Assembly (NCBI GenBank): GCA_013178125.1
Contig: JABLXJ010000018.1
Location: 1-49,404, forward strand
Direction: 5' to 3'
DNA length: 49,404 bases
From: Bacillota bacterium
GTDB lineage: Bacteria > Bacillota > SHA-98 > Ch115 > JABLXJ01
This document shows, piece by piece, positions 1 to 49,404 of this stretch. Every line of letters begins with the position of its first letter. The first letter of the stretch is position 1. The notes beneath the pieces are model-generated. The model saw only the letters and a program-made list of their open reading frames with translations. It did not search any database and was not told where the DNA came from. A program made the position numbers and the translations under genes.

Positions 1-359
1 AGGTCTCCACGTGAGTAATGCTCTGGGTGGCTAGAGAGAATCTGGCAAGATTACCATCCCGATTGGGAGCATAACTCCTGTATTGCCAATGAGTTCATCT
101 TCTGGATCATAAAGAAGTTATGCGCCCAAGGCCTGCAGGGGGCTTTTTAAAATCGGCGAGCTAGGATATAATGTTGCACATAGATGCACATAAAAGGTGC
201 CGACCGAAGGTGCTCAGCGAAGGTGCGAGCACTCTGCCAGGCCGGCATGTGGCAGCCGGTCGATTATTGCCAGCAAAGGCCAGGTAGACCCGCGCGCACT
301 GGCTCGACGGATGGGAAATATTTCTAATCGAGGGAGTGTTTGATAGAGGGTGAATCAGC
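1..359. other. Leading spacer with no supported gene
   Basis: No open frame of useful length crosses the left edge; every plus frame is closed within about 35 bases. A possible -10 hexamer (TATAAT at 167-172) lies upstream of the ACT gene but no matching -35 is seen at the usual distance, so a promoter is only suggested. The stretch around 128-150 (purine-rich then TTTTTAAAA) could be the tail of a terminator of an upstream gene, but I see no clean stem. Confidence 0.4.
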
Positions 360-707
360 ATGCATAGCAACACAGGCAAGAGCGGCAGGGATGAGGCAGG
401 CAGGAGTGCTAGAAATGATGTTGACGGCGGTAGGTCTAACAGGGCCGTGGTGAGCGTTGTAGGGAAGGATAGGATCGGGATCATAGCCCGCGTGGCGGGG
501 ATTCTCGCCGCGAACGGGGTCAACATCCTCGATATCTCGCAGACAATCATGCAGGAGTTCTTTACCATGATCATGCTGGTGGACCTTGGCCCGGAGCGTT
601 CCAGGTTTGCCAGGATTCAGGGGGAGCTCGCTGCGGCGGGTGAGGATATGGGCTTGAAGATCACCATCCAGCACGAAGACGTTTTCAATTTTATGCATCG
701 GGTTTAG
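360..707 (+). CDS. ACT domain regulatory protein
   Basis: A 115-residue protein with one ACT domain from about residue 26 to the end (core [20 protein letters not shown], then a helix around [20 protein letters not shown]). This matches the UPF0237/ACT_6 type of small stand-alone ACT protein related to the GcvR regulator; ACT domains usually bind amino acids. The first 25 residues are polar and low in complexity, unlike the family, so the true start may be later, but GAGGGTGA lies 6 bases before this ATG. It is followed after 31 bases by the UPF0210 gene, an arrangement common in Bacillota and methanogens, so the two are probably cotranscribed. The ligand is unknown. Domain call is firm, role is inferred. 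Confidence 0.85.
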
Positions 708-738
708 TCAAGATAGATTGTGCACCGGGGAAGGGGTC

Positions 739-2118
739 ATGAGCGAGATGAAGTTGGTTAACCTATCTCCAAGCGAGATATTCGAGACAATACGCATGGT
801 CCAGATGGAGAACCTGGATATCAGGACAATCACCATGGGGATAGACCTGCACGATTGCGCGGATCCCGAGCTCCCCCGGCTAAAACACAAGATAGCGGGG
901 AAGATTCGCCGCTGTGCCTCCAACCTCGTGGAGGTCGGGCGAGAGATCGAGCGCGAATATGGAATCCCGATAATAAATACACGTATCGCCGTGACACCTG
1001 TAGCGGATATTGGGGGAGCGCTGGATGCCGGAGGGTTCGTTGAGCTGGCTCACTGCCTGGACCGGGTGTCAGGGGACCTTGGAGTGAACTTCATAGGGGG
1101 TTTTTCGGCGCTGGTCCACAAGGGAGCCACCTCCAGCGAGCGAGCCCTGATCGCGGCCATCCCGCAGGCCCTCTCCGAGACGGAACGGGTCTGTTCCTCC
1201 GTAAATGTAGGTTCTACGCGCGCCGGTATAAATATGGATGCGGTGAGGGATATGGGCTCGATCATCAAGGGTGCGGCGGAGCGCACGGCCGGTCGCGACG
1301 GGATCGCCTGCGCCAAGCTGGTGGTATTCTGCAACGCGCCTGATGACAACCCCTTCATGGCGGGGGCATTTCATGGAGCGGGTGAACCCGAATGCGCTAT
1401 AAATATCGGGGTAAGCGGCCCTGGGGTCGTTTTAAGGGCGCTTCGCGAACACCCGGATGCCGATCTCGGCACATTGGCTGGCATCATCAAGAGAACAGCC
1501 TTTAAAGTCACCCGGATGGGCGAACTGGTTGGCCGTATCGCCGCCGAGCGCCTTGGTGTGCCATTTGGTATAGTAGACCTGTCGCTTGCCCCGACCACTG
1601 CGGTCGGCGATAGCGTAGCTGAGATCATCGAGGCGATGGGTATCGAGAGGTGCGGCGCGCCTGGCACCACTGCTGCCCTCGCGCTCATGAACGATGCTGT
1701 GAAAAAGGGCGGGGCGATGGCGTCATCATATGTCGGCGGTCTGAGTGGGGCCTTTATCCCCGTGAGCGAGGATAGCGGGATGATGGCCGCTGTCGAGGCT
1801 GGAGCCTTGACTCTGGCAAAACTCGAGGCCATGACCAGCGTTTGCTCCGTTGGGCTTGATATGATAGCCATACCGGGCGATACGCCTCCCGAGACCATAT
1901 CCGCGATAATTGCCGACGAAGCTGCGATTGGCATGGTAAATGGCAAGACAACAGCGGTCAGGATTATACCCGTACCTGGCAAGGGCGCGGGAGAATGGGC
2001 CGAATTCGGTGGCTTGCTCGGCCGCGCCCCGATAATGGAGGTGAGCCAGTTTTCCTCGAGGGGCTTTAGCTTGAGGGGCGGCAGGATACCGGCGCCGCTA
2101 AGAGCCTTGAACAACTGA
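739..2118 (+). CDS. UPF0210 (DUF711, PFL-like) family protein
   Basis: A 459-residue soluble protein of the UPF0210/DUF711 family, distantly related in fold to pyruvate formate-lyase; the usual family length is about 450. Typical stretches are seen: an early segment [14 protein letters not shown], the central [13 protein letters not shown] and [21 protein letters not shown] regions, and a glycine-rich end RGGRIPAP. I choose the ATG at 739, preceded by GGGGAAGGGG, over the TTG at 718. No reaction has been assigned to this family; it is not a formate lyase by itself and no activase lies nearby. It follows the ACT gene closely, so amino-acid responsive control is plausible. Its last 21 bases overlap the end of the convergent gene on the other strand. 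Confidence 0.9.
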
Positions 2119-2436
2119 GAATTGAAGAATCGAGCGGTGAATCGAGGAACTGGGTTCTGCTGGGATGGATATGCCGCCGAATTCCTCCGCCGCGAATGCC
2201 CATAGGAAGCCACCGATGAAGGCTGCTGCCGGGGGGCTGTGCACGAACTCCGCGATAATGCACGAGAACACCCCTCCGATAAACCCCAGGCATGCATCGA
2301 TGATATATTGCTCAAAGTTCGATAGCTCCTGCTTTGCCAGGTCTGCCCCGGCTCTGGCACCAAAGCCTGCGATCGCGCCGAGCAAACCGGCATTTATTAT
2401 CTCCTGCCGGAAGTCTTGTGCGTGTTCGTCCATCAT
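2098..2436 (-). CDS. Small glycine-rich membrane protein, unknown
   Basis: A 112-residue protein with two probable membrane segments: roughly residues 46-62 ([19 protein letters not shown]) and 69-88 ([18 protein letters not shown]). The glycines are spaced like a glycine zipper. The gene has an excellent ribosome binding site, GGAAGGGGGG six bases before a double ATG (2436 and 2433), which argues that it is real. It converges on the UPF0210 gene and overlaps its 3' end by 21 bases. The overall size and two-helix layout recall phage holins or small channel-like proteins, but I see no specific family signature and assign no function. Confidence 0.6.
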
Positions 2437-2902
2437 CGCTCCCCCCTTCCAACTTGGTTAGCATTGCAGTACTACCTGTTAGTTCGCTTAGCCCTCTCAA
2501 TCTCCGGTCCTCATATGGAAACCAGGGGCAGGACCACTGGTAGAACGATGCCGCTTGAAATCCTGGCTTTATTTAAATCTATGCAGGATACGGAAGCTCT
2601 GTGTGTGGTTGATCCTGTTCGACCGAATAGGCTGGAGAGCAGGCGGGTGGAAGGCCGGGTCAGCCTGCCGCAAAACCCGTGCATGAGGCCAGGATAAGTA
2701 CCGGAGGATGGGGCAACCCGGCCTTGACACGAATAGGTGGGGGTGGTAACATTATACTAGATGCGAAGGGATTCCTGGAGCATCCGATTATAAGTTTGCA
2801 TTACGAATTCGCAGCGTTTCAGGTTCATCCAGCCCACCGAAACCCCGGTTCGGAGCATTCTTATTAACTTTAACTGTTCTACGTCAACTGTTCTACTATG
2901 AG
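2437..2902. other. Spacer upstream of peptide transporter operon
   Basis: 466 bases without a supported gene. It holds the divergent start regions of the small membrane protein gene (minus) and the peptide importer (plus). The only clear signal is the promoter at 2724-2752. A short frame from 2550 to 2697 has an ATG but no ribosome binding site and no recognisable family, so I do not call it. Confidence 0.5.
2724..2752 (+). promoter_or_regulatory. Sigma-A type promoter of the peptide importer
   Basis: TTGACA at 2724-2729, a 17-base spacer, and TAACAT at 2747-2752; a second -10 like TATACT begins at 2753. It points to the ABC importer operon whose first gene starts about 155 bases downstream. 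Confidence 0.55.
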
Positions 2903-3965
2903 GTGAGCGCTTTGGACAAGACCCCTGCGGATGAGTCGGGCGTACAAAACGGTCAACTATCTCCAGATATACTTTTGAAGGTAGAGGATCTCGCCACATA
3001 TCTTCGAACCGATGAGGGCACCGTCAAGGCCGTTGACGGGGTATCCTTCGCAATCCGGCGGCACCATGTCCTGGGAGTTGTGGGCGAAAGCGGCTGTGGG
3101 AAGAGTATGACGGCCCTTTCCATCATGCAGCTGGTCCCCAGGCCTCACGGGCGCATTCATTCAGGTCACATTTTTTATCGTAGGAACGGTGCAAATGGGA
3201 CGAATGGAGAGTTAATCGATATTGCCGTGCAGGACCCGCGCGGCAAGGTAATGCGCAGTATTCGCGGGGCCGAGATAGCCATGATATTCCAGGAGCCCAT
3301 GACATCCTTGAATCCCGTATATACCATTAGGAGAACAGATTGCGGAGGTTGTCAGGCTCCACCGGAAGGCCTCCCAGAAGGAGGCGCTGGATCTCGCCGC
3401 CGAAATGCTGGGCCGGGTGGGCATCCCAAGCCCTTCCGAGCGGATCCGCGAATACCCCCACCAGTTGAGCGGCGGCATGCGGCAGCGCGCAATGATAGCG
3501 ATGGCCCTCTCCTGCAACCCGCGGCTTCTTATCGCAGATGAGCCCACCACGGCGCTTGATGTAACGATACAGGCCCAAATCCTCGATCTGATTCGTCGTC
3601 TCCAGGACGAATATCAGATGTCACTCATGCTGATCACCCACAATCTCGGGGTTGTATGTCATATGTGCGACGACGTTGCAGTTATGTATATGGGCAAGAT
3701 CGTCGAATATGCACCTGTCCACGAGATCTTCCATGAGCCCCGACATCCTTACACGATCGGCCTCTTGAACTCAATTCCCAACATCAGGATGAAACAAAAG
3801 AGGCGCCTTGTCCCCATAGAGGGAGTGGTGCCAGACCCCTTTGACATCCCTGGTGGGTGCAGGTTTGCGCCCAGGTGCCCGCGAGCTATGGAGATATGCG
3901 GCGAAGAGCCGCGCCTCGTAAAGCTAGATGATGGGCATGAGGTGAGGTGCTGGCTATATGCGTAA
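2903..3965 (+). pseudogene. dppD: Peptide ABC transporter ATPase, DppD/OppD type, frameshifted
   Basis: Two overlapping frames together make one complete DppD/OppD ATPase of about 350 residues. The first part has Walker A (GESGCGKS) and runs to [16 protein letters not shown]; the second, one frame later, continues [14 protein letters not shown] and holds the signature LSGGM, Walker [13 protein letters not shown], the switch histidine region and the family C-terminal cysteine segment (PGGCRFAPRCP). The break is at about 3329, where one extra A follows ATT; removing it restores the family sequence exactly. The likely start is TTG 2912, six bases after GAGGTG, or GTG 2903. All motifs are intact, so this is either a recent mutation or a sequencing/assembly error. 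It couples to the next ATPase gene, which overlaps it by 8 bases. Confidence 0.85.
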
Positions 3966-5115
3966 TATGCGCACGCGTGTGGATGCGGATGATAAGCGCG
4001 CGACGAGAACGATGGCGAGCGAGCTGCGTGGTGCGACCAAGCCAGATGGCGCGACCGGGCCGCGTGACGGGATCGACTCGCGTAACAGGGGCAACCAGGA
4101 AGTGCTGCTGGAGGTCCGCGGACTCAAGAAGTATTTCCCCATACTGGGCGGGCTCTTCAGGAAACCGATAGGCTACGCGAGAGCCGTAGATGGGGTTGAC
4201 CTTTACATCCGGCGCGGCGAGACCCTGGGACTGGTAGGGGAGAGCGGGAGCGGGAAGAGCACTACCGGCATGTGCATCCTGCACCTCATCGAGCCGACTG
4301 CCGGGGAGATAAGATTCAACATGGATGGGGAGCCAATTGAGGTAAACAGCAAAACCATAAAATCCCTCAGAAAGTCGATGCAGATCATCTTTCAGGATCC
4401 ATATTCCTCCCTGGACCCCCGGATGAAGGTGCAGGACATCATAGCGGAGCCGCTCGAGGCTCAGGGAATGCGGAGCCGGAGGCAGCGGTACGAGCGGGTG
4501 GAGGAGCTGCTCAATGCCGTGGGCTTGAGTTCCCAGCATATGAGGAGATTCCCCCACGAGTTCAGCGGCGGGCAGCGGCAGCGTATCGGTATAGCTCGAG
4601 CCCTTGCCCTCAATCCCAGCCTCATCGTATGTGACGAGCCGGTCTCGGCGCTCGATGTCTCGGTGCAGGCCCAGGTCCTCAACCTGCTCGAGGACCTGCA
4701 GGCGCGATTCGGTCTCACCTATCTATTTATCGCCCACGATTTAAGCGTTGTACAGCATGTAAGCGACAGGGTAGCCGTCATGTATCTGGGCAAGATCGTG
4801 GAGATCGCTGGCGTCGAGGAGCTATTTGATAACCCGCGGCACCCATACACCGAGGCGCTCTTCTCGGCGATCCCGGTGCCGGACCCGGAATTCCAGTACA
4901 AGCAGATCATATTGGAGGGCGACATCCCGAGCCCGATAAACCCGCCCCCGGGGTGCAATTTTCACCCCAGGTGCAGGTATGCCCGGAGCATTTGCTCAAA
5001 AGAGGAACCGGTGCTGCATGAGGTGGGGAACAGGGATCACCTTGCAGCATGCCACTTCGCGGATGAGCTGGGGCTTATGGGCGTCTGGAGCGCGGGGGCG
5101 GCGCAGACGGGTTGA
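3958..5115 (+). CDS. dppF: Peptide ABC transporter ATPase, DppF/OppF type
   Basis: A 385-residue cytoplasmic ATPase, the second of the pair that powers peptide or nickel import. Walker A is GESGSGKS, the signature is FSGGQRQR, Walker B is [12 protein letters not shown], and the family C-terminal segment [17 protein letters not shown] with cysteines is present. The N-terminal 45 residues are charged and not conserved; ATG 3958 overlaps the end of the preceding gene and has GAGGTG eight bases upstream, typical translational coupling. DppF-like ATPases pair with DppD, so the frameshift in the neighbour would cripple the importer unless it is an error. Confidence 0.95.
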
Positions 5116-5260
5116 ATTATGGGTTGAATTAGTATATTGAGAAGCCTTCAGGAGACAGTTGTACTGCCCTGCTTAGTGATGCAGTTGGCGATTTTTGTGA
5201 GTTTCGATGAAGATGGCTCAGGCCATTTTCATAAAAAAACAGATAGGGGGAGGTAGTTTT

Positions 5261-7090
5261 ATGAGAGCGCTTTCGAGGTTGGTTGTCCTGGTTTCCCTAT
5301 TGGCTCTTGTCTCTGTGTTGTCTTCGGCTCAAGCTTCACCTGTAAAGAATCCGGACACATTTGTCTATGTCACCATCGGTGGGCCGGACTCGCTGGATCC
5401 CGCGTACGCCTATGATACAGCGAGCGGCGAAGTTATCTACAACATGTATGATAATTTGGTAGCGTATAAGCCGGGCGATATCTCGGAATTCGTTCCCATG
5501 CTCGCAACCAGGGTCCCAACCGTGGAGAACGGCCTGGTCTCCAAGGACGGGCGCACCTACACATTCCCGATCCGCAAGGATGTGAAATTCCACAACGGGG
5601 ATGTCCTTACGCCCGAGGATGTGGAGTACAGCTTCGAACGGTCGATGATTATGGACCCTGACGGCGGGCCGGTCTGGATGCTTCTCGAGCCCCTGCTGGG
5701 CGTATCGAGCCTGAATGATCTCGCTTCGGATCTCATGGGGACTCAGATAACCTCCGACACCTTCGATAAGGTCGACAGCAAGACCCTCAATAAAATCTAT
5801 GACATGATAGACAAGGCCGTCGAGGTGAAGGGTGATAACGTAGTGTTCCACCTCAAGAGGCCCTACCCGCCGTTCATGGGCATCCTCGCGCACTCCGCCA
5901 ACTGGAGCGTGATCATAAACAAGAAGTGGTGCATAGCCCATGGGGACTGGGATGGCAAGGCGGATACCTGGGCGAAGTTCCATAATCCCCCCAAGGAAAA
6001 AACAGTCCTGTTTGATAAGGGGGTCGGCACTGGTCCCTACAAGCTCGTGAGGTGGGATAAGAACGCGAAGCAGGTCATATATACACGCTTTGACGGTTAC
6101 TGGCGTGGACCTGCTCCTGTGAAGAACGTAGTCATAAAGTACATCGATGAATTCAACACGCGCAAGTTGATGTTGCAGAACGGCGAGGCCGATATGATCT
6201 ATGTCCCCGTGATGTACCTCGACCAGGTGAAGGCGATCCCCGGGGTTAAAGTCGTGGAAAATCTGGCTGGGATGTCCAATACCGCGATCCTGTTCAATCA
6301 GACGATCCCCGTCGAGGGCAATGATGATGTTGGCAGCGGGAAGCTGGATGGCAACGGCATCCCGTCGGATTTCTTCGGCGACATCCACGTAAGGCGCGCC
6401 TTCAACTACTGCTTTGACTGGGATGCATATATCAAGGAGGTATCCCTGGGCCAGGCGCGCCAGCCCAAGGGGCCGATCCCGATGGCCCTGCCCTACTCTA
6501 ACCCCAAGCAGCCGACCTACCACCTGGATCTGAAGAAGGCCGAGGAGGAGTTCAAGAAGGCGTTTGGCGGGAAGCTCTGGGAGAAGGGCTTCAAGATGAC
6601 AATCTCCTATAACTCGGGTAATGACGCCCGCAAGGCGGGTGCCGAGATCCTGGAGGCCAACATCGAATCCGTAAATCGCAAATTCAAAGTTGATGTACGT
6701 GGCGTGGAGTGGTCGACATACCTAGATAAGCTGAGGAGTGGCCGGCAAACCATATTCTTCATGGGATGGCTGCCTGACTACCCTGATGCTCACAATTTCG
6801 TCCACCCCTACATGCACAGCAACGGCGCCTTCGCAGGTTACACGGGCGAGGCGATGCGCAAGCTTGCGCGGGAGAAATTCGATTCCCTCATTGAGCAGGG
6901 CATCGCAACCCTCGATCCCAAGAAGCGACAGGAGATCTACTACAAGCTCCAGGAGCTCGCCTACGAGGAGGCCATAGCGATCTTTACGGCTGAGCCTATC
7001 GAACACAGGGTCATGCGCGACTGGGTCAAGGGATTCACATATAACCCTGTGAGGCCGGGAGAGTTCGACTTCTACGAGCTTTCGAAGTAA
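5261..7090 (+). CDS. dppA: Peptide ABC transporter solute-binding protein, family 5
   Basis: A 609-residue extracytoplasmic binding protein (SBP_bac_5) that captures peptides or similar solutes for the adjacent permeases. The start is ATG 5261 with GGGGGAGG upstream; it gives a clean signal peptide (basic MRALSR, hydrophobic core, cleavage near SSAQA/SPVKN). There is no lipobox cysteine, so it should be released into a periplasm rather than lipidated. Family hallmarks follow: GGPDSLDPAYAYD near the mature N-terminus, the DGRTYTFPIRKDVKFHNGD segment and VGTGPYKLVRW. It lies between the two ATPase genes and the permeases, an order common in Bacillota. The solute cannot be told from sequence. 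Confidence 0.93.
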   Translation: MRALSRLVVLVSLLALVSVLSSAQASPVKNPDTFVYVTIGGPDSLDPAYAYDTASGEVIYNMYDNLVAYKPGDISEFVPMLATRVPTVENGLVSKDGRTYTFPIRKDVKFHNGDVLTPEDVEYSFERSMIMDPDGGPVWMLLEPLLGVSSLNDLASDLMGTQITSDTFDKVDSKTLNKIYDMIDKAVEVKGDNVVFHLKRPYPPFMGILAHSANWSVIINKKWCIAHGDWDGKADTWAKFHNPPKEKTVLFDKGVGTGPYKLVRWDKNAKQVIYTRFDGYWRGPAPVKNVVIKYIDEFNTRKLMLQNGEADMIYVPVMYLDQVKAIPGVKVVENLAGMSNTAILFNQTIPVEGNDDVGSGKLDGNGIPSDFFGDIHVRRAFNYCFDWDAYIKEVSLGQARQPKGPIPMALPYSNPKQPTYHLDLKKAEEEFKKAFGGKLWEKGFKMTISYNSGNDARKAGAEILEANIESVNRKFKVDVRGVEWSTYLDKLRSGRQTIFFMGWLPDYPDAHNFVHPYMHSNGAFAGYTGEAMRKLAREKFDSLIEQGIATLDPKKRQEIYYKLQELAYEEAIAIFTAEPIEHRVMRDWVKGFTYNPVRPGEFDFYELSK

Positions 7091-7141
7091 CTGTAACTGG
7101 CTGGCCGGCCGGCTGATAGAGGGCTGGTGGCCGCTTGGAGG

Positions 7142-7183
7142 GTGGAAGCCGGGATGGCCAGGCCGGATCGTCCCGGCTTCCAC
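7142..7183 (+). promoter_or_regulatory. Strong hairpin between binding protein and permease genes
   Basis: GTGGAAGCCGGGA (7142-7154) and its perfect complement TCCCGGCTTCCAC (7171-7183) form a 13-bp stem with a 16-base loop, 52 bases after the binding-protein stop. No T-tract follows, so it is more likely an mRNA-stabilising or partial attenuation hairpin that raises binding protein over permease, as known for malE-malF, than a full terminator. Confidence 0.6.
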
Positions 7184-7295
7184 TCCGGGCCAGGTCCGGG
7201 CCCAGAGATCTTCTCCCTCTTTAAGCCAAGCCTCATCCCGCGCGAGAGTAAACAAGCGTAAGCTGCGCCAGGTTTCTGCGAAGGGGCGGGTAACA

Positions 7296-8327
7296 GTGGT
7301 AAATTACATAATAAGGCGGCTCTTCCTGTTGCCGCTGGTGATCTTTGGGGTAACCATCATGATCTTTGGCCTGATGCAGTTGCTCTCCCCGTACCAACTT
7401 GTGAGCACTTACATCAGGTCGCCGGAGGAGCTTCGCAATCAGGATATAGATGCCCTCGTCAAAAAATACCATCTCGATGACCCATTTTACGTACGCTATG
7501 GCCGGTGGTTGAATAACCTGGCCCATGGGAATTTGGGCTGGTCCGAGTCGGCGAATATGACGGTAAGCGAGGCTATTGCTGCGAGATTTCCGGCCACCCT
7601 GGAGCTTGTCCTTTTTGCCGTGATCCCGGTGGTGATTGGCGGCATCCTTCTCGGGTCTTTCTGCGCGGTTCATCACAATGATCCCTATGATCATGCTGCC
7701 AGGATCTTCGCTATAGTCGGGTGGTCCCTCCCGGATTTCGTCTTTGGTCTTATTGTCCTGATGTTCTTCTACGGGGTTCTCGGGTGGTTCCCGCCCGGGC
7801 GGCTCAGCACCTGGGCGGACCAGATAGTCATGTCCAAGGCCTTTATACGATATACGGGCATGAATACTATAGACGCTATACTGAATGGGAACTGGGCGGT
7901 ATTCTGGGACGCCATTCGCCACCTGATCGCGCCCACGATAACCCTGGCCTACCTCTGGTGGGCGTTCATCATGAGGATCACGCGTTCAAGCATGCTTGAC
8001 GTATTCAACAAGGATTACGTCACGACTGCCAGGGCCAAGGGCCTGCCGGAGAGCGTGGTTATAAGGAAGCACGTCCGGCGAAATGCCCTCATCCCCGTTG
8101 CGACGGTGGCAGGGTTGATGGTGCTGGGGCTCCTGGGGGGCGTCGTTATCATAGAAAGCGTATTCGACTACAAGGGCATCGGGCTCCTGACCGCAACGGC
8201 GGCCCAGCAGCTCGATTACCCCACCGTCCTGGGCACCACCATGTTTTACGGGATGCTGCTTGTGATCGTGAACCTTGCGGTGGATATACTTTATGCATTT
8301 ATCGACCCGAGAGTGAGGCTGGAGTAA
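7296..8327 (+). CDS. dppB: Peptide ABC transporter permease, DppB type
   Basis: A 343-residue integral membrane protein of the BPD_transp_1 superfamily with an N-terminal helix (IIRRLFLLPLVIFGVTIMIFG), a long extracytoplasmic loop and about five further helices. The cytoplasmic EAA loop that docks to the ATPases is seen at TTARAKGLPESVVIRKHVRR (about residues 247-266). GTG start with AAGGGGCGGG upstream. It follows the binding protein gene after a 205-base spacer that carries a hairpin. Confidence 0.93.
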   Translation: MVNYIIRRLFLLPLVIFGVTIMIFGLMQLLSPYQLVSTYIRSPEELRNQDIDALVKKYHLDDPFYVRYGRWLNNLAHGNLGWSESANMTVSEAIAARFPATLELVLFAVIPVVIGGILLGSFCAVHHNDPYDHAARIFAIVGWSLPDFVFGLIVLMFFYGVLGWFPPGRLSTWADQIVMSKAFIRYTGMNTIDAILNGNWAVFWDAIRHLIAPTITLAYLWWAFIMRITRSSMLDVFNKDYVTTARAKGLPESVVIRKHVRRNALIPVATVAGLMVLGLLGGVVIIESVFDYKGIGLLTATAAQQLDYPTVLGTTMFYGMLLVIVNLAVDILYAFIDPRVRLE

Positions 8328-8344
8328 TATACACTCCCGGGTCG

Positions 8345-8515
8345 CGGGGGACAGGGATGGGGACCGGGGTGGAAAGAAACGGAACAGGAACCCTACCTGG
8401 ACCTGGGTCTGGGAACCAGGAGCTGGGAATTAGGAACCGGGATTAGACGAACTGGGACTAGACCTGGACCTGGAAGCGAACCTGGAAGTGAAACTGGAAC
8501 TGGAACAGGAGCGAG
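8345..8515. repeat. Degenerate GGAAC/CCTGGA tandem tract
   Basis: The whole spacer between the two permease genes is built from short imperfect repeats of the type GGAAC, CCTGGAC, CTGGGA and CTGGAAGTG. It reads as a purine-rich low-complexity tract and contains no gene of its own, although a frame is open through it. The dppC ribosome binding site lies at its 3' end. Confidence 0.7.
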
Positions 8516-8521
8516 GTTATC

Positions 8522-9385
8522 ATGTGGAGGAAGTTGGTAAGGAATCCTATATCACTGCTTGGCCTTATCCTGGTGATCTTCTTCATTTTTGTAGCCCTTG
8601 CCGCGCCCTGGCTCGCCCCGCCCAGGTATTCCGACGAGCCCTACAGAATACCAAGATATGGCTGGAGCTCAACCCCGCGGCCGCCATCGCCGGAACACCC
8701 GCTTGGGCTCACTCAAGGCCAATATGATATATACTACGGCATTGTATGGGGGACGAGGACGGCCTTCAGGGTCGGCCTCATCGTGGTGGGGGCCAGCTGC
8801 CTCATAGGGATAATAATCGGTGCCGTATCTGCCTATTACGGTGGGAGGCTGGATGAGGTGCTGATGCGGATTGTGGATATATTCTTGAGCTTTCCCTTCC
8901 TCATAGCCGCCGTGGTTCTCACTACGATCCTGGGCAAGGGCCTGGACAAGGTCATGATAGCCATGATCGCCTTCGGGTGGATGGGCTACGCCCGCCTGAT
9001 GAGAGGCAGCATCATTGCGATAAGGGAGGAGGAATATGTGCTCGCGGCGAAGGCGTGCGGGGTCCGCGACCTCAAGATAATCCTCCGCCACATCCTGCCC
9101 AACTCGATCTTCCCCGTCCTGATCCAGGCATCTATGAGCCTGGGCTCTGTTGTGATAACGGCGTCCAGCCTGAGCTTCCTCGGCGTTGGCGCGCCGGAGG
9201 GCTACGCGGATTGGGGCCAGATGATAAGCTTCGCCCGCAACTGGCTGCTCGGCACCGCCGGGAACCCCCTGGAATACTGGTATACAGTTATCTACCCGGG
9301 CCTAGTTATAATCCTGTTTGTTTTGGCATGGAACCTCATCGGGGATGCATTCAGGGATATCCTGGATCCCAAGATACGGGCGTAA
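8522..9385 (+). CDS. dppC: Peptide ABC transporter permease, DppC type
   Basis: A 287-residue permease, partner of DppB. It has the DppC-type N-terminal helix (NPISLLGLILVIFFIFVALA), a short loop with HPLGLTQGQYD, a cluster of helices and the EAA loop LAAKACGVRDLKIILRHILP (about residues 175-194). The C-terminal NLIGDAFRDILDPK is characteristic of the family. ATG start with AGGAGCGAGG upstream. It is the last gene of the importer operon; a MITE-like element with large hairpins follows immediately. Confidence 0.94.
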   Translation: MWRKLVRNPISLLGLILVIFFIFVALAAPWLAPPRYSDEPYRIPRYGWSSTPRPPSPEHPLGLTQGQYDIYYGIVWGTRTAFRVGLIVVGASCLIGIIIGAVSAYYGGRLDEVLMRIVDIFLSFPFLIAAVVLTTILGKGLDKVMIAMIAFGWMGYARLMRGSIIAIREEEYVLAAKACGVRDLKIILRHILPNSIFPVLIQASMSLGSVVITASSLSFLGVGAPEGYADWGQMISFARNWLLGTAGNPLEYWYTVIYPGLVIILFVLAWNLIGDAFRDILDPKIRA

Positions 9386-9410
9386 GGTCGGCCTTTGTGC
9401 GGAGGCGGAG

Positions 9411-9606
9411 CTAAGTGCAGGTTCCTTAATTTGTGCCAGTTTACCAGCACGTTCCGGGACTTACGGTGTTGCGCTCTGGGGACGGCGCGCTTGCGGCGCG
9501 CCTCCGTTGAAATTTGGCGCGAGGGCCTTGCCAAATTTCAAAGGCCCCGTCGCGCAAACACCGTAAGTCCCGGAAAAGCAGCGGTAATCTGCGAACTCGC
9601 ACTTAG
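9411..9606 (+). mobile_element. MITE-like palindromic repeat, copy 1
   Basis: A 196-bp non-coding element with terminal inverted repeats CTAAGTGC/GCACTTAG. Inside are nested inverted repeats: CGGGACTTACGGTG against CACCGTAAGTCCCG, the hairpin GGCGCGC-TTGCG-GCGCGCC, and TTGAAATTTGG against CCAAATTTCAA. It encodes no protein. Related copies lie at 25648-25843 and, inverted and internally deleted, at 19403-19535. No clear target duplication is seen here. The structure suits a MITE mobilised in trans or a large REP-like element. Confidence 0.8.
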
Positions 9607-9611
9607 TGTCC

Positions 9612-9755
9612 CTATTTCAGCGCCAGGCTGATGAGCCAGCCGAATATCCCGAGCGTGCCCAGGATAATGGCTATGAGGAACAGGATCAGGCCCCATTCGC
9701 TCGATGCAGACACCGGCTTCTGGGCTTCATTCTCGAGCTCTTCACGGTTTTTCAT
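9612..9755 (-). CDS. 47-residue single-pass membrane peptide
   Basis: A short gene that is easily missed: ATG at 9755, stop TAG at 9612, 47 codons. The product has a charged N-terminus (MKNREELENEAQK), then one long hydrophobic helix from about residue 21 to 46 (WGLILFLIAIILGTLGIFGW). The ribosome binding site GAGGGGA is nine bases before the ATG, and codon use is like its neighbours. It lies just downstream of the larger membrane protein gene on the same strand. No family is recognised; it could be a small membrane regulator. Confidence 0.6.
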   Translation of the reverse strand: MKNREELENEAQKPVSASSEWGLILFLIAIILGTLGIFGWLISLALK

Positions 9756-9883
9756 ATATGGCTTCCCCTCTCTGTTATCCTTTTTCAGCTTAGCCTAGAT
9801 TGGCCTAGCCTAGCTTTCCCTAGTTTCGATCTGCTAGGTAGCCTCAACCAGCCTCATATCGCAGGATGTGAGGCATGTGAGAT

Positions 9884-10294
9884 CTAGGATGTGAAAACGG
9901 AGAAGAGGGGCCAGCCTTTATACCTGCTCCCGTTGCATGAAGGAGTGAGCAATGCTGCGAGGAAAACGGCTGACACGCGGCCACCTTCGGGCTCCATGAC
10001 TGTCCCCCTGAGCTCCGGCTGGAGCTTGACCTTTTGATCCTGGAGCCTGAGCGGAGTCCAGGTCCGCAGCGTAAGCGTCCCTTGCGGCAGCTCGTTTTCA
10101 CGGCATGAGTTTGTCAACGCGGCGGCGGAGCTCTGTGGGCTTGAGACAATGGTAATATGAGGGACGCTGAGGTCCTGGGGACGGTAGCCCTCCGATATGG
10201 AGTTACTCAGGGGGGCCATGCCCCAGACCAGGACGATGCAGAAAAGCGCTATGAGGATGCCCCTCATGCTCTTGCTGAGCCTGCCGGCCCGCAT
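9884..10294 (-). CDS. Single-pass membrane protein, unknown
   Basis: The open frame extends upstream to a TTG at 10429, but a promoter-like pair lies inside that upstream part and no ribosome binding site precedes the TTG. I therefore favour an ATG at 10294 (or 10267), giving about 137 residues: a basic start (MRAGRLSKSMR), one membrane helix (GILIALFCIVLVWGMAPL) and an extracytoplasmic domain of some 100 residues with PHITIVSSPQSSAAALT and a C-terminal hydrophobic patch. I recognise no family. It sits downstream of the glycosidase gene on the same strand, but after a 240-base spacer, so it is probably a separate unit. Confidence 0.5.
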   Translation of the reverse strand: MRAGRLSKSMRGILIALFCIVLVWGMAPLSNSISEGYRPQDLSVPHITIVSSPQSSAAALTNSCRENELPQGTLTLRTWTPLRLQDQKVKLQPELRGTVMEPEGGRVSAVFLAALLTPSCNGSRYKGWPLFSVFTS

Positions 10295-10408
10295 GAGGCT
10301 ATTGATGGACCCAGTGGGAGGATTTATTTTTATATCGCCAGAATCAATGCCTGATCCGGGATTAACCCTCGAGCTCGCTGCCACGAATCTATCACCCGCG
10401 CCGTCCAA

Positions 10409-10437
10409 ATTATAACGTCTAAATTGCAAATTGGAAA
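10409..10437 (-). promoter_or_regulatory. Candidate promoter for the single-pass membrane protein
   Basis: On the minus strand TTTCCA (10437-10432), 17 bases, then TATAAT (10414-10409). The perfect -10 and spacing are good; the -35 matches consensus at four of six. A further TATAAT-like box lies about 60 bases upstream. Confidence 0.4.
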
Positions 10438-10551
10438 GGATAAAAACGGGTCGGAACAGCGCTAATCTGATTATAACATACCATCAAACTTAATGGCACT
10501 ATTATTGCAGATGATGATATGATGATCGATGATGATCGCCCTGATACCCGT

Positions 10552-10563
10552 TTGAGCGCTCAA
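10552..10563. promoter_or_regulatory. Perfect 12-bp palindrome, possible LacI-type operator
   Basis: TTGAGCGCTCAA is a perfect palindrome with the central CG typical of LacI/GalR-family operators. It lies beyond the 3' end of the beta-mannosidase-like gene and upstream of the single-pass membrane protein gene. A LacI regulator is encoded 3 kb away. The match is suggestive only. Confidence 0.3.
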
Positions 10564-10670
10564 GCGGTTCATTGCACCAGGTTACATCCCGTTGGCCCAA
10601 GTCAGCTCCCATGACTCTGCTGGATCATCTCGGAGAAACATGGATCGAGTTGTCGCTTATCGGGGAAGAC

Positions 10671-13358
10671 TCATTTCTCAGCACGGTTGTATTCGAGAGC
10701 GTATTCCAGCACAGTCGTATTCCAGCCAGAGACCTGTAATGAAGGCCGTCCCACCACGCCTTTAGTTTTCCCTGATGTGATTTCCCCTGGCACGATCGAA
10801 AACTGGAACACCTCGGATTCACCTGGTAGGATTGTAACATAGTTCCTTTTATAGAAGACCTCATCGCATAATTCCGGTGTTTCGAGAACCACGAACATCG
10901 CCGGACTTTTACCGGTATTCGCAACTTCCATTAAATACGCTTGCTCAATTGAGCTGCCGGATCCTCGGCCGGTTTGTTCGCGTATGATCTTGTTGATCTG
11001 CAGCTGTGTCTTGGGGGCTTGCAGCAGCGGCTGGAGTGGATCAGTCTCTTTACTCGAAAAAACATATGTAGTTGAGTTTCTGACCTGCTGGGCCTCATTC
11101 CAGATTTGCAGGTGCAAAAGAAAAACATCCTCGAAGGCTACGGGGATCTGCCACTCAACAGGCCCGATGTCATACGCGCACTCTTCGCAGGTAATCAAGT
11201 CGACTTCACCGGAGTTGTCCACGTATGATCTGCCTTTGAGGTCAGTTATGGAATACGCGTAGGTGTATCTGCCTCCCGGTAATCCCGGGCCCGTGTTTAT
11301 CCATAGATCGGCGCTGAATGTCTCAGCCGGTTTCCACACGAGCTTTTCATAGGAGGCCCCCAGATACACGCTCGAGTAACAGTCGGCGACCCAATAATAA
11401 GCCATCTTTGGTACCGTATAGTAGTCTATTGCGGAAGTACATACGGCGTTGGGCCAGGGTTCGTTGAATTGCCAGGGGATTGTCCCCGAACACCGGAACT
11501 TGCGCCGCATGTTGGAAGCTATAGCATATCGGAGCCCCTCGGCCTGGATGATTTGGGATGCCTTCACGAACATATCGATCTCGTGTAGCTCGCCAAAGAG
11601 TTCTTCGAGTTGTTTCCTGTGGTCCCACCAGTCGCCACCGTGATGATGCCATGACGGGTTGGAGTTGTCGGGTGGCCACATGGAGGCATCTTCCAGGAAT
11701 CGCCTGAGCGACCCCGTCGAGGTGGCACCCGGGCAGCCAAGCTCGCTGTGGAACAACGCCTTGTTGCTATTGTAAAGATAGTAATGCTCATGCGCACCCA
11801 GGTAGTGCCAGGGCCCGTGTACGTCATGTACTTCAGCATGCTTCTTTACGATATCTCGCGTGAGGGTAAACACAGGGCCGGTTGGAGAGCTCGGAAAAAA
11901 CGGCCTGTCAGGATCCAGCTCGGTGACTGTTGTTTGCAGAGCAGCTATCACAGGTTCATCGCCTGTGATTGGGATCTGGTTCTCATCCATAAGTTCGTTT
12001 CCGCCGCACCACGCCACAAGGGACGGGTGGTTCCGCCTCAACGGGATTATCCCTCGGGCCTCTCGAACGAGCATTTCTATGTATTCGGGGTCGCTGGAGG
12101 GCATATTGTCCAGGCCAGAGCTTGACAAGATGAATTCCTGCCATACCATTATTCCGTTCCGATCACAGGCGCGGTAGAATTCCTCTTTTTCGATGAGGCC
12201 GCCGCCCCATACCCTCAGGAGGTTGACATTGGCGCTTCTGGCGAGTTCAATCAGCCTTTTATACTTTCGGCTCAGATCTCGCCCATACAGTTGATCGGCA
12301 GGAACCCAGTTCCAGCCTCGCACAAAAGTCCTCTTTCCATTCACAACGAATGTGTATGCTCGAGCGTTTTGGGGTGCATTGTCATTCGGTATGACTTCAA
12401 TCTTACGTATGCCAAATTCGTCGGTACGCTGATCGAGAACCTCGCCGTCGGCATCGTAGAGTATGATTTCAGATTCATATAAGTTCGGGTCACCCATGCC
12501 GTTCGGCCACCACAGTCTCGGGCGCTCGATCAAGTGTTCGATAGTCAGTTCGCTTCTTGATGTAGTTTCCTCCGGGCTGCACTCCACGACCTTGTTGGAT
12601 ATGGTTTGGCCCGAAAACTTAATGCGGCTTTCGAGCCGCACCCCGTCCAGGGTGCTGGCACCGGTCCGGCCGGTGGCGGCCACACGAGCTACTATTCTGA
12701 TAGTGGCTTGTCCGAGGCTTTCCGCCAGAAATGATCGCACCCAGAGGTCTTCGATCGACGCTTCATCGTATACAACCAGCCTCACAGGTTTCCATATGCC
12801 CAGCGGGACGAGCCTTGTCGAGAAATCCCACCCATACGCCATGCGACATTTATGTGTCCTGACCCTGCTTGTGTAACCTATCTGCGGGTACTCATCAGGT
12901 GCAGCTTCTATTGCTACATAAAGAATATTGTCCTCGCCTGGCTTGATAAAATCCGAGATGTCGAACTCTACGGGAGTAAACATTCCCGTGTGTTCCCCCA
13001 GCTTCCGGCCGTTCAAGAAGAAATGGGCCGAGTAATCTATCCCCTCAAAACGGAGGCCAACCTTCCGGCCGGCCAAATCACTCCCTAAACGGAAGCGCTT
13101 TTGATAGACCCAATCCCTCTCCGATACCCATTCGGCTTTTCTGCTGTTGAGCTCGAAGCAGGGGTCTTCTATCATTCCTAGTCGCAGCAGATCGGTCTGG
13201 ACGGTCCCGGGGACTGAGGCCGGATACCATGAGCCATCCAAACCTGATCCGTCACATCCGTCATTGTCATTCGCGTAGACCTTTTGATAATCCCATGCTG
13301 CTCCTACAAAGCCTTTCAAACGCCAACCTGTACCTGACAGATCGATTACCTGCTTCAT
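10671..13358 (-). CDS. Glycoside hydrolase family 2, beta-mannosidase-like
   Basis: An 895-residue enzyme with the GH2 layout: N-terminal sugar-binding jelly roll (about 1-190, with SVPGTVQTDLLRLG and GIDYSAHFFLNGRKLGEHTG), an immunoglobulin-like domain, the TIM barrel (about 330-650) and C-terminal beta domains. The acid/base is Glu455 in WCGGNE and the nucleophile is Glu539 in LFHSELGCPG; both are intact. The N-terminal GTVQTDLL and the barrel motif NLLRVWGGG are typical of beta-mannosidases, which release mannose from the non-reducing ends of beta-mannosides. No signal peptide is seen, so it acts in the cytoplasm on imported oligosaccharide. Start ATG with GGGAGGAATAGG upstream. It is the last gene of the sugar cluster. 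Confidence 0.9.
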   Translation of the reverse strand: MKQVIDLSGTGWRLKGFVGAAWDYQKVYANDNDGCDGSGLDGSWYPASVPGTVQTDLLRLGMIEDPCFELNSRKAEWVSERDWVYQKRFRLGSDLAGRKVGLRFEGIDYSAHFFLNGRKLGEHTGMFTPVEFDISDFIKPGEDNILYVAIEAAPDEYPQIGYTSRVRTHKCRMAYGWDFSTRLVPLGIWKPVRLVVYDEASIEDLWVRSFLAESLGQATIRIVARVAATGRTGASTLDGVRLESRIKFSGQTISNKVVECSPEETTSRSELTIEHLIERPRLWWPNGMGDPNLYESEIILYDADGEVLDQRTDEFGIRKIEVIPNDNAPQNARAYTFVVNGKRTFVRGWNWVPADQLYGRDLSRKYKRLIELARSANVNLLRVWGGGLIEKEEFYRACDRNGIMVWQEFILSSSGLDNMPSSDPEYIEMLVREARGIIPLRRNHPSLVAWCGGNELMDENQIPITGDEPVIAALQTTVTELDPDRPFFPSSPTGPVFTLTRDIVKKHAEVHDVHGPWHYLGAHEHYYLYNSNKALFHSELGCPGATSTGSLRRFLEDASMWPPDNSNPSWHHHGGDWWDHRKQLEELFGELHEIDMFVKASQIIQAEGLRYAIASNMRRKFRCSGTIPWQFNEPWPNAVCTSAIDYYTVPKMAYYWVADCYSSVYLGASYEKLVWKPAETFSADLWINTGPGLPGGRYTYAYSITDLKGRSYVDNSGEVDLITCEECAYDIGPVEWQIPVAFEDVFLLHLQIWNEAQQVRNSTTYVFSSKETDPLQPLLQAPKTQLQINKIIREQTGRGSGSSIEQAYLMEVANTGKSPAMFVVLETPELCDEVFYKRNYVTILPGESEVFQFSIVPGEITSGKTKGVVGRPSLQVSGWNTTVLEYALEYNRAEK

Positions 13359-13533
13359 TAATACCTATTCCTCCCACCATACCGACGAGATGTGCTTCTT
13401 CTCCTGGACAATGTGCGAGAGCTACTCAATTACTACCCTTGAAAAATACCCTCATGCTCATACACGCGGGGACGTTTTCATCCTTTGCTGGTGCCGCGGG
13501 AAGCGGTAATTTAGTTCCCATCTGTTCTCGTTC

Positions 13534-14547
13534 TCATCTGTTCTTGCATCTAACGCAGCTTTCCCGCTCCACCAGGTTGACACAGACCACTGTCCGTGAA
13601 GGATGGACATTTCGCCCGCTCATGAGCTCCTCCAATCTGACCACAGCGAGAGCACCGATCTCCTCCTTGTGGATTCTCATGGTCGTAAGCGGCGGTTCCG
13701 AATGGATGGCTATGTCAACATCATCGAAGCCTATCACCGATATATCATCCGGGACGCTCATACCGGAAGAGCGTACTGCCTTTATGGCACCGACCGCCAG
13801 ATGATCGTTCGCGCCGAAAATGGCGGTGGGCATGTTCTTGGTCCTCTCCAGCATCCTTTTCATGAGCAGCATGCCGGTTTCCACGGTGGCCTCGAGCTCT
13901 CTATCTGCAACGATAATGTCTGGATCCGGTTCGATTCCAGAGTTTAGGAGAGCCTCCCGATAGCCGTAAAACCTATGTAGTATGCTGGGATGTCTCATGT
14001 TTGCGCCGACGAATCCTATATGTCGGTGGCCCAACCCTATCAGGTAATTGACTGCCTCAAACGCTCCATCGAAATTATCGATTTCTACACGGTTCATCCT
14101 TTTATCGACGATGTTACAGTCTACGAATACCGCAGGGTATTCGAGTTCCACAACACGCCTGAAGAAGGCTTTTGTGGTCTGTGCCGCCACTATCACCCCG
14201 TCGACTTTCCCTTGATCGAGAAAACCGGTAGCCTCTTCTTCGGAACTTGTTATTGTCAGCATAAAGTGATACCCATCCTTTTTAGCCTGAGCCTCTGCAC
14301 CTTTAAAGATTTTCGTATAGAATAATTCTTGCGGCGAGAAGCCTTTGCCGTCGATCAAAAATGCGAGGTTTCCGGTTCGTCGGGAGAGTTGGTTTATATT
14401 ATTGGGTTCATAGCCTAGATCCCTCATGACTTGGATAATATGCCTTCGCGTGTTATCGCTCACGAGTTCCGGTTTGTTCAAGGCCCGTGAGACTGTGGAC
14501 TTGGCAACCTTGGCCTTTTTTGCGATATCTTCCAGTGTGAGTCTCAT
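13534..14547 (-). CDS. LacI/GalR-family transcriptional regulator
   Basis: A 337-residue repressor: helix-turn-helix at residues 3-22 (LTLEDIAKKAKVAKSTVSRA) with hinge helix LNKPELVS, then a periplasmic-binding-like effector domain (DGVIVAAQT, VNYLIGLGHRHIGFVG, AIFGANDHLAVGAI, ISVIGFDDVDIA). I choose ATG 14547, with AAAGGA nine bases upstream, over ATG 14565 which has none. It sits inside the sugar importer/glycosidase cluster and so most likely controls it in response to an imported sugar. Candidate operators are the palindromes at 15776-15791 and 19307-19319. Confidence 0.93.
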   Translation of the reverse strand: MRLTLEDIAKKAKVAKSTVSRALNKPELVSDNTRRHIIQVMRDLGYEPNNINQLSRRTGNLAFLIDGKGFSPQELFYTKIFKGAEAQAKKDGYHFMLTITSSEEEATGFLDQGKVDGVIVAAQTTKAFFRRVVELEYPAVFVDCNIVDKRMNRVEIDNFDGAFEAVNYLIGLGHRHIGFVGANMRHPSILHRFYGYREALLNSGIEPDPDIIVADRELEATVETGMLLMKRMLERTKNMPTAIFGANDHLAVGAIKAVRSSGMSVPDDISVIGFDDVDIAIHSEPPLTTMRIHKEEIGALAVVRLEELMSGRNVHPSRTVVCVNLVERESCVRCKNR

Positions 14548-14601
14548 CAACTGCGTTCCTTTCATTCATTTATTTACTCGGCACAGTTATTTATTCAACA
14601 T

Positions 14602-15753
14602 TCATTTATAAACCCCATACTCCCTGGCCGTTCGTATAAGCGTACGTATATTCTCCTCTGGCGTGTCCCTGCCGCACTGATCACCGGTAGAAAGGATAAA
14701 CCCGCCACCGGCAGCGGCGTTGTCGATGGCCTGTCGTGCGGCTCTCTCTACATCCGAGGGGGTCCCTTTGAGCATGACATCGGTGGTGTGGATATTGCCC
14801 ATGAGACAGAGTTTATCACCGTAAAGCTGTTTGAACTCCCGCAAGTTTGAGTCCCCCATCGGCGGGATCTCGAGCGGATTGATGTAATTTAGATTTGTTT
14901 TTTCATAGGCCGACTTGACCACGTGGGCTTCCTTCCCACAAGAGTGGACGCCGGAGATGACACCAGCTTCCTTGCACATCTTGGTAATTTTCTCCAATGT
15001 TGGCAAGGTAAATTTATCCCATAATTCTGGTGATTGCAAGGTGATGCTTCCGCTTCCGACGGTTAAGATATGGTCAACACCTGCATCTATCGCCATTTCA
15101 CATCGACGCAGAGCATTTTTCTCATGTACTTCCCGGAGTTCCTCGAATCTGTCCGGGTGATCATAATAGGCGTATGTGAGCGCTTCGAGGTTTCCGTCGA
15201 AATAGTCAAGCCATGTATGAAACCCCGGACATTCAATGAACGTTCCAAGAGGTCCAAGCTCCCCCAACTCTGCCCTCTGTTCTTCCAAGACGCTAGAGTC
15301 GTAGTCGAGAATCTCGGGGAATAGTGCGAGAAGTCGGGGGAAATCTTGATCAAAATCCTTCACGACTTTAGACGTCTTGGTGGGGGGATCAGCCACATAA
15401 TAAGTCACTGTTTCGGTGAGGTCCCCTGCCGGAGTCTCGAAGACTCTTTCCTCTATCCATCTGCTTTTTGTCTTTTTGAGGCTCAGTCTCCTTGGTTTGA
15501 TTGGATACGGCGTCAGGTATTCGATGTAACCGTCTATGAACCAAGCGTCGAAGTCGTAATATCTCACGGCGTCAATATATGCTTTCCACAGCGGGGGATT
15601 CTCGTTAACATAAATTTCCCAAAACGGCTTTCCAGTCAGTTTACAGGGGATCATATTGGAAATATCGGGCGCAACCGGGATCATGTCCGGCTGCCCGTTT
15701 CGCATGGCAGTCATCATGCGTTCCCTCGAAGTCATTTTCTTCTTAGTTGTCAT
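14602..15753 (-). CDS. URO-D superfamily protein (MtaA/CmuA-like)
   Basis: A 383-residue protein of the uroporphyrinogen decarboxylase superfamily, which also includes corrinoid:coenzyme methyltransferases such as MtaA and CmuA. It shows the N-terminal RERMMTAMRNGQPDMIPVAP motif typical of these, a central LRRCEMAIDAGVDHIL helix, the HSCGK motif whose His and Cys can bind zinc as in the methyltransferases, and a late GGGFILSTGDQCG segment with another Cys. It lacks the arginine-rich N-terminus expected of HemE, and no haem genes are near, so it is not a porphyrin enzyme. It is placed between permease and LacI genes in a sugar cluster; a methyl-transfer or demethylation role on the sugar substrate is only a guess. 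Confidence 0.85.
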   Translation of the reverse strand: MTTKKKMTSRERMMTAMRNGQPDMIPVAPDISNMIPCKLTGKPFWEIYVNENPPLWKAYIDAVRYYDFDAWFIDGYIEYLTPYPIKPRRLSLKKTKSRWIEERVFETPAGDLTETVTYYVADPPTKTSKVVKDFDQDFPRLLALFPEILDYDSSVLEEQRAELGELGPLGTFIECPGFHTWLDYFDGNLEALTYAYYDHPDRFEELREVHEKNALRRCEMAIDAGVDHILTVGSGSITLQSPELWDKFTLPTLEKITKMCKEAGVISGVHSCGKEAHVVKSAYEKTNLNYINPLEIPPMGDSNLREFKQLYGDKLCLMGNIHTTDVMLKGTPSDVERAARQAIDNAAAGGGFILSTGDQCGRDTPEENIRTLIRTAREYGVYK

Positions 15754-15775
15754 TTATCATCATCACCACATTCTG

Positions 15776-15791
15776 TGTAAAGCCGTTTACA
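15776..15791. promoter_or_regulatory. Inverted repeat, candidate LacI operator
   Basis: TGTAAAGCCGTTTACA is a perfect 6-4-6 inverted repeat in the 96-base gap between the permease and URO-D genes, about 23 bases before the URO-D start. AT-rich TATATA boxes lie just upstream on the minus strand, so an internal promoter with operator is plausible. The imperfect repeats TGAACATTACTATAT and TGAACATTGCTATAT also lie in this gap. Confidence 0.45.
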
Positions 15792-15849
15792 ATGAACATT
15801 ACTATATATATCTTAAGTGAACATTGCTATATCCTAACTTACGCCACCC

Positions 15850-16743
15850 TCAACCCTTGACTGCCCCAGCGGTCATCCCCTTGATCAGCCTATCCTGCAG
15901 TATCATGTAGATGACCATGCTCGGTATCATGGCAATCGACACAGCGGCGAGCGTTTCAGACCACTGGACCGCGTACCTCCCCGTAAACCTCAGGATCCCG
16001 AGGGGCAGTGTCTGTTCGGTGTTTCTCGATAGGAAAACGAGGGCGAACAGGAGCTCATTCCACACTCCAAGGAAGCTGAATATCGATACTGTGGCTATAG
16101 CGGGCAGGCTGGTCGGCACTATGATTCTCAAGAAGAGTTGTGGCACCGAACAGCCGTCTATAACCGCTGCTTCCTCAAGCACGCTCGGGATGGACCTCAT
16201 GAAGTTGGTAAGAATGAAGATGGATACGGGTAGATTGAACGCTATATACGGTATAGCCAGGGCGAACCTCGCGCCCAAAGAATTGATGATGGGTTGCATG
16301 CTGATGTAAAGCGGTATGATCGTGGAATGAACCGGTATCATGATTCCCATGAGGAAGAAGGCAAGGGCGAGGCCGGAGAACCTCCATTTCATCCTACTGA
16401 TGGCGTAAGATGCCATAAGAGATACGACCAGAGATACGCTCACGGCGATGGCAGATAGCATCACGCTGTTAAACAAGTTGTACTTAAGTTGATGTTCATT
16501 CCACACCTTTTCATAGACGCTCGCGTCGAAACCTCGTGGGAACCCCCAGGGATTTTGGAAGAACTCCTCGCTATCTCTCAATGAACTTATGATCGTCCAC
16601 GCGATCGGATAAATGACTGTCACTGCCAATGCAATGAGCAGCCCATAGATTATAAGCTTTTTTAGTAGCTGCAGTCTGAGGTTGAATCTGATCTCACGCG
16701 CACCCGACGTGTGGGCTCCCCGAACCGGGACATCTCCCGACAT
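15850..16743 (-). CDS. Carbohydrate ABC transporter permease, MalG type
   Basis: A 297-residue permease of the carbohydrate-uptake-1 family with six predicted helices. The EAA loop is EEAAVIDGCSVPQLFLRIIV (about residues 190-209), and the first helix (LIYGLLIALAVTVIYPIAWTI) is followed by the family motif SLRDSEEFFQNPWGFP. Ends in DRLIKGMTAGAVKG, a hallmark of MalG-type permeases. It starts 15 bases after the partner permease gene. No ATPase gene is in the cluster; such importers often share an MsmX-type ATPase encoded elsewhere. Confidence 0.94.
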   Translation of the reverse strand: MSGDVPVRGAHTSGAREIRFNLRLQLLKKLIIYGLLIALAVTVIYPIAWTIISSLRDSEEFFQNPWGFPRGFDASVYEKVWNEHQLKYNLFNSVMLSAIAVSVSLVVSLMASYAISRMKWRFSGLALAFFLMGIMIPVHSTIIPLYISMQPIINSLGARFALAIPYIAFNLPVSIFILTNFMRSIPSVLEEAAVIDGCSVPQLFLRIIVPTSLPAIATVSIFSFLGVWNELLFALVFLSRNTEQTLPLGILRFTGRYAVQWSETLAAVSIAMIPSMVIYMILQDRLIKGMTAGAVKG

Positions 16744-16758
16744 TGCTTCCCCGCCTCC

Positions 16759-17643
16759 TCAAAACTCGACCGGATTCTGCGCGAACAACTTGTTTAATAT
16801 AACCGTGAGTGCGATGCATAACACCAAGAGAACGACTGAGATAGCGCTCCCGTAACCGTATTCCATCTGGGTAAATGCCTTCTGGTACATCTGGAGCGCA
16901 AGCACATCCGAAGCGTGTGCCGGCCCTCCCCCGGTCAAGACGTATATATTATCAAACGCCTTTATAGAGCTCGTGGTTATAAGCACAAGGCTGATCTTAA
17001 CAAACGGCTTCAGCAGGGGAAATGTGATGTAACGTATCATTTTGAACCCGGTAGCGCCTTCGATCTCTGCTGATTCGAATATGGAATCCGGAACTGAAGT
17101 AATACCGGTGAGAAAGATTACCATGTGATAGCCGAACCACTGCCATGCCACGCTGACTATGACTGCGTAAAGGGCAAATCTCGGGTCAGCGAGCCAAGTG
17201 TGCGTCAAACGCTCCAACCCCAGTCCTCTGAGGGCAGTGTTAAGAATTCCCATATTCGGGTGATATATAAATTGCCAAAGCAGGCTCACCGCTGCCGCCG
17301 AAATGGTACACGGCAAGAAGTAGACATTTCTAAAGAGCTTCGTAAGCTTGCCGAGTCTTACTACAACGCTGGCTAATAGGAATGCCAGGGGTATTTGCAG
17401 CAGTATCGAGCCTATGGTAAACACAAACGTGTTTTTTAAAGCAGTAAAGAAGATGTAGTCTCTTGTAAACAACCGGGCGAAATTGTCTAGGCCAACGTAA
17501 TACAGTTTGCCGACGATATCCCACTTGAAGAAGCTATAAACGACCGACTTCACAATCGGATACGGTATGACTGCACTGTAGAGAAACAGGGCTGGAGCCA
17601 TAAAAACGAATATCAGAAGCTTGTTACCCAACATCTTCTGCAT
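16759..17643 (-). CDS. Carbohydrate ABC transporter permease, MalF/UgpA type
   Basis: A 294-residue permease with six predicted helices, partner of the MalG-type protein. Family features are the early VYSFFKWDIVGKLYYVGLDNF segment, the EAA loop FESAEIEGATGFKMIRYITF (about residues 190-209) and the late GGPAHASDVLALQMYQKAFT motif common in sugar permeases. It follows the binding-protein gene after a 98-base spacer that carries a 10-bp hairpin. Confidence 0.94.
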   Translation of the reverse strand: MQKMLGNKLLIFVFMAPALFLYSAVIPYPIVKSVVYSFFKWDIVGKLYYVGLDNFARLFTRDYIFFTALKNTFVFTIGSILLQIPLAFLLASVVVRLGKLTKLFRNVYFLPCTISAAAVSLLWQFIYHPNMGILNTALRGLGLERLTHTWLADPRFALYAVIVSVAWQWFGYHMVIFLTGITSVPDSIFESAEIEGATGFKMIRYITFPLLKPFVKISLVLITTSSIKAFDNIYVLTGGGPAHASDVLALQMYQKAFTQMEYGYGSAISVVLLVLCIALTVILNKLFAQNPVEF

Positions 17644-17676
17644 ATCACAATTCCACCTCAGTGGGTTATTTTAAAC

Positions 17677-17704
17677 GTTCCGGGGGCCTAAAAACCCCCG
17701 GAAC
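17677..17704 (-). promoter_or_regulatory. Hairpin between sugar-binding protein and permease genes
   Basis: GTTCCGGGGG (17677-17686) and CCCCCGGAAC (17695-17704) form a perfect 10-bp stem with an 8-base loop. On the minus transcript it follows the binding-protein stop by 37 bases and no U-run follows, so partial termination or 3'-end protection that favours the binding-protein message is likely. Confidence 0.65.
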
Positions 17705-17741
17705 ATGTACCATCTGGTCTAGTTCGGTCTCCTTAGTTGGA

Positions 17742-19016
17742 TTATCTCATACTCTGTGCTATCCGTTCAAGCTGGGCGAGGGCCTTTTCTGGTGAAACAC
17801 CCGCATAAAGTAATTGCGTGGTATTGTTGAGTTCTTTACCCAATGCCGGACCCAGGGGAACGTCCCACGGATACATAGTCCCGGTGGCCGATGCGAACGC
17901 GTTCAAGGCCTCGACCTGGATTGGATTCGCCTCGGCGGGGTCAATGGACACCTTGGTTGTCGGTATGAAGCCGAGCTTGGCGAACTTGCGCTGGCGCTCC
18001 GGCGAGAATATGAACTTGAGGAATTCAACTGCGACATCTTTGTGCTGCGAATTCTGTCCTATCGAGAATGCAACATTCGGTATGATGAGATAGTGCTTGC
18101 TGCTTCCCTTTCCGCCTTTGATATCTGGGAGGTTGAATATACCAAACCCGTCGACGCCCATCCTTGAAGTCAGGCCGGCGATCTCCCACGTGCCCATGAA
18201 ATACATGGCGGCTTTGCCGTTGATAAACTTGGCTCTCGCCTCTTCGGGCGGTATGCCGTTGACGTCCGGCTCGAACGCACCCATCTTGATCCATTCCTGT
18301 AGCTTCCTTCCCGCCTCGATAAAGGGTGTGTCGGTCCACTTGCCGGTGCCTTCCATGACGGTGGCGCGATAGGCCTCTAAACCGCCAATGCGCTCGGCCA
18401 GCATCATATAGGGTATCGTGCCAATCCAGATTTCCTTGTTCCCGAGGGCTATCGGGATGATTCCGTTGGCTTTACAGACGTTGATTATGCGGAGAAAATC
18501 TTCGTATGTCTCAGGTTTCGAGAGCCCCAATTTTTTGAAGACCTTTTTGTTGTAAAAGATGAACTCTCCATCAAGCGTCGCGGGTATTCCGTAAACTCCG
18601 CCGTTAAAAGTGGTGGATTGAAGCGGTTCCTTTTGAAGGAAGGCTGCAAATTTGGGGTCCTTCTTGAACTCCTTGCTAAGGTCGTAAAGCCGTCCCGCTT
18701 TCGCAAACGGCTCCATCCGGCCGAGGGTCCATCCCTGAAAAACGTCCGGGGTATTGCCGGCAGCCATCATAGCGGTGATTTTGGTCAAGTATTCGTCGCC
18801 TGTGGCATTGGAGATCACGTTGAATTTTACGTTCTGATGCGACTTCTCGAACAGGGCGACGTTTTCATTCATCCAATCACGTAGGAGATCATCCTCCTGC
18901 CCTGAATTTTGATACATTACTGTTAGGGTCACGGGTTGTGCAAATGTAAAGACGCTCAACAAAGATACCCCCGTAAAGAGCACGGCAAACAACAACACTA
19001 CGGCCTTCCTAGACAT
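17742..19016 (-). CDS. Sugar ABC transporter solute-binding protein, family 1
   Basis: A 424-residue extracytoplasmic sugar-binding protein. ATG 19016 with a consensus AAGGAGG seven bases upstream is clearly the start; it yields a signal peptide (MSRKAVVLLFAVLFTGVSLL) with cleavage near TFA/QPVTL and no lipobox cysteine. Family 1 features follow: KITAMMAAGNTPDVFQGW near residue 90, FIFYNKKVFKKLGLSKPETY, the KAAMYFMGTWE segment and KDVAVEFLKFIFSPERQ. The upstream frame stays open to 19181 and even has its own AAAGGAGG, but the extra 55 residues would bury the leader. First gene of the minus-strand sugar cluster; beta-mannosides are a reasonable guess given the hydrolase. Confidence 0.93.
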   Translation of the reverse strand: MSRKAVVLLFAVLFTGVSLLSVFTFAQPVTLTVMYQNSGQEDDLLRDWMNENVALFEKSHQNVKFNVISNATGDEYLTKITAMMAAGNTPDVFQGWTLGRMEPFAKAGRLYDLSKEFKKDPKFAAFLQKEPLQSTTFNGGVYGIPATLDGEFIFYNKKVFKKLGLSKPETYEDFLRIINVCKANGIIPIALGNKEIWIGTIPYMMLAERIGGLEAYRATVMEGTGKWTDTPFIEAGRKLQEWIKMGAFEPDVNGIPPEEARAKFINGKAAMYFMGTWEIAGLTSRMGVDGFGIFNLPDIKGGKGSSKHYLIIPNVAFSIGQNSQHKDVAVEFLKFIFSPERQRKFAKLGFIPTTKVSIDPAEANPIQVEALNAFASATGTMYPWDVPLGPALGKELNNTTQLLYAGVSPEKALAQLERIAQSMR

Positions 19017-19402
19017 TATCGGGACCTCCTTCGGAAATAGATTTCCATGCCTCGTGGCACCGTGGCACCGTGGTGCCGCATGCCAGCATGGATGGCTACC
19101 TGGAGATTTTTCCCTAAAACTGAGATTCGAGCGGCAAAGACGTTTGTGCTGAGCGAAGTCACCATGTTCTGTCCCTATCATCGCCTCCTTTGAATCATGT
19201 GAATTCAGAGGAATTACGGGTAGAGATTGAAACGATGTGCCACGAATGTATCACAACATAGTGCGCTAATTTCGCAACATATTGCACAACTAAATATTCT
19301 ATAAATGAAACGAAGTTTCCTGCTTGCTGACGGAGATTTTTTAAGAATTTGTATCGCAATGGCAGCGGGTGGAATCTACCGCGATATTCATCCTAGCTTC
19401 GT
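19017..19402. promoter_or_regulatory. Leader and promoter region of the sugar cluster
   Basis: 386 bases upstream of the sugar-binding protein gene. Two inverted repeats are seen: GAAACGAAGTTTC (19307-19319, perfect 5-3-5) and TGCG-N7-CGCA (19262-19276). A weak minus-strand promoter TTGCGA, 17-18 bases, GTGATA/TGATAC overlaps the second. The leader closer to the gene contains the repeated unit GTGGCACC near 19056-19077. LacI-type control through the inverted repeats is plausible but unproven. Confidence 0.35.
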
Positions 19403-19535
19403 CCTATGTGAGTGTTCGAAGATTACCGCCACTTTTCCGGGGGTTGCCGGTGTTGCGCTCCGGGGACGGCGCGCAAGCACCGTAAGTCCTGGGACGCGCT
19501 GGTAAACTGGCATAAATTAAGGAACCTGCACTTAG
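19403..19535 (-). mobile_element. MITE-like repeat, copy 2, internally deleted
   Basis: The outer arms match the 9411 and 25648 copies in reverse orientation (right end CACTTAG preceded by the GGTAAACTGGCA arm). The core, however, reads in the forward orientation and lacks about 65 bases, joined at a shared GCGCGC. It is flanked by CTTCGTC (19396-19402) and CTTCGTT (19536-19542), a possible 7-bp target duplication. Confidence 0.75.
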
Positions 19536-19734
19536 CTTCGTTCTAGCATTTTCAACGTTTCAATTGGTTTCATTGCACCAGGAGCGAAAATGTGGTAAAT
19601 TTAAATTGAAGGCTATCTGTTGGTGGCCCTGAAGGTTGTCCACCAATGGCGTTTTTGTTGGTGGGTCGGTGGCGTTATTGATGTAAATGGATGGGGCAAT
19701 GTAGTAGCCTGCTTTCGGAGGGAGTGCGAGTATT
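19536..19734. other. Spacer before the small cysteine protein gene
   Basis: About 200 bases. It contains a TTTCAACGTTTCAATTGGTTTC stretch of repeated TTTCA units (19551-19572) and the ribosome binding site GGAGGGAG at 19718-19725. No gene or clear promoter is seen. Confidence 0.4.
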
Positions 19735-20109
19735 ATGGGCTTGTTCGCCAGGTTGTTTGGTTCGGCGGCAGGGCAGCCTGCGAAGAGCAAGGCTGCAGGG
19801 GCCCCGGCAGGTAGTAGCGACCGCAACGCCGTCTGGGTCTATGTAAAATGCAAGAAATGCGGAGAGATTATTGCGTTGAGGCTACGCAAGACCGATGAGA
19901 TCCAGCGGGATTGCGATGGTGTGTGTTCGGCGCCGGGGGCGGTATTCTTTGTTAGAAAAGAGGTCATGGGCACCAGGTGCTTCAATAGAATAGACTTGCT
20001 AGTCGAATTCGACGCGAACTACAGGGCGGTGGGCAGCAAGATCACAGGCGGCGAGCTCGCATCGCGCGAGGAGTATCTTGCGCAGGCCGAGGCGCAGGCA
20101 GAAGGGTAG
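19735..20109 (+). CDS. Small cysteine-containing protein, possible zinc site
   Basis: A 124-residue soluble protein. After a 30-residue low-complexity N-terminus (MGLFARLFGSAAGQPAKSK) comes a compact domain of about 75 residues with CKKCG, then DCDGVC, and a later GTRCFNRIDLLVEFDANY. The CxxC plus CxxxC arrangement suggests one bound zinc, as in small rubredoxin-like or ribbon folds. The end is acidic/Gln-rich. ATG with GGAGGGAG upstream. I cannot assign a function; it resembles short conserved hypotheticals of clostridia. No obvious operon partner. Confidence 0.7.
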   Translation: MGLFARLFGSAAGQPAKSKAAGAPAGSSDRNAVWVYVKCKKCGEIIALRLRKTDEIQRDCDGVCSAPGAVFFVRKEVMGTRCFNRIDLLVEFDANYRAVGSKITGGELASREEYLAQAEAQAEG

Positions 20110-20166
20110 CGAGCCGGCAGTGAAGTGAGAGCTGGCAGTGGGTGGATTGGCTGAACCTCCCCATGG

Positions 20167-20585
20167 CTAAAGCCAGGGGGTTCTGCGGAACTTGGCAATG
20201 GTATCAACCACATCATTCGCCAGGTCAACCGTTTCGCGGGCAGCCTTCTGATTATAAACCTGCGCAGGGATGCTATCGGGAAGACCGTTTGGGTATCGGG
20301 TGGGAATATAATAGCCATCCAGGATCGCCAATGCGCTGCGTTTATCCTCTATCCTCTTGTCATATTCGCCTGTCTTCTCTCACTCAACGCGTTTACGGAG
20401 TGCCCCAAAACTAGCAATTCGCCCTTCGCATAAAGGAAAGCCTTGATTGCTTTCTCGGCCACTCGCTGAGCCAGAAAGCAGGCAATATGATATCCGCCTT
20501 CTTCAGCTAACCTATGAGCCCATTTGAGATCCTCTCGTGCCTGGTCCAGCCACCGCCTGGCCTCTTCAATCGGTGATTTCCTCAT
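20167..20585 (-). pseudogene. HEPN domain protein, frameshifted
   Basis: The N-terminal part (from ATG 20585: RRWLDQAREDLKWAHRLAEE, then ACFLAQRVAEKAIKAFLYAK and LGHSVNALSE) is a clear HEPN domain, but the frame closes at 20349. In another frame the sequence continues with the typical HEPN tail (KTGEYDKRIEDKRSALAILD, YYIPTRYPNGLP, AARETVDLANDVVDTI) to a stop at 20167. The shift is near 20372-20382, in GAGAGAAG, and equals two extra or one missing base. Repaired, the protein is about 138 residues, the normal HEPN size. It overlaps the end of the nucleotidyltransferase gene by 20 bases, the standard MNT/HEPN arrangement. Confidence 0.8.
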
Positions 20586-20871
20586 AAAGAACCTCTCCTT
20601 CTGAAAGTGCCTTCTGAATAAACGGCCTCCCTTGCACCCTTTCCCATTCCTCAGGGGTGTAAACCAGGATATCGGCTGCCACGCGGGGCGCGAGCTGTCT
20701 GTAAAGCCACCCTGTGCGTTCAATAAACGGCAGTTCGCTGTCGAGGATCACAAGAAGGTCCAGGTCAGTGAAGAGGTCAGCCCTTCCCCTGGCATAGGAT
20801 CCGAAGAGAATTACCTTCTTTGGACTATTAATTATGGTGTGGAAGGCTTTATTGTTGGTGTCGTTCTGGTG
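20566..20871 (-). pseudogene. MNT-type nucleotidyltransferase, 5'-truncated
   Basis: The frame encodes SPKKVILFGSYARGRADL, then FTDLDLLVILDSELPF, the minimal nucleotidyltransferase motif (GSxxxGxxxxxxDxDLxV) and a C-terminal region ending EGEVLYEEITD. The frame is open from an in-frame TGA at 20872, yet upstream of the motif there is no ATG, GTG or TTG; the first usable start (GTG 20751) lies inside the motif and would delete the GS loop. The normal 10-15 residue lead helix is replaced by unrelated sequence. With the HEPN frameshift this makes a decayed MNT/HEPN pair, of the sort that forms toxin-antitoxin modules. Confidence 0.75.
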
Positions 20872-21050
20872 TCAGTGTTATCTGGACTTCTTTTTATGGG
20901 TGTACTTTGCCGTGGGTGTACCTACCATAAATTTTCCGCCACCTAAGGAGGATTCAGATAAGCCCCGTCGAAATGAACTAATGCAAGGGCAATTGTTCAA
21001 AATCGGGTGGTTTTGCCTATCAACCGGATCTATTACGATCTATTACGGAG

Positions 21051-21120
21051 TAGACCCCCATGCTGCGGTTCGACGCCACAGAGAATGAAAGTGTCTCTGG
21101 AAGTAATTGGGTCATTTCTA
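21051..21120 (+). repeat. Dispersed intergenic repeat (GACCCCCATG family), copy A
   Basis: Begins TAGACCCCCATGCTGCGG, continues CAGAGAATGAAAG and CTCTGGAAGTAATT, and ends GTCATTTCTAG. The same series of blocks recurs at 22176-22329, 39942-40056 (reverse) and 47018-47095. It encodes no protein. Confidence 0.7.
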
Positions 21121-21124
21121 GGCT

Positions 21125-21160
21125 ACGAAGTATTGTTGAAATACGAAGTATCATTGAAAT
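21125..21160 (+). repeat. Two 18-bp tandem repeats before the SDR gene
   Basis: ACGAAGTATTGTTGAAAT (21125-21142) is followed directly by ACGAAGTATCATTGAAAT (21143-21160), two mismatches. They end at the ribosome binding site AAGGAG of the dehydrogenase gene, so they may form part of its promoter or a regulator site. Confidence 0.6.
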
Positions 21161-21179
21161 ATAAGGAGTGATCTCCGAC

Positions 21180-21956
21180 ATGTCAGTGATGGATTCATTT
21201 AAACTTACCGGTAAAGTCGCTATCGTCACAGGGGCCGCCCAGGGGCTCGGTGAGGCTATGGCACAGGCACTGGCGGAGGCCGGCGCCGATATCGTTATAG
21301 CCGATATAAATGAGGACCTGGCTCGCTCTACGGCCCGGAGGCTCTCTGACGCGACCGGCAGGCAGTGCATTGCAATCAGGGCCGATGTTACAAACGAATC
21401 AGACGTGGACGCCATGGTCAAGGCCACCCTGGACAGGTTTGGCAAGATAGATATCCTGATCAACAACGCAGGCATAGTCAAGCACATCCCCGCCGAGGAT
21501 ATGAGCATGAAGGACTGGAATGATGTAATCAACCTCAATCTATCTGCTGTCTTCCTCTGCTCGCAGCGCGTTGGACGCCATATGATCGAACGGAAGCGAG
21601 GGTGCATAATCAATATTGCTTCCATGTCAGGGCTCATCGTCAATACCCCGCAGCCCCAGGTATCATACAACGCATCGAAGGCGGGAGTCATCATGATCAC
21701 GCGGTCCCTGGCCTCTGAATGGGTAAAGCACGGCATCCGCGTGAATGCCATCGCCCCCGGTTACATGGAAACGGCGATGACCAGGGAGATCCTCAAGACG
21801 GAAATGGCCACCAGGTACTGGATCGGCATGACGCCAATGAACAGGCCGGGCCAGCCGTCGGAGCTCGGAGGGGCCGTCGTCTACCTCGCCTCGGATGCTT
21901 CATCCTTTACGACGGGGCACGTTCTGGTGGTTGACGGCGGATATACTATATGGTAG
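21180..21956 (+). CDS. Short-chain dehydrogenase/reductase (SDR)
   Basis: A 258-residue NAD(P)-dependent oxidoreductase of the classical SDR family. Seen in order: cofactor loop TGAAQGLG (residues 17-24), NNAG, the active-site serine in NIASMSG, Tyr163 and Lys167 in YNASK, and APGYMETAMT. The closest relatives in style are gluconate 5-dehydrogenase, KduD and FabG-like sugar/polyol dehydrogenases. ATG 21180 is chosen with AAGGAG 14-19 bases upstream (long spacing); GTG 21168 is a weaker alternative. The ribose-type importer downstream suggests that the enzyme oxidises or reduces an imported sugar or polyol, but a 660-base repeat-rich spacer with its own promoter separates them. Confidence 0.9.
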   Translation: MSVMDSFKLTGKVAIVTGAAQGLGEAMAQALAEAGADIVIADINEDLARSTARRLSDATGRQCIAIRADVTNESDVDAMVKATLDRFGKIDILINNAGIVKHIPAEDMSMKDWNDVINLNLSAVFLCSQRVGRHMIERKRGCIINIASMSGLIVNTPQPQVSYNASKAGVIMITRSLASEWVKHGIRVNAIAPGYMETAMTREILKTEMATRYWIGMTPMNRPGQPSELGGAVVYLASDASSFTTGHVLVVDGGYTIW

Positions 21957-22082
21957 AGAGTGGTAGGGGATAGGATAGATCCTTCGCTAGGCTGATCGGT
22001 ATATTCGATATAGGCTCTCTGCCTCTGATAGTCTCTGCTCCCCCAGCATGCGCATGATAACTTCCTTGGCAAGTTGCCCGTA

Positions 22083-22435
22083 GAGATGCCAAGATTCTAG
22101 GCAGTTAGGCATTCATCCTGCCAACTTTGCTGCCATCTTGCCTCCGCCTACGGGTAAGCTTGCCTACTTTCTTGGCAGACCCCCATGCCGCTACGCAGCA
22201 CCATCAGGTAGAGGAAAATCCTCTGATGCGGGTGGAGCTATTTTCAGGGCAGACGCCCATGCCGCCTTCAGCGGCACCACCAGGGAATGAAAATGGTCTT
22301 AGCTGGGGTAATGTCTATTTTCTAGGTAGGCTGCGCGCAGAGATGCCAAGATCCTTAGCAGTTTCGCCTCACCCACGGGTTAGCCTGCTAAATTTCTTTG
22401 CAGGGTGGGAGGCAGCCTGCCAAGTTTCTTTGCAG
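22083..22435 (+). repeat. Complex direct-repeat region with 20-bp motif
   Basis: A roughly 22-bp unit (GAGATGCCAAGATTCTAGGC and following bases) at 22083-22104 recurs at 22340-22361. A 20-bp motif like CCTGCCAAGTTTCTTTGCAG occurs four times with small changes: 22117-22134, 22159-22178, 22384-22403 and 22416-22435. Together they form two arms of about 100 bp that surround copy B of the dispersed repeat. No gene is supported in the region. Confidence 0.7.
22176..22329 (+). repeat. Dispersed intergenic repeat, copy B (two units)
   Basis: Two consecutive units: CAGACCCCCATGCCGC...GCAGCACCATCAGG with TATTTTCAGGGCAGAC, then GCCCATGCCGCC...GCGGCACCACCAGGGAATGA and TAATGTCTATTTTCTAG. The ATGCCGC and GCGGCA blocks can pair into a hairpin. 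Matches copies A, C and D. Confidence 0.7.
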
Positions 22436-22521
22436 GTCCGACGCAGCGGGTGTGGCGCAGAGCTGCCTAGTATTCAGAGTCATAGGATGTAGTTAGGCAA
22501 CGTTTCAACGTTTTTCCATAA

Positions 22522-22550
22522 TTGACATTACTGCGAATAAGATATATATT
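22522..22550 (+). promoter_or_regulatory. Consensus promoter of the ribose-type importer
   Basis: TTGACA (22522-22527), 17 bases, TATATT (22545-22550). Just upstream is AACGTTTCAACGTT (22499-22512), two AACGTT blocks that could be a LacI-family or other operator. The binding-protein start is 67 bases downstream of the -10. Confidence 0.75.
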
Positions 22551-22616
22551 ATGAATATAGGCTTGCCCTATTAAAACCCCAAACTATATCAATTTCAATT
22601 TAAGGGAGGTTTCGAG

Positions 22617-23603
22617 ATGAAGAGGTCAAGAGCATTGGTAATGTGGGTTGTGATCGCATCACTGGCTCTCCTGGTAGTTGCCGGGACATCTGTTCTGGCG
22701 AAGACCCCTCCCAAGTACAATTTTGTGTTCCTCTGTCACGGTGGAGAGGAGAATATCTTCTGGGCCACGGTTTACAAAGGCTTCAAAGATGCGCTGGAGA
22801 AGTACGGGTGCACCGGGGTCATGTATCGCCCCCCGAAGGAAGGAGACTTGGAATTTCAGCTATCCACCTTTAAAGCTGTGCTCGCCCAGGAGCCTGATGG
22901 CATAATAACCACTATTCCCCACCCGACAATGTTTGACGATGTTGTCAAACAGGCCATCAGCAAGGGCATACCCGTAATCGTATCCAATACTGACGACCCT
23001 GAAGGGGCCAAGGGTAACGCGCGGCTCTCATATATCGGCCAGAGGCTGGAGGATGCAGGCTATAATCTTGCCAGGTCCGCAGTCAGATATTTCCCATCCG
23101 GCCCGCCGAAGCCATTGAACGTGTTAATAGGCATCGAGGGCCCCGGCCTCGTCTGGGCTGAGTTGCGATCCAAGGGTATAACGAAGTTCTTTGATGAATA
23201 CGGAGCCAAGTATGAGAGGCTCGACATTTCCATGGACAGGTCCACGCAACACTCCAGGTTCATGGGCTACCTCAAGAAGCACCCGGAGGTCAACATGATC
23301 CTCACGGTTGGCACTGGGTCTGCCGGAGCCCGCCTCGCAGTCGAGAGCCTGGGATACAAGCCCGGACGTATCGTGATCGGCGGCTTTGACCTGATACCCG
23401 AGATACTGGATGGGATTGAGGCTGGGTACATACATTTGACTGTCGACCAGCAACCCTACCTCCAGGGCTATCTGCCCGTAGTGCAGCTTTATCTCATGAA
23501 GACCTACGGGTTGAGCGCCTGGGATGTCGATACCGGCCTTGCTATCGTCGACAAAGACGATGTCAAGACGGTGCGGGAGCTTTCAGAGAAGAGGATCAGG
23601 TAA
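22617..23603 (+). CDS. Sugar ABC transporter solute-binding protein, ribose type
   Basis: A 328-residue binding protein of the RbsB/Peripla_BP_4 class. The signal peptide MKRSRALVMWVVIASLALLV cleaves near VLA/KTPPK; there is no lipobox cysteine. Family features are an early GGEENIFWATVYKGFKDAL, the DGIITTIPHPTMFDDVVKQA strand-helix, IPVIVSNTDDPEG, a later ILTVGTGSAGARLA and IVIGGFDLIPEILDGIEAG, and TVDQQPYLQGYLPVVQLYL, which is very typical of ribose-type proteins. ATG with GGGAGG nine bases upstream. First gene of a three-gene importer. Substrate is likely a pentose, polyol or similar; sequence alone does not say which. Confidence 0.94.
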   Translation: MKRSRALVMWVVIASLALLVVAGTSVLAKTPPKYNFVFLCHGGEENIFWATVYKGFKDALEKYGCTGVMYRPPKEGDLEFQLSTFKAVLAQEPDGIITTIPHPTMFDDVVKQAISKGIPVIVSNTDDPEGAKGNARLSYIGQRLEDAGYNLARSAVRYFPSGPPKPLNVLIGIEGPGLVWAELRSKGITKFFDEYGAKYERLDISMDRSTQHSRFMGYLKKHPEVNMILTVGTGSAGARLAVESLGYKPGRIVIGGFDLIPEILDGIEAGYIHLTVDQQPYLQGYLPVVQLYLMKTYGLSAWDVDTGLAIVDKDDVKTVRELSEKRIR

Positions 23604-23658
23604 AGGATAAGGATCAGGTAAGATTCTAAGATCAGGACAAGGATCCAATCAATGGAAT

Positions 23659-23728
23659 CCCCCTGTGGTCCGCCGCTGATTCGCCGGTTCGTCATTCCCG
23701 CCTACCTGCCTATATGGGCCACAGGGGG
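23659..23728 (+). promoter_or_regulatory. Inverted repeat between binding protein and permease genes
   Basis: CCCCCTGTGG (23659-23668) and CCACAGGGGG (23719-23728) are perfect 10-bp complements with a 50-base loop that itself contains GCCGCTGATTCGCCGG. No T-tract. Placed in the 149-base gap, it may limit read-through into the permease genes. Confidence 0.5.
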
Positions 23729-23752
23729 CCCTGCTTGCGAGGAGAAGATGAC

Positions 23753-24763
23753 ATGAATGGAACACCGCTTGCTGGAAGAGCCCCTGTGGCGCCCGTGTTG
23801 GTCAGGAAGCTCAGAGGGATCCTTCATATAAAGGAGACGAGCAGCTTCATAATGCTGCTGGCAGCCATTCTCTTATTCTTCTTGCTTTCGCCCAGGTTTT
23901 TGAGCCTCAACAATATCGCCGTCATCCTGGAGGCGCTCCCCGAGGTTGGAATTCTGGCCGCCGGTGTAACCGTCCTCATGATCTCGGGCGAATTCGACCT
24001 ATCTGTGGGATCGGTCTTTGCTTTCTGCCCGGTCGCGATGGTGAGCCTGGCGGATGGCGGCCTGAATGTGTGGCTGGCCATGCTCGTCTCGCTGGCGCTC
24101 TGTTGTTGCATAGGCGCATTCAACGGGCTCGTAACCTTGAAGATCAAGATCCCCTCCTTCATAACCACCCTGGGTGGCATGATGTTGTGGCGTGGAATAG
24201 TCCTCCTGATAACTGAGGGTTTTCCCCCGGAGTTCCCGTCTGAGGCCCTTACCCTCAGGGCTGTGCTGGTTGGCCAGTTGGGCTTCATACGACTTTCGCT
24301 TCTTTATTTCATAGCCTTGGTATTCATCTTATGGGTGATGCTCGAGCGGACCAGGTTTGGGAACTGGGCGTTTGCTACGGGTGGAAACCCTGCAACTGCG
24401 AGAGTCCTGGGTATAGACCCCAGGGCGATCAAGCTCCGCACCTTCATCCTGACATCGTTCCTGGCGGGCCTCAGCGGGCTCATTCAAGCCTCGAGGCTCC
24501 GGGCTGTCCTGCCCTCAGCGGGGCAGAACTACGAGCTTGACGCGATCGCTGCCGCAGTCATCGGGGGAACCCAGTTGACCGGCGGCGTCGGGAGCGTTAT
24601 AGGTGGGGCGGTCGGGGCCTTACTCATCAGGATTATCGATAACGGCCTGGTCATGGCGGGGGCACCGGGTTACTGGTTTCGTGTATTTATTGCAATTGTT
24701 CTCATACTGGCGGTGATTCTAAATACCGCCATCAGGGAGAAAGCGCAGAAGATGAGGTGTTAA
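23753..24763 (+). CDS. Sugar ABC transporter permease, RbsC type
   Basis: A 336-residue permease of the BPD_transp_2 family with eight to ten hydrophobic segments. Hallmarks are GVTVLMISGEFDLSVGSVFA, GLVTLKIKIPSFITTLGGMM with WRGIVLLITEG, the NPATARVLGIDPRAIKLRTF loop and DAIAAAVIGGTQLTGGVGSV near residue 260. ATG 23753 has GAGGAGAAG upstream; the frame extends upstream without a better start. It pairs with the half-size ATPase encoded next. Confidence 0.95.
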   Translation: MNGTPLAGRAPVAPVLVRKLRGILHIKETSSFIMLLAAILLFFLLSPRFLSLNNIAVILEALPEVGILAAGVTVLMISGEFDLSVGSVFAFCPVAMVSLADGGLNVWLAMLVSLALCCCIGAFNGLVTLKIKIPSFITTLGGMMLWRGIVLLITEGFPPEFPSEALTLRAVLVGQLGFIRLSLLYFIALVFILWVMLERTRFGNWAFATGGNPATARVLGIDPRAIKLRTFILTSFLAGLSGLIQASRLRAVLPSAGQNYELDAIAAAVIGGTQLTGGVGSVIGGAVGALLIRIIDNGLVMAGAPGYWFRVFIAIVLILAVILNTAIREKAQKMRC

Positions 24764-24859
24764 TTAAATTGTGAGGCTTCCTGTGTGAGGGTGAGGCCTC
24801 CTGCGTCGGGTTTCTGTGTCACAGCCCTGAATCTGAGGATGATGCGGGGGTCGGATGAT

Positions 24860-25627
24860 ATGTCGGATGATGCGCAGGATAGGATAATGATGCGGGATAG
24901 AATAATGATAGAGATGCGGAACATTCACAAGTGGTTCGGCAGGGTCTGCGCGCTGAGGGGCGTGGACTTTCGCGTAGGGTATAGCGAAGTCGTCGGCCTC
25001 GTGGGGGATAACGGGGCGGGTAAGTCCACCCTGATAAAGGTGTTGTCCGGTGTCTACCCTCCCGATGAGGGCGAGATAATTTTCGAGGGACGCGTGGTGC
25101 GTTTTTCATCCCCGAGGGACGCCATGGAGGCGGGCATAGAAACAATCCACCAGGAGACAGCGCTCGTGGACACGATGGACGTCAGGAGAAACATATTCTT
25201 GGGGAGGGAGTTGACGCGCCGTATTGGTCCCATAGAATTGCTGGATCTCAAGCAGATGGCAGAGGAATCAGCCCGTGCCCTCCGGGAAGTCGGCCTCGAG
25301 CTGAGGTCTGCGGCGGCAAGCGTAAGGGAGCTGTCGGGGGGCCAGAGACAGGGCGTAGCCATCGCCAGGGCTATGTATTTCAAGACCAGGCTCTTGATCC
25401 TGGATGAGCCCACGAATAACCTCTCTGTGAAGGAGTCTAACAAGGTCCTGCAATACATACAGGATCTCAAGCGGCAGGGAATATCAAGCATCTTTATAAC
25501 TCACAACCTCCATCATGTTTATCCCGCCGCTGACAGGCTCGTAGTGCTGAAACACGGTGAAAAGATAGCCGATGTGAATAGGGAGGATACTTCAATAGAA
25601 GGGCTTACTCGCCTCATGATCGCCTGA
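24860..25627 (+). CDS. Sugar ABC transporter ATPase, half-size RbsA type
   Basis: A 255-residue ATPase with one nucleotide-binding domain: Walker A GDNGAGKS, Q-loop HQETALVD, signature LSGGQRQGV, Walker B LLILDEPTNNL and switch His in FITHNLHHV. Classical RbsA has two such domains in about 500 residues; this is a single-domain version, as in FrcA-type importers. I take ATG 24860, preceded by GCGGGGG; the N-terminal 16 residues (MSDDAQDRIMMRDRIM) are unconserved and ATG 24908 is an alternative. In Walker B the residue after the signature PTNNL is Asn where Ala/Gly is common, a feature of this subfamily. Last gene before a MITE copy and a terminator. Confidence 0.93.
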   Translation: MSDDAQDRIMMRDRIMIEMRNIHKWFGRVCALRGVDFRVGYSEVVGLVGDNGAGKSTLIKVLSGVYPPDEGEIIFEGRVVRFSSPRDAMEAGIETIHQETALVDTMDVRRNIFLGRELTRRIGPIELLDLKQMAEESARALREVGLELRSAAASVRELSGGQRQGVAIARAMYFKTRLLILDEPTNNLSVKESNKVLQYIQDLKRQGISSIFITHNLHHVYPAADRLVVLKHGEKIADVNREDTSIEGLTRLMIA

Positions 25628-25647
25628 TGCTGATGCCTATGCTGATG

Positions 25648-25843
25648 CTAAGTGCAGGTCCCTAAATCTGTGCCAGTTTACCAGCACGTCCCAGGACTTA
25701 CGGTGTTGCGCTCCGGGGACGGCGCGCTTGCGGCGCGCCTCCGTTGAAATTTGGCGCGAGGGCCTTGCCAAATTTCAAAGGCCCCGTCGCGCAAGCACCG
25801 TAAGTCCTGGAAAAGTGGCGACAATCTTTGAACATTCACATAG
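25648..25843 (+). mobile_element. MITE-like palindromic repeat, copy 3
   Basis: A 196-bp element nearly identical in its core to copy 1 (9411-9606): the same CTAAGTGCAGGT left end, GGACTTACGGTG arms, GGCGCGC hairpin and AAATTTGG/CCAAATTT stem. The right end has drifted to CACATAG. It is flanked by TGCTGATG (25640-25647) and TGCTAATG (25844-25851), a possible 8-bp target duplication. Confidence 0.85.
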
Positions 25844-25928
25844 TGCTAATGGAAAGTGGTCGTCTGCGGAAATTCGTCGGCAGGCAGGATGTATGTAAAT
25901 GTAAGAGAAGAAGTAAGGTAAGAAGGGT

Positions 25929-25968
25929 ATGGGTGCGGTCCTCCAGGGTTCCCGCACCCATATTTTTT
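25929..25968 (+). terminator. Rho-independent terminator after ribose-type importer
   Basis: ATGGGTGCGG (25929-25938) pairs with CCGCACCCAT (25952-25961), 10 bp with a 13-base loop, followed at once by ATTTTTT. It closes the sugar importer operon and shields the CsoR promoter that begins 78 bases later. Confidence 0.85.
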
Positions 25969-26045
25969 GCCTGCTGGTTTGAGGTTTGATTTTGCGCACA
26001 AAATAGGCGGGGAATAAAAAATATGAGGGAACAAACGGGAGCCTA

Positions 26046-26074
26046 TTGACTTATGTTAGGGGACCACATATAAT
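26046..26074 (+). promoter_or_regulatory. Promoter of the csoR-trx unit
   Basis: TTGACT (26046-26051), 17 bases, TATAAT (26069-26074), close to consensus. The GC-rich palindrome at 26091-26110 lies about where transcription starts, so repressor binding there would block it. Confidence 0.8.
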
Positions 26075-26090
26075 GAATTTAGAAGCCAGA

Positions 26091-26110
26091 CCCCACCCCT
26101 GGGGGAGGGG
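26091..26110. promoter_or_regulatory. Probable CsoR-family operator
   Basis: CCCCACCCCTGGGGGAGGGG is a near-palindrome of C- and G-tracts. CsoR/RcnR/CstR repressors are known to bind such GC-tract dyads flanked by AT pairs. It lies between the -10 box and the repressor gene, which points to autoregulation. Confidence 0.65.
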
Positions 26111-26180
26111 CCCAAAATTGGCAGGGAATCTATCGCGTCATCCCGACCCCAACGCTGATGGTGAGAAAGGAGGCGGGCCG

Positions 26181-26525
26181 GTGAAGGAATTTGAGGAAGG
26201 CGAGAACCCGGCGGGATCCCATGGCATGGAGGGAATCGCTGATGCTTCCGATGCTGCATATGCGGCGGCGCGCGACGAGTTGCTTCGCAGGCTCAAGACG
26301 ATAAAGGGACACATAGCGGGGATCGAGAAGATGGTTGAGCATGGGCAGGATTGCACGGATGTGCTGGCCCAGCTTGCGGCCATAAAGTCTGCGATCAACA
26401 AGGTCCAGCTAAGCGTCCTCGAAAGCTATGCCCGGCAGTGCGTGCTCAACTCCATGGCAAGCGGTCGGGACGTGCAGGCCGAGATGCAGAGGATGATCGA
26501 TACCATTTTCAAGACCCTGAGGTAG
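26181..26525 (+). CDS. CsoR/FrmR-family metal or persulfide-sensing repressor
   Basis: A 114-residue repressor of the Trns_repr_metal family, an all-helical DNA-binding tetramer. GTG 26181 is chosen because AAGGAGG lies seven bases upstream. The core starts near residue 32 (DELLRRLKTIKGHIAGIEKM). The two conserved cysteines are Cys58 and Cys87, 29 apart as in CsoR (C36, C65), but the copper-ligand histidine position (25 after the first Cys) is Tyr83. That rules against classical Cu(I) sensing and resembles the CstR class, which senses sulfane sulfur through two cysteines. The thioredoxin gene downstream fits thiol chemistry. The 30-residue acidic N-terminal tail is unusual. A GC-tract operator and strong promoter precede it. 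Confidence 0.88.
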   Translation: MKEFEEGENPAGSHGMEGIADASDAAYAAARDELLRRLKTIKGHIAGIEKMVEHGQDCTDVLAQLAAIKSAINKVQLSVLESYARQCVLNSMASGRDVQAEMQRMIDTIFKTLR

Positions 26526-26670
26526 CTGCGGCAGGTTTCGGCTTTGTTATGGTTTGGGTTATGGTTCAGCCTTATTATGGGAGGGAGAAGGGGCTGTGGG
26601 ACGATCAGCGAAACATGGGACGGAGGCGCGTAGAGTAAGTGCGGGATCCGGTCATCACCGGAGGAGGCTC

Positions 26671-27150
26671 ATGCTCGTTGGGGCCCTTCTCGCAATCATT
26701 TGTGTTACCGGCATCTTGGGAGCGGCATACTATTTATCGAATGCTAAGATGAACGGCTCGGGGGCGTCCTCGGGCGCCACCCGTTCAGATAAGCCAGGTT
26801 CAAATGTGGAAGGAGGAAAAAACATGTCTCACCCCATCGAAGTGACAGATGCAACCTTTCAGTCGGAAATAAGGGCGTACAAAGGCGTGGCCCTCGTAGA
26901 CTTCTGGGCTGCATGGTGCGGCCCGTGCAGGATGATGGCTCCAATTGTCTCGGAGCTAGCTGAGGATTACCAGGGAAAGGCCAAGATCGCAAAGCTGGAC
27001 GTGGACGAAAATCCGGAGACGGCTTCGCGTTTCGGCATAATGAGCATACCAACCCTGCTCATCTTCAAGGATGGTCAGGTCGTGGACCAGGTCATCGGGG
27101 TTCAGCCCAAGGAAGCCCTGAAGCAGAGGCTCAACCGGTGGATTCAATGA
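26671..27150 (+). CDS. Thioredoxin, membrane-anchored form with internal start
   Basis: From ATG 26671 (GGAGGAGG three to six bases upstream) the product has 159 residues: a membrane helix (MLVGALLAIICVTGILGAAY), a Ser/Gly-rich linker and a full thioredoxin domain. A second ATG at 26824, with AAGGAGG seven bases upstream, begins MSHPIEVTDATF and would make a standard 108-residue soluble thioredoxin. The active site is WCGPC and the cis-proline loop is MSIPTLLIF, both intact. Thioredoxins reduce protein disulfides; an anchored form would act outside the membrane. One frame may thus give two proteins, or only the second start is used. It lies 145 bases after the CsoR-family gene, probably cotranscribed. 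Confidence 0.88.
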   Translation: MLVGALLAIICVTGILGAAYYLSNAKMNGSGASSGATRSDKPGSNVEGGKNMSHPIEVTDATFQSEIRAYKGVALVDFWAAWCGPCRMMAPIVSELAEDYQGKAKIAKLDVDENPETASRFGIMSIPTLLIFKDGQVVDQVIGVQPKEALKQRLNRWIQ

Positions 27151-27253
27151 ACGAGTGACTTCCAAATGGAGGACATAGCGACGATAGAGGAGTCCTGAAG
27201 CAGGCCTGGAGTCCTGGAGCCTGGAATTCCAGCAGGCCATCAGGTGGGTAATG

Positions 27254-27287
27254 ATGGTGCTCCCGGCAAGCTCGCCGGGGGCACCAT
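27254..27287. terminator. 14-bp hairpin after thioredoxin gene
   Basis: ATGGTGCTCCCGGC (27254-27267) pairs with GCCGGGGGCACCAT (27274-27287) with one T-G wobble and a six-base loop. No T-run follows on either strand. A second palindromic patch (TGGTGCC...GGCACCA) lies at about 27348-27381. The 279-base spacer between the convergent thioredoxin and FmdB genes holds nothing else; these may act as bidirectional termination signals. Confidence 0.5.
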
Positions 27288-27429
27288 GTCGTTGGGTCGC
27301 GTGTGCGATCCGGCGTGGCATCCGATAGCGATGTCGGCCTGGTAATGGTGCCAGCCTGGCGGTCTGGCGCCAGCGGCACCAGCCAGGGGCGTTAGCTGGA
27401 GCTCAGGATTCAGGGTCAAGAATTCAACT

Positions 27430-27696
27430 TCAAGAGCTATGGGAGGATGCCGCCGTCTCCTTGAGAGATGAAGAGCTCCCTCCCCCATCATCTGCTTTCA
27501 TGCTCTCTTTATACTCTTTACTGCGGTGGTCTGTGGTGTAAAAGCCGGACCCTTTGAAGATGATATTTACGTTGGAGCTTATGAGCCTCTTAACGGGTCC
27601 GCCGCAGGTGGGGCAGGTTTTTAATGGTTCCTCGCTCATGCTCTGTAATTCTTCGAAACGCCCGCACTTCTTGCATAGGTATTCATAGGTAGGCAT
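27430..27696 (-). CDS. FmdB-family zinc ribbon protein
   Basis: An 88-residue protein with the FmdB-type zinc ribbon at its N-terminus: MPTYEYLCKKCGRFEELQSM, then CPTCGGPVKRLISS, giving two CxxC pairs for one zinc. The NVNIIFKGSGFYTTDHR segment that follows is conserved in the family. The last 25 residues are Ser/Asp/Gly-rich and disordered. FmdB was first linked to amidase/formamidase regulation, but the family is widespread and its role is not settled. ATG with GGGAGGG upstream. It is divergent from the DedA gene. Confidence 0.93.
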   Translation of the reverse strand: MPTYEYLCKKCGRFEELQSMSEEPLKTCPTCGGPVKRLISSNVNIIFKGSGFYTTDHRSKEYKESMKADDGGGSSSSLKETAASSHSS

Positions 27697-27877
27697 TTTG
27701 AAAGGATCCCTCCCGGACTATTCATGTCTTATTGATTGTTTGCTAATTGATTATAGCGGTGCGCTCACAAAATAATATAGTTAAAGAAACACTGGATGTC
27801 AAGAGAAGGGATATATGTCACTTGGTGTGAGATAGGTTAGGTCGGCAGGAGAAGGGTGAAAGGGCAGGGGGTCTGAG

Positions 27878-28483
27878 TTGGAGAGTCTCGGGGATGGCAT
27901 TTACAGGCTGGTCGCAAATTACGGCTATATCGCGATCTTTATATGCCTTGCGATTGAAGGAACAGGCATGCCGGGCCCGGTCCAGCTGGTTTTCATGGCG
28001 GCGGGGTATCTCATAAGCAAAGGCCAGCTCGATTTCGCCCTGGTGGCTGTTATCGCAACCCTTGGCAATGTCACGGGCAACGCGGTTGGATACATGATAG
28101 GAGCAAAGGGTGGCAGGACTGTCCTCCGGAGGTATGGCCGCTATTTCAGACTTAGGGAGGAGCACCTCGATGCCGTTGAGGCGTGGTTTCAAAGCTACGG
28201 TCCCCCGGCGGCATTCTTCGCTCGCCTCTTCGGGATTCCAAGAACTCCCACAATCCTTGGTGCTGGAGTGGCCCGTATGAACCCGGGCCTCTTCCTGATC
28301 TTCTCGGGGCTGGGCGATTTTGTATGGAGCGTCTTCTGGACCTACGTGGGCGTCTTCTCGGGAACCTATGTGGCGCAGATTTTCGAGATCATGAGGCCAT
28401 TTGAGGTTCTTATTATAGCGGCCCTGATCGTAGCTGTGGTGGCCATGCTTATTATAAGGTCCTTGAAATATACCCATCGCTAG
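27878..28483 (+). CDS. DedA-family membrane protein
   Basis: A 201-residue integral membrane protein of the DedA/VTT family. Features are an N-terminal re-entrant region with the conserved Glu (FICLAIEGTGMPGPVQLVFM), GNVTGNAVGYMIG, the basic FFARLFGIPRTPTILGAGVA loop with the essential Arg, and a C-terminal helix. DedA proteins move phospholipids (undecaprenyl phosphate or phosphatidylethanolamine) across the membrane and support proton-motive force and drug resistance. TTG start with CAGGGGG six bases upstream. Single gene; it converges on livF. Confidence 0.93.
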   Translation: MESLGDGIYRLVANYGYIAIFICLAIEGTGMPGPVQLVFMAAGYLISKGQLDFALVAVIATLGNVTGNAVGYMIGAKGGRTVLRRYGRYFRLREEHLDAVEAWFQSYGPPAAFFARLFGIPRTPTILGAGVARMNPGLFLIFSGLGDFVWSVFWTYVGVFSGTYVAQIFEIMRPFEVLIIAALIVAVVAMLIIRSLKYTHR

Positions 28484-28563
28484 CAGCCGGCAGCTAGGCT
28501 GGTAGCTGCGGCCAGGCTCCGACGGCCGGGGGCTCCAGAGGTTTATCCCCTCTTCTCCCGAAG

Positions 28564-29268
28564 CTATTCCCCGAGGTATGCCTTCTTCACCTGCTCGTTT
28601 TCTAGAAGCTCGCGGCCGGAGCCGGACATCGTAATTTTCCCCGTTTCGAGGACGTATCCGTAGTCAGCAAGCTTAAGCGCAGCCTTGGCGTTCTGCTCGA
28701 TCAGAAGTATGGTGCGGCCCTGCTCGTGGATCTGCCTCAGGACATCAAAGACCTCGTTTACCAGCACAGGGGCGAGGCCGAGAGAAGGCTCGTCGAGCGC
28801 CAGGAGCCTTGGCCTCGACATCAACGCGCGACCTACGGCGAGCATCTGCTGTTCTCCTCCGGAAAGCGTGCCGCCCTTCTGGCGTTGGCGCTCCTTCAGG
28901 CGGGGGAAGAGGGAGAATACCCAGTCCAGGTCGCTGTAGACCTCATCCTTATCCGTCCGCGGATAGGCGCCCATCAGGAGGTTTTCCAGGACGGTGAGGT
29001 TGGGGAAGATCCGGCGTCCCTCGGGAGCCATGGCAACCCCTTTTTGGATCACGACGTGGGCTGGCTTACCCGTTATATCTTCATTCATAAGCCTAATGGA
29101 ACCCTTTTGGGCCCTGATCAGTCCAGCTACGGCCCGGAGGGTGGTGCTCTTGCCGGCTCCGTTGGCTCCGATCAGCGTCACGATCTTGCCCTCGGGAACA
29201 TTCATGGTGATCCCCTTCAGAGCATGAATACCGCCATAATAAACGTGTAGATTCTCAAGCCTCAGCAT
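28564..29268 (-). CDS. livF: Branched-chain amino acid ABC ATPase LivF
   Basis: A 234-residue ATPase: Walker A GANGAGKS, signature LSGGEQQML, Walker B LLALDEPSLGLAP, and the LivF-type LIEQNAKAALKLADYGYVLE with C-terminal KKAYLGE. It drives uptake of leucine, isoleucine, valine or similar compounds with LivG. Its start overlaps the end of livG by 14 bases. Last gene of the minus-strand liv operon. Confidence 0.96.
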   Translation of the reverse strand: MLRLENLHVYYGGIHALKGITMNVPEGKIVTLIGANGAGKSTTLRAVAGLIRAQKGSIRLMNEDITGKPAHVVIQKGVAMAPEGRRIFPNLTVLENLLMGAYPRTDKDEVYSDLDWVFSLFPRLKERQRQKGGTLSGGEQQMLAVGRALMSRPRLLALDEPSLGLAPVLVNEVFDVLRQIHEQGRTILLIEQNAKAALKLADYGYVLETGKITMSGSGRELLENEQVKKAYLGE

Positions 29269-30055
29269 TATCGCGTTCCTCCTCGCCCAGGTAGGCTTCG
29301 ATCACTCTCGGATTTGACTGGATCTCTATGGGCGTTCCCTCGGCGATCGATATCCCGTAGTCAAGGACCCTGATCCTCTCACAGATCCCCATCACTACTT
29401 TCATATCATGCTCTATGAGGAGAATGGTGAGCCCAAACTCATCGTGGATCTTTTGTATGAAGTCCATGAGCTGGCGCGTCTCCTCGGGATTCATCCCCGC
29501 CGCCGGCTCATCGAGCAGCAGGAGACGAGGCCTGGTGGCGAGGGCGCGGGCGATCTCCAGCCGTCTCTGCTGACCATATGGCAGCGCCCCCGCAATCTCG
29601 CTGGCCATATCGGAGAGCCCAACCCGTTCGAGCAATTCCATCCCGCCCTCATAAAACGTCCTTTCCTCGCGCAGATATCGCGGGCTGTGAAAAATGGCCT
29701 CCCAGAAAGAGGATTTAATGCGAGCATGATATGAGACGAGGACGTTATCGAGGACGGATAGCTCCGAGAAGAGCCGCACATTTTGAAAGGTCCGCGCTAT
29801 GCCATATTTTGTTACCATGTCGGGCCTGGGGCCGGTGATATTCCTGCCCTCGAAGAATATCTCACCCCTGGTCGGTGTATATTGACCTGTGATTACATTG
29901 AATACCGTGGTCTTACCTGCGCCGTTCGGGCCGATCAAGCCCACCAGCTCCCCTGGCCGGATATCGATGCAGAAATCATTGACGGCTGTAAGGCCGCCGA
30001 ATGCCACGGTAACGTGATTCATTGTCAGGATAGCTTCATTTTTTCGCTTTTCCAT
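29255..30055 (-). CDS. livG: Branched-chain amino acid ABC ATPase LivG
   Basis: A 266-residue ATPase: Walker A GPNGAGKT, LivG-type [20 protein letters not shown], signature near [17 protein letters not shown] (PYGQQ replaces LSGGQ, as usual for LivG) and Walker [17 protein letters not shown]-terminus [10 protein letters not shown] prefer ATG 30055, which is preceded by GTGGGGA, over 30109. It overlaps the end of livM by 31 bases, indicating translational coupling. Confidence 0.95.
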
Positions 30056-31122
30056 GTCGTCCCCACTCTCTTTCCTGTGCGTCCCAATAGCGAGAAGATC
30101 GTGTCCCATGTGAGCTCCTTCTTACCAAACAGGCCACGCCGGTAGAAAAGCATGGCTAATATAAGGAGCAGGGAGAACACCACCATACGCATACCAGCTA
30201 CACCCGGCAGGTGTATGGGGCCGAGCTGTATGGGTGCCTCAACCGCCCGCAGCAGCTCCTGCAGGAAGGCAAACAGCACAGCGGTTATCGCTGAGCCGGT
30301 GATGCTTCCGAGCCCGCCCAGGACTATGATGATCAGGAGGTTGAACGTCATCGTAAACATGAAGAGGCTTGGGGATACGGTGGTTATGAGGGTGGCCAGC
30401 AGGCCACCAGCAACCCCGGCGAAGAATGCACTCACAGTGAATGCCAGCATCTTATGGAAGAAGACATTTATGCCCATCGCCTCAGCCGCTATCTCGTCCT
30501 CCCTGATTGCCTTCATGGCCCGGCCGTAGCTCGACTTGGCCAGGTTGCTCACCATTATGATGGAAAAGATGGCCCAGCCCCATGTCCACATGAGCGTCGA
30601 ATACTCAGGGATCCCTTTGATCCCGAGTGCGCCGTTCGTGAGGGGGATAAGGTTGTTTGCGAGCACAAATATTATCTCCCCAAAGCCGAAAGTTGCTATG
30701 GCGAGGTAATCCCCCCTGAGTCGCAAGGTCGGAAAACCTATCAGAAGGCCTCCCAAGGCAGCTATCACGCCGCCGAGCAGGACAGCGATTACAAAAAGGC
30801 CTTGAGGCAGTGAAAATGAATTAAAAGGCCATATCAGGGGTTGGAGGAAATAGACCATCTGTTTCTGGGGGACCGGGAGGACGAGCAGGGCTACCGTGAA
30901 CCCCCCGAGAGCCATGAAACCATTCGGTCCGAGTGAAAACTGGCCCGTTACGCCGTTTATAAGGTTATATGCAACGGCGGCCACTATATAGATGGCAGCC
31001 GTATTAAGGACCCGGATGTAATAGGCATTGAGGTGATTCTGCCCCCACCAGATGAAGAGGGCAAAAACCGCTATGCTCAGAACCGTGAGGGGCATCTGCC
31101 ATTCCCTTTTCATCTTTGACAT
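30025..31122 (-). CDS. livM: Branched-chain amino acid ABC permease LivM
   Basis: A 365-residue permease with about nine hydrophobic segments. LivM features are YNLINGVTGQFSLGPNGFMA, LRGDYLAIATFGFGEIIFV, the EAA-like MKAIREDEIAAEAMGINVF loop and IVLGGLGSITGSAITA. The start is ATG 31122, whose A-T-G overlaps the stop TGA of livH by one base (TGATG), with GAAGGAGAAGG upstream. The C-terminal 45 residues (KELTWDTIFSLLGRTGKRVG) extend beyond the last helix into livG. Confidence 0.95.
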   Translation of the reverse strand: MSKMKREWQMPLTVLSIAVFALFIWWGQNHLNAYYIRVLNTAAIYIVAAVAYNLINGVTGQFSLGPNGFMALGGFTVALLVLPVPQKQMVYFLQPLIWPFNSFSLPQGLFVIAVLLGGVIAALGGLLIGFPTLRLRGDYLAIATFGFGEIIFVLANNLIPLTNGALGIKGIPEYSTLMWTWGWAIFSIIMVSNLAKSSYGRAMKAIREDEIAAEAMGINVFFHKMLAFTVSAFFAGVAGGLLATLITTVSPSLFMFTMTFNLLIIIVLGGLGSITGSAITAVLFAFLQELLRAVEAPIQLGPIHLPGVAGMRMVVFSLLLILAMLFYRRGLFGKKELTWDTIFSLLGRTGKRVGTTWKSEKMKLS

Positions 31123-32015
31123 CACACCTTCTCCTTCAGGGTCTCACCGAGTATGCCTGTAGGCTTGACGAGCAGGAATACGATCAGGACTATAAAGACG
31201 AATGCATCCTTGTACCCTGAGAGGGCGGGGAAGAATGCAACAATCATGATCTCGATTATGCCTATTACCAGCCCTCCGATAGTCGCACCCAGGATGTTGC
31301 CTATGCCGCCGACCACAGCGGCGGTAAACGCCTTCCAGCCGGGGAAGATTCCCATGAGCGGGTTGATCTGCGGATATTTACATGCCCACATTATCCCGCC
31401 GGCTGCGGCGAGCGCGGACCCGATGGCGAAGGTGTACGAGATTACACGGTCGAGGTCGACGCCCATAAGGCGCGTGGTCTCCATGTCGGTCGAGACGGCC
31501 CGCATTGCCATTCCTATTTTTGTCCTGTAGATTACGTAAAAGAGAACGAGGAGCAGGATGATGCTTATTACCGGCACCCATATGCTGACGCCGGTTATGT
31601 AGGCGCCGCCCAGGTTGTAAGCGTGGCTCATGAAGTCCGGTCGCGGGAAGCCCTTGGGCCGGGCTCCCAGGACCACTATGCCCGTGTTTTCCATGAAAAA
31701 TGAAACGCCCACTGCGGTGATGAGCGCGGATATTCGCGGTGCATTGCGCAGGGGGCGGTACGCCACACGGTCGATGAACATTCCGACGAGGGCGCTCAGG
31801 GCTATGGCCAGGATGGCCGAAAGCCACCAGGGCAGCATGAAGATCATCACAAGGTAGAAAGCGAAATACGTGCCAAGCATGAAGACGTCACCGTGCGCGA
31901 AATTTATGAGCCGGAGTATACCATATACCATCGTATAGCCGATGGCGATGAGGGCGTAAAGGCTACCGAGGGAAATGCCATTTAAGAGTTGCTGGATAAA
32001 AGATTGTATATCCAT
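31122..32015 (-). CDS. livH: Branched-chain amino acid ABC permease LivH
   Basis: A 297-residue permease with about eight hydrophobic segments. LivH features are QQLLNGISLGSLYALIAIGY, MVYGILRLINFAHGDVFMLG, YRPLRNAPRISALITAVGVS, the EAA-like MRAVSTDMETTRLMGVDLDR loop and AAVVGGIGNILGATIGG. It starts with ATG 32015 after a 317-base spacer behind livK that carries a hairpin. Confidence 0.96.
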   Translation of the reverse strand: MDIQSFIQQLLNGISLGSLYALIAIGYTMVYGILRLINFAHGDVFMLGTYFAFYLVMIFMLPWWLSAILAIALSALVGMFIDRVAYRPLRNAPRISALITAVGVSFFMENTGIVVLGARPKGFPRPDFMSHAYNLGGAYITGVSIWVPVISIILLLVLFYVIYRTKIGMAMRAVSTDMETTRLMGVDLDRVISYTFAIGSALAAAGGIMWACKYPQINPLMGIFPGWKAFTAAVVGGIGNILGATIGGLVIGIIEIMIVAFFPALSGYKDAFVFIVLIVFLLVKPTGILGETLKEKV

Positions 32016-32178
32016 AATACTACCACCGGAGGGTGGCTACCCTTCTTTCCTCCCCAGTTATTCCGTATATATATTCAGCATTTGTGATTGACATTCAATT
32101 GCTGCAGTCTCAATTCTTATTGATTCTGTTCTTAGTAGCCGCGATCCTAATTGACCCCAATTTATGGATAAACATGGA

Positions 32179-32213
32179 TTGCCGGTTTTGTTGGTCCCGG
32201 GGAGAACCGGCAA
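32179..32213 (-). promoter_or_regulatory. Hairpin in the livK-livH spacer
   Basis: TTGCCGGTT (32179-32187) pairs with AACCGGCAA (32205-32213), 9 bp with a 17-base loop. It lies between the livK stop and the livH start on the minus transcript without a U-run, like the hairpins in the other three importer operons of this window. Confidence 0.5.
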
Positions 32214-32241
32214 ACTCCCCCTGAGTCCTGTAATCCTATTT

Positions 32242-32332
32242 CCTAATTATTCTATGTAACCTAATAACCTACAACATTATAACCTACAACATTAACTTAC
32301 AATCAATAACATACAACAGCAACCTACACAGC
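32242..32332. repeat. Degenerate AACCTACAAC repeats behind livK
   Basis: The unit AACCTACAACATTA occurs about five times with variation (TAACCTAATAACCTACAACA, TAACCTACAACATT, AACATACAACAG, AACCTACACAG). No coding potential is seen. It directly follows the livK stop. Confidence 0.6.
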
Positions 32333-33457
32333 CTACTGCGGGTTCACGACCGTTAAGAATTCAAACTGGCCGTTCTTGACGCGCCGCAGCACGATAGATT
32401 TTATGGCGTCGCCGTTCTTTATCGTAACCGGGCCTGTGACCACCTGCAGGTTCTTTGTGGCCTCGATAGCGTCCCTTATCTTCTTGGGGTCCGTCGAGCC
32501 CGCCCGCTTGATGGCATCCAGGAGGATCAAATAGGAGTCAGCCGCGAGCGCGCCGAACGCATTGGGGGCCTTGCCATATTTCTCTTTATATGCCTTGAGA
32601 TACTTTTTGCCGATTTCGGTTACGGCCGTTTTCTCGTGCCAAAACGCCGTGTGCATGAGGCCTTCAACAGCCTTGCCGCCGATGGAGATGAGTTCGGGGG
32701 CGTCAGCGCCATCCCCCGAGAGGATTGGCTGGGTGAGGCCAAGGTCTCTAGCTTGTCTTGCCGCGATTGCGATCTCAGTGTAGTAGTTGGGGAAGTAAAT
32801 AACATCGGGCTTGGCTCTCTTAATGGCCGTGAGCTGGGCCGTCATGTCCTGGTCGCCCGTCTTGAGGTAGGTTTCAGAGACAACCTTGCCGCCGAGGCGC
32901 TCGAACTCCTGTTTAAAGAACTTACCAAGCGCCACGCAGTAGTCCTGGTTTATATCTGAAAGTATTGCAGCTTTCTTGGCGCGGAGAGTTTCGTAGGCGA
33001 ACTTTGCAGCTATCGTTCCCTGGAAGGGGTCTATAAAGCAGGCACGGAAAACGAATTGCTTTCCCTGGGTGGTAAGAGGGTTGGTGGTTGACGGGCCTAT
33101 AATCGGAATCTGGTATTTCTCTGCTATGGGGCCGGCTGCCAACATATTCCCGCTGATCATAGGGCCTATTATCGCAACAACGTGCTCCTTTTCGATCAGG
33201 CGGCTTGTGGCGTTGGCTGCCTCCACCCTGTCGGTCTTGTTATCTACCAGGACAAACTGGACAGGCCTTCCGAGAACCTCAGGCTTCACAAGCTCCTGGA
33301 TGAGCTGGAGACCTTCATAGCCCATCTGGCCGTAAGCGGCTGTCCCTCCTGTCATCTCCAGGTTGAGCCCGATCTTAATTGGTTCCGCAGCTGATGCCGC
33401 CATCCCCAGCGACAGGAACAAAATTAGAGCAATGGAGCAGATTAGAAGCCTTTTCAT
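32333..33457 (-). CDS. livK: Branched-chain amino acid ABC solute-binding protein LivK
   Basis: A 374-residue binding protein (Peripla_BP_6). Signal peptide MKRLLICSIALILFLSLGMA with cleavage near ASA/AEPIK and no lipobox cysteine. Mature part shows IKIGLNLEMTGGTAAYGQM, VDNKTDRVEAANATSRLIEK, VVAIIGPMISGNMLAAGPIA and PIIGPSTTNPLTTQGKQFVF, all typical of LivJ/LivK proteins that bind leucine, isoleucine, valine or related amides and aromatics. ATG with GAGGGGG twelve bases upstream. First gene of livKHMGF. Confidence 0.95.
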   Translation of the reverse strand: MKRLLICSIALILFLSLGMAASAAEPIKIGLNLEMTGGTAAYGQMGYEGLQLIQELVKPEVLGRPVQFVLVDNKTDRVEAANATSRLIEKEHVVAIIGPMISGNMLAAGPIAEKYQIPIIGPSTTNPLTTQGKQFVFRACFIDPFQGTIAAKFAYETLRAKKAAILSDINQDYCVALGKFFKQEFERLGGKVVSETYLKTGDQDMTAQLTAIKRAKPDVIYFPNYYTEIAIAARQARDLGLTQPILSGDGADAPELISIGGKAVEGLMHTAFWHEKTAVTEIGKKYLKAYKEKYGKAPNAFGALAADSYLILLDAIKRAGSTDPKKIRDAIEATKNLQVVTGPVTIKNGDAIKSIVLRRVKNGQFEFLTVVNPQ

Positions 33458-34057
33458 TATACTTCTACCCCCTCAACATTCAGTATCCTGATTCTGACCA
33501 CGGTATTTTGATCTTAGATTTTGATCTTAGCCTCGCGCTACCACCTCCCCGGTGATAGTTTCAACGTTATTTAGTGTTGATGCAGTGCGCGCATTTCATC
33601 TTCTATCGGCGCCGCTGGAGTCGACGTGAGGGCCCCCCTGGATCAAATAGGATGATCTGGATGGGCCTGTTTGTCCAGCCTGGCAAGAGAATAGAATATT
33701 CGTGACAAGTGAATAAAACATTCACGAAATGATAGGGGCTAGGGGTATACGACGATGAGCCACAGCGTTGCAATTAGCAACTTATCCTGATGCTGGCCCA
33801 AATAGTTGTCGAAATTGTATACTGGGTTAATTATACTATGCGGTCTTTAACCAGGTCAAGGTAAAAGTAAGCCTGTTGTAAGGATGTTTTGGTTTGGGTG
33901 CGAGAGGAGTTTTTTTGTCGCTTGTCGAAGTTTAGAAAATGTCGAAGCCTGCGGAAAAAGGCTTCCAGATATGATAATATGATATTGCCATATATGCATA
34001 TATGCTGCCAGTATGTGCTATATGCGCTATCTATTATTTTCGATAGGAGATTGAGAG
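33458..34057. other. 600-base divergent spacer, livK / malic enzyme
   Basis: Holds the divergent control regions of livK (minus) and the malic enzyme gene (plus). A dyad is present at 33699-33728. AT-rich runs with TATACT (33831-33836) and a stretch of ATATGCATAT near 33993 lie on the malic enzyme side, but no promoter with good spacing is certain. Short frames here have no ribosome binding site. Confidence 0.4.
33699..33728. promoter_or_regulatory. Dyad TTCGTGA-N16-TCACGAA, possible operator
   Basis: Perfect 7-bp inverted repeats 16 bases apart, with an inner pair GTGAAT-N5-ATTCAC (33709-33725). It lies about 245 bases upstream of livK and 330 upstream of the malic enzyme gene. The spacing would suit a dimeric regulator; which one is unknown. 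Confidence 0.4.
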
Positions 34058-35401
34058 ATGACGACGCGCGACGAACTACTTGCGAAGGCTAGAAAACCGG
34101 CTGAGGTTGCGATGAAGCTTCACCCATTCTACAGGGGGAAGATAGAGGTAACCCCCAAGTGTGCTATCAGGAGCCTGGATGATTTTGCCGTCTGGTATAC
34201 ACCTGGCGTGGCCGAACCGTGCAAGGCCATCAAGGCCGACAAGGAGCTTGTCTACGAATATACGAACAAGTGGAACACGGTGGCAGTCGTCTCAGATGGG
34301 AGCAGGGTGCTTGGCCTGGGCGACATCGGGCCCGAGGCGGGACTTCCGGTGATGGAGGGGAAGTCCTTGATATTCAAGTACCTGGGTGGTGTTGACGCCT
34401 TCCCTATCTGCCTTGGAACGAAGGACCCTGATGAGATAATATCCGCGGTTAAATGGCTTGAGCCTTCCTTCGGTGGTGTGAATCTGGAGGACTTCGAGCA
34501 GCCCAAGTGCTTTTACCTCCTTGAGAGGCTGAGAAATGAGCTTGAAATCCCCGTATGGCATGATGACCAGCAGGGCACAGCAGCTGTCACGGTCGCGGGC
34601 CTCATAAACGCCCTGAAGCTTGTCGGTAAGAGGATAGATGAGGTCAAGATAGCCATGGTCGGAGCGGGGGCGGCCAACATCTGCACAGCCAGGATGATAA
34701 TTGCCGCGGGAGCCACCCCTGGTAATATAGTCATGTGCGATAGTAAAGGGACGCTCCACGCCGGCAGGGATGATCTCAAGAGGGCGACAAAATACAGGGA
34801 GAAATGGGACATATGCCTCAAGACTAACAGTCGAGGCGTTGTGGGCGGGATACCGGATGCCATGAAGGGAGCGGATGCCCTGATAGCCCTGTCAAAGCCC
34901 GGGCCGGATGTAATCAGGAGGGAATGGGTGGCAGATATGGCACGGGGTGCGATCGTGTTTGCGTGCGCAAACCCTGTCCCCGAGATATGGCCCTGGGATG
35001 CAAAGGATGCAGGGGCGAGGATAGTGGCCACGGGCAGGTCGGATTTCCCAAACCAGATCAATAACTCCCTCGGCTTTCCCGGCATATTCAGGGGTGCCCT
35101 TGATGTGAGGGCCAGAACCATCACGGATGAGATGTGCATAGCAGCCGCGGTTGAGCTGGCGAAGTGCGCGGAAGACAAGGGTATAAGCGAGGACTACCTG
35201 ATTCCGACGATGGATGACTGGGAGGTCTACCCGCGGGAGGCGGTGGCCGTGGGCCTCAAAGCCATAGAGCTCGGAGTGGCCAGGGTCAAGCCAAGCAGGG
35301 AGGAGCTTTATGAGAAGGCCACCTCCATGATCAAGAGATCCAGGCAGATGACCAGCCTGCTCATGGGGGAGGGGATCATCGCGCCCGCGCCGGAGGCGTG
35401 A
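34058..35401 (+). CDS. NAD(P)-dependent malic enzyme
   Basis: A 447-residue decarboxylating malate dehydrogenase that converts malate to pyruvate and CO2. N-terminal malic domain: VWYTPGVAEPCKAI, VVSDGSRVLGLGDIGPEAGL with the Lys of VMEGKSLIFKYLGGVDAFPI, and the metal-binding NLEDFEQPKCF and VWHDDQQGTA. The NAD-binding domain has IAMVGAGAANICTARMI. The short 410-450 residue form without the phosphotransacetylase tail is typical of Bacillota. AGGAGATTG precedes the ATG. It heads a C4 module with the two fumarase subunit genes. Confidence 0.95.
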   Translation: MTTRDELLAKARKPAEVAMKLHPFYRGKIEVTPKCAIRSLDDFAVWYTPGVAEPCKAIKADKELVYEYTNKWNTVAVVSDGSRVLGLGDIGPEAGLPVMEGKSLIFKYLGGVDAFPICLGTKDPDEIISAVKWLEPSFGGVNLEDFEQPKCFYLLERLRNELEIPVWHDDQQGTAAVTVAGLINALKLVGKRIDEVKIAMVGAGAANICTARMIIAAGATPGNIVMCDSKGTLHAGRDDLKRATKYREKWDICLKTNSRGVVGGIPDAMKGADALIALSKPGPDVIRREWVADMARGAIVFACANPVPEIWPWDAKDAGARIVATGRSDFPNQINNSLGFPGIFRGALDVRARTITDEMCIAAAVELAKCAEDKGISEDYLIPTMDDWEVYPREAVAVGLKAIELGVARVKPSREELYEKATSMIKRSRQMTSLLMGEGIIAPAPEA

Positions 35402-35517
35402 AATAGCAGCGCGAGATGGCGATATGCAGCGATGTCATCTTATGCCATGTCGTGTCATTTCATGCCGTGCTATGCCATGCCATACCATGCCATGAGATGA
35501 AGCCATGAAGCCATGGG
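35402..35517. repeat. ATGCC-rich degenerate tandem tract
   Basis: Units such as TGCCATGCCATACCATGCCA and GAAGCCATGAAGCCATGG fill most of the 146-base spacer before the fumarase alpha gene. It is low-complexity, non-coding, and similar in style to the tracts before dppC and the fumarase beta gene. Confidence 0.6.
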
Positions 35518-35547
35518 ATGGAAGCTGGGAGGGGCGGGTGTGCCGAC

Positions 35548-36399
35548 ATGAGCAGTATGAGGGAGATACACGTTTCGGAAATCATAGAGGCTGTCCGTGC
35601 GCTCTGCATTGAGGCTAACTGCAGCATCGGTGACGATGTAATGGGGGCCCTCGATACGGCTCTGGAGATCGAGGAATCTGAGCAGGGCAGGGAGGCGATC
35701 CGGCAGGTTATCGAGAATAATAGAATAGCCAGGGATGCCCTTATACCTTCCTGCCAGGACACGGGTCTCGCCGTGGTCTTCGTTGAACTGGGCCAGGAGG
35801 TCCATATAGCCGGCGGGCTGCTTTATGATGCAATCAATGAAGGGGTGAGGCGCGGGTATAGCGAGGGCTACCTCAGGAAGTCCGTTGTCCGCGACCCGCT
35901 CCGCCGCGAGAATACGGGGGACAACACCCCTGCGTTCATTCACCTCTCGCTGGTGCCTGGGGACCGTCTTACCATTATGGTGGCACCCAAGGGCGCTGGC
36001 AGTGAGAACATGAGCAGGGTAGCCATGTTGTCGCCCTCGGCTGGGGAGGATGGGGTGAAGGATTTCGTCGTTGAGACTGTCAGGCTTGCCGGTCCTAATC
36101 CGTGCCCGCCGGTTGTTGTGGGCGTGGGGATCGGCGGCGCCTTCGAGGTGGCGGCGTTCCTCGCTAAGAGGGCGCTGCTCCGGCCCCTGGGGGAGAAGAA
36201 TAGGGAGCCTTTTTACGCCCGCATGGAGGATGAGCTTCTAGGAATGATCAACGATCTCGGCATAGGTCCTCAAGGTTTTGGAGGAAGGGTTACGGCCCTC
36301 GGTGTCCATATTGAGGTGATGCCGTGTCACATAGCGAGCCTGCCCGTGGCGGTAAACCTGAATTGTCACGCCTCGCGACATAAAACCATAGTCTTATAG
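35548..36399 (+). CDS. Class I fumarate hydratase, alpha subunit
   Basis: A 283-residue subunit corresponding to the N-terminal half of iron-sulfur fumarase, which interconverts fumarate and malate. The three [4Fe-4S] ligands are visible: Cys69 in PSCQDTG, Cys186 in NPCPPVVVGVGIGG and Cys260 in VMPCHIASLP. GENTGDNTPAFIHLSLVPGD-type sequence (RRENTGDNTPAFIH) is conserved. I choose ATG 35548, with GGGAGGGGCGGG upstream, over 35518. The beta subunit gene follows after 200 bases. The pair could also be L(+)-tartrate dehydratase, but the malic enzyme neighbour supports fumarase. Confidence 0.93.
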   Translation: MSSMREIHVSEIIEAVRALCIEANCSIGDDVMGALDTALEIEESEQGREAIRQVIENNRIARDALIPSCQDTGLAVVFVELGQEVHIAGGLLYDAINEGVRRGYSEGYLRKSVVRDPLRRENTGDNTPAFIHLSLVPGDRLTIMVAPKGAGSENMSRVAMLSPSAGEDGVKDFVVETVRLAGPNPCPPVVVGVGIGGAFEVAAFLAKRALLRPLGEKNREPFYARMEDELLGMINDLGIGPQGFGGRVTALGVHIEVMPCHIASLPVAVNLNCHASRHKTIVL

Positions 36400-36560
36400 T
36401 GTACGGGTAGAAGATTTAGTGTACGGGTAGATTGCTCTACAGGTGGATTGCCTTTGAACCAGGAGTTAGGGGCAGGAATAGTGCTCGAAGTTGGTGTGAA
36501 GCTGGGGCTGAAATGTGGCCGGAGCTAGAGCTAGAGCTAGGGCTAGAACTGGAGTCAGTG
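36397..36560. repeat. Short repeats between the two fumarase genes
   Basis: TAGTGTACGGGTAGA occurs twice (36397-36411, overlapping the alpha-subunit stop codon, and 36417-36431). Further on, GAGCTA is repeated (GGAGCTAGAGCTAGAGCTAG, then GGGCTAGAACTGGAG, 36520-36555). No gene is seen; the tract looks like a product of slippage. Confidence 0.6.
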
Positions 36561-36598
36561 GATTGGAATCAGGGTTGAGAGTGGGAAAAGGAATGGAT

Positions 36599-37183
36599 AT
36601 GAGAATAGGAGCCGAAGATCCCATCAAGCTTACAACGCCCCTTGACGACGCTGATGTGGTGAGCCTTAGATCAGGGGATCGGGTCAGAATCCATGGATTC
36701 ATATATACGGCCAGAGATGCTGCCCATGCAAGGCTTATCGAGCTCATAAGGGAGGGGGGGCCTCTCCCCTTTTCCTTAGAGGGGCAGGTAATTTACTATG
36801 CCGGGCCTGCTCCGGCCAGGCCCGGGATGGCCGTGGGTCCATGCGGGCCGACAACAAGCTACAGGATGGATGCCTATGCTCCGGCCCTGATAGAACATGG
36901 TTTAAGGGGTATGATAGGCAAGGGCTCGAGGGGTGAGGCGGTAAAGGAGGCGATGCGGCGGCACCGGGCGGTTTATTTTGCCGCCGTGGGTGGGGCTGCA
37001 GCATTGCTCTCCAGGAGGGTCCGCGCATGCGAACTCGTAGCCTATGAGGACCTGGGGCCAGAGGCGATTTACAGGCTTCAGGTTGAAGATTTTCCCGTGG
37101 TTGTCATTAATGATATTTACGGTGGCGACCTTTATGAGGCGGGGCTGCAGCACTACCGGCGGGATCGGCGGGATAACCGGTAG
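36599..37183 (+). CDS. Class I fumarate hydratase, beta subunit
   Basis: A 194-residue subunit equal to the C-terminal half of class I fumarase. Family stretches: LRSGDRVRIHGFIYTARDAA, the YYAGPAPARPG and VGPCGPTTSYRMD motifs, GMIGKGSR and VYFAAVGGAAALLSRRV. ATG 36599 is preceded by AAAAGGA at six bases; ATG 36593 is possible. The ordinary spacing to the alpha gene is enlarged by short tandem repeats. Confidence 0.92.
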   Translation: MRIGAEDPIKLTTPLDDADVVSLRSGDRVRIHGFIYTARDAAHARLIELIREGGPLPFSLEGQVIYYAGPAPARPGMAVGPCGPTTSYRMDAYAPALIEHGLRGMIGKGSRGEAVKEAMRRHRAVYFAAVGGAAALLSRRVRACELVAYEDLGPEAIYRLQVEDFPVVVINDIYGGDLYEAGLQHYRRDRRDNR

Positions 37184-37483
37184 AATGATATGGGAAGAGG
37201 GATGAGCGGGAAGATGGCAACAGCAGTGACCCGGTTGAAAAGGGATTGACCTGGGATTTGAAGGGGAAGGGTCAACCGGAAGAACCGGAAGAATGATAGA
37301 AAGAGTAGGTCAGCAGGTAGAGTAGGTAGATCAGTAAGAAGGGTAAATCAGAATTTGAGGGAATTTTACGGGTGTAGAAGAAGGAATCAGAAAGAGCCGG
37401 GTTTAAAATAGAATAAAAATATAGAGGTAAGGCTGAATCAGGGGTTGGTCATATATCATGTCATGAGGGGGGATTGCTCAAAG
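37184..37483. other. 300-base purine-rich spacer before the PlsY-like gene
   Basis: Low-complexity G/A-rich sequence with repeated AGGTAGA, GTAGGT and GGAAGAA units. No gene, promoter or terminator is convincing. GAGGGGGGA near 37466 is the only ribosome binding site. Confidence 0.4.
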
Positions 37484-38068
37484 ATGAAACTTGCGATGCT
37501 CGCCCTGGCTAGCTATCTCCTGGGGTCGATCCCTTTTGCTTATATCTTTGCAAAGTTATTTAAGGGAATGGACATACGCCGGGTCGGCTCAGGGAATGTA
37601 GGTACTGTGAATGTTTTTAAGTCGGTTGGTATCATCCCGGGCGCGCTTACTGGAATGGCCGATTTCGGGAAGGGGATGCTGGCGGTGGTGCTTGCCAGGT
37701 TTAGCTCATGCGATATGCCATCCGCCGCCCTGCTCGCTATCTTGTGTGCGATGATAGGCCATAACTGGCCTATATGGCTTAGCTTTGAAGGTGGTGGCGG
37801 GCTCGCCACCTTCGGTGGAGGGCTCATCATGCTTTCGGCCAGTTCAGCGCTTTTACTCCTGGGACTCTGGGGCGCCTCTTACGCTCTCACCCGCCACAAG
37901 TATTTGAGTTCGGTGTTTACCTGCTTCTCCATACCTGTATGTCTCGGCATCTACGAGGGATCGTGGACCTATTTCATCTTCGGTTTCAGCATGGGCCTGA
38001 CGTTGGCGTTTAAGCAGATCCTCGCGTGGGTTAAATACGGGCGAGCGCGGGTTGGGGAAGCGGGCTAA
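37484..38068 (+). CDS. PlsY-like acyltransferase with altered motifs
   Basis: A 194-residue polytopic membrane protein that resembles PlsY, the acyl-phosphate:glycerol-3-phosphate acyltransferase. Similar features are LASYLLGSIPFAYIFAKLFKG (helix 1), RRVGSGNVGTVNVFKSVG (usually GSGNxGATN) and MIGHNWPIWLSFEGGGGLAT, where the canonical FRGGKGVAT is changed: the lysine-containing GGKG reads GGGG. The third PlsY motif near the C-terminus is not seen. It may therefore be a diverged paralogue with lost or altered activity. GAGGGGGGA precedes ATG 37484. The maltokinase start is 34 bases downstream. Confidence 0.75.
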   Translation: MKLAMLALASYLLGSIPFAYIFAKLFKGMDIRRVGSGNVGTVNVFKSVGIIPGALTGMADFGKGMLAVVLARFSSCDMPSAALLAILCAMIGHNWPIWLSFEGGGGLATFGGGLIMLSASSALLLLGLWGASYALTRHKYLSSVFTCFSIPVCLGIYEGSWTYFIFGFSMGLTLAFKQILAWVKYGRARVGEAG

Positions 38069-38102
38069 ATATGGGGAATACTATCTCCCGGAGGAGACGT
38101 GC

Positions 38103-39863
38103 ATGCCTGATGAATCTGAATCTAGGTGGATGGGGAAATTCCCTGCTGATTTGACCCTCGCCGAGCTGGCTCGGGCCCTCATGGGCATAGTCCCGCATAT
38201 TGACAACTCCTACTTCAGCCGGGCACGCTGGTTTCAGCACAAGCATGTAATGATATCCGGGAAGCGTCTCAGGGACGTAGGGGAGATAAGATCAGGTGAG
38301 AACATAGCCCTGCCCGCCATTATTGACATAGACTTCAAGAAGTGTGATTCAAAAGGCGAAGGCACGAAAGGCGAAGATACGGAGCCGTATTACGTGCCGG
38401 TTCTCCTGCAATCCCGGCGGCGATCCTGGCGCTGGGTAGGTGCAGACCAAGATCACCCCGCCGGAACTCCAGGCGCGCTGGGCCCAGGCACCCCGAACAT
38501 GCAGGGTCCGGGTATGCTTCTCCATGTAAACGAATGGGAGGGCTCCCCGGCCTTTTCTCTTTATGATGGTGTAGCATCCCCTATTTTCATTAGCGCAATC
38601 GTTGACAAAATGCGAAACTCAGACGATCTCCCGGCGATGCGTGGAGGGTTCCATTTCCGGAGGGTTGGTAAAGCCCTGGAGCAATGGGGAGAAGTCACAG
38701 CTGCGCACGCGCTCCCCGGTGAGCACAGTAACAGCCTGGTCGTGGTTGAGGATGAGTCTGGATATCGCGGCGTCTTGAAGGTTTTCAGGAGGCTTCTACC
38801 AGGTATCTCCCCTGAACTCGAGATGCTCCTGAGATTGCAGCTGGAGACGCAGTTCCGGGCTATGCCGCTGGCCCATGGATATATGAGCTACTGCGATGAG
38901 TCGCGGCGCGAGTATACAATCTGCCTCCTGCAGGAGTTCCTGGAAAACTCCGGAGATGCCTGGGAGCTTTTCCTTGAATGCCTGGGGCGTGATTCTGGAA
39001 CAGATGAATACGTCGAGGAGCTTGCCTGCCTGGTTGCCGACTTACACTTTGCCCTTGCCTCGCTCTCGGGCCCGGACTTCGTCCCGGAGCCGGTCACGGA
39101 ATCTGATATAGATGGTATACGCCATCGGATAAAGCAGAAGCTGGCTGAGCTTATTCCCGTCCTGAAGAGGCTGACGGCGCGCTATCCGGATAATACCGGT
39201 AAGATAAGGGCCATGGCGGACGAGGTTGTGGCCGGGAGGCGAGAGCTCGAGAGGACCATAGAGTCTCTGGTGTCGGGCGTGGTCAATAAGGAGGGAATAG
39301 GGGGAGCGATTGGAGCCGGGGCGAAGTTTAGAATTCACGGTGATCTGCATCTCGGCCAGTTTCTCTGGATGGGCCAGGGTTCGGGTTTCGCTGTCATAGA
39401 CTTTGAGGGGGAGCCCTTAAGGGGGATAGGACAGAGGCGACTTAAGGAGAGCCCTTTGAGGGATCTGGCTGGTGTATTGCGGTCCTTTGATTATGCAGCT
39501 CATTCAGCCCATTCGCCTTTGATTCGTCCCGGTCATCTGATTGATTCTGACTGCCCGGTTGACTCTGGGGCCAACCCCGGTGATGAAGACTCGCCTCTGG
39601 CCGGGTTAGGCCGGGCTCCGGTGGAACGGGCCCTGGCGGAATGGCTTAAGCACACAGAGGAGTTGTTTATAACCTCCTACCTCCGACACACGATGGAGCT
39701 GGGGGGGCGATATCTCCCGGAAAGCGAAAGGCTGTTTAAATCATTACTTTCGATATTCAAACTGGAGAAGTCCATGTATGAGGTTCTCTATGAGGTGGGC
39801 AACAGGCCGGGATGGGTTGGGATTCCGCTTGCCGGTATGGTGGGTATCCTCCGGGAGCTTTAG
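38103..39863 (+). CDS. Maltokinase (Mak/Pep2 family)
   Basis: A 586-residue kinase of the aminoglycoside-phosphotransferase fold that phosphorylates maltose to maltose-1-phosphate, the donor for GlgE. Features: N-terminal cap region (PHIDNSYFSRARWFQHKH), catalytic HGD at residues 412-414 in FRIHGDLHLGQFLWMGQG, the metal-binding DFEGEP, SPLRDLAGVLRSFDYAA, and a C-terminal EKSMYEVLYEVGNRPGWVGI typical of Mak. Residues about 80-150 are an odd charged and Pro/Gly-rich insert. ATG 38103 has GGAGGAGA upstream. Neither TreS nor GlgE is in the window, but the GT4 glucan synthase gene follows. Some bacterial proteins annotated as trehalose synthase fusions share this domain. Confidence 0.88.
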   Translation: MPDESESRWMGKFPADLTLAELARALMGIVPHIDNSYFSRARWFQHKHVMISGKRLRDVGEIRSGENIALPAIIDIDFKKCDSKGEGTKGEDTEPYYVPVLLQSRRRSWRWVGADQDHPAGTPGALGPGTPNMQGPGMLLHVNEWEGSPAFSLYDGVASPIFISAIVDKMRNSDDLPAMRGGFHFRRVGKALEQWGEVTAAHALPGEHSNSLVVVEDESGYRGVLKVFRRLLPGISPELEMLLRLQLETQFRAMPLAHGYMSYCDESRREYTICLLQEFLENSGDAWELFLECLGRDSGTDEYVEELACLVADLHFALASLSGPDFVPEPVTESDIDGIRHRIKQKLAELIPVLKRLTARYPDNTGKIRAMADEVVAGRRELERTIESLVSGVVNKEGIGGAIGAGAKFRIHGDLHLGQFLWMGQGSGFAVIDFEGEPLRGIGQRRLKESPLRDLAGVLRSFDYAAHSAHSPLIRPGHLIDSDCPVDSGANPGDEDSPLAGLGRAPVERALAEWLKHTEELFITSYLRHTMELGGRYLPESERLFKSLLSIFKLEKSMYEVLYEVGNRPGWVGIPLAGMVGILREL

Positions 39864-39941
39864 TTTTTGTTTAAAACTATCACCATGGTTTGCGGTTTGC
39901 GCGCTACCTCGAAAATAAATATTACCTCAGTTAAAGACGTT

Positions 39942-40056
39942 TCCATTCTCTGATGGTGCCGCTTATGCGGCATGGGTGTCTATCCCGAAAATGACTCAAT
40001 TACTTTCAGAGAATTTTCACCAGACATTTTCACTCTCCGTGACGTCGCGGCATGAA
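39942..40056 (-). repeat. Dispersed intergenic repeat, copy C (two units)
   Basis: Reverse orientation. On the minus strand it reads CATGCCGCGACG, GGAGAGTGAAAATGTCTGG, TCTGAAAGTAATTGAG and GTCATTTTCGGGATAGACAC with a second CCCATGCCGC...GCGGCACCATC and GAGAATG. Same blocks as copies A, B and D; here the ATGCCGC/GCGGCA hairpin is complete. Confidence 0.75.
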
Positions 40057-40133
40057 GGCCTAACCTGACCTGAGTCGGTTGAGGGAGCGGAGGTGCGCGG
40101 AGGTACGCAGGAGGTACACAGGACAAAACGAAG

Positions 40134-41372
40134 ATGAAAAAGCACGAGATAGAACGCGGCCAATGTGAGCAAGATGGGGCCGCCAAGCGTAATGGCTATG
40201 AAGTCACCATTATGACCAATGAATACCCCCCTAATGTTTACGGAGGGGCCGGCGTTCACGTTGAGTATCTTACAAAATTCCTGTCTGAATTAATCAGGGT
40301 GGAGGTCAGGTGCTTCGGAGAACAACGGTTCGAAGGTGGTTCGCTGAGGGTAAGGGGTTACCTGCCGTGGGAGGTGCTTAAAGCAACGGGTGATCCGCGC
40401 CTGATGAAGGCAATATCCCCATTTTCGGTCAATCTGGCCATGGTAGCTGACCCACTGGATTCGAAGGTCGTTCACTGCCATACCTGGTATACATTTATGG
40501 CGGGGTTTATGGCAAAGATGCTTTACAATGTGCCCCTGGTCACAACCATCCACAGCCTGGAGCCCCTCCGCCCATGGAAGGAGAACCAGTTAGGCAGGGC
40601 ATATCGTCTGAGTTCATGGATGGAGGAGATGGGGATAAGGGCGTCGGACAGGATAATCGCGGTTTCAAATGGAATGAGGGAGGATATCTTGCGGTGCTAC
40701 CCTGTGGACGCGGCCAGGGTGGTGGTCATATACAATGGCATAGATACTGTGGAGTATCGCAGGACGCCGGATGATGAGGCCCTCAAGGAATATGGTATCC
40801 AGGGTCGTTATATCCTGTTTGTAGGACGGATAACCCAGCAGAAGGGCATTCTTCATCTTGTTGACGCCGCATCTTTCTTCCCGGAGGGGGTTAAACTGGT
40901 CCTGTGCGCCAGCGCCCCAGACACTGAGGAGGACTTGAGAAGGCTTAGGGATAGAATCTCCGGAAAGAACAATATAATCTGGATTGACCAGATGGTTGAG
41001 AAGAAGAAATTAATTCAACTATATAGCCACGCAGCCGTCTTTGCGTGCCCCTCGGTCTATGAGCCCTTCGGGATTATCAACCTCGAGGCGATGTCATGTG
41101 AGACCCCGGTCGTTGCGAGCGCCGTCGGCGGGATTAAGGAAGTGGTGGTTGACGGCGAGACCGGCCTCCTCGTTGAGCCCGGGAACCCGGTTGCGATTGC
41201 CGATGCTGTAAAGCGGGTTCTGGGTGATGAAGATCTAAGGGGAAGATTGGGTAGAAATGGGCGTAGGCGAGTTGAGGCTTATTTCGGGTGGGATGTCATT
41301 GCAAGGAAGACAAAAGCCCTTTATGATGAGATTCTGGAAACGCCTAATCCTGATCCCCCGTCTCGACCCTAG
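40134..41372 (+). CDS. glgM: GT4 glycogen synthase, GlgM/GlgA (actinobacterial type)
   Basis: A 412-residue GT-B fold glycosyltransferase. It matches the GT4 glycogen synthase type of actinobacteria, now known to make alpha-maltose-1-phosphate from ADP-glucose and glucose-1-phosphate. Seen: MTNEYPPNVYGGAGVHVEYL (acceptor loop), VVHCHTWYTFMAGFMAKML, TTIHSLEPLRPWKENQLG, RILFVGRITQQKG-like ILFVGRITQQKGILHLVDAA and the EPFGIINLEAMSCETPVVAS nucleotide-binding EX7E motif. The first 25 residues before MTNEYPP are charged and weakly supported by any ribosome binding site (AGGAGG is 20 bases upstream), so the true start may be later. Placed after maltokinase: both enzymes supply maltose-1-phosphate to GlgE. 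Confidence 0.9.
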   Translation: MKKHEIERGQCEQDGAAKRNGYEVTIMTNEYPPNVYGGAGVHVEYLTKFLSELIRVEVRCFGEQRFEGGSLRVRGYLPWEVLKATGDPRLMKAISPFSVNLAMVADPLDSKVVHCHTWYTFMAGFMAKMLYNVPLVTTIHSLEPLRPWKENQLGRAYRLSSWMEEMGIRASDRIIAVSNGMREDILRCYPVDAARVVVIYNGIDTVEYRRTPDDEALKEYGIQGRYILFVGRITQQKGILHLVDAASFFPEGVKLVLCASAPDTEEDLRRLRDRISGKNNIIWIDQMVEKKKLIQLYSHAAVFACPSVYEPFGIINLEAMSCETPVVASAVGGIKEVVVDGETGLLVEPGNPVAIADAVKRVLGDEDLRGRLGRNGRRRVEAYFGWDVIARKTKALYDEILETPNPDPPSRP

Positions 41373-41685
41373 GGCGCATCTCTTGACGGGAGGGATCCAG
41401 CGCTAAAGCTTGGACTCCGGGGGCCTCGCACGGGAGCGCCGAGAGCCCCGGGGTGGGGGGCCCTGAGGTAGGGGATGGGCATGAGTTGAGGGGCATAGGG
41501 CGAGTCTAATGTAAAATATTGAACAAAAAAGTATGATATTTCAGCATATGTGTTGACAAGGAGACCTTTGCCTCATATGATGGTATTGAAGGCAAATTCT
41601 TGTAGTGCTGAGACTCTATGCGGAGATGCCCAGCTGGTGCTGGCGGCCTGGGCCAGTATACGGCATCACCGGGGGGGATGGCTTA
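41373..41685. other. Spacer upstream of MerR gene
   Basis: 313 bases. GC-rich imperfect stems (GGGGGCCTCGCACGGGAGCG...CCCCGGGGTGGGGGGCCC) lie at 41418-41463, possibly terminating the glucan operon. The promoter at 41553-41581 follows. The MerR ribosome binding site GGGGGGGATGG is at its end. Confidence 0.45.
41553..41581 (+). promoter_or_regulatory. Consensus promoter of the MerR/amidase run
   Basis: TTGACA (41553-41558), 17 bases, TATGAT (41576-41581). The MerR start is 104 bases downstream. Five genes follow on the same strand with no strong terminator, so it may serve the whole run to rdgB. Confidence 0.75.
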
Positions 41686-42201
41686 ATGCATAAGGAGTTA
41701 CAGGCTTTACATATGCCAAGGGATATCGCAGATATCCTCGACAACCTCGAACTGACTATAGGGCAGGTTGCTAAGCTGGGAGGTGTTACCTCGAGACAGG
41801 TCTCATACTGGACGGAAAAGGGGGTGATAAGCGCAAAAAGGGAGCCCGGCAGGGCCCAGTATTATGATTTAGATGCCGTGCGAAAGGTCCGGCTTGTCAA
41901 GGAGTTACTCGATTGCGGGTATACGCTGGCGACTGCTGCTGAAGAGGCTGAGCGGATTATGCTGGCTGAGGGCACCGGTAGAGGCGAGACTATTACTGCC
42001 TCTCCTAGAGCGGGAGATGGGTCACCCATTGCGAGGGATGAAGGGAGAACATATATGGCGGGCCTGGCACCTCAGGACCTGCGGGAGAGATTAGAGGGGC
42101 TTGAGGCTCGTATACGACATCTCGAAACCCTTTTGAAAGGGGCCGGGATCCCTAGCCCACGCGCGGAAGGAATCAGCCGTGCGAGGCGGAGTGATATATA
42201 G
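41686..42201 (+). CDS. MerR-family transcriptional regulator
   Basis: A 171-residue regulator. Winged helix-turn-helix about residues 20-75: LTIGQVAKLGGVTSRQVSYW, TEKGVISAKREPGRAQYYDL and the DLDAVRKVRLVKELLDCGYT helix. After a flexible linker with RAGDGSPIARDEG there is a coiled-coil-like C-terminus (LRERLEGLEARIRHLETLLK). No metal-binding cysteines are seen, so it resembles the GlnR/HspR subgroup rather than MerR itself. ATG 41686 has GGGGGGGATGG upstream. Its target is unknown; the following coiled-coil protein gene is 83 bases away. Confidence 0.85.
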   Translation: MHKELQALHMPRDIADILDNLELTIGQVAKLGGVTSRQVSYWTEKGVISAKREPGRAQYYDLDAVRKVRLVKELLDCGYTLATAAEEAERIMLAEGTGRGETITASPRAGDGSPIARDEGRTYMAGLAPQDLRERLEGLEARIRHLETLLKGAGIPSPRAEGISRARRSDI

Positions 42202-42284
42202 AAAAATCAAGTCCGACCTGCTTCAAGGTCCTCCGGACTCCCTGCAGGGACCGGAAGAATGGAGAAGGGGGATGAAACCAGGAC

Positions 42285-42692
42285 ATGTGCGAAGCCTGTG
42301 AAGCCATAGGCGCTCATATAACTGAGCTCGAACGCAACATTGATAGACTACAGGATGAGATCATCCACGCCCGCAGGGCCTGTCATATCAGCAGGCTTTG
42401 TAACGTAGAAGAGGACCTAAAGACTATCGCCGGGTGGGCGGAGGAAGTCAAGGAAATGCGACCCCTCTCATTCGAGAATTTTCGCAGGGCTGAGATGCTT
42501 TTGCGCAAGGCGAGGTACCTGTTTCTAAAGTTCCGAGACATGAAGATCGATGCGCAGATCCTGGAGCTCCAGCATCGACTCCAAGCAAGCGCTTCCCAGG
42601 AGGCCTGGGACATATATCTTGAGATCGAAGCCCTGGCAAACGAGCGCTTGAGCTACCGGAGCGCTCCATGGGAAAATCGAGATATGCCTTAG
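42285..42692 (+). CDS. Coiled-coil protein, unknown
   Basis: A 135-residue all-helical protein (ITELERNIDRLQDEIIHARR; FRRAEMLLRKARYLFLKFRD; ILELQHRLQASASQEAWDIY). It begins MCEACEAIG with a CxxC and has two further cysteines near residues 33 and 39 (CHISRLC). No catalytic signature or membrane segment. AAGGGGGATG lies upstream. It is sandwiched between the MerR and amidase genes, so it may be cotranscribed. Not recognised as any family. Confidence 0.6.
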   Translation: MCEACEAIGAHITELERNIDRLQDEIIHARRACHISRLCNVEEDLKTIAGWAEEVKEMRPLSFENFRRAEMLLRKARYLFLKFRDMKIDAQILELQHRLQASASQEAWDIYLEIEALANERLSYRSAPWENRDMP

Positions 42693-42789
42693 AAAATACG
42701 AGGAAGTTAGCAGGAAATTGTTGAAGGAAGTCGAAAGCCAAAGGTAGCCAACCGCAACGGAGGAGCCTTCCAGTAGGGGGACTTCAACT

Positions 42790-44517
42790 ATGAAAACTCG
42801 GAGCGGAGCTACCCCGCCTTTTATAGCCTTTTTGGCTTTCGGACTTATACTATCGGTGTTTCCCTACCTGGCGGGTATCGTGCATGCCGGAGGCCTCGAT
42901 GCTACCCCTATGGGAGACAGCGAGGGCTCAAGTAGAGTGGATGGCCCGGTAAGGATAGTGGGCATCAAGTTCGCCCAGGTGGACGGGCGCGCCCAGGTTA
43001 TAATCGGCACGACGTCGCCGTGCAAATATAAGACCATGGTGTTGAAGCAGCCTGATCGTCTCGTAATTGACATAGATAACGCCGTGATTGGCATGGCCAG
43101 GCGAGATCCTGTAAACGTAGGTGATAGGTTGGTTCGTAGGATCAGGATGGCACAATTCAGCGCAAGTGTTGTTCGAATGGTCATTGACCTGTCAGTATCG
43201 GCGGCTTGCGTCATAAAGGCTAGAGAGGAAATGGAGGGAGGCTCGAACGGCCTTGTTGTGACCTTCAACCGGGAAATACAGGATATCAGCTTTCAAAACA
43301 CCGATGGTCGTTCAGGGATCATAATAACGGGCACCGGTGATCTTGTGCCAAGGGTGATGACGTTAAAGTCCCCCGACCGCATAGTCATTGATATACCAGA
43401 GGCCACCCTGTTACGTGAGGCATTTACTATTCCCGTTGATCACGCACTTGTGAAGCAGGTTCGAGTGAGCCAAAACACGAAGGACGTAGTCCGTATAGTC
43501 GCTGATACGAATGGAAGTCCCGCGTTTAACGTTGTGAAGCAGGAGGACAAGCCTGGAAGGATAGTCATTGACTTCGGGTATCTTGTAAAGGGCGTGGATA
43601 TAGCGACGCAGGGGTCGGGAACTCGTATAGCTGTGAAGGTTACGGGGAACCCTGCCAGGACCATCAGGTATTTGGATGACCTGAAGATGCTCGTGATAGA
43701 TATAGAGGATTCCCAGCTTGAAATGTGTGAAACTACAAGGGTGGTTGATGACGGAGTCATAGACCAGGTGGAGGTTACTCAGTTCCAGCCCGGGACTGTG
43801 AGGGTAGCAATCCGCTTGCCCTATTATCTGGGGCACTCAGAGGTAGATGTTGGAAATCCGGGGGAAATCGTCCTGGATATTGTCAGGTCGCCTCTCTTCA
43901 AGAAAGTAGTAGTAGTGGACCCTGGACATGGGGGATCAGATCCCGGGGCCATCGGCCCATCAGGTCTCCAGGAGAAATTCGTGACCCTTGATATCGCCCT
44001 TCGCCTCGCCAGGCTCCTGGAGCTTGCCGGGGCAAAGGTCTTGCTCACACGGACAGATGATAGGTTCGTATCGCTGCCCGACAGGGTGAAGCTTGCCAAC
44101 GAGAATAATGCCGACCTTTTTGTAAGTGTCCATGTCAATTCATTTACCGATCTCTATCCCTCGGGCGCGGAAACCTTTTATTTTGATAACGTCCCTGACA
44201 GCAGGAGACTGGCTGCTCTTATACAGGATGCACTGGTCCGCGAGAGCGAGATCAATAACAGGAAGGCCAAGAGCAGAGAGCTTTATGTGCTTCGCGAAGC
44301 GAGAGTCCCAGCGTGTCTCGTGGAAGTCGCCTTTATCTCGAATTTCGGGGAGGAAATGCTTCTCATGAGCCCTGGCTTCCGGCAAAAAGCAGCTCAGGGT
44401 ATATACGCGGGGATACTGAGCTTTTCTTCGGAAAAAACTATGCCGGTAGCTCAGGCAAATCCAGTGGCTCAAGTGAATGATGTTGATTTGAGAGGCAAAG
44501 GGAATATAATTGAGTAG
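42790..44517 (+). CDS. N-acetylmuramoyl-L-alanine amidase with AMIN repeats
   Basis: A 575-residue exported cell-wall hydrolase that cleaves the amide bond between muramic acid and the stem peptide. Signal peptide ends near YLAGIVHA/GGLDA. Three AMIN-like repeats (about residues 50-150, 160-255 and 260-365) precede an Amidase_3 domain (about 373-565). Zinc and catalytic motifs: His380 in DPGHGGSDPG, Glu in PSGLQEKFVTL, His in FVSVHVNSF and the catalytic Glu in PACLVEVAFIS. AMIN domains target peptidoglycan or septal sites, and AmiC-type proteins with several repeats are common in diderms. ATG near GTAGGGGG. First of the amidase-murI-rph-rdgB run. Confidence 0.95.
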   Translation: MKTRSGATPPFIAFLAFGLILSVFPYLAGIVHAGGLDATPMGDSEGSSRVDGPVRIVGIKFAQVDGRAQVIIGTTSPCKYKTMVLKQPDRLVIDIDNAVIGMARRDPVNVGDRLVRRIRMAQFSASVVRMVIDLSVSAACVIKAREEMEGGSNGLVVTFNREIQDISFQNTDGRSGIIITGTGDLVPRVMTLKSPDRIVIDIPEATLLREAFTIPVDHALVKQVRVSQNTKDVVRIVADTNGSPAFNVVKQEDKPGRIVIDFGYLVKGVDIATQGSGTRIAVKVTGNPARTIRYLDDLKMLVIDIEDSQLEMCETTRVVDDGVIDQVEVTQFQPGTVRVAIRLPYYLGHSEVDVGNPGEIVLDIVRSPLFKKVVVVDPGHGGSDPGAIGPSGLQEKFVTLDIALRLARLLELAGAKVLLTRTDDRFVSLPDRVKLANENNADLFVSVHVNSFTDLYPSGAETFYFDNVPDSRRLAALIQDALVRESEINNRKAKSRELYVLREARVPACLVEVAFISNFGEEMLLMSPGFRQKAAQGIYAGILSFSSEKTMPVAQANPVAQVNDVDLRGKGNIIE

Positions 44518-44560
44518 TGGAGTTTTTTCTCCCCAGTTTTAGCCCTTTGGGGGTGGATGG

Positions 44561-45379
44561 GTGGACGCGAGGCCGATTGGGATGTATGATTCGGGGGTTG
44601 GGGGCCTAACCGTTCTTCGGGAGATTCATAGAGCGCTTCCAGAGGAGCGGATAATATATTATGGTGATACAGCCAGGGTGCCATATGGTGGACGACCTGC
44701 GTCCGAGATCAGGAGGTTTGCCAGGGAGATAATCAGCTTTTTGAGAGACCAGGGTGCAAAGATGGTCGTGGTTGCATGTAACACCTCCTCTGCGCTGGCG
44801 CTGGCCGGGGTGCGGGAGCTCTTTGACATGCCGATTGTGGGGATGATCGAGCCCGGGGTTAGGGCTGGCGTGCGTGAGTCCCATGGAGGCAGAATAGGCA
44901 TAATTGCAACGGAAGGCACGGTTAAGAGCGGGGCATATGAGGCCGCAATCAGAAGGTTAAAGCCTGACGCTGAGGTGGTGAGCGAGGCGTGTCCCCTGTT
45001 GGTCCCGCTGGTGGAAGCGGGCCGGACGGATTCGCCGGAAACCGTAGCCGCTCTGGAGAGATATCTTGAGAGACCAAGGTCATTTGGGATTGATACACTG
45101 ATCCTGGGGTGTACCCACTATCCCTTTTTGACGCCGATGATCAGGGCGATTTTAGGACCTGATGTCTCCATAGTCGACCCGGCCCGCTACGTTGCGCTTG
45201 AGGTGAGAGAGATTCTAGTTAAGGAAGATATGATAAATCCGCGCAAGAACGGGGATGATAGATTTATCGTCAGCGGGGATCCTGGTGAATTCGCACGTCT
45301 TGGATCCGTGCTGCTTGGTCGCCGGATTCCCCGTGTTGAGCAAACCTCCGTGGCGGATAGCGTGATCGCAGAAGACTAA
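44561..45379 (+). CDS. murI: Glutamate racemase
   Basis: A 272-residue enzyme making D-glutamate for peptidoglycan. The two catalytic cysteines are Cys73 in VACNTSSA and Cys184 in LGCTHYPFL. Other motifs are PIGMYDSGVGGLTVLREI, IIYYGDTARVPYGGR and GMIEPGVRA. GTG start with GGGGGTGGATGG upstream, 43 bases after the amidase stop, consistent with a shared cell-wall operon. Confidence 0.96.
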   Translation: MDARPIGMYDSGVGGLTVLREIHRALPEERIIYYGDTARVPYGGRPASEIRRFAREIISFLRDQGAKMVVVACNTSSALALAGVRELFDMPIVGMIEPGVRAGVRESHGGRIGIIATEGTVKSGAYEAAIRRLKPDAEVVSEACPLLVPLVEAGRTDSPETVAALERYLERPRSFGIDTLILGCTHYPFLTPMIRAILGPDVSIVDPARYVALEVREILVKEDMINPRKNGDDRFIVSGDPGEFARLGSVLLGRRIPRVEQTSVADSVIAED

Positions 45380-45464
45380 GCCCCGGGGTGGACCCGCCCG
45401 GGAGGTTTAGAGCAGGCGCCTTCCCTGGTTTCTAGATGGGCGTTTGAAAGAGGGTGCCGGGTTG

Positions 45465-46268
45465 TTGTCGCGAGTTGATGGAAGAAAGTCTGACGAGATG
45501 AGAAAGGTCAGGATCACGAGGAATTACATTAAACATGCCGAAGGCTCCGTGCTCATAGAGGTAGGCGACACGAAGGTAGTATGCACAGCGAGTGTTGAGG
45601 ACAAAGTCCCGCCATTTCTCAAGGGGACAGGCAGGGGCTGGGTAACAGCTGAATATGGGATGTTGCCAAGGTCCACACATGAGCGGAGCCCGAGGGAGGC
45701 TTCCAAGGGGAAGATAGGTGGAAGGACATATGAGATCCAGAGGTTGATAGGAAGAGCCCTGAGGGCGGTGGTTGATCTCACGGCTCTGGGAGAGCGCACC
45801 ATATGGCTGGATTGCGATGTGATCCAGGCGGACGGGGGTACGCGGACAGCATCCATTACCGGATCATTTGTCGCCCTGGTGGATGCCCTAAGCTTTATTA
45901 TGACCCATGGGAGAGGGCGTTCCGGTAATCAGGGTAATGCTTTTGCGGTTGGAGGCGCGACAGGAGGGATCAGAAGGCCGCGACTGCCACTAAAGGACTT
46001 TGTGGCGGCTACCAGCGTCGGGATTCTCGACGGCCAGGAGGTCTTGGATCTTTGTTTTGAGGAGGATTCCAGGGCGGATGTCGATATGAATATCGTTTTA
46101 ACCGGGCGTGGGCGCCTGGTTGAGATACAGGGAACTGCGGAAGGAGAGCCCTTTACCAGGGCGGATCTGGACAGGCTGATCCGGCTTGGCAGGAAGGGCG
46201 TGGCGGAGTTGATCGAGATCCAGCGGGCTTCACTGGGAGAGCTGGCAAACAGGATCGGGAGTAGGTAG
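45465..46268 (+). CDS. rph: Ribonuclease PH
   Basis: A 268-residue phosphorolytic exoribonuclease that trims tRNA 3' ends. Typical sequence: [75 protein letters not shown] and [23 protein letters not shown] 45465 is chosen because GAGGGTG lies about eight bases upstream; usual family length is about 240-260. The two tRNA genes 1.1 kb downstream encode their own CCA, so they do not need CCA addition. Confidence 0.94.
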
Positions 46269-46372
46269 CGGGAGGCTGAGGACAGGAGGAGGGGATGGCG
46301 TCGTTCCCTATGGGGAGGAGAGGTAGAGATTAGGGATGGGGTTATTCCAGGGGGCTGGCGCCGTGTGATTCT

Positions 46373-47020
46373 ATGAGTGATGCTATGGCGCGTTGTAGGA
46401 AACAGGTTGTGCTTGCGACGAGAAACCGGGGCAAGATAGTCGAGATCAAGGCGATCTTCTTTGACGATGATATAGATTTTCTGTCATATGATGATTTCAA
46501 GGACCTGCCGGAAATTGTAGAGGATGGGCGGACCTTCGAGGAGAATGCAGTCAAGAAGGCGACAGAGGTTGCGCGGTTGACGGGCAGGGTGGCGCTCGCT
46601 GATGATTCGGGTCTCGAGGTGGATGCCCTTGGGGGCGTTCCCGGGGTGCTTTCGGCTCGATTCGCCGGCGACGGTTCGAGCGATGAAGCCAATAATCTCA
46701 AGCTTTTGGACGTTATGAAGGGAATTCCAGATGGCAGGCGGGGAGCGCGGTTTAGGTGTGTGATAGCCGTGGCAACGCCGGAGGGCGATGTAGAAACCAC
46801 GCAGGGAGTCTGCGAAGGCTATATCGCACATGAGATGAGAGGCGCCGCGGGCTTCGGATATGACCCTTTATTCGTTGTACCTGATTATGACAAAACCCTT
46901 GCCGAGCTTGGTCCGGCGATAAAAAATAGGATTAGTCACCGGGCGAAAGCCCTTGAAGCGGTGAGGGATATCCTGAGAGAGATTCTAGCCGCGAGGGGGC
47001 CGGACTCCGAGTCATGTTAG
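46373..47020 (+). CDS. rdgB: XTP/dITP diphosphatase (RdgB/HAM1)
   Basis: A 215-residue nucleotide-pool cleaner that hydrolyses dITP and XTP. Family motifs: VVLATRNRGKIVEIKAIF, TFEENAVKKATEVARLTG, ALADDSGLEVDALGGVPGVL, SARFAG, FGYDPLFVVPDY and the SHRAKAL tail. Start ATG 46373 has no strong ribosome binding site; ATG 46385 is an alternative. The stop codon TAG is also the first three bases of a dispersed repeat (copy D), so the last few codons (PDSESC) probably stem from that insertion. Confidence 0.94.
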   Translation: MSDAMARCRKQVVLATRNRGKIVEIKAIFFDDDIDFLSYDDFKDLPEIVEDGRTFEENAVKKATEVARLTGRVALADDSGLEVDALGGVPGVLSARFAGDGSSDEANNLKLLDVMKGIPDGRRGARFRCVIAVATPEGDVETTQGVCEGYIAHEMRGAAGFGYDPLFVVPDYDKTLAELGPAIKNRISHRAKALEAVRDILREILAARGPDSESC

Positions 47021-47095
47021 ACCCCCATGCCGCGGTGCGACGCCGCAAAGAGTGAAAATTTCCTGGAGGTAATCTGCTGGTCATTTTCGGGATAG
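47018..47095 (+). repeat. Dispersed intergenic repeat, copy D
   Basis: TAGACCCCCATGCCGCGG...ACGCCGCAAAGAGTGAAAA, TCCTGGAGGTAATCTG and GGTCATTTTCGGGATAG. Closely related to copy A and to copy C in reverse. It supplies the rdgB stop codon. Confidence 0.75.
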
Positions 47096-47236
47096 CGATT
47101 GCGATTCGTGGGTAAAAACGGGATTTTAGGGCGATAAACATGTAGCTTTCGAGCGATAGGCGTATGAGAGAACGCATTTTCGCCATGTTCCGCTCAATTG
47201 CATGATGAGCCGGACTTGGGAACATCGGAAGGTCGT

Positions 47237-47265
47237 TTGACTATCGGTGTCTTTTTTGCTACAAT
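47237..47265 (+). promoter_or_regulatory. Consensus promoter of the tRNA pair
   Basis: TTGACT (47237-47242), 17 bases, TACAAT (47260-47265), with the first tRNA starting 17 bases after the -10 box. Confidence 0.85.
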
Positions 47266-47281
47266 AAATCTCGCTAGTTTG

Positions 47282-47360
<79 letters not shown>

Positions 47361-47390
47361 GGTTACAATTTAGGGTTTTCATTGTAAAGC

Positions 47391-47466
47391 GCGCCTGTAG
47401 CTCAGGGGATAGAGCAGCTGACTTCTAATCAGCTGGCCGCAGGTTCGATTCCTGCCAGGCGCGCCA
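47391..47466 (+). tRNA. tRNA-Arg (UCU)
   Basis: Acceptor stem GCGCCTG/CAGGCGC, anticodon stem GCTGA/TCAGC around loop CTTCTAA with anticodon TCT, T-arm CAGG-TTCGATT-CCTG, encoded CCA. It follows tRNA-Pro after 30 bases and shares its promoter. Confidence 0.97.
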
Positions 47467-48280
47467 AGTATTTCTAGGGGTTGCGGGATTCATGAAATAC
47501 AGCAAAAGGTGATTTTACAGCAACGTTACAGCAACCCGCTTGCTCCTAAGTTGCGTTCCCGTTCCATTCCTGGTTATCATTGAATACTGAATATTGTCAT
47601 CTAGCAGGCAAAAGAGGCTCCCGAATTACCAGGGGATCTCTTCCTTTTCCACCCTTTGCTATCCCTTTGGGCGGCAATTGGGCGGCAGAAAAGGCGGGCT
47701 GAGAGTCTGGTGGGTGTTAAGTTATGCCAAATTGCATGCTGCTTTTCTCGTGCTATCAGCCAGTATGTTCTGTATTATATCATCTATCTGGTTGGGCAAA
47801 AAGTGTTTCTTAATAAGACCGGTATCGTGACTGTGGCCCAGGCCGTCAGGTTCGGTGGCGGCCCAAAGTAGCGTAGGACCGGCACTCGATCAAACGCCCG
47901 CACAGTTGCTGGTGTGCTGCCTTAGACTTCTTTAATTGCTGGGGGCTAGAGATCTCGTGGTACACTTCAGTTCTCTTGGCCTCCAGGTCTGGACCCCCTC
48001 AATAGATCCCTTCCTTTTTACGTTTTTCAGGCTCAAGATGAATAACGCGATGCTAAATCCAATAAGTGTCGCAAAACTCAGTAGCGGCACTATATGACCG
48101 TCACCGTTTATCGAGGATTTCAATATGTCTATGTCTATGGTGCGATTAGAAGACCATTTACACGAAATAATCTACGCTCCCCCTGGACATATTTTGAGAG
48201 GGTGATGTGTTAATTACACCAGGGAGGCCCCAGACATAACCTTCTCATAAAGGCCAATACCGCCAGTTTGATACGTTTTC
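47467..48280. other. 814-base spacer without a confident gene
   Basis: No frame here has both a ribosome binding site and a family signature. A minus frame of 63 codons at 47932-48123 contains one hydrophobic segment (VPLLSFATLIGFSIALFILS) but starts at a TTG with no ribosome binding site. GGGTTGC and GCAACCC lie either side of a CAGCAA-rich stretch just after the tRNAs (47476-47540). I looked for an integrase remnant or att duplication of the tRNA 3' end and see none. Confidence 0.45.
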
Positions 48281-48994
48281 TCAAGGCATCTTCCCTTCTG
48301 ACTTTCTTATGACTATTTCTACCCTGCGGTTTAACTGTCTCCAGTATTCGCCTTTGTTCGGGTATGCCGGTTTGAACTCCCCACACCCTACAACTTCAAA
48401 CCGTTCCGGCTTCAATCCGCAGCTATTCACGAGGTATCTTACTACGGCACCGGCACGGGCCGCAGAGAGTTCCCAATTGGAAGGGTAAAGAGCAGTATCT
48501 ATAGGTATATCATCCGTATGGCCTTCCACCCGTATTTCTACACTTGGCACCTCACACAAAACCTTGCCGATTTTCTTAATTACAGGAAAGGCTTCCGGCC
48601 TTAATTTGCTCCTACCAAGATCAAAGAGTATCCTCTCCCCAAGCCTAATAACTACGCCCCTCCGCCCTTCCATCGAAACGCTTACCTGGCCCTTTAGGCC
48701 CTCCTCCCTTTCTACTAGGCCGCGGATACGGTTAAAGATCTCCTCCTCGGATATTCCTGGAGGGGCTTTTGACCCGTCAAACGATACTACTGTCTCGATT
48801 GATAAGGCTTTCCTGAATGATGCTACAATCTGTTGAAACTTCTTTATATCCACCCTTGAATAGCTATAAAGGAGCACAAAGAATGTCAGTAGGAGAGTCA
48901 TCATATCCGAGTAAGTCAGTATCCATTCGCCTTGCCCCTGACTTTTGTTCTTTTTTTCTCCAATAAAATCTGGTAACAGATTTGATCCCCCCAT
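48281..48994 (-). CDS. motB: Flagellar stator protein MotB
   Basis: A 237-residue single-pass protein. The cytoplasmic start is followed by one helix with the proton-binding aspartate Asp30 (WILTYSDMMTLLLTFFVLLY), then a plug/linker region and an OmpA-like peptidoglycan-binding domain (about residues 120-235) with ILFDLGRSKLRPEA, EIRVEGHTDDIPI, NWELSAARAGAVVRYLV and LNRRVEIVI. The aspartate and absence of stator sodium motifs suggest proton drive, though this is not certain. Three bases separate it from the motA stop. Confidence 0.95.
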   Translation of the reverse strand: MGGSNLLPDFIGEKKNKSQGQGEWILTYSDMMTLLLTFFVLLYSYSRVDIKKFQQIVASFRKALSIETVVSFDGSKAPPGISEEEIFNRIRGLVEREEGLKGQVSVSMEGRRGVVIRLGERILFDLGRSKLRPEAFPVIKKIGKVLCEVPSVEIRVEGHTDDIPIDTALYPSNWELSAARAGAVVRYLVNSCGLKPERFEVVGCGEFKPAYPNKGEYWRQLNRRVEIVIRKSEGKMP

Positions 48995-48997
48995 TTG

Positions 48998-49404
48998 TCA
49001 AGCAGTAATCGATTCATCTGAAATATTTTCAACCTGATATGCGCCTGCTTCCTGGACTTCCCTTTGGGTAGGGGGCTCCTCACGTTTCTTCGGTGCCAGG
49101 AAACGATACAATTTCTCTCTAATTAACCGGGGAGGATCCCCGTTCTGCATAGCCAGGAGTCCCTCCACCATTAAGAGCTTTACGAAAACCTCCTCCTCAC
49201 TCCTCATTTCTAATTTCCCGGCAAGGGGGGTACAGACGAGATTGGCCCAGAGTGCCCCATATAAGCTGGTGAGCAAGGCAACAGCCATTCCCGGGCCGAT
49301 TTTATCCGGGCTATCCAGGTTTCTTAACATCTGAACCAGCCCAATCAGCGTCCCGATCATGCCAAATGCCGGCGCTAGAGAAGCCATGGTTGCCAGGATC
49401 CTCT
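48998..49404 (-). CDS. motA: Flagellar stator protein MotA, 3' part
   Basis: The C-terminal part of MotA, cut by the right window edge. Visible: the third helix region APAFGMIGTLIGLVQMLRNL, PGMAVALLTSLYGALWANLV (fourth helix), then the cytoplasmic tail with LEMRSEEEVFVKLLMVEGLL. The frame remains open to the window end at 49404. In the family this part holds the Pro residues that work with MotB Asp30. The final 30 residues (KKREEPPTQREVQEAGAYQV) are a poorly conserved extension. Confidence 0.93.
   Translation of the reverse strand, partial: RILATMASLAPAFGMIGTLIGLVQMLRNLDSPDKIGPGMAVALLTSLYGALWANLVCTPLAGKLEMRSEEEVFVKLLMVEGLLAMQNGDPPRLIREKLYRFLAPKKREEPPTQREVQEAGAYQVENISDESITA

Follow-up and report, generated by a model that had tools for sequence, protein, structure and literature searches.

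A CsoR-family repressor gene without the copper fingerprint precedes a thioredoxin gene in a Bacillota lineage and may encode a thiol-based switch of its own operon

What does a CsoR-family repressor sense when the histidine that binds copper in its relatives is a tyrosine and the gene that follows it encodes a thioredoxin? The question is raised by a 49,404-nucleotide stretch of DNA (hereafter the window), one whole contig (JABLXJ010000018.1) of the 3.48-Mb genome of a Bacillota bacterium (GCA_013178125.1, here G000), for which a sequence-only reading had proposed a sulfur or redox sensing role by resemblance to the CstR-type persulfide sensors. The two genes concerned and their start signals are laid out as follows.

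26181–26525, + strand: CsoR-family repressor gene (csoR), GTG start, 114 aa, with C58, Y83 and C87
26167–26173, + strand: ribosome-binding site AAGGAGG of csoR, read directly from the sequence
26554–27150, + strand: longest open reading frame of the thioredoxin gene (trx; TIGR01068), with the same layout in genomes G001–G003
ATG 26671 (or GTG 26596), + strand: likely start of a membrane-anchored thioredoxin, with a hydrophobic segment at about 26668–26724
26824–27150, + strand: possible second, soluble thioredoxin, from ATG 26824 behind GGAGG, its Met conserved in four genomes

The family assignment of the repressor was secure, with a PF02583 (CsoR/RcnR, DUF156) match of 84.6 bits over residues 31–109 against a cut-off of 22.8, and its best solved relatives by sequence were chains of CsoR, InrS, and CstR. 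The best 17 Foldseek rows for a single-sequence AlphaFold model (mean pLDDT 80) were CsoR, InrS, CstR, and FrmR chains with weak scores (best E 6.4e-3, none ≤ 0.001; TM 0.33–0.45 by query and 0.47–0.70 by target), and a search of genome contigs for relatives returned one locus, in the sister species. The translated frame bears out the earlier observation that Cys58 and Cys87 keep a spacing of 29 with Tyr83 at Cys58+25. On the copper fingerprint, the protein has Cys58 at position X, Tyr83 at Y (+25), and Cys87 at Z (+29), and alignment with 2hh7 places Asp57 and Arg104 at the second-shell positions A and B; it has neither the Cys-His-Cys at X-Y-Z that is required of the Cu(I) sensor CsoR nor the second-shell Tyr (A) and Glu (B) of Cu(I) sensors. 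Glu at B is apparently kept in the relatives from family f2, as judged by eye. According to excerpts of the InrS paper (PMC4235346), Tyr at A always goes with His at Y and Glu or Asp at B. The changes at A, Y, and B support the conclusion that the window protein does not belong with the canonical sensors of Cu(I). Detection of formaldehyde, as by FrmR, or of nickel or cobalt, as by RcnR, is very improbable, as the family-level similarity to these two curated models (49 and 32.5 bits, respectively) falls far under their cut-offs of 133 and 138, the RicR model likewise gave a weak match far under its cut-off, no formaldehyde dehydrogenase or nickel exporter was recognised among the scanned neighbours, and RcnR has His at both +25 and +29 (PMC4235346, excerpts).

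Copper sensing has a better candidate elsewhere in G000. Of the two further CsoR-family members of this genome, one has the canonical Tyr-Cys-His-Cys set, and at a distance of about 1.4 kb from it lies the gene of a YHS-domain P-type ATPase of 771 residues; the contig with this canonical CsoR also encodes another P-type ATPase, which carries an HMA domain. Beyond the family and the cysteine positions that it shares with the Cu(I) sensors of Mycobacterium tuberculosis (2hh7) and Geobacillus thermodenitrificans (4m1p), the window protein differs from them in the His ligand, the second-shell Tyr, and the Glu, in its region of the tree, and in its linkage, which is to thioredoxin where theirs is to copper export.

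The thioredoxin gene that had been read downstream of csoR was confirmed by a TIGR01068 match of 128.8 bits against a cut-off of 96.8. It was compared across an order sample of four genomes, about 12.4 Mb in total, consisting of G000 and the three others of the order that the searches reached, namely G001 from the same genus and G002 and G003 from another family (f2). The longest thioredoxin frame opens 28 bases past the csoR stop in the window and overlaps that stop by 4 bases in the two f2 genomes. A hydrophobic segment precedes the thioredoxin domain in all four genomes (19-residue Kyte-Doolittle means of 2.5–2.9), and the Met at the start of the domain lies behind GGAGG in the window's genus (2 genomes), with a purine-rich stretch farther away in f2; given this hydrophobic N-terminus and the conserved internal Met, both within 26554–26826 of the window, anchored and soluble forms of the protein are both possible. 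Judging from the PF00085 matches, of which G001, G003, and G126 have one each and G000 and G002 two each, the second match in G000 spanning only profile positions 19–60 of 103, csoR-trx may supply the main or sole classical thioredoxin in these draft assemblies (G126 being 78% complete). At the four operons of the order, same-strand searches over 1.5 kb for HMA genes and over 2.5 kb for P-type ATPase genes found neither. No sulfurtransferase, CstA/B, SQR, or sulfite-exporter gene was recognised beside the window csoR, where thioredoxin stood alone among the scanned neighbours.

The upstream region holds the signals by which such an operon could be controlled.

26046–26074, + strand: sigma-70-type promoter TTGACT-17-TATAAT, 11 of 12 consensus bases
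26092–26109, no strand: predicted operator dyad CCCACCCC-TG-GGGGAGGG, the 18-bp core of a dyad at 26091–26110, conserved in four genomes
25928–25968, + strand: terminator-like inverted repeat and T run, arms 25928–25938 and 25952–25962, dividing csoR from the upstream ABC-transporter gene

Both the near-consensus promoter and the GC-tract dyad of the sequence-only reading are present. The promoter match is weak by itself, because 2 promoter-like sites came out of a 2.2-kb scan in which shuffled sequence gave 1.3 on average. The dyad is borne out: the operator pattern CCCWCCCCNNGGGGWGGG has a single match in the 49.4-kb window, and none of 100 dinucleotide shuffles contained it; it starts 17 bases past TATAAT, just 3' of the expected transcription start. 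The pattern was derived from the window site and three related sites, and its presence at these four founding sites is therefore by construction. Within the order sample, CCCACCCC-NN-GGGGWGGG follows TATAAT in 4/4 genomes with a constant two-base gap and differing flanks, and its position is kept although the csoR proteins of the other family are only 42–45% identical. A GC-tract palindromic operator is a trait of the CsoR/RcnR family that the predicted site displays, and the M. tuberculosis CsoR site GTAGCCCACCCCCAGTGGGGTGGATAC (PMC10318464, excerpts) is of the same GC-tract type.

Each of G000–G003 holds one exact operator match, every time 5' of csoR-trx, with no further exact matches in the roughly 12.4 Mb of these genomes, a distribution that fits a repressor targeting solely its own operon in this order. 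A wider regulon was looked for with the pattern: the sites with one mismatch, of which G000, G001, and G002 have a single one and G003 has none, all sit within coding frames, and sites with up to two mismatches numbered 28 in the four genomes against 27 for a reversed-pattern control. In G000 and in the sister genome, the dyad close to the promoter of the csoR2 paralogue is another one, read by eye as ATACCC-NN-GGGAGTA. Outside the order, an exact match lies upstream of csoR in L066 (genome G100), which belongs to a different family and the same protein clade, and near matches lie upstream of csoR in L067 (1 mismatch), L070, and L100 (2 each), all of the clade described below; the scores at these four loci were reached by 0/40 single-base shuffles of their own upstream sequence. 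An operator-like site was not found upstream of most other members of the clade.

Farther upstream, the terminator-like repeat was missed by a simple hairpin scan with a loop limit of 8, and Rfam gave no matches in 25400–28600 at gathering thresholds. A 128-bp element at 25688–25815, which contains an internal hairpin and, close to either end, one arm of a perfect 15-bp inverted repeat, has another copy at 9451–9578 and 42 matches in its own genome, 25 of them of at least 96 bases; this element, just upstream of the csoR promoter, is a member of a MITE- or REP-like family. The sugar ABC-transporter ATPase frame at 24785–25627 (280 aa) has about half the length of the matched xylose/ribose-type ATPases and is either a single-domain version or a shortened gene.

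Two trees were built on 85 columns each, one of 117 rows from a quick search and one of 62 rows from a careful search; the underlying 111-row set (102 genome and 9 plasmid rows) was chosen by score against A1, is therefore biased, and served for trees and examples only. In both trees the window protein fell in a clade marked by the motif GH..[GA][IV]E[KR]M (the GH clade), which comprised 41 rows with an SH-aLRT of 86 in the larger tree and 28 rows with a bootstrap of 88 and an SH-aLRT of 96 in the smaller; within the 111-row set, the full motif was carried by 40/40 rows with GH at that place. Canonical CsoR and CstR references were placed outside the clade. The sequence-only reading had named placement among confirmed metal or formaldehyde sensors as evidence against its proposal, and none of the characterised references used falls in the window's clade.

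The residue at +25 is mostly Tyr within the GH clade, but His, Met, Leu, Phe, and Asp also occur, and because of this variation the tyrosine may do nothing itself. Tyr at +25 is also found outside the clade, in families f13, f85, f11, f2, and others, and on the 62-row tree this position switched between Tyr, His, and other residues at least 8 times, so Cys-Tyr-Cys is recurrent and not special to the window gene. Two further groups were observed with Tyr at +25. One, in f13 (L147, L155, L159, L161, L172, and L181), is another Cys-Tyr-Cys lineage that does not belong to the GH clade and has a thioredoxin gene directly 3' in 6/6 cases; in the other, L149, L152, L177, and L186 carry Cys-Cys at the sensing position, where a third cysteine adjoins the sensing thiol.

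The likeness to CstR-type persulfide sensors, on which the earlier reading leaned, held only in part. CstR resembles the window protein (in Streptococcus pneumoniae, 7mq1/7mq2, and in the Staphylococcus saprophyticus plasmid copy L108) as a small DUF156 repressor, all-helical in CstR and probably so in the window protein, with the same dithiol spacing and no His at +25, and SpCstR, too, has Asp before the first Cys. Yet Asn stands at +25 in all four of the CstR sequences taken as references, which sit elsewhere in the tree: SpCstR (7mq1), the protein annotated as CstR in S. saprophyticus, and two relatives from plasmids that adjoin rhodanese genes. Forcing them together with the window's four-row group cost 34 log-likelihood units (p-AU 0.008) and forcing them together with the whole GH clade cost 20.6 (p-AU 0.035, a weak rejection), in an AU test that omitted L107 (Asn at +25) and L111 (Gly at +25), which belong to the CstR group more loosely. 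The genomic setting differs as well, since L108 neighbours CstA, CstB, SQR, and sulfite-exporter genes and the window gene neighbours thioredoxin, with none of the genes recognised around it encoding a rhodanese, CstA/B, or SQR. Some relatives within the GH clade do adjoin sulfide:quinone reductase, DsrC, and mostly DsrE genes, as detailed below, but we hold it quite improbable that the window protein is a true member of the CstR persulfide-sensor subfamily guarding sulfide-detoxification genes. On the Lactiplantibacillus plantarum plasmid that carries L107 (2600–3207), a thioredoxin-family gene lies directly 5' of the CsoR-family gene, and a heavy-metal P-type ATPase gene lies near it.

The neighbours of the GH-clade relatives point to sulfur and redox functions. 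Five of the 40 GH-motif rows have Met, Leu, or Phe at +25 (L066, L067, L070, L071, and L072), and a type III sulfide:quinone reductase gene lies directly 3' in 5/5 of them (640–649 bits against a cut-off of 525 for NF049943, which models the selenoprotein subtype of this enzyme), with a DsrC gene 3' in 5/5 (99–112 bits, cut-off 24.9) and a DsrE-family gene next in 4/5. The csoR of L104 lies 3' of an HdrB-like gene (190.7 bits, under the cut-off of 345), that of L075 lies 5' of a gene for a cysteine desulfurase (351.5 bits, over the cut-off of 304), and the Tyr-type csoR of L100 (435–2086) is followed by thioredoxin-reductase-like (193 bits, under the cut-off of 343) and thioredoxin genes. The pattern is not uniform: the Tyr-type relative L088 has a heavy-metal-associated-domain gene 3', the genes around several rows, those in f5 and f41 among them, give no functional hint, and no thioredoxin gene was found within 600 bp of the Tyr-type clade members of f5, f41, f84, f107, and f116.

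One row bears on whether the thiols matter at all. In L162 (G127, f73; ORF 1752–2147), a long, compositionally odd row on a long branch that falls in the clade of the 117-row tree and is absent from the 62-row tree, Trp and Arg replace both cysteines and a thioredoxin gene lies 38 bp 3', so the pairing of csoR with thioredoxin can persist without thiols; either the thiols were lost secondarily in L162, or thiols are not what ties the clade to thioredoxin. A simple autorepressor whose thiols detect no particular signal and which only sets the level of thioredoxin would accommodate this row together with the conserved operator and operon and the variable +25 residue, whereas the cysteine pair is present in 40/41 clade rows of the 117-row tree (partly by construction, as the row-reading pattern requires the pair), and we regard such a repressor as improbable.

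The association with thioredoxin was counted across genomes. The family was matched 84 times in 51/61 genomes, giving 84 loci, of which L220 and L261 were dropped with an incomplete sensing site to leave 82, and the residues were rechecked with a profile alignment. A thioredoxin gene was called adjacent when it lay within 600 bp on the same strand, a criterion under which contig ends may conceal some neighbours. Adjacency was found at 4/34 loci with the full Tyr-Cys-His-Cys fingerprint versus 26/48 without it (Fisher p 7e-5), in a count that treats loci as independent and was framed after part of the data had been seen; taken once per family and class, the figures were 4/25 versus 13/26 (p 0.017). 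The contrast was smaller when loci were divided by the +25 residue only (Tyr 8/16, His 20/62). Loci without Tyr at A were similar with His at +25 (16/28 adjacent, 12 of them from family f3; 5/14 families) and without it (10/20; 8/15 families), and the count therefore gives the exchange of His for Tyr no special weight. One counted thioredoxin gene, that of L028, is 424 bp away, and its close relative L097 has an intervening gene. The count supports a link between loss of the copper fingerprint and thioredoxin, but it does not speak for a role of Tyr83 in particular.

Within the 61-genome sample, CsoRs with the full fingerprint lie 5' of thioredoxin genes in four families (f4, f5, f15, and f40). 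Thioredoxin adjacency alone cannot tell sulfur from copper, because Cys-His-Cys relatives also precede thioredoxin genes, and with several H-type relatives having such a neighbour, the argument that a thioredoxin next door makes a sulfur sensor proved weak alone. That part of the earlier case for a sulfur or redox role is weakened; the role itself is still the best reading, as clade and context together favour thiol-based sensing of redox state or sulfur. The four full-fingerprint loci beside thioredoxin leave room for a metal link to thioredoxin. Pairs of cysteines are able to bind thiophilic metals, and the two in the window protein, with or without the tyrosine, might hold Cu(I) or another such metal so that thioredoxin would be induced in metal stress, a reading to which the HMA-domain gene 3' of L088 also lends itself. 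We consider it unlikely in view of the loss of A, Y, and B from the fingerprint, the lack of HMA and P-type ATPase genes within the scanned distances at the four operons of the order, the canonical CsoR near a P-type ATPase elsewhere in the genome, and the lower frequency of thioredoxin adjacency where the copper fingerprint is full.

The explanation that we favour, with reasonable though not strong confidence, is that the window protein acts as a dithiol (Cys58-Cys87') repressor of its own csoR-trx operon that answers to redox state or reactive sulfur. The reduced tetramer would bind the csoR-trx operator and block transcription; oxidants, persulfides, or polysulfides would bridge Cys58 to Cys87 of the neighbouring protomer as a disulfide or polysulfide; and the bridged form would release the DNA and derepress the operon. 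The thioredoxin then made would reduce disulfides or persulfides, probably those of the sensor also, and would so close a negative feedback loop. The effector may be either disulfide stress or persulfide/polysulfide.

Characterised proteins offer precedents for several of these steps. The nearest that we found in the open-licence literature for control of thioredoxin by a CsoR-type protein is TTHA1953 of Thermus thermophilus, a repressor of the thioredoxin SoxW that, in excerpts of PMC10318464, binds DNA in the reduced state and less well once its disulfide has formed; in the same excerpts both Cu(II) and H2O2 cost it affinity for DNA, and NaHS drew no response in the authors' assay. Compared by its published description, TTHA1953 is like the window protein in its CsoR-family fold, which is predicted for the latter, and in cysteines (39 and 68) that are 29 apart, and like the proposed repressor in having a thioredoxin gene as target, but the genes under its control, a Sox regulon for sulfur oxidation, are scattered and do not adjoin its own (PMC10318464, excerpts). 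Inter-protomer di-, tri-, and tetrasulfide bridges are described for CstR (PMC9774590, in part), and CstR, YrkD, and, by citation, the CsoR of Streptomyces coelicolor respond to sulfane sulfur, with DNA release from YrkD by elemental sulfur (PMC9918477, in part). RexT of Nostoc is likewise a thiol redox repressor that raises thioredoxin expression, but it belongs to the unrelated ArsR-SmtB family and is a parallel in logic only (PMC8960804, in part). Among the titles and abstract openings of the open-licence literature searched, we found no description of the GH clade or of a csoR-thioredoxin operon; the window protein is a variant of a known repressor family.

A wider picture, which we put forward tentatively and consider less likely than not, is that in anaerobic Bacillota repeated, independent losses of the copper fingerprint gave rise to thiol sensors that control thioredoxin operons, and that the window's clade, with mostly Tyr for the copper His, is an uncharacterised subfamily of such sensors, whose sole target in the window's order would be its own csoR-trx operon, encoding the only thioredoxin detected in G001 and G003, maybe in anchored and soluble forms from two starts. 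For the annotation of the family, the counts suggest a genomic rule by which CsoR-family genes without the full Tyr-Cys-His-Cys adjoin thioredoxin more often than those with the fingerprint, and some of the former adjoin sulfide-handling genes; most of the plasmid rows listed call such genes "metal-sensitive", "metal-sensing", or FrmR. For the organism, the locus would represent an autoregulatory thioredoxin switch that is directly testable, as its predicted 18-bp operator has a single site in each genome and the candidate sensing residues are two cysteines.
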